Source: a virus. Taken from it: 30,798 bases of DNA. The DNA lies in IMG/VR virus record IMGVR_UViG_3300046007_001868, positions 1 through 30,798 of that record; one strand, 5' to 3'. The notes beneath the pieces are model-generated. The model saw only the letters and a program-made list of their open reading frames with translations, did not search any database and was not told the DNA's origin. Numbering within the stretch: the stretch's first letter is position 1; each line of letters starts with the position of its first letter. The position numbers and the translations under genes were made by a program. Below are positions 1 to 30,798 of the stretch, piece by piece.

Positions 1-1
1 A

Positions 2-574
2 GAGAAAGTAGCAGAAGCAACTGAAACATCTATTTGGCAAGGTAACTCCGCAACTAACGGACAATTCCAAGGTTTAATTCCAGCTTTATCAGCATCAGCA
101 GCAGCTGGTGGTGCAGGTGCGGTAGTTAAATCAGCACAATCTGGTTCAATTACTTCAGCTAACGTATTAACTAAGTTAGATGGTTTAGTAAACGCTATCC
201 CTGATACTGTATACGGTAAAGAAGATTTAACAATCTACGTTCCAACAGGCGTAGCAAAAGCATACCAACAAGCATTAGCTGGTGGTAGTGTAGGTGCTAA
301 CGGTTGGAACAACCAAATGAACGTTGGTGAGAAACCATTCAACTTCAATGGTATTGAAATCGTAATGTGTCCTGGTTTAACAGCTAACTACATGGTAGCA
401 GCTCAAAAATCTAACTTATACTTCGGTACAGGTTTGATGAGTGATTACAACGAAGTTAGAGTATTAGACATGGCTAACTTAGATGGTTCTCAGAACTTTA
501 GAGTTATTATGAGATACACAGCGGATACTGAGTTCGGAATCGGACAAGATATCGCTATCCATATACCAAACTAA
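2..574 (+). CDS. Major capsid protein, C-terminal part (5' end outside window)
   Basis: The frame is open from base 2 to a TAA at 572-574 and gives 190 residues with no start, so the gene is cut by the window edge. An ATG at 317 is internal. The text matches what I recall of the Bacteroidetes-phage HK97-fold capsid family: EKVAEATETSIWQGN near the edge, YGKEDLTIYVP in the middle, and NLYFGTGLMSDYNEVRVLDM with DGSQNFRVIMR near the end. It would form the icosahedral shell. The N-terminal 45 codons of what looks like the same gene are at 30662-30798, directly after a scaffold gene, so the window seems to be a cut circle. The segment between the two parts is not in the window. The next gene is 86 bp away across a hairpin. 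Confidence 0.88.
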   Translation, partial: EKVAEATETSIWQGNSATNGQFQGLIPALSASAAAGGAGAVVKSAQSGSITSANVLTKLDGLVNAIPDTVYGKEDLTIYVPTGVAKAYQQALAGGSVGANGWNNQMNVGEKPFNFNGIEIVMCPGLTANYMVAAQKSNLYFGTGLMSDYNEVRVLDMANLDGSQNFRVIMRYTADTEFGIGQDIAIHIPN

Positions 575-587
575 TTGAGTAAATAAT

Positions 588-610
588 AGGGAGGTTAACC
601 ATACCTCCCT
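588..610 (+). terminator. Hairpin after the capsid gene, weak terminator
   Basis: A perfect 8-bp inverted repeat, AGGGAGGT and ACCTCCCT, surrounds the loop TAACCAT 14 bases after the capsid stop codon. Only a short T tract (TTTA) follows, so it may be a leaky terminator or an mRNA 3'-end stabiliser that lets capsid mRNA outnumber the downstream genes. Confidence 0.6.
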
Positions 611-660
611 TTACTCTAATAGTTCAGAATTAAATTAAACAACTTAAAAAATTAAATAAC

Positions 661-1215
661 ATGGCTTGTAACTTATCAGCAGGACGTAACGAAGTATGTA
701 AGGACAGTATAGGTGGATTGGCAGGTGTTTACTTTGTAAACTTTACCGGTTCTCTTGCAAACTCAACAGGTAGCCAAACAGACGCGTTAATCGAAACATT
801 ACCAGCGGGCTTAACTGCATACTACTACGAACTTAAAGGAAACTCAAGCTATACTGAAACCGTTAACTCTTCTAGAGATAATGGAACTACTTTCTTTTCA
901 CAAGAATTAGTTCTTAACTTAAAGAAGTTAACAAATGAGATGACAACTCAGTTGAAATTGATGGCATATGGTAGACCTCAAATCTTTGTTCATACTTTAA
1001 ATGGTGATACATTATTAGTAGGACAAAGAGAAGGAGCAGATGTAACTGGTGGAACTATCCAAACTGGAGCAGCAATTGGTGACCTTTATGGTTATTCAGT
1101 TACCTTCACAGGACAAGAACCTTTCCCAGCATCATTCGTTTCTGGTTCAACATTTGCTAATCCATTCGCATCTGTAACTAACCCTCCAACGATTGTTAGT
1201 GGAACAAACTCTTAA
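661..1215 (+). CDS. Conserved phage structural protein, possible tail tube subunit
   Basis: This 184-residue protein lies directly after the capsid gene and before the first strong terminator, which fits an abundant virion protein. The N-terminus MACNLSAGRNEVCKDSIGGL, the block NSSRDNGTTFFSQ and YGYSVTFTGQEPFPASF belong to a family I recall beside the capsid gene in many Bacteroidetes phages. Two cysteines sit near the start (residues 3 and 13). It is predicted rich in beta strands, with no signal peptide or membrane segment. Size and composition would suit a major tail tube protein, but the position before the portal is unusual for that role, so the function is inferred. Translation starts at an ATG after an A-rich leader without a Shine-Dalgarno sequence. 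Confidence 0.75.
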   Translation: MACNLSAGRNEVCKDSIGGLAGVYFVNFTGSLANSTGSQTDALIETLPAGLTAYYYELKGNSSYTETVNSSRDNGTTFFSQELVLNLKKLTNEMTTQLKLMAYGRPQIFVHTLNGDTLLVGQREGADVTGGTIQTGAAIGDLYGYSVTFTGQEPFPASFVSGSTFANPFASVTNPPTIVSGTNS

Positions 1216-1235
1216 TCAGTATAGATGAAGATATT

Positions 1236-1263
1236 AAAGGGTAGCAAACGCTACCCTTTTTTT
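1236..1263 (+). terminator. Rho-independent terminator
   Basis: A perfect 10-bp stem (AAAGGGTAGC and GCTACCCTTT) closes a four-base loop AAAC and runs straight into seven T residues (1257-1263). It ends the transcript carrying the capsid gene and the 184-residue structural protein, 21 bases after the latter's stop codon. Confidence 0.93.
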
Positions 1264-1285
1264 ATGCTACTACTTTTTCGTTTAC

Positions 1286-1300
1286 GATTGTTAAATTACA
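1286..1300 (+). promoter_or_regulatory. ATTGTTAAATT motif, candidate late promoter or leader element
   Basis: The 11-mer ATTGTTAAATT at 1287-1297 lies between a strong terminator and the first gene of the portal operon, where a promoter is needed. The same 11-mer precedes the genes at 10849, 27996 and 29970. Its role as a promoter is inferred. Confidence 0.4.
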
Positions 1301-1326
1301 AGATAAATCATACATAATACGAGATA

Positions 1327-1692
1327 ATGATAACCTATTACATATCTGGAAGTAACATAGTTGATATAAGAATCAAACCTAAATGTAGTGGAAGCTTACT
1401 TTGGAGATTACAAAACATGAGTTCTCTTCAAAATACTACTGCTTCAATAGTAAATTACGAATACGATAATTACCAATCACTATTAACATTTACTGCATCA
1501 GTAAATAATCCTAATATAGGAGACCAATATAGAGCAGAGATTGTTAATAACGGAACGGATGTAGTTTGGAATGGTTCGGTGCAAGTATTCTCTTCACAAT
1601 CAATTGATAAAGTAAACTATGTTAACCAAATACCATTGGAAGATTTGTATGTATCAAACCTATCAGATAACGAATATATAATACTCGACTAA
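1327..1692 (+). CDS. Hypothetical protein, first gene of the portal operon
   Basis: A 121-residue protein predicted to be mostly beta strand, rich in Asn, Ser and Tyr, with one cysteine. It has no membrane segment. The C-terminal run DNEYIILD with the block VVWNGSVQVF recalls small proteins that sit beside tail genes in related phages, but I cannot name the family. It is the first gene after the terminator at 1236-1263 and ends one base before the portal ATG, so the two are probably co-translated. A virion or neck accessory role is a guess from context. Confidence 0.7.
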   Translation: MITYYISGSNIVDIRIKPKCSGSLLWRLQNMSSLQNTTASIVNYEYDNYQSLLTFTASVNNPNIGDQYRAEIVNNGTDVVWNGSVQVFSSQSIDKVNYVNQIPLEDLYVSNLSDNEYIILD

Positions 1693-1693
1693 T

Positions 1694-2983
1694 ATGAAAT
1701 TAAACCAAAACTTTAGTGTTGTGAATATGGCACAACAAGATATACCAGTAGTTACGGAAGATACCAAAACCCGCTATAGTTGGGTGCCTGTTGGTATAAG
1801 TGGACATGATGATTACTTTGCTTCAATTACTGAAGGGTATAATACATCAACAACAAACGCAGCTTCTATTGAAGGTATAGCAGATATGATATTTGGAAAA
1901 GGTATCTATAGTAAGAATACGGCATTCCAACCTATGTTAGATGTTGTTTTACCTCAGGAAGAAATTAAAAGAGTATCTTTTGATATTAAACTATATGGTA
2001 ATGGTGCATTTCAGGTATATTGGAACGATGAGCATACTAAAATTGTTCGTATGTATCATATCCCAGTTCAAACACTAAGAGCTGAGAAGATATACGATAA
2101 TCCTCGTATTGAAAACTATTACTATTGCACTGATTGGACAGACCAAAGAAAGATTAGAGATAAGAAAAAGATTCCTGCTTTCGGAACATCTAATGAGAAG
2201 ATGGAAATTCTTTACATTAAGAATTATACACCAGGTCAATATTATTACTCACTACCTGATTGGTTCTCTGCATTACAATTCTCTTATGTAGAAGCTGAAT
2301 TAAGTAACTTACATATTAACAATATTCAGAATGGATTCTTACCAATGGTAATGATTAATATGAATAATGGTATCCCTGCTCCTGAAGAAAGAGATACAAT
2401 CGAAGATTTGATTCAATCTAAATTTACAGGAACAAGAAACGCAGGAAGGTTTATCTTAACATTTAACGATGATAAGGAAAGACAACCTACAATTGAAGCA
2501 GTTCAAATTGATAACTTACATGAGAAGTTTAAGTATGTAGCTGAATACGCACAAGATAGAATCTTAGTAGCTCATAGAGTTACTTCACCCCTTTTGTTTG
2601 GTATTAGAACTGCTAACAACGGATTCTCTTCTCAATCAGAAGAAATGAAAACGGCATATTCAATCTTACAAACGATGACAATTATACCATTCCAAAACCT
2701 CATTATAAACGCTCTAACAAGCGCATTAGCAGTGGGTGGATACTCTGATACCGAATTGTATTTTGAGCAAATGACGCCACTTGTAATCCTTTCACAAACG
2801 GCAGAGGAAACAGGTCAGAGTGTTGAAGAAGTTCAGCAAGATATTAATGATGAAGCTGAAAACCCAGCAGTAATGGAAGATGGTGGTGCAGGTGTTATAG
2901 ATCCAAATATGGATAACGCACCTCTAAAAGCTAGTAGACCTGCTCAGTTTGGAACACCAGAGTTTATTAAAGAATTTAGATAA
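1694..2983 (+). CDS. Portal protein
   Basis: This 429-residue protein fits phage portals in size and place, upstream of the connector genes. Supporting blocks are GYNTSTTNAASIEGIADMI (residues about 49-67), the KLYGNGAFQVYW segment, and the stretch from SLPDWFSALQF to LSNLHINNIQNGFLPM. The helical region that follows carries GIPAPEERDTIEDLI. The family forms a dodecamer at one capsid vertex, through which DNA is packaged and ejected and to which the terminase docks. The C-terminal 60 residues are acidic and low in complexity, as in many portals. The ATG follows the previous stop after one base, implying translational coupling. The overall fold is inferred from motifs and context. Confidence 0.85.
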   Translation: MKLNQNFSVVNMAQQDIPVVTEDTKTRYSWVPVGISGHDDYFASITEGYNTSTTNAASIEGIADMIFGKGIYSKNTAFQPMLDVVLPQEEIKRVSFDIKLYGNGAFQVYWNDEHTKIVRMYHIPVQTLRAEKIYDNPRIENYYYCTDWTDQRKIRDKKKIPAFGTSNEKMEILYIKNYTPGQYYYSLPDWFSALQFSYVEAELSNLHINNIQNGFLPMVMINMNNGIPAPEERDTIEDLIQSKFTGTRNAGRFILTFNDDKERQPTIEAVQIDNLHEKFKYVAEYAQDRILVAHRVTSPLLFGIRTANNGFSSQSEEMKTAYSILQTMTIIPFQNLIINALTSALAVGGYSDTELYFEQMTPLVILSQTAEETGQSVEEVQQDINDEAENPAVMEDGGAGVIDPNMDNAPLKASRPAQFGTPEFIKEFR

Positions 2984-3000
2984 AATAAAAATATAATATT

Positions 3001-3519
3001 ATGAGCTACGCACTCTTTATATCAAGAAACGATATTATCAAACAATCCCCATTGCAGGGTTCGATAGATGCAGATAGATTACTATCCTTTATGAGAACTG
3101 CTCAGGAAAAATATATATTAGACCTATTAGGAACTGTCCTATATTACAAATTGCAAGAGGAAGTAATAGCAGGAACTTTTCCACAAATGAATGTGTTTTA
3201 TCAGGACCTTATGAAGGACCATATCAAACCTACCCTAATATGGTATGCAGTAGGTGAATATCTTCCATTTAGTGGCGTTCAATTCAAATCTGAAGGTGCA
3301 GTAAAGCATGAGAGTGAGCAGAGTAAAGCAGTGGGTAAAAATGAAATAGATTACCTATTACAAAAAGCTACTGATAATGCTGAATACTATGCAACAAGAA
3401 TGCAGAACTATTTACTTGCATACTCAAATCAAATCCCTGAGTATTTACAATCAGTTGGTAATGCAACGCAGATATTTCCAAATATGGCAAACACCTATTT
3501 TTCAGGTATAAATTTATAA
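3001..3519 (+). CDS. Head-tail connector protein (DUF6712-like)
   Basis: A 172-residue, largely helical protein immediately after the portal gene. The opening ALFISRNDIIKQSPLQGSID followed by FMRTAQEKYILDLLGTVLYY matches, from memory, the DUF6712 family found after the portal in Bacteroidetes phages and prophages. Such adaptors (gp6/gp15-like) form a ring under the portal and seal the packaged head. The next gene starts 6 bases after the stop, so this belongs to the same connector operon. The A/T-rich leader (ATAATATT) replaces a Shine-Dalgarno sequence, as at many starts in this genome. Confidence 0.78.
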   Translation: MSYALFISRNDIIKQSPLQGSIDADRLLSFMRTAQEKYILDLLGTVLYYKLQEEVIAGTFPQMNVFYQDLMKDHIKPTLIWYAVGEYLPFSGVQFKSEGAVKHESEQSKAVGKNEIDYLLQKATDNAEYYATRMQNYLLAYSNQIPEYLQSVGNATQIFPNMANTYFSGINL

Positions 3520-3525
3520 TCTATT

Positions 3526-4074
3526 ATGAGTGTATTTGTAAACAATACCGGTATTAACTATACCCTCTATTATAATGTTTTAGATTACTTTAAAACAATT
3601 ATGAACAATCACCCATCTATTGGGTTTGTATCTCAGGGTGATATATATAGCATTGATACTAATGAGTTCCCAACATATCCGTTAGGGAACATTCTTATTA
3701 ATGGTGCCCGTTTTGATGGAAATACAACTATATATAGATGCCAATTAGTGGTAGCAGATAAAATTAAACTAAAGAATAACGAATCAACAGGTATTAGAAA
3801 CAATCAAACTATTCCATTTTATGGAACTGATGATGTAGTTGATATCCATGCTAATACATTTGCTATACTTAATGATTTATTATCATTTACTGCAGAATCA
3901 CTTACTAACTTTGAAATCAATGGTGCTATTAACTTAGAAGCATTTGTGGATAAGTATGATAATGGTTTAGCAGGATTTGTTGCAAACTTCGAATTAACTA
4001 CATTTAACGATAGACCTCGTTGCTTATTCAATTTGTTAGACCAACAAGATGTGAATAATCAAGTAGCATGTTAG
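3526..4074 (+). CDS. Neck or tail-terminator protein, putative
   Basis: A 182-residue protein between the connector and a gp10-like protein, the place where tail-terminator or head-closure proteins usually lie. It starts with a helix (LYYNVLDYFKTIMNNHPSI) and a strand-rich segment around SQGDIYSIDTNEFPTYP. A beta region with VDIHANTFAILNDLLSF follows. This helix-then-beta layout fits tail terminators. The reading frame ends in ATGTTAG, so the following ATG overlaps it by 7 bases, a sign of coupled translation. Function is inferred mainly from gene order. Confidence 0.65.
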   Translation: MSVFVNNTGINYTLYYNVLDYFKTIMNNHPSIGFVSQGDIYSIDTNEFPTYPLGNILINGARFDGNTTIYRCQLVVADKIKLKNNESTGIRNNQTIPFYGTDDVVDIHANTFAILNDLLSFTAESLTNFEINGAINLEAFVDKYDNGLAGFVANFELTTFNDRPRCLFNLLDQQDVNNQVAC

Positions 4075-4472
4075 TAACTAAAGAACTTAAGGATATTGCT
4101 TTTAAATACGCTGATTTATCAGCCGTATATATGGTTAATGGTCAGTTCTTTAAGAGAGCTTACATAACAGGTAACTTAGAGAATAGAGTTAGAGGTTATA
4201 ACGATGTTAGCCGCATGTTAAAAGAACAATCTGAAGGTAGAGTTGTATTAGCCCTAAACTATGCTCCGCCAGGTGCTGAGTATGGTTACTTTGTGCATGA
4301 AGGTAAGGGAACATCAGAAAAGTATGGTCCTAGAAGATACGCAGAAGTAGCAGCTAATGACCCTCAAATCAAAATGTTAGTTGATGCTTATGTAAAAAGT
4401 GAGATGGATAAAATGGTTTCCAAATTAGCAGGAGAGTTGGATGTTCAATTAACCGCATTCGCTAAAGGATAG
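4068..4472 (+). CDS. HK97 gp10-like neck/tail completion protein
   Basis: A 134-residue protein. Its central block YAPPGAEYGYFVHEGKG (residues 65-81) followed by PRRY (88-91) is the hallmark of the HK97 gp10-like family, in which an aromatic, HxG and basic-Pro-Arg pattern recurs. Members act at the head-tail junction during tail completion. Helices flank the block, and the C-terminal helix is charged. The ATG overlaps the end of the preceding gene. This is the last clear connector gene; the tail tip genes start 50 bases further on. Confidence 0.75.
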   Translation: MLVTKELKDIAFKYADLSAVYMVNGQFFKRAYITGNLENRVRGYNDVSRMLKEQSEGRVVLALNYAPPGAEYGYFVHEGKGTSEKYGPRRYAEVAANDPQIKMLVDAYVKSEMDKMVSKLAGELDVQLTAFAKG

Positions 4473-4521
4473 CATCCGATATATTTCCCTATAAATTGGT
4501 TAAAATAAAAAGCATTCTTAT

Positions 4522-5682
4522 ATGGCACTTTCGATTACACAAACCCCAGCGGTTGTATCACTAGCACAATCTCCGATGATATTTACATTATCTGAGAATA
4601 CAGGTGTTGTAGCATCCGCTTCATTTCAATACTATTTAGACCTTTACTATTGGCAAGGTCCAATCACTTCACCTCCAGCAGTATCACAATATACATTGGT
4701 AAAATATCCAAATGCTTCAAATGTGGGTATATTTGATGTTAGTAAAGTTATTAACTCAACACTAACTGGTAGTAGAGAATCAACACCATCAAATGTTGCA
4801 TATTATAAAGTAGAAGGATATTGGAGATATCAATCTGGTTCTCAGTTTGTTACATCATCTAAAGAAATTTCAACTTCATCTAAAGCATTAGATGGATATG
4901 GTATTTTTGATGAAGCAATTGGTATGAGTATCACTGCATCATCAGTTCACTGGCCGTTAATGACAAGTGGACCGGTAACTCAATCTTTCTTTGAAGATAA
5001 CAATGGAACTGTAGGTGTATTCGTAGGAACATCAGGTGGAACACAACCAACTAAGGTTGTATTCTCAGGTTCTTTAGGTAATGGTGAGATAGCAGTATCT
5101 TCTTCTATCAGTTCATCACAACAAATACAACAAGTTCCCCTATTTCCAGGTTCGGTAGGATTTCCGTTATCAACTTCATCTGAATTTTATACGATTCAGG
5201 CGTTTGCTAATACAACTCCATTAGGAACTCCTATATCATATACTTACAAATGTAAGCAAAAGTATCCAAATGTAAGAATCAAATGGAAGAATAGATATGG
5301 ACAATTCGATTACTTTAACTTTGATATGGTTAGTAAGAGAAGTTTCTCAACAACTGCTAAAGGTTATCAACCGCAGTTAGGAACATGGGATGGTGCAACA
5401 CTAGCATATAACGATTCTGACAGTTCAAATTTGAACTATATTGTAGACTCTAAACAATCTATCAGCGTAAATACTGATTGGATTCCTGAGGCTTATAATG
5501 AGATTCTGAAGCAATTGTTAGTAAGTGAAGAAATCTACATAGTAGATAACGAAGCAACAGGCAGATTAACCCCTATTACAATAGCAACTGAATCCGTAAC
5601 ATTTAAAACAGGTGTTGTAGATAAAACAATACAATACGCATTTGAATTCGATTTAGGACAAGGTTATAAATTATTATTATAA
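4522..5682 (+). CDS. Tail tip or distal tail protein, putative
   Basis: A 386-residue, beta-rich protein with many Ser, Thr and aromatic residues. The N-terminal part (1-240) resembles Ig-like or fibronectin-like folds. The C-terminal part starts at a cluster of basic and aromatic residues (NVRIKWKNRYGQFDYFNF, about residues 251-268) and continues with an EAYNEILKQLLVSEEIYI segment. This pattern recurs in proteins next to the tail tip gene of Bacteroidetes siphophages. I infer a distal tail (Dit-like) or peripheral baseplate role. It ends one base before the next ATG (TAATATG), so the two genes are coupled. Confidence 0.6.
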   Translation: MALSITQTPAVVSLAQSPMIFTLSENTGVVASASFQYYLDLYYWQGPITSPPAVSQYTLVKYPNASNVGIFDVSKVINSTLTGSRESTPSNVAYYKVEGYWRYQSGSQFVTSSKEISTSSKALDGYGIFDEAIGMSITASSVHWPLMTSGPVTQSFFEDNNGTVGVFVGTSGGTQPTKVVFSGSLGNGEIAVSSSISSSQQIQQVPLFPGSVGFPLSTSSEFYTIQAFANTTPLGTPISYTYKCKQKYPNVRIKWKNRYGQFDYFNFDMVSKRSFSTTAKGYQPQLGTWDGATLAYNDSDSSNLNYIVDSKQSISVNTDWIPEAYNEILKQLLVSEEIYIVDNEATGRLTPITIATESVTFKTGVVDKTIQYAFEFDLGQGYKLLL

Positions 5683-5683
5683 T

Positions 5684-7714
5684 ATGGGATTATTATCAAC
5701 ACAAGGATTAAATTTTCAATTAGTTGCAGATGGACAAATCTTAGATCTTTTTAAGGATGAAGAGATATTGCTATCTGATAACGTAACAGGTCTTTTTGAT
5801 TTGGGAGTAATTCCTGCAGATTTTACAAGACAGATTACTCTACCAGGAACTAAAAAGAATAACGCATTCTTTGAGCATGTTTATGATATTAGTGTATATA
5901 ATCCTGATACATTTGCAACTAACATTAAAGTTTCAGCTTATTTAGATTTTGGTGGATTATATCTTTCGCAAGGATACTTACAATTAAATAAGGTAAACGT
6001 ATTTGCTAATAAGTTTATCGATTCTTATGAAGTAACTATATTTGGTTCAGTATCTTCTTTTGCTAGAGAAATTAATAGAAGTTTTCTTACTGATTTAACT
6101 TCGTTATCTCAATATAACCACACATCTTCATATAGTAATATTTCAGCAAGTTGGAACGGAGATCTTTTTTCTGGTTCAATTGTTTATCCATTAGCAGAAT
6201 ACGGACAAAGGTTATCATATACAACAGGTGAATATGAATCATTTGGTATAGATGATATCGGTGGTGCTTTGAGCACACAAGATTTTAAACCTGCTATCAA
6301 ATCTAAAATAGTTTTAGATGCTATATTCAACGAAGCTGGGTATTCATACTCTTCATCATTTATTGATAATGGTGGATTGGATGATGTATATTTAGTTTGT
6401 AATAGAGCACTAAGATACCCAGTATATACTGATGTTAACTTAGAAACATACGGAGTTATAAAGGTATCACCTATTACGGGAACTGGTATGACGGATGTTC
6501 AATTACCTGCTGATACGTTTGTTACCCTACCTTGGTATAACAAATTGGAAGATCCACAAAACTTTTACAATAATGGTGCATATAGAGTAGAAGCATCTAG
6601 CTCACTTAGAGGGATATTAAACCTAAACATCAATGTAAGTTGTTCAGTAAATAATATGCCAGGAACTCTATCAGCAAATGGAACATGGCAATATCGTTTA
6701 ATTGAAACAGGTAGTGGAACTGCATACTCCCTATCTGCAATACAATCTTATATATTTTTCTTTGACCAATTACAACAAAGTAGAACAGGTCAAATAAATC
6801 AAAACTTTACATTAGAAACACAATTTACAACGCAAGAAATTCCTGCTGGAAATTACTATTTTCAGATAAAACAAAGACCTAACTCTGCAAGTGGAGCATT
6901 ACCAATTGTAACAATGGATCCTGAAGGAACAACTAAATCTTTTTTACAAATAACAAAAGTAAATGCAGCTGCAGATGGTAGGATAATGAATATACCTTTA
7001 AATATGCCATTTGGGACATCAGGTATTAGACAGATTGATTTTATAACATCTATACAAAAGAAATTTAATTTAGTAATATATCCATCTAAAAGGTCTATAA
7101 ATGAATTTATTATAGAACCATTTGTTAGTTGGTATAGTAAAGGTAGAAGATGGGATTTTAATAAATTCATTAATCTAAACGAAAAGTTAGAAGTAATTCC
7201 AGCTAACAACTTAGCAGTTAATGAGTTAAACTTTGGTGATACATTAGACCAGGATTATATTTCACAACAATTTAGTAAGGCTGCCAATAGAGAATTTGGT
7301 AAAACTTATTATAATGATTTGGAAAACTTCTTTTCACAAGGTAAGTTTGAAGTTAAAACTGCAGTATCATCTACACAATTATTACAAGTAGCAGGTACGG
7401 GTGTATCAGGTTCAGTAGCAGGATTCGAACCAGGAGCATCGGTTACATTTGCTGGATTTTATGGAATGGCTATAAGTGGAAATCCTAGAACAGTTTGTCA
7501 ATTAAACTATGATTATAGTGCCGTTTATACAATTGATGGAACAATTAATTTTGGTAATATTTTATACGCAGATGCTGCAGGAACTTTACCATTTACAGGC
7601 TATAGAACTCTATATGATTTAGTGAATTGTGATTTATATAGTATTGATGCTTCAACCGCCGTATTAAACTCCTATATTGGAAGATGTTCAGATTTTGGAG
7701 AACCTTGTATTTAA
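5684..7714 (+). CDS. Tail hub / tail-associated protein
   Basis: A 676-residue protein. The N-terminal part (LFKDEEILLSDNVTGLFDLG, then DFTRQITLPGTKKNNAFFEH) is a pattern I associate with baseplate hub proteins of Bacteroidetes phages. Around residues 480-560 it has WYSKGRRWDFNKFINLNEK and a segment with YISQQFSKAANREFGKTYYND, as in gp27-like hub domains. The C-terminal 100 residues have four cysteines, ending CSDFGEPCI. The next gene (7728-8246) resembles the terminal domain that other phages carry fused to this protein, so the hub may be encoded in two pieces here. No lytic domain is visible. It should sit at the tail end and hold the fibres. Confidence 0.65.
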   Translation: MGLLSTQGLNFQLVADGQILDLFKDEEILLSDNVTGLFDLGVIPADFTRQITLPGTKKNNAFFEHVYDISVYNPDTFATNIKVSAYLDFGGLYLSQGYLQLNKVNVFANKFIDSYEVTIFGSVSSFAREINRSFLTDLTSLSQYNHTSSYSNISASWNGDLFSGSIVYPLAEYGQRLSYTTGEYESFGIDDIGGALSTQDFKPAIKSKIVLDAIFNEAGYSYSSSFIDNGGLDDVYLVCNRALRYPVYTDVNLETYGVIKVSPITGTGMTDVQLPADTFVTLPWYNKLEDPQNFYNNGAYRVEASSSLRGILNLNINVSCSVNNMPGTLSANGTWQYRLIETGSGTAYSLSAIQSYIFFFDQLQQSRTGQINQNFTLETQFTTQEIPAGNYYFQIKQRPNSASGALPIVTMDPEGTTKSFLQITKVNAAADGRIMNIPLNMPFGTSGIRQIDFITSIQKKFNLVIYPSKRSINEFIIEPFVSWYSKGRRWDFNKFINLNEKLEVIPANNLAVNELNFGDTLDQDYISQQFSKAANREFGKTYYNDLENFFSQGKFEVKTAVSSTQLLQVAGTGVSGSVAGFEPGASVTFAGFYGMAISGNPRTVCQLNYDYSAVYTIDGTINFGNILYADAAGTLPFTGYRTLYDLVNCDLYSIDASTAVLNSYIGRCSDFGEPCI

Positions 7715-7727
7715 AAAATAATATTAT

Positions 7728-8246
7728 ATGTCACAAATTATACCGATATTTATTCCAACTTACATCTCCGACCAGAACTATAATCCTACGAGAGTTCAAC
7801 CTCGTTTGCTTTATTATAACGGACAGGTTGAATGTCAACCATATTATTTGGTAGATGGTGATAGTGTAACGCATGAAACAACTCAATTTCCATACTTTGA
7901 CAACTATAGTGTAACATCAGGTTCGCAGTTCCCTACAACGGGTTCTAAATCACTCCTATTCTTTAATGAGCAATCGGTTTATGGTTCAACACCTACCAAT
8001 TCATTATATTCAGAATATTGGAGTTCTTATGTTAACCTCCTATATAACCCGAGAACCCGTTTACTTAACGCATCAGCGGTTATTCCATTAGCAAACTACT
8101 TTGACATGGAACTGAATGATATCGTTGATTTTAGAGGGAATCAATACCATCTACGAGCGATTAACAATTATAATCTATCTACAGGTGAATGTGATATACA
8201 ATTATTAGGTCCTATATTGGAGGGTTCATTAGTTATTCAACCTTAA
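7728..8246 (+). CDS. Tail hub C-terminal-domain-like protein
   Basis: A 172-residue protein in a different frame from the preceding gene, 13 bases after its stop. The segments SLYSEYWSSYVNLLYNPRTR (residues about 92-111), LANYFDMELNDIVDFRGNQY and CDIQLLGPI recall the end domain of large tail hub proteins in related phages. The leader before the ATG is AATAATATTAT. It probably assembles with the 676-residue protein at the tail tip. Whether this is a natural split or the result of an old frameshift cannot be decided from one sequence; the gene has its own leader and start, which favours a natural split. Confidence 0.6.
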   Translation: MSQIIPIFIPTYISDQNYNPTRVQPRLLYYNGQVECQPYYLVDGDSVTHETTQFPYFDNYSVTSGSQFPTTGSKSLLFFNEQSVYGSTPTNSLYSEYWSSYVNLLYNPRTRLLNASAVIPLANYFDMELNDIVDFRGNQYHLRAINNYNLSTGECDIQLLGPILEGSLVIQP

Positions 8247-8259
8247 ATGTTATAATAGT

Positions 8260-8403
8260 ATGAAAGAAATTATAAATCTATTGGTAGTAAAAGAATATTA
8301 TGGTGTATCTAAGAATATGGATATAGCTAAGGGATTATACCAACTCCCATATACATGGGGTGAGTTATGGAGAAAGCTTAAAAGAATATTAAAAAGTAAA
8401 TAA
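8260..8403 (+). CDS. Small hypothetical protein (47 aa)
   Basis: A short open frame fills the gap between the tail hub and tape measure genes exactly. It starts at ATG 8260, 13 bases after the previous stop, and its TAA ends two bases before the tape measure ATG. The product begins MKEIINLLVVKEYYGVSKN and ends RKLKRILKSK, with a basic C-terminal helix. It is too small to classify. The tight fit on both sides argues for a real gene. A tail assembly or tail tip accessory role is possible from position only. Confidence 0.55.
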   Translation: MKEIINLLVVKEYYGVSKNMDIAKGLYQLPYTWGELWRKLKRILKSK

Positions 8404-8405
8404 AA

Positions 8406-10823
8406 ATGGCAGAGAATACAACCACATATACGGCGGTAATTGATACTCAGGTTAACGGAGGTGAGGAAGTAAAAGGACTAGGAGATGAGGCGCAAGAGAC
8501 CGGTGGTAAATTTAAAGCACTTCGTTCTCAAATCAGAGAAACCAACGTTGCTTTACAAAAGTTAGCCGATGAGGGTAAGCAAGGAACTGCAGAATTTGAA
8601 ACTCTAAGAGCAAAGTTAGATGAATTAAACGATGCGCAAGAGAAAGTAAATTTCCAAGCAGGTCAGTTTGATGACCAATTAGCAGCTTTGCCTGGCCCAT
8701 TAGGACAGTTAGGTGGTGGTATCCAAAGTTTTAATGCCGGATTAAATAAATTCTCTACTGGATTTAAAGTAGCATTAGGTGCTATAGGATTAATCATTGG
8801 TGCTATCGCAGCATTTAGAGAATCATTAAGTAGAACTGAAGAAGGACAAGCTAAGTTAAATAAGATAACCGAAGCATTCGAAAAAATAATGAACGGACTA
8901 TTCGCAGTAATAGAACCCGTTGCTATGATGTTTGCTGATTTAGTTGTTGCTTTATTAGAGAATGATAAGGTAATGAAAGTTCTTTCTACAACAATGGGAG
9001 TTCTATCAGGCACATTTAGTGCTGTATTAGGTGTTGGTAAGGAGTTAGCAGGATTTGTGATAAATAACCTTGTAAACGCATTTAAAACGCTTGTAGGGGT
9101 TGCCGGTGGGGCTGGTAAGGTTCTTAAAGGAGTGTTCACATTTGATTTAGAACTTATCAAAGAAGGTGTATCGCAAGTTGGTGAGACTGTAAAAACAGGT
9201 GTAACTTCATTTGTAGATAATGTTAAGAATACTGCAAAAGGAATTGGAACTGCCGTAGTTAATGGAGTTAAAACAGGATTTGAAGCAGGTTCTAAATCAT
9301 TTACTGAAGGAAGTAAAAGATTAACCGAAGCTGAAAAGAAAGCAGCTGAAGAAGCTAAAAAGAAAAGAGAAGAGAATGCAGCTAAACGAAAAGAAGAAGA
9401 TAAGAAACTTGCTGAACAAAGAAAGAAAGATATTGAAGCAGCTGGAAAGATTGAAACCGAAGCTTATCTATCTACATTAGAAGCAAGAGATAAAGAGATA
9501 TTCAAAAGAGGAGAGAAGTTAAATACTGATTTAGAAGTATTAGAAAAAGGTAGACAAGCTAAGATTGCTGAAGCAAGAAAGAATGGTAATTTAGATTTAG
9601 CTAAAATAGATGATGATTTTAATAGAAGTAGATTAGCAGTTCAGAACGCATACAATTTAGATGTAACGGCAATCAATACTAAGTTTGATGAGGAAGAGAA
9701 AAAGAAGGAAGAAGAAAAGAAACAAAAAGCATTAGAAACTGCTAAGTTACTTTATGATGAAGCAGTATTAGCAAATGAGAATCGTTCTCAATTAATAGAG
9801 CAAAGATACAATAGAGAAATTGCTTTAGTAAATGAGAAGGAAAAGATGATGTTATCTGCTGAAGGCCTTTCCGAAGAACAAAGAAGGATAATCAGAGAAA
9901 CTGCAGCTAACGAAAGATTAAATGCACAAACTGCAAGATACGATGAGTTGATTGCAGTAGTGGATGAGAAAGAGAAAATAGCACTTTCTAATACGGAACT
10001 AACTGAAGCTCAACGAACTAAGATTGTTTTAGATGCAACTAAAGAAAGACAATCAATAGAACAAACTCGTAGAGATGATGAGTTGTTAGGTATTGATAAT
10101 GAATTAGCTAACTTAGCAACTACGTTTGATAGAAGAAGAGAATTAATCGCTCAGAAAGAAGCTGAGTTATTAGCACAAGAAGGTTTAACACAAAACCAAA
10201 GAACTCAAATTGCTCAAACTGCAGCTAACGAAAGACAAGCTATTGATATGGCTGAGTTAGAAGCTAAGGCTGATTTACAAAATGCTTATTTAGATTTGGC
10301 AAGTGGATTTGCTTCTTTCTTAAAAGATATTGCAGGTAAGAATAAGAAGGTTGCTATAGCAGGTGTGATTGTAGAACAGGCAGCAGCGATTGGTAAGATT
10401 GTGGTTAATACAGGTATTGCAAATGCGAAAGCCCTTGCAGCATCTCCGATAACATTCGGACAACCCTGGATTGCCATAAATACGATTAGTGCAGGTTTAA
10501 GTATAGCAGCATCAGTTGCGGCTGGAATAAAAGCAATTCAACAAATTAACGCATCAGATAGTGGTAGTCCTGCTACCGCAACTTCAGCTCCGAGAGCTGC
10601 AAGTGGAGCAGCACCTAAACCACCAACTGCAGGAGGAGGTCCTACTACAATTCCACAAATAGTTGGAACTGCAGGTCAGGCAACACCAGGTCAGCAGATT
10701 GCGCAAACCTTAGCAGCTAGAACTGATAAACCTATAAAAGCATACGTTGTAAGTGGTGATGTAACCTCTCAGCAAGCATTAGATAGAAGAACAACAAGAG
10801 CAGCTACCTTTAGTGGTGGATAA
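8406..10823 (+). CDS. Tape measure protein
   Basis: The 805-residue product has the usual tape measure layout. An N-terminal charged region is followed by small-residue hydrophobic helices (VALGAIGLIIGAIAAF at about 123-138, then others to about 235) and a long Lys/Glu/Ala coiled coil (about 300-640). A second hydrophobic section (AIAGVIVEQAAAIGKIVV) comes next, and then a Ser/Pro/Gly-rich tail. The protein sets tail length by spanning the tube lumen and is ejected ahead of the DNA. Using the usual 0.15 nm per residue, it predicts a tail of roughly 120 nm, consistent with a siphovirus. The coiled coil contains three related repeats (residues 479 to about 617). No muramidase or peptidase domain was seen. 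Confidence 0.9.
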   Translation: MAENTTTYTAVIDTQVNGGEEVKGLGDEAQETGGKFKALRSQIRETNVALQKLADEGKQGTAEFETLRAKLDELNDAQEKVNFQAGQFDDQLAALPGPLGQLGGGIQSFNAGLNKFSTGFKVALGAIGLIIGAIAAFRESLSRTEEGQAKLNKITEAFEKIMNGLFAVIEPVAMMFADLVVALLENDKVMKVLSTTMGVLSGTFSAVLGVGKELAGFVINNLVNAFKTLVGVAGGAGKVLKGVFTFDLELIKEGVSQVGETVKTGVTSFVDNVKNTAKGIGTAVVNGVKTGFEAGSKSFTEGSKRLTEAEKKAAEEAKKKREENAAKRKEEDKKLAEQRKKDIEAAGKIETEAYLSTLEARDKEIFKRGEKLNTDLEVLEKGRQAKIAEARKNGNLDLAKIDDDFNRSRLAVQNAYNLDVTAINTKFDEEEKKKEEEKKQKALETAKLLYDEAVLANENRSQLIEQRYNREIALVNEKEKMMLSAEGLSEEQRRIIRETAANERLNAQTARYDELIAVVDEKEKIALSNTELTEAQRTKIVLDATKERQSIEQTRRDDELLGIDNELANLATTFDRRRELIAQKEAELLAQEGLTQNQRTQIAQTAANERQAIDMAELEAKADLQNAYLDLASGFASFLKDIAGKNKKVAIAGVIVEQAAAIGKIVVNTGIANAKALAASPITFGQPWIAINTISAGLSIAASVAAGIKAIQQINASDSGSPATATSAPRAASGAAPKPPTAGGGPTTIPQIVGTAGQATPGQQIAQTLAARTDKPIKAYVVSGDVTSQQALDRRTTRAATFSGG
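9840..10256 (+). repeat. Three diverged repeats in the tape measure coiled coil
   Basis: A unit of about 33 residues occurs three times, starting at residues 479, 523 and 585. The shared core reads as EGLSEEQRRII, ELTEAQRTKIV and EGLTQNQRTQI, each followed by an A/T-A-x-E/K-R stretch (TAANER, DATKER, TAANER). Unit spacings are 44 and 62 residues. Stepwise duplication or loss of such units is a plausible way to change tail length. Confidence 0.7.
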
Positions 10824-10833
10824 TTTTAAAAGT

Positions 10834-10847
10834 AATTGTTAAATTAA
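10834..10847 (+). promoter_or_regulatory. ATTGTTAAATT motif before the protease fusion gene
   Basis: AATTGTTAAATTAA ends one base before the ATG at 10849, in the 25-bp gap after the tape measure gene. The core 11-mer is shared with three other intergenic sites in the late region. So close to the start codon it might act as a translation leader element rather than a promoter. Confidence 0.35.
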
Positions 10848-10848
10848 T

Positions 10849-12633
10849 ATGATAAACAAAGAAGAGATATACGAATTAGTAATAGAAGATGAAAATATAG
10901 ATGGTATTTTTGCTATTAGTTTAGTGCAAGACCCTGCTATTGAAGCTGATTTTGTTTACTTTGATAAGGAGAAAGTTCTATTTTCTTCAGTAGATGATGA
11001 GCAGAGATTGGTAATGGGTGCTATCCTTATCCCAAATAAAAAGATTCTCCGAATAGATGGTGAGGGTAAACCATACCATGTTTTCTTCAAACCTGAAACT
11101 ATTAAGAAATTATCGGAAATGTATTTAAAAAACAAATACACCGATAAAGCTACTTTAGAACATAACGAAAAGATTAATGGTGTAACCTTAGTTGAAAGTT
11201 GGATTAAAGAATCAGCAAGTAAGGATAAATCAGCTTTGTATAACTTAAACGCACCTGTTGGTAGTTGGTTAGGAACATTCAAAATTGATAATGATGATAT
11301 TTGGAACAACTATGTAAAGACTGGTGATGTAAAAGGATTTAGTATAGAAGGTTTATTTGGACATTCGCTTGTATCTGCTAATGAATCATTTAATTTCCAA
11401 AAGGATATAGATTTATTTAGTGATGTAGAAGCAGAAATCCTTTTAGAAAAGATTAAACAAATGTTCGAATCTTATGCAGATTATGGAGATGATATCCGTA
11501 ACAATGCTAAAAGAGGTATCGAACTAAATGATAAGGTTGGTAATAAATGTGCTACACAAACAGGTAAAGTTCGTGCTCAGCAGCTAGCAAATGGTGAAGC
11601 TATATCAGTTGAAACTATAAAGAGAATGTATTCATTCTTAAGTAGAGCTGAAACTTATTATGATGAGAGTGATACTGAAGCATGTGGAACTATATCTTAC
11701 TTACTATGGGGTGGTAAATCAGCACTTAGTTGGAGTAGAAATAAACTAAAAGAATTAGGTTTATTAGAAGAAGCTGCAGAAGTAGGTCCTAGAGGTGGTA
11801 TAAAAGAATCTCCAAAAGCACCTAAGAGTGATACAAAGAATCCTGACCCAAAAGGTGAAGGTTCTGCTAAAGGAGATGCAAGTGGAAAGAGAGGAGCTAA
11901 AGTAACTGCAGAGCAAGAGAAAACATTAGAGGGTAAAGTAAAAGAGTTTAACGAAAAGGATAGTAATACTAAGTATGGTAATGCAACATTAGGAGCATTA
12001 AAATCAGTATTCCAAAGAGGATTGGGTGCATATAATACATCACGTTCACCGGTGGTTAAATCAGCAGAACAATGGGCATACGCTAGAGTAAATGCTTTCT
12101 TATACCTATTAAAGAATGGTAGACCTGAGAATGCAAAATACACAACTGATTATGATTTGTTACCAAAGGGACATCCTAAAGCAGATACTAAGATGGAAGC
12201 ACAACCATCAGTAACTTCAACATATCCTGGCGAAGCAGCAAGTGGTAGTATAGCACCTGCAACATTTCAGGAAGTATGTCCTCCAGCTACACAAAATGTA
12301 GCAATAAATTTATATAATAGAAGTATAGCAATTAAGCAAGCAAACTACGGACCTCTTAATCCTAATGAACCAAACGAAGAATATTGGGAAGCAAAAGCAG
12401 GAGAGTTTGGTGGAAGTGTTGAAGAAGCTAAAACCGCATTATGTGGTAATTGTGCATTCTTTGATGTAAGAAAACAAACACTTGATTGTATTGCTGAAGG
12501 TATCGGATATGAAGATGATCCCGAAAAAGTAATAGAAGCAGGTGAGTTAGGATATTGTGAAGCATTTGATTTTAAATGTGCAGCTAAAAGAACATGCTCT
12601 GCATGGGTAGTAGGTGGACCTATAAAAGATTAA
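10849..12633 (+). CDS. Mosaic protein: XkdF-like prohead protease with DUF and cysteine-rich domains
   Basis: This 594-residue protein combines several modules. Residues 1-200 resemble the XkdF-like phage serine protease family; H105 (LEHNEK) and S165 (KGFSIEG) are the likely catalytic pair, and LVESWIKES lies between them. Residues about 218-305 carry a separate phage module with GKVRAQQLANGEAIS, TIKRMYSFLSRAE and LLWGGKSALSW. A Lys/Gly/Pro-rich linker follows, then a DUF5824-like block around FQRGLGAYNTSRSP. The C-terminal 100 residues hold six cysteines (CGNC, DCI, GYC, FKC, RTC) and the ending WVVGGPIKD, as in cysteine-rich, possibly metal- or FeS-binding phage modules. The protease would cleave scaffold and capsid during head maturation. 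It is placed after the tape measure gene, not beside the scaffold. Residues 451-462 nearly repeat the capsid N-terminus. Confidence 0.75.
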   Translation: MINKEEIYELVIEDENIDGIFAISLVQDPAIEADFVYFDKEKVLFSSVDDEQRLVMGAILIPNKKILRIDGEGKPYHVFFKPETIKKLSEMYLKNKYTDKATLEHNEKINGVTLVESWIKESASKDKSALYNLNAPVGSWLGTFKIDNDDIWNNYVKTGDVKGFSIEGLFGHSLVSANESFNFQKDIDLFSDVEAEILLEKIKQMFESYADYGDDIRNNAKRGIELNDKVGNKCATQTGKVRAQQLANGEAISVETIKRMYSFLSRAETYYDESDTEACGTISYLLWGGKSALSWSRNKLKELGLLEEAAEVGPRGGIKESPKAPKSDTKNPDPKGEGSAKGDASGKRGAKVTAEQEKTLEGKVKEFNEKDSNTKYGNATLGALKSVFQRGLGAYNTSRSPVVKSAEQWAYARVNAFLYLLKNGRPENAKYTTDYDLLPKGHPKADTKMEAQPSVTSTYPGEAASGSIAPATFQEVCPPATQNVAINLYNRSIAIKQANYGPLNPNEPNEEYWEAKAGEFGGSVEEAKTALCGNCAFFDVRKQTLDCIAEGIGYEDDPEKVIEAGELGYCEAFDFKCAAKRTCSAWVVGGPIKD

Positions 12634-12665
12634 ATGTTCCCAATGAAAACCCTTAAAAATGACCA

Positions 12666-12980
12666 ATGAAAAATTCATTCTTTAAACATTTACACGAATT
12701 TGCCGAAAGAACGGAAATCTCTCAATCACAAATGAGAGCAATGACACTTACAGGTGTTCCGTTTCGTATATACGCATCTAAGTTAGATGGTAGCAATATT
12801 GTAAGAGATATGTATTCCGTTGATGGACCAGGTGGTAGAGCAATGGGTGGAACTATCTATTGGAGAGCACCATACAACTATATGATTTACTTTTCAGAAA
12901 CCGATGGTGATTTTAGAACTATCGTATTAAGAAATGTAACAAAGATAGTGCAGAATGGTAGAAGTTACTTAGTTAACTAA
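12666..12980 (+). CDS. Hypothetical protein (104 aa)
   Basis: A 104-residue protein with a short helical start and a beta-rich remainder (VPFRIYASKLDGSNIVRDMY, then GGTIYWRAPYNYMIYF). No family is recognised. Its ATG overlaps the TGA of an 11-codon frame (12634-12669) that starts directly after the protease stop codon, which might couple its translation. Its stop overlaps the stop of the reverse-strand sigma gene, so it ends the rightward late operon of head and tail genes. Confidence 0.7.
   Translation: MKNSFFKHLHEFAERTEISQSQMRAMTLTGVPFRIYASKLDGSNIVRDMYSVDGPGGRAMGGTIYWRAPYNYMIYFSETDGDFRTIVLRNVTKIVQNGRSYLVN
12969..12980. other. Palindrome at convergent gene ends
   Basis: TTAGTTAACTAA is a perfect 12-bp palindrome that contains the TAA stop of the rightward gene (12978-12980) and the TAG stop of the leftward sigma gene (complement of 12977-12979). 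The genes overlap tail to tail with no bidirectional terminator hairpin, so the transcripts must run into each other. Confidence 0.6.
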
Positions 12981-13798
12981 TAGATTCCTTTATTCTGCTT
13001 ATATCTATAATAGTCTCTTTTATATTTAGGTAATCCCCCACCATGTAATTCTTTAATTCCAGGAACTCTACTAAGATTTTCAGACATCGGTCTAGGTGTG
13101 ATTGGTATTGGATTTACAATACCCTCATCCCATTCTTTAATAAAGTGTAGGTATTGTTCGTAAATGAAAGCCCTTGCATAACGGGTCATTGTATCCTTTG
13201 ATTCAGGGTATTTTTCTTTAAACTTCTCAGCAACTCTTAACTTTAGATAATCGGTTACTTCATCAAAGTTATCCATAAAATCTAATACCCAAAACATGTG
13301 CACTTTTATTTTCCTTGGATAGTATATGTTAGGTAAGTGCATTAGAAACCATTCTCTGAAAGCATAGTATCTTTCAATAAACATATTGGAATACTCATCC
13401 TGCGCAATCGTTTCATCTATACCATCTACACCTTCTAATGGTTCAAATCCTCTATTAGATTTAGCTTTAGCATATCCCTTCATATTAAGTTGCATAAAGA
13501 AGAACTTAGCTGATACTGAAAAGTATGAGTATGCTTTACCTGAAGCGGGATTAAACTTAAATATTGCGGATGTCATTAAGTGTGCAAGGCAATCATTAAT
13601 TCTATCTTCTAAACACTCTTCTACATAAGAGTGGTCTATTTTATTAGCATAAATCTCACATATCTTTTTTATAGGAATATATAAGTGGTTATTAAAGATA
13701 CGATTTCGTTCTCTATCCCCTTCAGCATTTTGATAATCAACTACTGCTTTATCCGTTTCTTCGGTAAAATAATTACTACTCTTTTTTGGTCTCCCCAT
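12977..13798 (-). CDS. Late-transcription sigma factor (T4 gp55-like)
   Basis: This is the only convincing gene on the reverse strand. The 273-residue product starts MGRPKKSSNYFTEETDKAV. The region from residue 28 to 110 resembles sigma region 2 of gp55-like phage late sigma factors, with FNPASGKAYSYFSVSAKFF (82-100) as the strongest match. The C-terminal third (about 170-273) is charged and could hold the parts that replace domain 4. Such factors bind host core RNA polymerase and direct it to phage late promoters. A host-type promoter lies at 13865-13896, so it can be made before late transcription starts. The gene is oriented against both neighbouring blocks and sits where the late and early halves meet. 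I do not see co-activator (gp33) or clamp (gp45) genes. Confidence 0.8.
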   Translation of the reverse strand: MGRPKKSSNYFTEETDKAVVDYQNAEGDRERNRIFNNHLYIPIKKICEIYANKIDHSYVEECLEDRINDCLAHLMTSAIFKFNPASGKAYSYFSVSAKFFFMQLNMKGYAKAKSNRGFEPLEGVDGIDETIAQDEYSNMFIERYYAFREWFLMHLPNIYYPRKIKVHMFWVLDFMDNFDEVTDYLKLRVAEKFKEKYPESKDTMTRYARAFIYEQYLHFIKEWDEGIVNPIPITPRPMSENLSRVPGIKELHGGGLPKYKRDYYRYKQNKGIY

Positions 13799-13864
13799 AA
13801 CTTTTTAATCTATATAGTTTAACAATCGTATAAACTTTTTTACCCTATCGTTGTTATAATTATG

Positions 13865-13896
13865 TAAAGATACGAAATAATTTTCAATTAAACAAA
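13865..13896 (-). promoter_or_regulatory. Bacteroidetes-type promoter for the late sigma gene
   Basis: Read on the reverse strand: TTTG (complement of 13893-13896), exactly 20 bp, then TATCTTTA (complement of 13865-13872). The Bacteroidetes primary sigma consensus is TTTG, 19-21 bp, TAnnTTTG, so only the last base differs. It lies about 67 bp upstream of the sigma ATG and shares the string TTTCGTATCTTT with the promoter at 17476-17507. Confidence 0.7.
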
Positions 13897-13901
13897 TTAA
13901 T

Positions 13902-14213
13902 ATGCCTGTAGATAAACCAAAAGCCGGAGAAAGTAAAGAACAATATTTAGAATATTGCATACCAGCAGAAATAAAAGCTGGATATGAAGTAGAACAAGCA
14001 GCAGCTATATGTATTTCTACATACGATAAGGATAAGATGAGTAGGATAAAAGATACTACATCTAAGGTAATGGCTAGAGTTGCATATGATACTAAGTTTG
14101 AAGGTATTAATCTTAAAGAAGAAGGTGACCCCTGCTGGTCTGGTTATGAACAATATGGCACTAAAATAGTTGATGGCCGTGAAGTTCCCAATTGCATACC
14201 AATTAAAGACTAA
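13902..14213 (+). CDS. Small cysteine-containing phage protein (CIPxE / PCWSGY modules)
   Basis: A 103-residue protein with two modules. The first, KPKAGESKEQYLEYCIPAEI with EQAAAICISTY, is a Cys-x(n)-Cys pattern common in phage proteins near head proteases. The second, GDPCWSGYEQYGTKIVDG followed by REVPNCIPI, is a motif I recall as an appended module on phage head-maturation proteases. So it looks like a free-standing relative of pieces fused to proteases elsewhere; the biochemical role of these pieces is not known to me. It starts opposite the sigma gene, with a 103-bp shared upstream region, and is followed by a gene 3 bases downstream. Confidence 0.72.
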   Translation: MPVDKPKAGESKEQYLEYCIPAEIKAGYEVEQAAAICISTYDKDKMSRIKDTTSKVMARVAYDTKFEGINLKEEGDPCWSGYEQYGTKIVDGREVPNCIPIKD

Positions 14214-14216
14214 TAT

Positions 14217-14489
14217 ATGAGCGATTTTGAGGTTGAAATTAAGAAAGAGTTCGATACCCTACTGAAGGGCGGGAAGACCGCTGTATGGGGATTTATTGAA
14301 GAATTAGAGGGGTATTTGAAAGAGGAGAAGAACCCAAATCTAATAGAACAAAAGTTGATAGGTATGGTTAAGGTTGTAAGACTGGAAAAGAAGTTTCAGT
14401 TCAACCAATTTAAGGAGTTTTACCCATACTTATTATCAGAAAGAAAGAATAAGAAAGAAGAAGAGGATGATTTTATCCTCCTTGATTAA
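14217..14489 (+). CDS. Hypothetical helical protein (90 aa)
   Basis: A 90-residue, strongly charged and probably all-helical protein, starting MSDFEVEIKKEFDTLLKGG and ending in the acidic run KKEEEDDFILLD. No membrane segment and no recognised family. It follows the previous gene by 3 bases and ends 60 bases before a strong terminator, so these two genes form a short operon. Confidence 0.65.
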   Translation: MSDFEVEIKKEFDTLLKGGKTAVWGFIEELEGYLKEEKNPNLIEQKLIGMVKVVRLEKKFQFNQFKEFYPYLLSERKNKKEEEDDFILLD

Positions 14490-14548
14490 AATATTGGTTA
14501 GTTGTAGAACTTTTTGCCATTCATATCCTTATCTTACTACACTACCAT

Positions 14549-14576
14549 ACCCCACCCTAAAAAGTGGGGTTTTTTT
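14549..14576 (+). terminator. Rho-independent terminator
   Basis: A 7-bp stem ACCCCAC / GTGGGGT around the loop CCTAAAAA, followed by a run of T to 14576. It separates the two-gene operon at 13902-14489 from the presumed early block. Confidence 0.9.
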
Positions 14577-14630
14577 ATGTCTATTGATTATCAACACGTT
14601 ATGAAAATGCTAAAAATAAATGTAAATATA

Positions 14631-14662
14631 TTTGGAAATATGGAAAAGTTTTCTGATCTTTA
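14631..14662 (+). promoter_or_regulatory. Probable host-type promoter of the early block
   Basis: TTTG (14631-14634), 20 bp, then GATCTTTA (14655-14662), which matches the TAnnTTTG box at six of eight positions counting the two free bases. It lies between a terminator and the first gene of the next block, 27 bp before its ATG. The spacing equals that of the two better promoters, at 13865 and 17476. Confidence 0.5.
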
Positions 14663-14688
14663 CTATATAAGAAAAAGAAATAACAATT

Positions 14689-14913
14689 ATGGCAAATTTA
14701 TCAAATGAGTTGGGTATCTCTAAAAACCGAAAAATCGAAATCCTATTAGAAATGGGGTATAAGTTACATCACTTTGATTACATATATCATCATCCAAATG
14801 TATCAGGAACTCATCATTGGATTAAAGAATGGGACTTAGAATCAATGTTCGGTTCAGATAGAATGTTTATTGATTTTGTAAACTATAAATTAACTAAAAC
14901 AAACAACAAATAA
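14689..14913 (+). CDS. Hypothetical early protein (74 aa)
   Basis: A 74-residue protein starting MANLSNELGISKNRKIEI. The N-terminal half could be a small helix-turn-helix (LSNELGISKNRKIEILLEMG), and the middle is rich in His, Tyr and Trp (YHHPNVSGTHHW). No family recognised. It is the first gene after the probable promoter and starts 11 bases before the AAA+ ATPase gene, so it may be an early regulator or host-takeover protein; this is inference from position. Confidence 0.65.
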   Translation: MANLSNELGISKNRKIEILLEMGYKLHHFDYIYHHPNVSGTHHWIKEWDLESMFGSDRMFIDFVNYKLTKTNNK

Positions 14914-14924
14914 AAATTAAGGTT

Positions 14925-15800
14925 ATGAAATTTTCAACAAAACAACAACAAGCATTAGAAGCTGGTAAAATTAGAAGAAAACAATTGATTAAAGCAGCTG
15001 AAAAATTCTCTCAGGCTGATATTAGTATGGATTATCCACACTCTTACATTTACTCTTTGGGTGGATTGGGTAAAACTTATAATGTTACAAAGGCTGTATC
15101 TGGTATGGGTGTTCCGTTTAAAATAGTTAGTGGTAAACAATCTGATTGGGGATTCGCTTTAGAATTAGCAATTATCTATCATTTCAAACCAAAAGGTGTT
15201 GTATTTAGAATTATCATTGATGATTGTGATAGTATATTAAAACCATCTATGATTAATACTACAAAAAATATGTTAGAAGGAACTAAAAAATTAGCATATA
15301 CTCAGCATATTCAGGAGCATTTATTAGATACTCCTCAAAAAAAGGAAGCCATTAATAAACTTCGTAAATCAGTTGGATTTGAAGTTCCATGTGATGAGTT
15401 TATTTTTATATTCACTTCAAACTATAAGTTACCTACTTCAAATGAAGCTTTAAAAGCTGAAGAGGATGGACCTTCTAATAAGAATCAAAGAATTATTGAC
15501 TTAAACGCCATTAGAACTCGTTGTAAAACTAAAGATATTATCTTTTCTGATAATACTGAACATTGGGGTTGGTTAGCAGATGCAATGTTAAATGATGGTT
15601 CTGTATCTCATTTGATTAATGAAAATGAAACAAAAGAATTATTAATTTGGATTTGGAATAATTGGTCGAGATTAAATGGTAGATGTTTAAGAACTATGAA
15701 TCAAATGGCTGAAATTATGAAAACTGAAGATGATTACTTAGATACTTGGGAATCGGATTACATTGACCATACTACTTCAGTTAATTATGCCGGGCTTTAA
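14925..15800 (+). CDS. AAA+ ATPase
   Basis: The 291-residue product shows an AAA+ core. The P-loop is SLGGLGKT (residues 44-51), with the first glycine of GxxxxGKT replaced by serine. Walker B is FRIIIDDCDS (94-103), with the DD pair at 99-100. Sensor 1 is FIFTSNYK (161-168), and NAIRTRC near 200 may hold the arginine finger. A C-terminal helical lid contains NGRCLRTMNQM. Phages of many groups carry such single-domain ATPases near replication genes, resembling clamp-loader or helicase-loader subunits. It probably remodels a DNA replication or recombination complex; the exact partner is unknown. The leader AAGGTT before the ATG is close to a Shine-Dalgarno sequence, unusual in this genome. Confidence 0.8.
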   Translation: MKFSTKQQQALEAGKIRRKQLIKAAEKFSQADISMDYPHSYIYSLGGLGKTYNVTKAVSGMGVPFKIVSGKQSDWGFALELAIIYHFKPKGVVFRIIIDDCDSILKPSMINTTKNMLEGTKKLAYTQHIQEHLLDTPQKKEAINKLRKSVGFEVPCDEFIFIFTSNYKLPTSNEALKAEEDGPSNKNQRIIDLNAIRTRCKTKDIIFSDNTEHWGWLADAMLNDGSVSHLINENETKELLIWIWNNWSRLNGRCLRTMNQMAEIMKTEDDYLDTWESDYIDHTTSVNYAGL

Positions 15801-15819
15801 TTAATTAAATTAATAAATT

Positions 15820-16365
15820 ATGAAAAATATAAAACAACAATGGGAAATAGATTTAGAAAATGCTTTAAATGGTATTTCTAATGAGGAAAAATTGATACAA
15901 ATTGATAGAGAAATAGCTAGGTATTCAGGAGGTAAAACAGGCGGTTATATTAATAAGGCAAATGGCACTTTATCTAAGGCAGGTAAAGCATCAGCAACTA
16001 AACAATGGAACGAAAATAGAGAAAATGAATTAAAAAAATCATCATTAGGTGGTAAAATAGCATACGAGCAAAAAAAAGGAGTTCATTCTTTAAATTATTT
16101 ACAAAGATTTGAAAATGGAAAAAAGGGATATTATAATGGATTAGGTAAACTTTCTTTAGATGAAAAGATAAATATAGCATCAAATGCTGGTTTAAAAAAT
16201 AGAGAATTAAATTCTAAATTTACAATTGAGGATGTTATTTTTATGAGAGAAAACTTTATTCCTCGTCATCCAGAATTTGGTGTAGTTGCTTTTTCTAAAA
16301 AATATGGAGCAAGTGAGGGTGCGGTTAGAAGAGCTATCAAAGGTAATTCATTTAAAGATATTTAA
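15820..16365 (+). CDS. Orphan endonuclease-type DNA-binding protein
   Basis: A 181-residue, Lys/Asn-rich, basic protein. Residues 36-110 hold Gly-Gly-Lys repeats (SGGKTGGYINKANGT, SLGGKIAYEQKKGVHSLN) like the modular DNA-binding repeats (NUMOD3 type) of homing endonucleases. The C-terminus (FTIEDVIFMRENF, then AFSKKYGASEGAVRRAIKG) looks like the helix-turn-helix that ends many HNH endonucleases. No HNH, GIY-YIG or other catalytic centre is visible, so it may be an endonuclease remnant or a regulator made from these modules. The codons are more A-rich than in neighbouring genes, hinting at separate acquisition. It lies just before the origin candidate. Confidence 0.55.
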   Translation: MKNIKQQWEIDLENALNGISNEEKLIQIDREIARYSGGKTGGYINKANGTLSKAGKASATKQWNENRENELKKSSLGGKIAYEQKKGVHSLNYLQRFENGKKGYYNGLGKLSLDEKINIASNAGLKNRELNSKFTIEDVIFMRENFIPRHPEFGVVAFSKKYGASEGAVRRAIKGNSFKDI

Positions 16366-16375
16366 TTTAAAAAAG

Positions 16376-16384
16376 TTATCCACA
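16376..16384 (+). promoter_or_regulatory. DnaA box
   Basis: TTATCCACA is a perfect match to the bacterial DnaA-box consensus, in the 67-bp gap before the candidate replication initiator gene. I noticed no second box within 100 bp, so it could be chance, but the location suits an origin. Confidence 0.4.
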
Positions 16385-16432
16385 AAAACGCTGTTTGGGA
16401 TTTTTAGATCCTATTTATATAAAAGAAACAAT

Positions 16433-16858
16433 ATGGCAAAAGTAAAACACACAATTATCTATCAATCTCACTTTGAGTTGATGAACGAACTAACCGATGA
16501 GCAAGCAGGTATCCTAATAAAAGCAGTTGGGTTATTTGGGTTAGGAGAAGAACCCAAAATAACCGATTCGATTGTTATGGGTATTTGGATGGCAATCAAA
16601 AGGGATTTTATTATCCAAGCTGAGAACTATCAAAAGAAGGTTAACACAAACAGAATCAATGGATTAAGTGGTGGTAGACCTAAGTTGAATAACCCAAATA
16701 ACCCAGTCGGTTATTATGAAACCCAACCTAACCCACAAAACCTTAAAGATAAAGATAAAGATAAAGATATAAATAAAGATCTTATAACAAGATCTGGGAG
16801 ATCAGGATCAGGTAAAGTTGATGCTGAAACATTTGATAAAGAATTTGCTAATATATAA
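16433..16858 (+). CDS. Candidate replication initiator (DUF6291-like)
   Basis: I place the start at ATG 16433, giving 141 residues; the frame is open further upstream, but those codons overlap the preceding gene and the A-rich leader. Residues 1-75 (TIIYQSHFELMNELTDEQAG, then MGIWMAIKRDFIIQAENYQK) and the NGLSGGRPKLN block match my memory of DUF6291-type proteins, which often start a phage replication module. A low-complexity Lys-Asp linker follows, encoded by tandem AAAGAT repeats, and a short acidic C-terminus. Lambda O and several other phage initiators carry their origin within the gene, and the repeats here suggest the same. It may load a host helicase. No polymerase is encoded nearby. 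Confidence 0.6.
   Translation: MAKVKHTIIYQSHFELMNELTDEQAGILIKAVGLFGLGEEPKITDSIVMGIWMAIKRDFIIQAENYQKKVNTNRINGLSGGRPKLNNPNNPVGYYETQPNPQNLKDKDKDKDINKDLITRSGRSGSGKVDAETFDKEFANI
16745..16809 (+). repeat. AAAGAT iterons with inverted repeat and GATC cluster (origin candidate)
   Basis: AAAGAT occurs four times in tandem (16745-16768) and again in phase at 16775-16780. It is followed by the inverted repeat AGATCTT / AAGATCT (16777-16795, 5-base loop). Four GATC sites start at 16778, 16791, 16800 and 16806. All lie inside the candidate initiator gene. Structure seen; origin function inferred. Confidence 0.5.
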
Positions 16859-16871
16859 ATTAAAATAAGTT

Positions 16872-17030
16872 ATGAGAAACATTAAATCAGGTTACGAAGT
16901 AAGAGGTGAGAATGGTTATTCTAAAACCAGAAACATTCAGTTCTCTGCAGCAATGCAAGAAAAGAAAAGAGCTGAAGAAGAACTTAAGAAGAGATTAATA
17001 GAAAAGTATAAACAATTAAAAAATAAATAA
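16872..17030 (+). CDS. Small hypothetical helical protein (52 aa)
   Basis: A 52-residue open frame between the initiator candidate and the ribbon-helix-helix gene, ending one base before the next ATG. It starts MRNIKSGYEVRGENGYSK and ends in a charged helix (KRAEEELKKRLIEKYKQLK). Tight spacing on both sides and a plausible A-rich leader (AAATAAGTT) support it. No function can be given. Confidence 0.6.
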   Translation: MRNIKSGYEVRGENGYSKTRNIQFSAAMQEKKRAEEELKKRLIEKYKQLKNK

Positions 17031-17031
17031 A

Positions 17032-17277
17032 ATGGCAATTACAAAAGGTTACACTATGGTCCACATTAAAGTGGAAACACATTCTAAATTAAAAGCATAT
17101 TGCAATATGAACTCTCTGAAGATGGGAGCAGTTATTGAAATGGCACTAACTAATTATCTATCTAATCAGAGTGAGTATGATATTCATAAAGCTCAGGCAT
17201 TAGGTAAGACTAAATTGTTTGAAGAGATGTATCAATACATTCAGAAAATATCTAAGAAAGATGAAGAAGGAAATTAA
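17032..17277 (+). CDS. Ribbon-helix-helix-like DNA-binding protein
   Basis: An 81-residue protein. The strand TMVHIKVETHSKLKAYCNM followed by a turn and the helix MGAVIEMALTNYLSNQ (residues about 8-46) fits the Arc/MetJ ribbon-helix-helix fold, which binds operator DNA as a dimer. The C-terminal helix is charged and may support oligomer formation. It probably represses or tunes early transcription; the promoter at 17476 lies 200 bp downstream and is a possible target. The next gene starts inside its last codons. Confidence 0.6.
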   Translation: MAITKGYTMVHIKVETHSKLKAYCNMNSLKMGAVIEMALTNYLSNQSEYDIHKAQALGKTKLFEEMYQYIQKISKKDEEGN

Positions 17278-17494
17278 AAAGATTATATTCACTATATTAG
17301 ATAAAGAACCTGAAAGAGTAACTGAAGCAGAATTACAATTTCTATTTCAGCATCTAACATACGAATTATTAGAAAAGTATCAGAAGCTAACAGGTCAAGC
17401 TATCTTTATAGATGGTTTCAATTCTGAAGAAGTTATTAATGTTTCAGTATTAGATTTAATAAATCTTATAAAAGATTTGGAAAATACAAATTAA
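17261..17494 (+). CDS. Hypothetical protein (77 aa)
   Basis: I choose ATG 17261, which overlaps the previous gene by 17 bases; an in-frame ATG at 17219 would lie deeper inside that gene. The 77-residue product is helical and charged (ITEAELQ-like segment RVTEAELQFLFQHLTYELLE) with an acidic end. No family recognised. Its last codons contain the TTTG box of the next promoter. Confidence 0.6.
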   Translation: MKKEIKKIIFTILDKEPERVTEAELQFLFQHLTYELLEKYQKLTGQAIFIDGFNSEEVINVSVLDLINLIKDLENTN

Positions 17495-17507
17495 TTTCGT
17501 ATCTTTG
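17476..17507 (+). promoter_or_regulatory. Bacteroidetes primary-sigma promoter
   Basis: TTTG (17476-17479), exactly 20 bp, then TATCTTTG (17500-17507): a full match to the Bacteroidetes consensus TTTG, 19-21 bp, TAnnTTTG. Transcription should start near 17513-17516, about 25 bases before a terminator hairpin. This is the clearest host-range signal in the window. Confidence 0.85.
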
Positions 17508-17513
17508 TATTAA

Positions 17514-17581
17514 TTGTTACAATATATGTGTGTGTTTTTAGTATCCCCTTCCGCTTTCTGTCATGGTTGGGGATACTTTTT
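17514..17581 (+). ncRNA. Short leader RNA or small RNA ending at a terminator hairpin
   Basis: Between the promoter at 17476-17507 and the HNH gene lies a hairpin: AGTATCCCC (17540-17548) and GGGGATACT (17569-17577) pair over 9 bp with a 20-base loop, followed by TTTT. Transcripts would be about 65 bases long if they stop here, or would read through to the HNH gene. The exact 5' end is inferred from the promoter. Confidence 0.45.
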
Positions 17582-17630
17582 ATTAAAAACTAAAGTAACA
17601 ACTACTTATAATAAACAACTAATTAAATGA
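17526..17630 (+). CDS. Possible 34-aa leader peptide
   Basis: A 34-codon frame starts at ATG 17526, runs through the whole hairpin 17540-17577, and ends in a TGA that overlaps the HNH gene start (ATGA at 17627-17630). Product begins MCVFLVSPSAFCHGW. A ribosome on it would open the hairpin, so it may link translation to termination. It may also be chance. Confidence 0.25.
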   Translation: MCVFLVSPSAFCHGWGYFLLKTKVTTTYNKQLIK

Positions 17631-17989
17631 GCGTAGAAATGAAAGAGATAAATGGAATACCTGATTACTATATTAGTAGATATGGTGATGTATATACAAC
17701 TAAATACTCAGTAAGATACAATCCAAATTGTGATATGCATATTCTAAAACCTAGATTACATTCATCAGGTTACAAATATGTTGGTTTATTTTTAGATACT
17801 GATACAGGTAAGAAAAGGATTTGGAAGAGAGTGCATAGAATAGTGGCAGAGCACTTTATAGCAGAGATACCTCCTAAGATGGTTATCAATCATAAAGATT
17901 TTGATAAACATAATAATGAAGTGACAAACTTAGAAATAGTTACATCCTCTCAGAATAGATTACATTACTTAAGAAACAAAAAGAAATAA
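17627..17989 (+). CDS. HNH homing endonuclease (NUMOD4 type)
   Basis: A 120-residue protein with the NUMOD4 signature EINGIPDYYISRYGDVYT (residues 7-24), followed by an HNH domain: VHRIVAEHF (69-77), VINHKDFDKHNN (87-97), then NLEIVTSSQNRLH (101-113). H70, H76, H89 and N96/N97 are candidates for the active site and structure. These free-standing endonucleases cut DNA of related phages lacking the gene and so spread into them; the product usually nicks or breaks one recognition site. Its own promoter and hairpin upstream fit an element inserted between two gene groups. No intron or intein is evident around it. Confidence 0.85.
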   Translation: MSVEMKEINGIPDYYISRYGDVYTTKYSVRYNPNCDMHILKPRLHSSGYKYVGLFLDTDTGKKRIWKRVHRIVAEHFIAEIPPKMVINHKDFDKHNNEVTNLEIVTSSQNRLHYLRNKKK

Positions 17990-17990
17990 T

Positions 17991-18191
17991 ATGAAGTGGA
18001 TACAATTAGGAACTTGGTTAGAATTTTTAATAGATATGTTTACATTGGGATATGGAGAACATATAGCACTATGGATATCTAAAAAGTTTTTCGGAAAAGA
18101 TAGCTGTGGATGTTGTGAAAGAAAGCAATGGCTTAATAGATTAACTAATCCTCAGTATGATGGAAGATGTAACGAAATACAATTATTTTAA
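17991..18191 (+). CDS. Small cysteine-bearing hypothetical protein (66 aa)
   Basis: A 66-residue protein. The N-terminal 34 residues are amphipathic to hydrophobic (WLEFLIDMFTLGYG, then IALWISKKF). After that comes SCGCCERKQWLNRL, a small Cys motif that I recall in many short phage proteins (CxxCxxRxxxLN). It could bind a metal. The start is one base after the HNH stop, and the end overlaps nothing, with the next ATG one base downstream. A membrane association cannot be excluded, but a holin call would need more support. Confidence 0.65.
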   Translation: MKWIQLGTWLEFLIDMFTLGYGEHIALWISKKFFGKDSCGCCERKQWLNRLTNPQYDGRCNEIQLF

Positions 18192-18192
18192 T

Positions 18193-18447
18193 ATGGAAGA
18201 AATAAAACCAAACTTACCAGAGAGTAAATACGCTCCCTTAAACTTAGCAGAGTTTCAAGAACTAAGTGGCCACTTAGCATCAATACAACATCACTTACCA
18301 GAACACCTAATGAATCCATTTTGGAGATGGTGTAATGTCATCAGAGGTGAAAGAGTTAATCAGCCATGTAGCTGTAGAAGTTCAGCTAAACATTGGGGAA
18401 ACTGCGTTACTACTTTAAGAGATTTTGTAAAGAGTAAAGGTGAATAA
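18193..18447 (+). CDS. Hypothetical protein with CSC motif (84 aa)
   Basis: I choose ATG 18193, one base after the previous stop; the open frame extends upstream into that gene. The 84-residue product has a conserved-looking core, MNPFWRWCNVIRGERVNQPC, followed by SCRSSAKHWGNC. I recall similar proteins next to sigma-like genes in Bacteroidetes phages. Four cysteines (WCN, PCSC, NCV) could bind zinc. It may be a partner or regulator of the next gene, whose GTG start overlaps its last codons. Confidence 0.65.
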   Translation: MEEIKPNLPESKYAPLNLAEFQELSGHLASIQHHLPEHLMNPFWRWCNVIRGERVNQPCSCRSSAKHWGNCVTTLRDFVKSKGE

Positions 18448-19006
18448 ACTGCAAGAGGAAAATAGAGAACGATTGAATAACCTTTGTAGAGATTCACACA
18501 AATGGCTATTAGGTGCGGCATACAAGATTACTAAGAATTTGGATATCAGTAATGAACTTATTGGTGACTTGTATCTATACTTAGCAGAAAAGATAAACCC
18601 ATCTATATGGTTTGATGGGGAAGATGGTAAAAAGACTTTTAACCTCCTTTACCTAAGAGCATTCCTTAAAACTCGTTTCCTTAATAGAATTAAATCATCA
18701 AAGAAAACGATAGAATTTAAACCCGAATACTATGATGCCATACATACGGAATACGATATAGAGTTTGATGAAAGAGTAGAAGCATCTTATAATGAGATGT
18801 TAACCGAACTAAGGGATTTAAGTAGGACAAGGTTATGGGCGCCAGCAAGATTGTTTGAACTATACGCATTTGCAGAAGATATGACATTAGATAAGTTGGC
18901 AAAGGAAATAGGTATCTGCCGTTCAACCGCATTTGGAAATACAAAGAAGATTAAACTACATTTAAGAGAGAAGATTACTAATCCTTTTAAAGCACCATTG
19001 GACTAA
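18440..19006 (+). CDS. Sigma-70-like transcription regulator
   Basis: A 188-residue protein that starts at GTG 18440, overlapping the previous stop by 8 bases; no ATG start fits better. Residues 12-85 resemble sigma region 2 (YKITKNLDISNELIGDLYLY, then FLKTRFLNRIKS). Residues 135-180 hold a region-4-like helix-turn-helix (MTLDKLAKEIGICRSTAFGN). It lies just before the terminase genes. It may direct middle or late transcription together with, or before, the gp55-like factor, or act as an activator. Of the two sigma-like proteins, this one looks more like a small ECF-type factor. Confidence 0.65.
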   Translation: MNKLQEENRERLNNLCRDSHKWLLGAAYKITKNLDISNELIGDLYLYLAEKINPSIWFDGEDGKKTFNLLYLRAFLKTRFLNRIKSSKKTIEFKPEYYDAIHTEYDIEFDERVEASYNEMLTELRDLSRTRLWAPARLFELYAFAEDMTLDKLAKEIGICRSTAFGNTKKIKLHLREKITNPFKAPLD

Positions 19007-19062
19007 TTTTAAGGTGGTCTCCTGAGGTGTTTGATACAAAGGTGAGGATTAGTGTTAAAGTA

Positions 19063-19070
19063 TATAAATA
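19063..19070 (+). promoter_or_regulatory. TATAAATA box, possible gp55-type late promoter
   Basis: TATAAATA equals the T4 late promoter box and lies 10 bp before the small terminase ATG. The genome is so A+T-rich that about four chance copies per strand are expected, and the leader would be only about five bases, so this is weak evidence. Confidence 0.25.
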
Positions 19071-19080
19071 ATGGATTATA

Positions 19081-19386
19081 ATGGGAAAATTTGAGACTGG
19101 ACATAAGTTAGCTAAGGGTAGACCTAAAGGAGCACTTAATCGTTCAACGGAGGAAATGAAGTTAACAATAGCACGTGCGGTGAACAATACACTCAATACA
19201 ATATCATCAGATTTAGAAGCTATAAAGAAGAAAGACCCGGAAAGAGCTATTGAGTTAGCACTTAAGTTAATGGAATACTCCTTACCTAAATTAAGTAGAA
19301 CGGAGATGAGAGCAGAGATAGACCAAAGGATACATCAGATTCAAGTTAACATAACTCAAAAAGCAGTAGATGAATCTGGAAATTAA
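19081..19386 (+). CDS. Terminase small subunit, putative
   Basis: A 101-residue protein directly before the large terminase, with which it overlaps by 17 bases. The N-terminus FETGHKLAKGRPKGALNRST resembles the DNA-binding start of DUF5681-type small terminases. The middle (residues about 25-80) is helical, as in oligomerising domains of this family, and the C-terminus is short and polar. It should recognise the phage DNA packaging site and regulate the ATPase of the large subunit. I rely on gene order and the N-terminal motif. Confidence 0.75.
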   Translation: MGKFETGHKLAKGRPKGALNRSTEEMKLTIARAVNNTLNTISSDLEAIKKKDPERAIELALKLMEYSLPKLSRTEMRAEIDQRIHQIQVNITQKAVDESGN

Positions 19387-20530
19387 TTCAACAATTACCT
19401 ACACTAATCAGGATAATTCTCCAACGAGAGTTACCCATCACATTGGTGGTACCCGTTCAGGTAAAACATTTGCGTTATTGCAGTGGATTATTGTAAAGTG
19501 TTTGGAAGGTAACGAAGATGTAACTATAGTTCGTAAAACCATACCATCACTAAAGAGAACGGTAATGAAGGATTTCAAAGATATTATGCAATTGCTGGGT
19601 ATATGGAATGATAATGATTTTAATATATCAGATAGGGTATATAACTTCTATACAGGTTCATCAATTCAATTCATATCAACGGATGATAGTGAGAAGTTAA
19701 GAGGATTAAAGAGTAGTATATTATGGTTAGAGGAAGCAAATGAGATAGATAGTGAATCATACTTCCAATTGCAAATCAGAACCACAGGTCCTATTATCCT
19801 TAGCTACAATCCAACTATCTCACCATACCATTGGATTAGACAAATGGATGATTGCTCTCGCTACTTCACCACATATAAGAACAATCCCTATTTGGAAAGG
19901 AGTGTTGTGAGAGCAATCGAAGAACTACAACGAACAAATGTTAAAGCTTGGAAAACTTATGGATTAGGAGAATATACTACCAATGAGAAAGCAGTATTTA
20001 CTTTCAATTCAGTAGAGTGGATACCTGAGGAATCAGAGTTTGTTGCTTATGGATTGGATTATGGGTATAGCAATGACCCATCTGCATTGATATCCGTATG
20101 GAAGCATGATGGTGAGATATTCCTATTAGAGCATTTCTATGAGAAGGGATTAACCACATCGGATTTGGATAACAAACTAAAAGAGTTAGTGAAAGGTAGA
20201 GAAGAGATATGGGCGGATAGCAGTGAACCACGACTTAACGATGAACTATATAAGTTAGGATACAATGTGAGACCTGTAGTAAAGGGAAAGGATAGTATCA
20301 ACTTCGGTATTCAGGTAATGCAGAACTATAAGATAAACATTCCACAATCATGTCAGAACCTAACTAACGAGTTCTATAGTTATGAGTGGGATACGGATAG
20401 ATTTGGAAAGCAATTAGATAAACCTGTAGATTTCAACAACCACGCTATCGATGCTACACGCTATGTTTTTATGATGAGGTTAAGCAATGTAGCAACCGCA
20501 AAGGGTAAATATATAATCAGTATTAGATAA
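19370..20530 (+). CDS. Terminase large subunit
   Basis: The 386-residue product has all key parts of a PBSX/Terminase_3-type packaging motor. Walker A is GGTRSGKT (26-33). Walker B is ILWLEEANEI (117-126), with catalytic Glu at 121 or 122, and the coupling motif LSYNPT is at 144-149. The RNase H-like nuclease carboxylates are D230 (GLDYGYSNDPSAL), D283 (WADSSEPR) and D361 (NHAIDATRY). It pumps DNA into the prohead through the portal and cuts the concatemer. The size is at the low end for the family, but no motif is missing. The ATG overlaps the small subunit gene. A 16-bp gap leads to the next gene. Confidence 0.95.
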   Translation: MNLEINSTITYTNQDNSPTRVTHHIGGTRSGKTFALLQWIIVKCLEGNEDVTIVRKTIPSLKRTVMKDFKDIMQLLGIWNDNDFNISDRVYNFYTGSSIQFISTDDSEKLRGLKSSILWLEEANEIDSESYFQLQIRTTGPIILSYNPTISPYHWIRQMDDCSRYFTTYKNNPYLERSVVRAIEELQRTNVKAWKTYGLGEYTTNEKAVFTFNSVEWIPEESEFVAYGLDYGYSNDPSALISVWKHDGEIFLLEHFYEKGLTTSDLDNKLKELVKGREEIWADSSEPRLNDELYKLGYNVRPVVKGKDSINFGIQVMQNYKINIPQSCQNLTNEFYSYEWDTDRFGKQLDKPVDFNNHAIDATRYVFMMRLSNVATAKGKYIISIR

Positions 20531-20546
20531 TTAAACAACTATATAA

Positions 20547-20822
20547 ATGGCAAAAGAATTAGAAGTAGATTTGAATAACCTCACAAAGGAGGATTTCTTA
20601 GAGATGGCAAGATACATCCAACACTTAGAAGAACAATTGGAAGGTGCTAAAACAACTGGGATAGCAGTGTTAGGACAACGAAACATCCTACAAAAGAAGT
20701 ATGACCAATTACTCTTTATGATGAGAAACAACGTAACGGAGAAGCCGGTGAATACCGTATTAGATGTTGATTTCGATATGATTAACCCTGAACAATATAG
20801 AGAGAAAAAGCAAATCGGATAA
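20547..20822 (+). CDS. Hypothetical coiled-coil protein (91 aa)
   Basis: A 91-residue, mostly helical protein starting MAKELEVDLNNLTKEDFLEM. The stretch MARYIQHLEEQLEGAK has heptad-like hydrophobic spacing. No family recognised. It is placed between the terminase and the glycosyltransferase genes with one or few bases on either side and is surely co-transcribed with them. A packaging or assembly accessory role is possible only by position. Confidence 0.65.
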   Translation: MAKELEVDLNNLTKEDFLEMARYIQHLEEQLEGAKTTGIAVLGQRNILQKKYDQLLFMMRNNVTEKPVNTVLDVDFDMINPEQYREKKQIG

Positions 20823-20823
20823 T

Positions 20824-21423
20824 ATGAATAAAGATATATGCATAGTAATACAGGGAGCAACACAACCACAATGGTTACCAACTATAAAGCAGGGATGGGA
20901 AGGCTATCCCGTAATATATTCTACATGGGAAGGAACTAATCCTGCATACTATGATGAATCGGATATAGTGTTATATAATCCGATACCTGAAGCAGGAGTT
21001 CGTAATCTAAATCTTCAGAGGGTATCATCCCTTAATGGGTTCTTAAAAGCAAAGGAAATGGGTTTTAAGAGGGTTTTAAAGTGGAGAAGTGATTTCTATT
21101 GTCCTAACCCTAAACTCTTCTTAGAAACGTTTGAAGAGGATAAGATTAACTTCTACGCATGGCATAGGGATAACTATGTTACTGATTTCTTTATTGAGGG
21201 AGATATCGATGAGATGATAGAGTTATTCACATTTCATAATTGGCATATAGTGCCATACCCTGAGAAAGCATTTACTGAAAGGTTATTCGAATTAGGATTA
21301 GATAGTAAAGCAGCATTCAATTGTAAAAAGATATTCGAACCAAATGATATTAAATGGTTTAAAGCAAACTATTGGTTATCATTCAACACATTAGATAACG
21401 ATTATAGAAATAAAATAATATGA
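20824..21423 (+). CDS. WavE-like glycosyltransferase
   Basis: A 199-residue protein with the pattern of the WavE-type lipopolysaccharide glycosyltransferases: CIVIQGATQ near the N-terminus (residues 6-14), YSTWEGTNP at 32-40, NLNLQRVSSLNGFLKAKEMG in the middle, and KRVLKWRSDFYCPN (about 82-95), in which the RSD takes the place of the metal/nucleotide-sugar DxD motif. The family transfers a sugar onto cell-surface polysaccharide. In a phage it could modify virion proteins or host surface sugars to block superinfection. It lies inside the structural operon, its TGA overlapping the ATG of the tail chaperone gene (ATGA), so late expression and a virion-related target are likely. Confidence 0.7.
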   Translation: MNKDICIVIQGATQPQWLPTIKQGWEGYPVIYSTWEGTNPAYYDESDIVLYNPIPEAGVRNLNLQRVSSLNGFLKAKEMGFKRVLKWRSDFYCPNPKLFLETFEEDKINFYAWHRDNYVTDFFIEGDIDEMIELFTFHNWHIVPYPEKAFTERLFELGLDSKAAFNCKKIFEPNDIKWFKANYWLSFNTLDNDYRNKII

Positions 21424-22040
21424 AAGAAGAAGTAAAGATTGTAGTTCCAAAAGATTGGAGCGCTATAACACTAAGAGATTACCTTAAGTTCCGTGCTGAT
21501 ATGGAAACCTATAAGGATAACGAAGATGCAGTAGAAGCAGTTCTATTCCATCACTTATGTAAGATGCCGGTAGAATGGATTAAGCAATTGGATATAGATA
21601 CCTATGTAAATATCAGAAAAGATTTAGTTCAGTTTCTAAATGCAAATGAATTACCACTACAACAATTTGTGACAATAGATGGTATAGAATATGGATTCGA
21701 ACCTAACCTATCTAAGATGGCGTATGGTGCTTATGTGGATATCTCTAAATACGAAACGATGGAGATGGATGAGAAGTGGGCTGACATAATGAGTATCTTA
21801 TACAGACCTGTAAAACAAAAGGTTGGTAAGTTCTATGATACCACAACATACGATGGTAATATAAATGGAGAGAAGTTTTTAGATTTAGGAATGGATGTTC
21901 ATTGGGGAACGCTTTTTTTTTTAAAAAGTTTATTGAAGGACTTATCGAAAGATATCCAGAAATCTTTGATGGAGTCGATGGAAATACCACACAACATCAA
22001 ATTAATTTTGGCAAAAAGTGGAAATCTTACACTTCCATAG
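21420..22040 (+). CDS. Tail assembly chaperone, unshifted product
   Basis: The 206-residue product resembles the phage tail assembly chaperone family: WSAITLRDYLKFRADMETY near the start, VTIDGIEYGFEPNLSKMAYG in the middle, SILYRPVKQKV, and GMDVHWGTLFF, the place where relatives continue into a C-terminal domain. Here zero-frame translation adds only about 38 unrelated residues, while the expected domain follows in the -1 frame. A slippery run at 21913-21927 joins the two. The unshifted and shifted products would correspond to gpG and gpGT of lambda, which bind the tape measure and recruit tube protein. The gene starts within the glycosyltransferase stop codon. Confidence 0.8.
   Translation: MKEEVKIVVPKDWSAITLRDYLKFRADMETYKDNEDAVEAVLFHHLCKMPVEWIKQLDIDTYVNIRKDLVQFLNANELPLQQFVTIDGIEYGFEPNLSKMAYGAYVDISKYETMEMDEKWADIMSILYRPVKQKVGKFYDTTTYDGNINGEKFLDLGMDVHWGTLFFLKSLLKDLSKDIQKSLMESMEIPHNIKLILAKSGNLTLP
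21913..21957 (+). promoter_or_regulatory. Programmed -1 frameshift site with downstream hairpin
   Basis: Ten T and five A residues (21913-21927) contain two overlapping zero-frame slippery heptamers, T TTT TTA (21917-21923) and T TTA AAA (21920-21926). A candidate stimulatory hairpin starts 11 bases further on: GGA-CT-TATC pairs with GATATCC (21938-21957) around a GAAA tetraloop closed by C-G, with CT bulged. Confidence 0.7.
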
Positions 22041-22186
22041 TTCAATTAGCAAGAGAAGATATTCTGCGAATGGATGCTGTGGTAAAAGAACCATTGGAGA
22101 AATGTTTACTATATCTTGCATACTTAGCAGATAAAGTTCACTTAGAAGAGTTAGTTCATAAAGAGATGCTGAAGAAGATGAAATAG
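21923..22186 (+). CDS. Tail assembly chaperone, C-terminal domain reached by -1 frameshift
   Basis: In the -1 frame the message encodes about 87 residues: KKFIEGLIERYPEIFDGVDG, then INFGKKWKSYTSIVQLARED, and a helical end with LEKCLLYLAYLADKV. The FGKKW-x-Y-x-SI block is characteristic of the last domain of this chaperone family. The frame has no ATG of its own; only a TTG at 21902 could start it. The fused product is 255 residues whichever heptamer is used. A base error in the T run is the main alternative. It ends 59 bases before the next gene. Confidence 0.78.
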   Translation, partial: KKFIEGLIERYPEIFDGVDGNTTQHQINFGKKWKSYTSIVQLAREDILRMDAVVKEPLEKCLLYLAYLADKVHLEELVHKEMLKKMK

Positions 22187-22245
22187 CATTATGTTATATT
22201 TCCTTTTTGCTTTGTTATATTAGTAATATTATAAAACATTAATCC

Positions 22246-22494
22246 ATGTCAATTCCAGCACGTAACCAAAACATGAGAAGAGCGTCAGGTATTTATATCG
22301 GACCTACCAGGGGTTTATCATCTCCAAAGAATAGCCGTAGAGCATGTCTTTGTTTAGATTCGAATACATACGATAGAAAGTGTTGTGATGGTGCATTGCA
22401 ACAACAAGGTATAGGTGTGATACAATCTCCCTATCCTCAGAGAGGAGCATTCTCATCAGGATTTTCAAATGGTTTTGATATAGGAAATATTTAA
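22246..22494 (+). CDS. Small cysteine-rich conserved phage protein (82 aa)
   Basis: An 82-residue protein with the core SRRACLCLDSNTYDRKCCDG (residues about 30-49), followed by ALQQQGIGVIQ. I recall this motif (ACLC, then CCDGxLxxQGIG) in small proteins near tail fibre genes of Bacteroidetes and marine phages. Four cysteines might form disulphides or bind a metal in the virion. It is placed between the tail chaperone and the fibre gene; function unknown. Confidence 0.72.
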   Translation: MSIPARNQNMRRASGIYIGPTRGLSSPKNSRRACLCLDSNTYDRKCCDGALQQQGIGVIQSPYPQRGAFSSGFSNGFDIGNI

Positions 22495-22515
22495 AATATA
22501 TAAATATATATAACA

Positions 22516-25500
22516 ATGTCTGAATTAAATAAAACGCAACTAACGGCCGAAAACCAAAGTAACTTTCCAAATAACAATACGGGCTTTATTACGCCCACAT
22601 TATTAAGAGAATTCAATCAGGATATGATTGATTCATTAGTTGATGAGCAAACCTATAATGTTGATTCATCATCATTCTCAGGAAGTATTGCATCATTAGA
22701 AAATCAAGTAGATGCATTGGTATTGAGTGGTAGTGGTGTTGTGATACAAGAAGAGGGAAGTATCTTAGGAGCTGCAACTACATTAAACTTTGTAGGAGCT
22801 AGTGTAACTGCATCTTTAGTAGGTGCTGTAGCAACAATCAATGTTAACGCAACCGCAGTAGATTTAAGTGGATTAAATCAATTCACAGCTTCACAAGAAT
22901 CATTCAATAGTGCAGCAACTGCTTCTATTGTGGCATTACAAAACTTTAGTTCTTCATTAGATGCAACATTTGCAACTGATGCACAATTAAATGCAAGTTC
23001 TTCTACTTTACAGGCTAACATAAACACTAAGTTAAATACATCTTCGTTTAATTCGTTTACACAATCTTATAATACATTTAGTTCATCAGTAGCTGGTGAG
23101 ATAAATTCATTGCAAGATGTAACAGGTTCATACGCTACAACGGCATCTCTAAATAGTTTATCTTCTTCCCTTTCAACACGTTTGACAACTGATGAAGGTA
23201 GAATACAAAGCTTAGAATCGGTAACAGGCTCTTATGCAACTACAGGTTCTAACGAATTCTTTGGAAACCAAGAAATATCAGGTTCTATCGCTTTAACTGA
23301 TAGTATTAAATCAACAGGCAACATAATATTGCAACCTGATCTTACTGATGTTAGACACCTAAACATATATAATACTGCAGCGCAAGATACACACATTACG
23401 GCAAGTGGTGGTTACCTATATTTAGGTGATGATACAACTTATGTAAATGTTAATAACTACGGAACTGATTACAACATATTTGTAAGAGCAGATAATGGAT
23501 TAAACATAGATGCTGATACTAAAATAACAGGTTCATTAGATATATCTGGTAGTTTAACTGCATCTTTAGAACAAGGATATGTTTGGGTTGGTGATGCAAA
23601 TAATAGAACATCATTAGTTTCAACAGGCTCATTAATATTTAATGGAACTAGTGGAACTTCTGGAACTTCAGGTACTAGTGGTGTTGATGGCACATCAGGT
23701 ACTAGTGGAACATCAGGAACATCAGCAACAAGCGGAACATCAGGAACTTCTGCAACTGCAGGAAGTAGTGGAACGAGTGGTGTAAATGGAACAAGCGGAA
23801 CATCAGGCACTTCAGGTATCGATGGAACTAATGGTATCAACGGAACTAATGGAACATCCGGTACAAGTGGTGTTAGTGGTGCTGCGGGTTCAAACGGAAC
23901 ATCAGGCACAAGCGGAGTAAGTGGAGCTGCAGGAACAAACGGGACTGGAGGAACAAGTGGAACATCAGGCATTAATGGAACATCAGGGACAAGTGGTGTT
24001 AGTGGAGCTGCAGGTAGTAGTGGAACATCGGGTGTAACTGGAACGGCTGGAACATCGGGTATATCAGGCACATCAGGTACAAGTGGTGTTAATGGACAAA
24101 ACGGACAAGATGGACAATCAAATACATTCTTTGATTATAGAGCAAATACAAATGATACATCAGGTAACCCTGGTAACACATACATTTTATGGAATAATGC
24201 AACACAAACATCAGCAACACAAATAAATGTATCTCACTTAACAAAAGATGGATATGATGTTGATGTATTTTTAGGATTGATACCATCTGGTTCTACTATA
24301 ATCATACAAGATATATCTGATTCAACTCAATTCCAAAGATGGCAATTCGGAGCAGGAACTGAAGCAGCACCTAACTCATATTGGACATTCCCAGCTACAC
24401 ACATAACAGGTTCTTATTCATTTGGAAACAATCAAGAATTATTATTAATTGTAGCACAACAACCATCAGGCACTTCGGGAACTTCAGGTACTAGTGGACA
24501 AGCTGGAACGAGTGGAACAGCTGGTACAAGTGGTACAAGTGGTGAAAGCGGAACGAGTGGTATTAGTGGCACATCTGGTATAGATGGAACATCAGGCACT
24601 TCAGGTATAGGATTTACTTTTATAGGAGTATGGAATAGTGGAACAACATATAATACAAATGATGTAGTAAGTTACAATGGTAGCTCTTACTCATCTAAAT
24701 TTGATAACAACATAGGTAATGATCCGGAATCAGCTCCAGGTCAATGGAATATATTAGCAGTAGCTGGTTCTAATGGAACGAGTGGAGTAGATGGAACATC
24801 AGGAACAAGCGGTGAAAGTGGAACTTCTGGTACAAGTGGTGTATCTCCTTCTGTTAGTGGATTTGCAACTACGGGTTCAAATACATTTAATGGCAATCAG
24901 GTTATCAATGGTGTTCCAGGCGGTTCAGCATTAATAGTAAGTAAATCTTTAGGAGTTTTTGCTCCTGAATTTACTGTAGGTGATTACAATAATGGAAATG
25001 GTATAAGTGTTACTACAGGTAATAATGGAACATCAGCACTAAGTGCAGCAATTAATGTGGTTGCTAGCCAATCAGCTCAATTTGAGATGTATGCAAATGG
25101 TGGTAATTTTGATTCTATCAACATAAGTGTAACTGATGGTAATTCAGGCGTTTCATTCAAAGATTGGAATGGTGGTGGATTATCTGAATTTATGAATGTT
25201 GGAACATTAGCAGGAGAAATTCAATTCAAAAGAGATATTGGTGTAACGGGTTCTATAGATGTAACAGGTGGATTCAGTATTAACGGAACACCATTTACAG
25301 GTGGAACAAACGGAACGAGTGGAACTGATGGAGCTAATGGAACTTCGGGCACATCAGGTTTAGGATATACAAATCAGGGAACTTGGAATAGTGGAACTAC
25401 ATATAATAAGAACGATGTAATTGAATACTTAGGTAGTTCATACGCAAGTGTTAACAATAACAATACAGGTAATGACCCAATATCAGCACCTGGCCAATGG

Positions 25501-26421
25501 CAGTTATTAGCATTGGCAGGAACTAGTGGAACATCGGGTGTAAGTGGAGCAAATGGAACATCAGGAACTGATGGTGCAAACGGAACATCTGGCACAAGCG
25601 GAGCAAACGGAACTAATGGAGTTGATGGAACTAATGGTGTAGCTGGAACTTCAGGTACAAGTGGAGTAAGTGGAGCAGGATTTCCATTCACAGGCTCTGC
25701 ACAAATAACAGGCTCATTAGGTGTGACTGGTTCTATATTTGTAAACTCAGGTTCATTTAGTGGTAGTGTAATTACAAACATAACTGATATATACACAAAT
25801 GTTCCGGCGGTTAATACCGTTGTAACTCTAACTTCAGCATCTTACGCAACTTTAGCAACTTCTGGAGCATTAGATTCAAATACACTTTACATTATAAGTG
25901 CAAGTAATATTACTGCGGGAACAAACGGAACTGCAGGAACTTCAGGCACATCAGGTATAAGTGGAACTTCGGGTACAAGTGGTATAAATGGAACAAATGG
26001 TGTAACAACTGTTGTAAGTTCTTCATTCACAGGCTCATTTGGAATTACTGGTTCATTAGTAATCACAGGTTCAGCTGAAATAACTGGTTCATTAATTGTG
26101 ACAGGTTCAAGTAGAGGTAACATTGTATCAATGAGTATCGCATCATCAACAGCTTCATTAGATATGAATGCAGGAAATTATTTCACTTGTTTAGCAAGTG
26201 GAACATTCTTTGTAAACGTAACAAATCTTAGACCTGGTGATACTGCGAATTTAGTACTACAAACTGTAGGAGTAGCAACGGCATCATTCAGTACAAATGT
26301 TAAACAACCATCTGGTTCACTTTATAGACCAACTTCAGGAAGTGGAAACTTTGATTTGCTATCTTTTGTAAGTGTAGATTCATCAACAGCTTATTTAGTA
26401 GCAGCTAAAAAATTCGTATAA
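22516..26421 (+). CDS. Collagen-like tail fibre
   Basis: A 1301-residue protein. The N-terminus (1-60) should attach it to the tail. Residues about 100-260 look like trimeric helical and beta segments with VTGSYATT repeats. Long Gly-x-y tracts, mostly Gly-Thr-Ser, follow (residues 376-535, 652-696 and several shorter ones) and probably form collagen-like triple helices. Two 55-residue modules (697-751 and 948-1002) resemble carbohydrate-binding CBM5/12-type domains, with a Trp-Asn-Ser-Gly-Thr-Thr-Tyr core. Repeats of ITGSLxVTGS near residue 1175 suggest a triple beta-helix, and the last 100 residues a globular tip. It should be the main long fibre for host recognition. Repetitive DNA makes assembly errors possible. 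A TATAAATA lies 9 bp before the ATG. Confidence 0.85.
23641..24120 (+). repeat. Main Gly-Thr-Ser collagen-like repeat tract
   Basis: Nearly uninterrupted Gly-x-y triplets ([19 protein letters not shown] and variants) over 160 codons. At the DNA level the words GGAACATCAGG, GGTACAAGTGG and GGAACAAGCGG recur with synonymous changes. Shorter tracts of the same kind lie at about 24469-24603, 24769-24840, 25522-25677 and 25915-25998. Confidence 0.9.
24604..24768 (+). repeat. Carbohydrate-binding-like module, copy 1
   Basis: Codons for residues 697-751 of the fibre. The pattern [25 protein letters not shown] fits CBM5/12-like modules. By hand alignment, 37 of 55 residues are identical to the copy at 25357-25521, with no gap. 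Confidence 0.7.
25357..25521 (+). repeat. Carbohydrate-binding-like module, copy 2
   Basis: Codons for residues 948-1002 of the fibre. Same length as copy 1 (165 bp) and flanked on both sides by Gly-Thr-Ser triplets, as copy 1 is. Suggests an internal duplication or two-module exchange. Confidence 0.7.
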
Positions 26422-26422
26422 T

Positions 26423-27127
26423 ATGTTTAACGCAGTAGTAGGACAAAAACAACAATTAGTAACGGATGGATTAATTCGTTATTGGGATGCTGAAATAGAT
26501 GCAACAACAGGTTCATTATTTGAGCAATCAGGTAGAAGTGCTATGACAAGAAGTGGTGTTGGTGGTCAATACAATCCACCAACAGAAACTGACCCAGCCT
26601 ATTATAAATTTTTTGGTAATACAACTGGAAGATTAGAAACACCTGCCGCGGCTGATTTAGATTGGACCAATGGGCATGTTACTGTAGGATTATGGTTAGA
26701 TGGTACTTCAAGTACACAATTTGTATATGCTAATCAAAGAGATGGTTTAAGTGCAGGTACTAGATTTAGTTTACATATTAATCCAAGTGCAAATACTATT
26801 GGAATTTATAATGGAAGTGGATTTAATACAATAGCAGCAACTATTGATCCATCTATTTATTATATGGTTTCTTTTAATCTTAGTACAACATTAAACTCTG
26901 TTGTTTATTTAGATGCAGTAAGATTGGGTAGCCCTGCTGGAACAACAACTATTCAGTCTGGTGCTACATCAAAAAAGTTTGAATTAGCAAATACAACTAC
27001 TGACTTTTCAGGAGAATCTTTTAATGGAAGAATACTTTTTTGTTTGAATTATAGTAGACAACTATTGGATTCTGAAGTGACTCAGAATTTTCAATATTTT
27101 AGAAATAGATTAAGAAAATTTACATAA
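26423..27127 (+). CDS. LamG/concanavalin-like tail protein
   Basis: A 234-residue protein that starts one base after the fibre stop codon. It opens with VTDGLIRYWDAEIDATTGSL, the usual beginning of LamG/concanavalin A-like lectin domains in phage tail proteins. It continues with HVTVGLWLDG and SVVYLDAVRLGSP, and ends NGRILFCLNYSRQLLDSEV. This fold binds sugars, so the protein is probably a receptor-binding or accessory fibre part. No glycoside hydrolase catalytic pair is evident. The next gene is 46 bp away. Confidence 0.75.
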   Translation: MFNAVVGQKQQLVTDGLIRYWDAEIDATTGSLFEQSGRSAMTRSGVGGQYNPPTETDPAYYKFFGNTTGRLETPAAADLDWTNGHVTVGLWLDGTSSTQFVYANQRDGLSAGTRFSLHINPSANTIGIYNGSGFNTIAATIDPSIYYMVSFNLSTTLNSVVYLDAVRLGSPAGTTTIQSGATSKKFELANTTTDFSGESFNGRILFCLNYSRQLLDSEVTQNFQYFRNRLRKFT

Positions 27128-27173
27128 TACTAGCAAGTACAATAATATTTTTAGGAAGAATATAAAATAAACT

Positions 27174-27953
27174 ATGAATCAATTTTTTGTAGGAAATACT
27201 TTAATCAACGATGCTTACTTAGGCTCTATAAGAGTAGAAGATTTAATTGCTCAACAACAGGCAATTGTAATTGAATACTTAGTAGTAGCAGGTGGTGGTA
27301 ATGGTGGACAAGGAGTTGATGGTGGTGGCGGTTCAAGCCAAGGTGGTGGCGGTGGTGCTGGTGGATATCAGACTGGAAGTGCAGTAATAAAACCATATGA
27401 AACAACGCTAACTGCTATAGTTGGTAGTGGTGGTATATACACAGGTGATGCAGCTAAAAATTCATCTTTAATTGGAACAGGTGTTTCACTTACATCAACA
27501 GCAGGTGGTAGAGGTGGTGACTCAGCTGGAAACGGTGGAAACGGCGGTTCAGGTGGTGGAGCTGGTAGAGGAGGCTCACCTGGAACAGGTATAGCAGGAC
27601 AAGGATTTGGTGGTGGAGTAGGTAGTAACGTAACTAATGGTAGAGCCGGTGGAGGTGGAGGTGGTGCTTCAGGCGCAGGTTCAATAATTAGTAACCAAAC
27701 ATACGCAGGACTAGGGGCCACATGGTTAGATGGAACTACTTATGCAGCTGGTGGTAGAGGACAAAATGGTGTAGTAGGAGCTAATGGTGGAGTGAATACA
27801 GGTAATGGTGCAACTGCAGAACAAAATGGTGGTAGTGGTATTGTTAAAATAAGATATGTAGGAACTCCTATAGCAAGTGGAGGAACAATAACTCAAAGTG
27901 GTGGATATACTTATCATACATTTACATCTGGCACAGGTTCATTTACTTACTAA
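27174..27953 (+). CDS. Glycine-rich adhesin (tail fibre tip protein)
   Basis: A 259-residue protein. After a short head, residues 35-200 contain many runs of glycine (VAGGGNGGQGVDGGGGSSQG and others), like the polyglycine sandwich of T-even gp38-type adhesins. The C-terminal 45 residues (GSGIVKIRYVGTPIASGG, then YTYHTFTSGTGSF) form a domain that I recall ending many marine phage adhesins. It should sit on a fibre tip and decide receptor choice. The gene at 28295 looks like a larger paralogue. Confidence 0.72.
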   Translation: MNQFFVGNTLINDAYLGSIRVEDLIAQQQAIVIEYLVVAGGGNGGQGVDGGGGSSQGGGGGAGGYQTGSAVIKPYETTLTAIVGSGGIYTGDAAKNSSLIGTGVSLTSTAGGRGGDSAGNGGNGGSGGGAGRGGSPGTGIAGQGFGGGVGSNVTNGRAGGGGGGASGAGSIISNQTYAGLGATWLDGTTYAAGGRGQNGVVGANGGVNTGNGATAEQNGGSGIVKIRYVGTPIASGGTITQSGGYTYHTFTSGTGSFTY

Positions 27954-27965
27954 AAACACAAACTT

Positions 27966-27980
27966 AATTGTTAAATTTAA
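27966..27980 (+). promoter_or_regulatory. ATTGTTAAATT motif before the 93-aa structural gene
   Basis: AATTGTTAAATTTAA lies 15 bp before the ATG at 27996. It shares the 11-mer with the sites at 1287, 10835 and 29943, and downstream it has the leader word AAAATATTATG, as at 29970. Confidence 0.4.
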
Positions 27981-27995
27981 TAAATCAAAAATATT

Positions 27996-28277
27996 ATGAA
28001 ATTAGAAACACAAGATTCGTATATAACCAATCCTCAATTCGTAGGTGGAGCAGTTGTAGCACCTACATCAGGTTCACAATTCATATCTGCATCAGCTGAT
28101 ACTCCTCAATTCGGATTTGTAGCTGGTGGTTTATATGTTGGAAATACCGGAACATTGGTAGGTAAAACAGTAGATGGTAGTGTATTATCATTCGTATCAG
28201 CATCAGGTTTTATCCCTGGTATTTTTACTGCGGTAAGTGCATCATCAACTGCAAACAACATTATAGCTTTAAGATAA
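27996..28277 (+). CDS. Small conserved virion protein (93 aa)
   Basis: A 93-residue protein of beta type. The pattern GFVAGGLYVGNTGTLVGKTV, then DGSVLSFVSASGFIPGIFT, and the end SASSTANNIIALR matches a family of about 90-residue phage proteins that often occur near fibre or capsid genes and are thought to be virion components (spike base or decoration). It has its own ATTGTTAAATT leader, suggesting strong expression. Which structure it decorates is unknown. Confidence 0.72.
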   Translation: MKLETQDSYITNPQFVGGAVVAPTSGSQFISASADTPQFGFVAGGLYVGNTGTLVGKTVDGSVLSFVSASGFIPGIFTAVSASSTANNIIALR

Positions 28278-28294
28278 TAAAAAGAAAATAGCTA

Positions 28295-29917
28295 ATGTTA
28301 AATTATAACCTTAATATAAACTCACAACTTCAGCAAGATAAGAAGAATGAGGATATAAGAATTCCAATATTTTGGACTTTTCAGAGCGTAGCAAGCGCAT
28401 CGGATAGCACTGATTTGGGAGAATCTGGTTATGCTTCAATGAGTATATATGCTCCTGATAGTAATGCATTAGGGATTGCAAATGATGGAAGTGGTAATTT
28501 TGATACTGATGCTCAGTTTTATGTTAGAGCAACTTTAAGTGGTAGTAATTGGCCTGTAACAGGTTCAACTACTATGAGTATATTTACATCAGGCATAACT
28601 TATGACCCATTAGCAATCAATCAATACTATTTTCAAGCATTTAGTGCATCAGCAGCAGAAATAGTTGCAAATCCAAGCATTACAGGTAGTGTAATTCAAA
28701 ATGATTACTCAGCATCAGAATTTTATAGATTCTTTAACGATGCTAGAGTTACACACATGAAAGGTAACTCTTCTAATAGCGTTATTAAATGGTATGTGAC
28801 TGGAAGCTCTGATAGATATCTAACTAGCTCTTCACTTAACATTAAGAAAGATGCTAACATTACTGAAGTATCTCAATCATTAGAAATAGAAACGGGTTCA
28901 CAATTTACAAACGTTTACGCACTTAATCAAACGGCTAGTATCCTTTCAAATTATCAACCATATCTATCAGCTGATAGTTCATCTGTTAATATAGCAAAAA
29001 TCGATTTAAAAGTATCACAAATTAACTTTACATCTTCTGCATGGATATCACAATCATCAGCACCACAAACTAATAGTATCACTGCTTCTTTTGTAGCTAG
29101 TGAAACTGTGCCAGAATATGTAATTAGTGGAAGCTTAATTGAATACCAAATTCCTACATTTGCAATTAATGTAACTGCAGCTGGTGGGGGTGGAGGTGGT
29201 GGTGCAAATCCAGCAATACAAGCAGCCGGAGGTGGTGGAGGTGGTATGGTAGTATCAGCATCTTTGGTAATTGTTCCAAACATAACTTATAATATTTATG
29301 TAGCATCCGGTTCAGCGATTTCAGCGAGTGGAGATAATACAACTTTTAGTGGATATAATAACTTTCCAGTAAATACATATTATATGTTTGCAGGTGGAGG
29401 ACAAGCAGGAGATACTGGGAATGTTAATCCAATATATGGTGCTATGGGTGGTGATTCCGGAATTGGATATATAGTTGAAGGTTCGGTAACATCAAGTTTC
29501 TATCCTAAATTTAGTGGTGGAACTGGTTCTATACAAGGATCATCATTTGGTCCTAGATGGTCAGCAGGTGGTGGTGCTAGTAATGAATTTGCTGGTGGAA
29601 ATGGAATAATTCAAGTACAAGGTGGTGATGGTGCAAATGGATTTACCGCAGGTGGTGGAGGTTCTCAGAGAGGATCAGGTCCAACTCCTCCTCCGCCAGG
29701 TAGACAAGGATTCAATGGAAGTGGTATTACAGGACAAGGTGGAGGATATGGAGCAGGTGGACAAAAAGGTGCATTATATGTAAGCTATATAGGAAGTGGA
29801 AGTAGATTTACTACTACAAATGCAGTTATATCTTATAATGGAGGAACAAATGTAACAACCTATGAGTTTTTGGCTGGATCCGGAAGCTTAGCATACATAG
29901 CACAACCAACTATATAA
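28295..29917 (+). CDS. Second glycine-rich adhesin
   Basis: A 540-residue protein. Residues 1-290 are beta-rich with many Ser, Thr and Gly-Ser turns, probably a fibre stem. Residues 290-500 carry polyglycine runs (VTAAGGGGGGGANP, QAAGGGGGGMV) and a short PTPPPPG loop. The last 45 residues (KGALYVSYIGSGSRF, then TTYEFLAGSGSLAYIA) line up with the end of the adhesin at 27174. It looks like a second receptor-binding protein, enlarged by an N-terminal stem. The two may give alternative receptor specificities. Confidence 0.7.
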   Translation: MLNYNLNINSQLQQDKKNEDIRIPIFWTFQSVASASDSTDLGESGYASMSIYAPDSNALGIANDGSGNFDTDAQFYVRATLSGSNWPVTGSTTMSIFTSGITYDPLAINQYYFQAFSASAAEIVANPSITGSVIQNDYSASEFYRFFNDARVTHMKGNSSNSVIKWYVTGSSDRYLTSSSLNIKKDANITEVSQSLEIETGSQFTNVYALNQTASILSNYQPYLSADSSSVNIAKIDLKVSQINFTSSAWISQSSAPQTNSITASFVASETVPEYVISGSLIEYQIPTFAINVTAAGGGGGGGANPAIQAAGGGGGGMVVSASLVIVPNITYNIYVASGSAISASGDNTTFSGYNNFPVNTYYMFAGGGQAGDTGNVNPIYGAMGGDSGIGYIVEGSVTSSFYPKFSGGTGSIQGSSFGPRWSAGGGASNEFAGGNGIIQVQGGDGANGFTAGGGGSQRGSGPTPPPPGRQGFNGSGITGQGGGYGAGGQKGALYVSYIGSGSRFTTTNAVISYNGGTNVTTYEFLAGSGSLAYIAQPTI

Positions 29918-29941
29918 AAAAATTACTATAAATTAAAAACC

Positions 29942-29955
29942 AATTGTTAAATTAA
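29942..29955 (+). promoter_or_regulatory. ATTGTTAAATT motif before the scaffold gene
   Basis: AATTGTTAAATTAA is identical over 14 bases to the site at 10834-10847 and lies 14 bp before the scaffold ATG, in a position to drive scaffold and capsid expression. Confidence 0.42.
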
Positions 29956-29969
29956 AAATACAAAATATT

Positions 29970-30635
29970 ATGAATTCAAAAGAAGTATTAAATAAAATCA
30001 TATCAATGCTTTCTTCAGATAAGAAAGTAGCTGAAATGACATACGCAAAGCTTGCCGATGGAACTATCGTAGAATCAGCTACATTCGATGTAGGTGAAAC
30101 TTTAGATATAGTATCAGAAGATGGAACTAAATCTCCAGCTCCTAATGGAACTCACGAGTTAGCATTAAGAGATTCAGAAGGTAGAGATGTTCTTATCAAA
30201 GTAGTAACTGAAGAAGGTAAAATCGTTGAAAGAGAAAACGTAGAATTACCTGCATCTGAAGCTGAAGAAGTAGAATCTGAAATGAAGGAAGAAGTTAAAA
30301 TGGAAGATGAAACCGCTGAACCTATGACAGAAGATACTGATAAACCAACTGAAGAAATGCCAACTGAAGAAGTTGATATGAAATCTATGGTAGAGAAATT
30401 ACAATATCGTATCGAAGAACTTGAGAAAAAGATGATGGATATGATGGAAGTAAAAGAAGAAGAAGTATCTGAAGGTAAAAAAGCAGAAGTAAAGAAAGTG
30501 GAAGATATCTCAGAAATGAGCCTTCCTAAATTAGATGGAGCTCCTATTGAGGAGAACTCTAAACCAACAATAAATAAATTCGGTAAGAAAGTAACAAACT
30601 CTCAAAGTGCTTTCCTATCTAAATTATATAAATAA
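29970..30635 (+). CDS. Head scaffolding protein
   Basis: A 221-residue, highly acidic protein directly before the capsid gene, where scaffolds lie. Residues 20-92 form a small beta domain (YAKLADGTIVESATFDVGET, then PNGTHELALRDSEGR) that I recall at the start of many Bacteroidetes-phage scaffolds. Residues 93-135 are rich in Glu with Thr and Met. A coiled coil follows (residues about 136-166: MKSMVEKLQYRIEELEKK), then a basic C-terminus (KFGKKVTNSQSAFLSKLYK) that could bind capsid protein. It should guide prohead assembly and be removed by the XkdF-like protease. No protease domain is present in it. Confidence 0.8.
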   Translation: MNSKEVLNKIISMLSSDKKVAEMTYAKLADGTIVESATFDVGETLDIVSEDGTKSPAPNGTHELALRDSEGRDVLIKVVTEEGKIVERENVELPASEAEEVESEMKEEVKMEDETAEPMTEDTDKPTEEMPTEEVDMKSMVEKLQYRIEELEKKMMDMMEVKEEEVSEGKKAEVKKVEDISEMSLPKLDGAPIEENSKPTINKFGKKVTNSQSAFLSKLYK

Positions 30636-30661
30636 AATTATTCAAAAAACAAATTTTTAAA

Positions 30662-30798
30662 ATGAGACAACAACAAAATTTCGCACAACCAAGTGTAACT
30701 TCAACTTACGCTGGTGAATTTGCTGGGAAATACATCGCAGCAGCGTTGTTATCTGCTAGAACTTTGGACAACAAATATATCACAATCGTTCCGAATCC
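30662..30798 (+). CDS. Major capsid protein, N-terminal part (3' end outside window)
   Basis: The gene starts at ATG 30662, 26 bases after the scaffold stop codon, and runs off the end of the window after 45 codons and two bases. The product begins MRQQQNFAQPSVTSTYAGEF and continues with AGKYIAAALL and ITIVPN, the typical start of the capsid family whose C-terminal part is at 2-574. Joining the window ends keeps the reading frame. The segment AQPSVTSTYAGE recurs with one change in the protease fusion protein. Confidence 0.85.
   Translation, partial: MRQQQNFAQPSVTSTYAGEFAGKYIAAALLSARTLDNKYITIVPN

Follow-up and report, generated by a model that had tools for sequence, protein, structure and literature searches.

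The 11-nucleotide sequence ATTGTTAAATT is repeated in the window (here the whole stretch of viral DNA that we analysed, 30,798 nucleotides long) next to genes of the head, tail and packaging kinds, which raises the question of whether it is read by a sigma factor, and if so by which one, or is a signal of another sort. The first-pass annotation had placed it at four positions before late genes and offered two readings, a late promoter box of the phage sigma factor or a translation-enhancing leader. We recovered four exact copies, all on the + strand (1287, 10835, 27967 and 29943), where 0.09 would be expected and where none of 100 dinucleotide shuffles gave four. Each sits in a short gap 5' of an open reading frame of late type, with 29, 3, 18 and 16 nt respectively to the ATG (ATGs at 1327, 10849, 27996 and 29970). 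The copy at 1287 does follow a strong intrinsic terminator, as had been noticed, and the related ATTGTTAAACT is indeed found on the other strand at 13816–13826, with the ATG of a sigma-like gene (12977–13798) 17 nt further on.

The genes of the window include those for a portal (1694), a tape measure (8406), an XkdF-type protease (10849) and a large terminase (19370), and no Rfam element was found in it. A capsid-like gene, so called from its position and its relatives, continues in frame from one end of the record into the other (30662–30798 and 1–574), and the record is therefore a circular or permuted complete genome. We note that a strong hairpin at 588–610 (AGGGAGGT...ACCTCCCT), with a terminator score on the − strand, lies between the capsid gene and g661 and may end the capsid transcript.

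The 11-mer is real as a repeat but is not the unit that is conserved. When the window was compared with 159 related contigs (gathered by terminase and portal searches, with genes called mechanically for the counts of site placement), the outer letters proved variable and the conserved core was TTGTT followed by four A/T-rich letters, in the form TTGTTAAAT in the lineage of the window. This core, referred to here as box 2, forms the right-hand part of a bipartite element, the left-hand part being box 1 (TnACTAYWWTT), which starts 21 nt upstream and had been missed in the first-pass annotation. With the aligned sites weighted by sequence cluster (28 clusters), the upstream block spans −21 to −11, counted from the opening T of TTGTTAAAT, and reads T-N-A-C/T-T/A-A-C/T-W-W-T-T, there is no conservation between the two boxes up to a purine at −1, and box 2 is followed by A at +13 to +15 (frequencies of 0.78, 0.74 and 0.61). 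In a leave-one-cluster-out test of the spacing, in which the modal best position of box 1 among 41 candidate shifts was taken for each held-out cluster, 20 of the 28 clusters peaked at exactly the expected position (p about 1e-26 against uniform choice among the shifts). Across the window and the 159 contigs, intergenic copies of TTGTTAAAT number 150 on the late strand versus 10 on the other, with 10 and 29 respectively inside genes, and the mirror image of TTGTTAAAT occurs seven times between genes on each strand. The sites thus have two boxes at constant spacing, lie 5' of genes and keep one orientation, as the promoters of a sigma factor with two contacts do.

The sites in the window, and the terminator that precedes one of them, are as follows.

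1236 to 1264, + strand: intrinsic terminator directly 5' of the g1327 promoter (hairpin 1236–1259 plus a T run)
1267 to 1277, + strand: box 1 (−35-like) of the putative g1327 promoter, CTACTACTTTT (bipartite PWM score 25.8)
1288 to 1296, + strand: box 2 (−10-like) of the same promoter, TTGTTAAAT, with a predicted start at about 1301
4476 to 4505, + strand: degenerate promoter of g4522, box 1 CCGATATATTT and box 2 TGGTTAAAA (score 10.7)
10815 to 10844, + strand: putative protease-gene promoter, weak box 1 GGTGGATAATT and box 2 TTGTTAAAT at 10836–10844
13816 to 13826, − strand: ATTGTTAAACT 5' of the gp55-like sigma gene, with no good box 1 in the window phage
22191 to 22220, + strand: degenerate promoter of g22246, box 1 ATGTTATATTT and box 2 TTGTTATAT (score 8.8)
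27947 to 27976, + strand: putative promoter of g27996, box 1 TTACTAAAAAC and box 2 TTGTTAAAT at 27968–27976 (score 22.1)
29923 to 29952, + strand: putative promoter of g29970, box 1 TTACTATAAAT and box 2 TTGTTAAAT at 29944–29952 (score 25.0)

The score of the g1327 site compares with shuffle maxima of 8.4–14.3, and 54 of 55 g1327 orthologues have a terminator some 30 nt 5' of box 2, compared with 21 of 55 after shuffling; an element that follows at once upon a terminator looks like a new start of transcription. At the protease-gene site, box 1 overlaps the tape-measure gene at its end and box 2 stops 4 nt short of the ATG. The gene g29970 is acidic and scaffold-like and lies 5' of capsid. The motif search across relatives that had been proposed as a check showed the pair recurring at orthologous late genes. 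We scanned the regions 5' of the orthologues of all 39 window genes and counted a pair when it scored above 10, a level of 10 that none of the shuffled upstream regions attained. The pair is present before all 24 orthologues of g27996 and before 78% of those of g4522, 74% of g1327, 70% of g29970 and 49% of g22246, as well as before about 28–64% of the orthologues of terS, of the gp55-like gene and of its divergent neighbour g13902. The gp55-like gene of relatives has TTGTTAAAT or TTGTTATAA at 13–20 nt 5' of it, and the protease orthologues have the pair in 3 and box 2 in 9 of 10 cases. In the same scan the pair was nearly absent before capsid (1 of 61 orthologues) and was not found before portal (0 of 78), g3001, g3526, g5684, terL, g20547, g21420, g22516 or sigB (introduced below). 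The genes that have the pair are on this evidence the putative heads of late operons, where the label 'late' rests on gene content.

In more distant relatives represented by larger records the same genes keep the element, with the four final letters of box 2 altered in step. Five late genes of G010 have TTTTA tails, and this genome uses TTGTTTTTA throughout; the tails of G008, G016 and G022 are ATTT/ATAT, and those of G001 are mostly AAGT/AAAG, whereas the form of box 1 stays constant. The likeness of tails between gene families is 0.77 within a genome versus 0.62 between genomes, and 0.80 versus 0.60 when each lineage is reduced to one representative; neither difference was reached in any of 2000 permutations. 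Since the promoters of unrelated genes change together, a single diffusible protein acting in trans reads them all. We consider this concerted re-coding the part of the analysis most worth following. The variants TTGTTAAAT, TTGTTATTT, TTGTTAAGT and TTGTTTTTA, in an otherwise constant promoter, provide a ready set for relating sigma residues to promoter letters. Fixed geometry, late-strand orientation, the position after a terminator, recurrence at orthologues and concerted change together support TnACTAYWWTT-N10-TTGTTAAAT-N4-A as a predicted bipartite late promoter of this family of ~30 kb phages.

Two candidate readers and a host-type promoter are encoded in the window.

12977 to 13798, − strand: gp55-like second sigma gene, sigA (tblastn and structural match)
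17477 to 17507, + strand: host-type Bacteroidota promoter TTG-N20-TATCTTTG, heading the operon that contains sigB
18440 to 19006, + strand: ECF-type sigma gene, sigB, the candidate reader of the boxes (AlphaFold2, Foldseek and domain matches)

SigB is a protein of 188 residues encoded just 5' of the terminase genes. Its AlphaFold2 model has a pLDDT of 84 and a pTM of 0.44, leaving the orientation of the domains uncertain, and its top 28 Foldseek matches are mostly ECF sigmas (best probability 1.00, with weak E-values of 0.004–0.01). Residues 3–85 match sigma2 of 1h3l_A (Z 8.4, 2.5 A, 75 aligned) and residues 111–184 match sigma4 of 2h27_D (Z 9.7, 2.2 A, 69 aligned), which is region 4 of sigmaE on −35 DNA. 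The individual Foldseek E-values are weak, and the fold call is made because both domains match the same family; the modelled layout is that of an ECF sigma, with sigma2 followed by sigma4 and neither sigma1.1 nor sigma3. Among 25 sigB members, four match Sigma70_r2 (best E 0.016), two Sigma70_r4 (0.033) and one UPF0122 (5.6e-5), and the window copy matches none of these models. We also observe that position 68, an N that is invariant in the 25-member alignment, is H in G010, the genome with TTTTA tails. SigB was found in 18 of the 20 larger records, the remaining two being fragments of 21.6 and 18.6 kb. No late-strand sites were found before the genes of five protease relatives without a sigB match (G021, G023, G025, G026 and G028), and it should be noted that this class is distantly related and that sigB E-values and box strength both drop with phylogenetic distance. 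We infer that sigB is a better candidate for the reader than the gp55-like protein, a link which is correlative but fits all records.

The promoter at 17477–17507 is the one clear intergenic promoter of host type in the window (consensus from PMC6847099) and, as it heads the sigB operon, it suggests the order host sigma, sigB, late genes. Scans of the window with sigma70-type consensus sequences gave fewer matches than shuffles did and were uninformative. Composition and this promoter make Bacteroidota the probable host phylum, and a search of genome_contigs for prophages or hosts with both portal and sigB found none.

Distant homologues of sigA occur in T4-like phages, one of them in the Flavobacterium phage immuto (28.5%, E 7e-10 by tblastn). 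Its model is modest (pLDDT 67), with T4 gp55 (7d7c_F; Z 9.7, 4.3 A, 117 aligned) topping many sigma2 matches at Foldseek E-values of 0.8 or worse, and it is predicted to have the fold of a gp55-like sigma domain 2; the C-terminus is disordered in the model, where relatives have an HTH-like segment. The phage carries two different sigma-like genes in about 31 kb, and no Pfam family or PHROG matches either of them. Between sigA and g13902 (13816–13872) there are TTGTTAWA boxes on both strands as an overlapping inverted repeat, as well as a −7 box of host type (TATCTTTG/TATCTTTA) that points towards sigA. The same layout is seen in L022, L024, L032, L037, L067 and L079, and the gap is possibly autoregulated.

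We consider it likely that the element is a late promoter of a phage ECF sigma with box 1 as the −35 and box 2 as the −10 element, the reader, this assignment, the starts and the timing being deduced. Host RNA polymerase with host sigma would start the operon at about 17500 from which the ECF-type sigma is made, and this would then bring the host polymerase to the late promoters. As sigB has sigma2 and sigma4, two contacts at a fixed spacing are expected; its sigma4 domain would touch box 1 while its sigma2 domain would melt box 2, with transcription starting about 4–7 nt 3' of box 2 on the conserved A. The boxes of E. coli sigmaE are AACTT and GTCAAA-like and are comparably spaced. The flavobacterial −7 element lies at −12 to −5 (PMC6847099), and setting box 2 positions 1–8 there makes position 13, the most conserved A, the predicted +1. 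In most relatives the ATG of the protease gene falls exactly on position 13, as does that of three other genes, and other ATGs lie at least 13 nt after box 2, with few in between. A leaderless protease mRNA would be no proof of the start site, since the distance from box 2 to this ATG is 4 nt in most orthologues, 7 in one clade and 5–6 in others; it is supportive only. The same distance implies a leaderless or nearly leaderless mRNA, which counts against the model since such mRNAs are uncommon in flavobacteria (5.5%; PMC9723704). The likeness of box 1 to a −7/−10 box (TAYWWTT) also counts against it.

This likeness allows the assignment to be turned round, with box 1 as the −10/−7 element, the start just 5' of TTGTTAAAT and box 2 as the conserved beginning of the mRNA leader. 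Box 1 does resemble both the host −7 element TAnnTTT(G) and the immuto late box TATTTATAA, and no leader, not even the one of the protease gene, would then be shorter than about 18 nt, so that all would be of normal length. We nevertheless regard this as unlikely because box 2, the far stronger element and the one re-coded in concert from lineage to lineage against a constant box 1, would be left without a reader, the aligned sites have no conserved −33 element 5' of box 1, and a distance of 22 nt between the first letter of box 1 and TGTTAAAT fits a reader with sigma2 and sigma4. The boxes might alternatively be an operator for an activator or repressor, with host sigma starting elsewhere, and box 1 is partly an inverted box 2 (A-Y-N-A-Y-W-W against TTGTTAA), most clearly so in the sigA/g13902 gap. 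This is very improbable, as the aligned sites show no host-type TAnnTTTG at a fixed distance from the boxes, the boxes keep strictly one orientation relative to genes, and those 4 nt from an ATG leave no space for a start downstream. As for the translation-enhancing leader of the first-pass annotation, boxes are always 5' of start codons and flavobacteria are without Shine-Dalgarno sequences, but the distance from box 2 to the ATG is anything but constant (4 to 42 nt), the partner box is at a fixed upstream spacing, and the capsid gene, which would need a leader most, is essentially without a box, as are portal, g3001, terL and others altogether; we find this reading scarcely credible.

The first option of the first-pass annotation, a late promoter box read by a phage sigma, is supported, although the sigma presumably meant, the gp55-like protein, is probably not the reader; the ECF-type gene, the better candidate, went unmentioned in that annotation. 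That it would read the box as T4 gp55 reads TATAAATA is suggested by its nearest solved fold, by the box that often precedes its gene, and by an early count in which exact TTGTTAAAT was present in every larger record that has sigA and scarce in several complete records that lack it. Counting exact 9-mers turned out to be a misleading test of presence, since altered box 2 tails escape it. When full records were scanned with the bipartite matrix, relatives without sigA were found to keep promoters with altered tails, and sigA was rejected as the reader: no homologue was detected at E ≤ 10 in G009, which is complete with a 123-nt direct terminal repeat, nor in several near-complete relatives, and the bipartite promoters are kept at the same genes (the keepers without sigA but with sigB being G009, G001, G008, G010, G016 and G022). 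Immuto, moreover, has a homologue of sigA without the box, and the T4-type late promoter is not evident in the window, where TATAAATA has 6 matches against 6.6 expected. Reading by the gp55-like protein is accordingly quite improbable. Three of these six matches (19063, 22499 and 30627) do lie just 5' of terS, g22516 and capsid, all without a TTGTTAAAT box, and are probably meaningless, since six is about what chance would give and the copy before capsid overlaps its upstream neighbour at that gene's conserved end.

A fuller version of the ECF-sigma reading, doubtful as a whole, is a relay of two sigmas in which the host-type promoter would yield the ECF sigma, which would serve all of the late promoters plus the box before the gp55-like sigma gene; the −10 halves would have been re-coded in concert with the ECF sigma, and the protease mRNA would lack a leader and begin at its ATG. 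Phage ECF sigmas with promoters of their own are known already (phiEco32 gp36). The literature searched, which included few subscription journals, yielded no phage-promoter paper for TTGTTAAAT and nothing on promoters of this kind in phages of Bacteroidota, nor did it describe this promoter family, its bipartite consensus or a pair of sigma genes in phages of ~31 kb. For a common group of uncultured phages in which none of these proteins is annotated, the analysis defines a late regulon and provides a sigma that is a candidate for reading it, and small ECF-type sigmas with host-orthogonal promoters would, if confirmed, be useful tools for Bacteroidota.

The closest named phages, immuto and the Nonlabens phage P12024S, have one sigma homologue each: immuto gp118 is a homologue of sigA, while P12024S gp33, annotated as 'Sigma-70 region 2', is encoded a few genes 5' of the terminase, like sigB. 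TTGTTAAAT boxes were not found in either phage, which shows only that sharing of the box does not extend to them, and immuto has a late box of its own, TATTTATAAnAAA. We note that in the immuto records (L162–L164) small genes are preceded by near-identical early promoter units of the form AGTTG-N20-TATATTTAGGTATCAATAATTAAAAC, about 25 in all, and structural genes by the separate T4-like TATTTATAAnAAA. In a further group of distant and mostly protease-only contigs (L231–L278), ATAACAAAA-N10-TTGTTTATAAAAAAAG stands about 50 nt before the protease ATG; these phages are without a sigB match (e.g. G026 and G028), and this related but distinct conserved layout is possibly the same promoter class used with another sigma.

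Among better-known systems, T4 gp55 is the best structural match of the 12977–13798 protein, but unlike in T4 its promoter sequence is at chance here and the promoters survive without the gp55-like gene. The promoters of the Bacteroidota primary sigma (TTTG/TTG at −33 and TAnnTTTG at −7) have a similar spacing of two boxes, but neither the consensus of box 2 nor its lineage variants fit TAnnTTTG, and box 1 is without TTTG. The ECF sigma gp36 of phiEco32 recognises tAATGTATAtA at 6–8 nt 5' of the starts of its middle/late promoters (PMC4281155, citing earlier work). That phage is a 77 kb-class podophage of E. coli compared with the ~31 kb genome here, and gp36 and the window sigma are unrelated at the sequence level, the window promoters differing in having a clear second box and predicted starts. 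In both phages an ECF-type sigma of the phage drives (here, would drive) a small set of its own promoters, re-using the host RNA polymerase and an A/T-rich −10-side motif with a TGT core.
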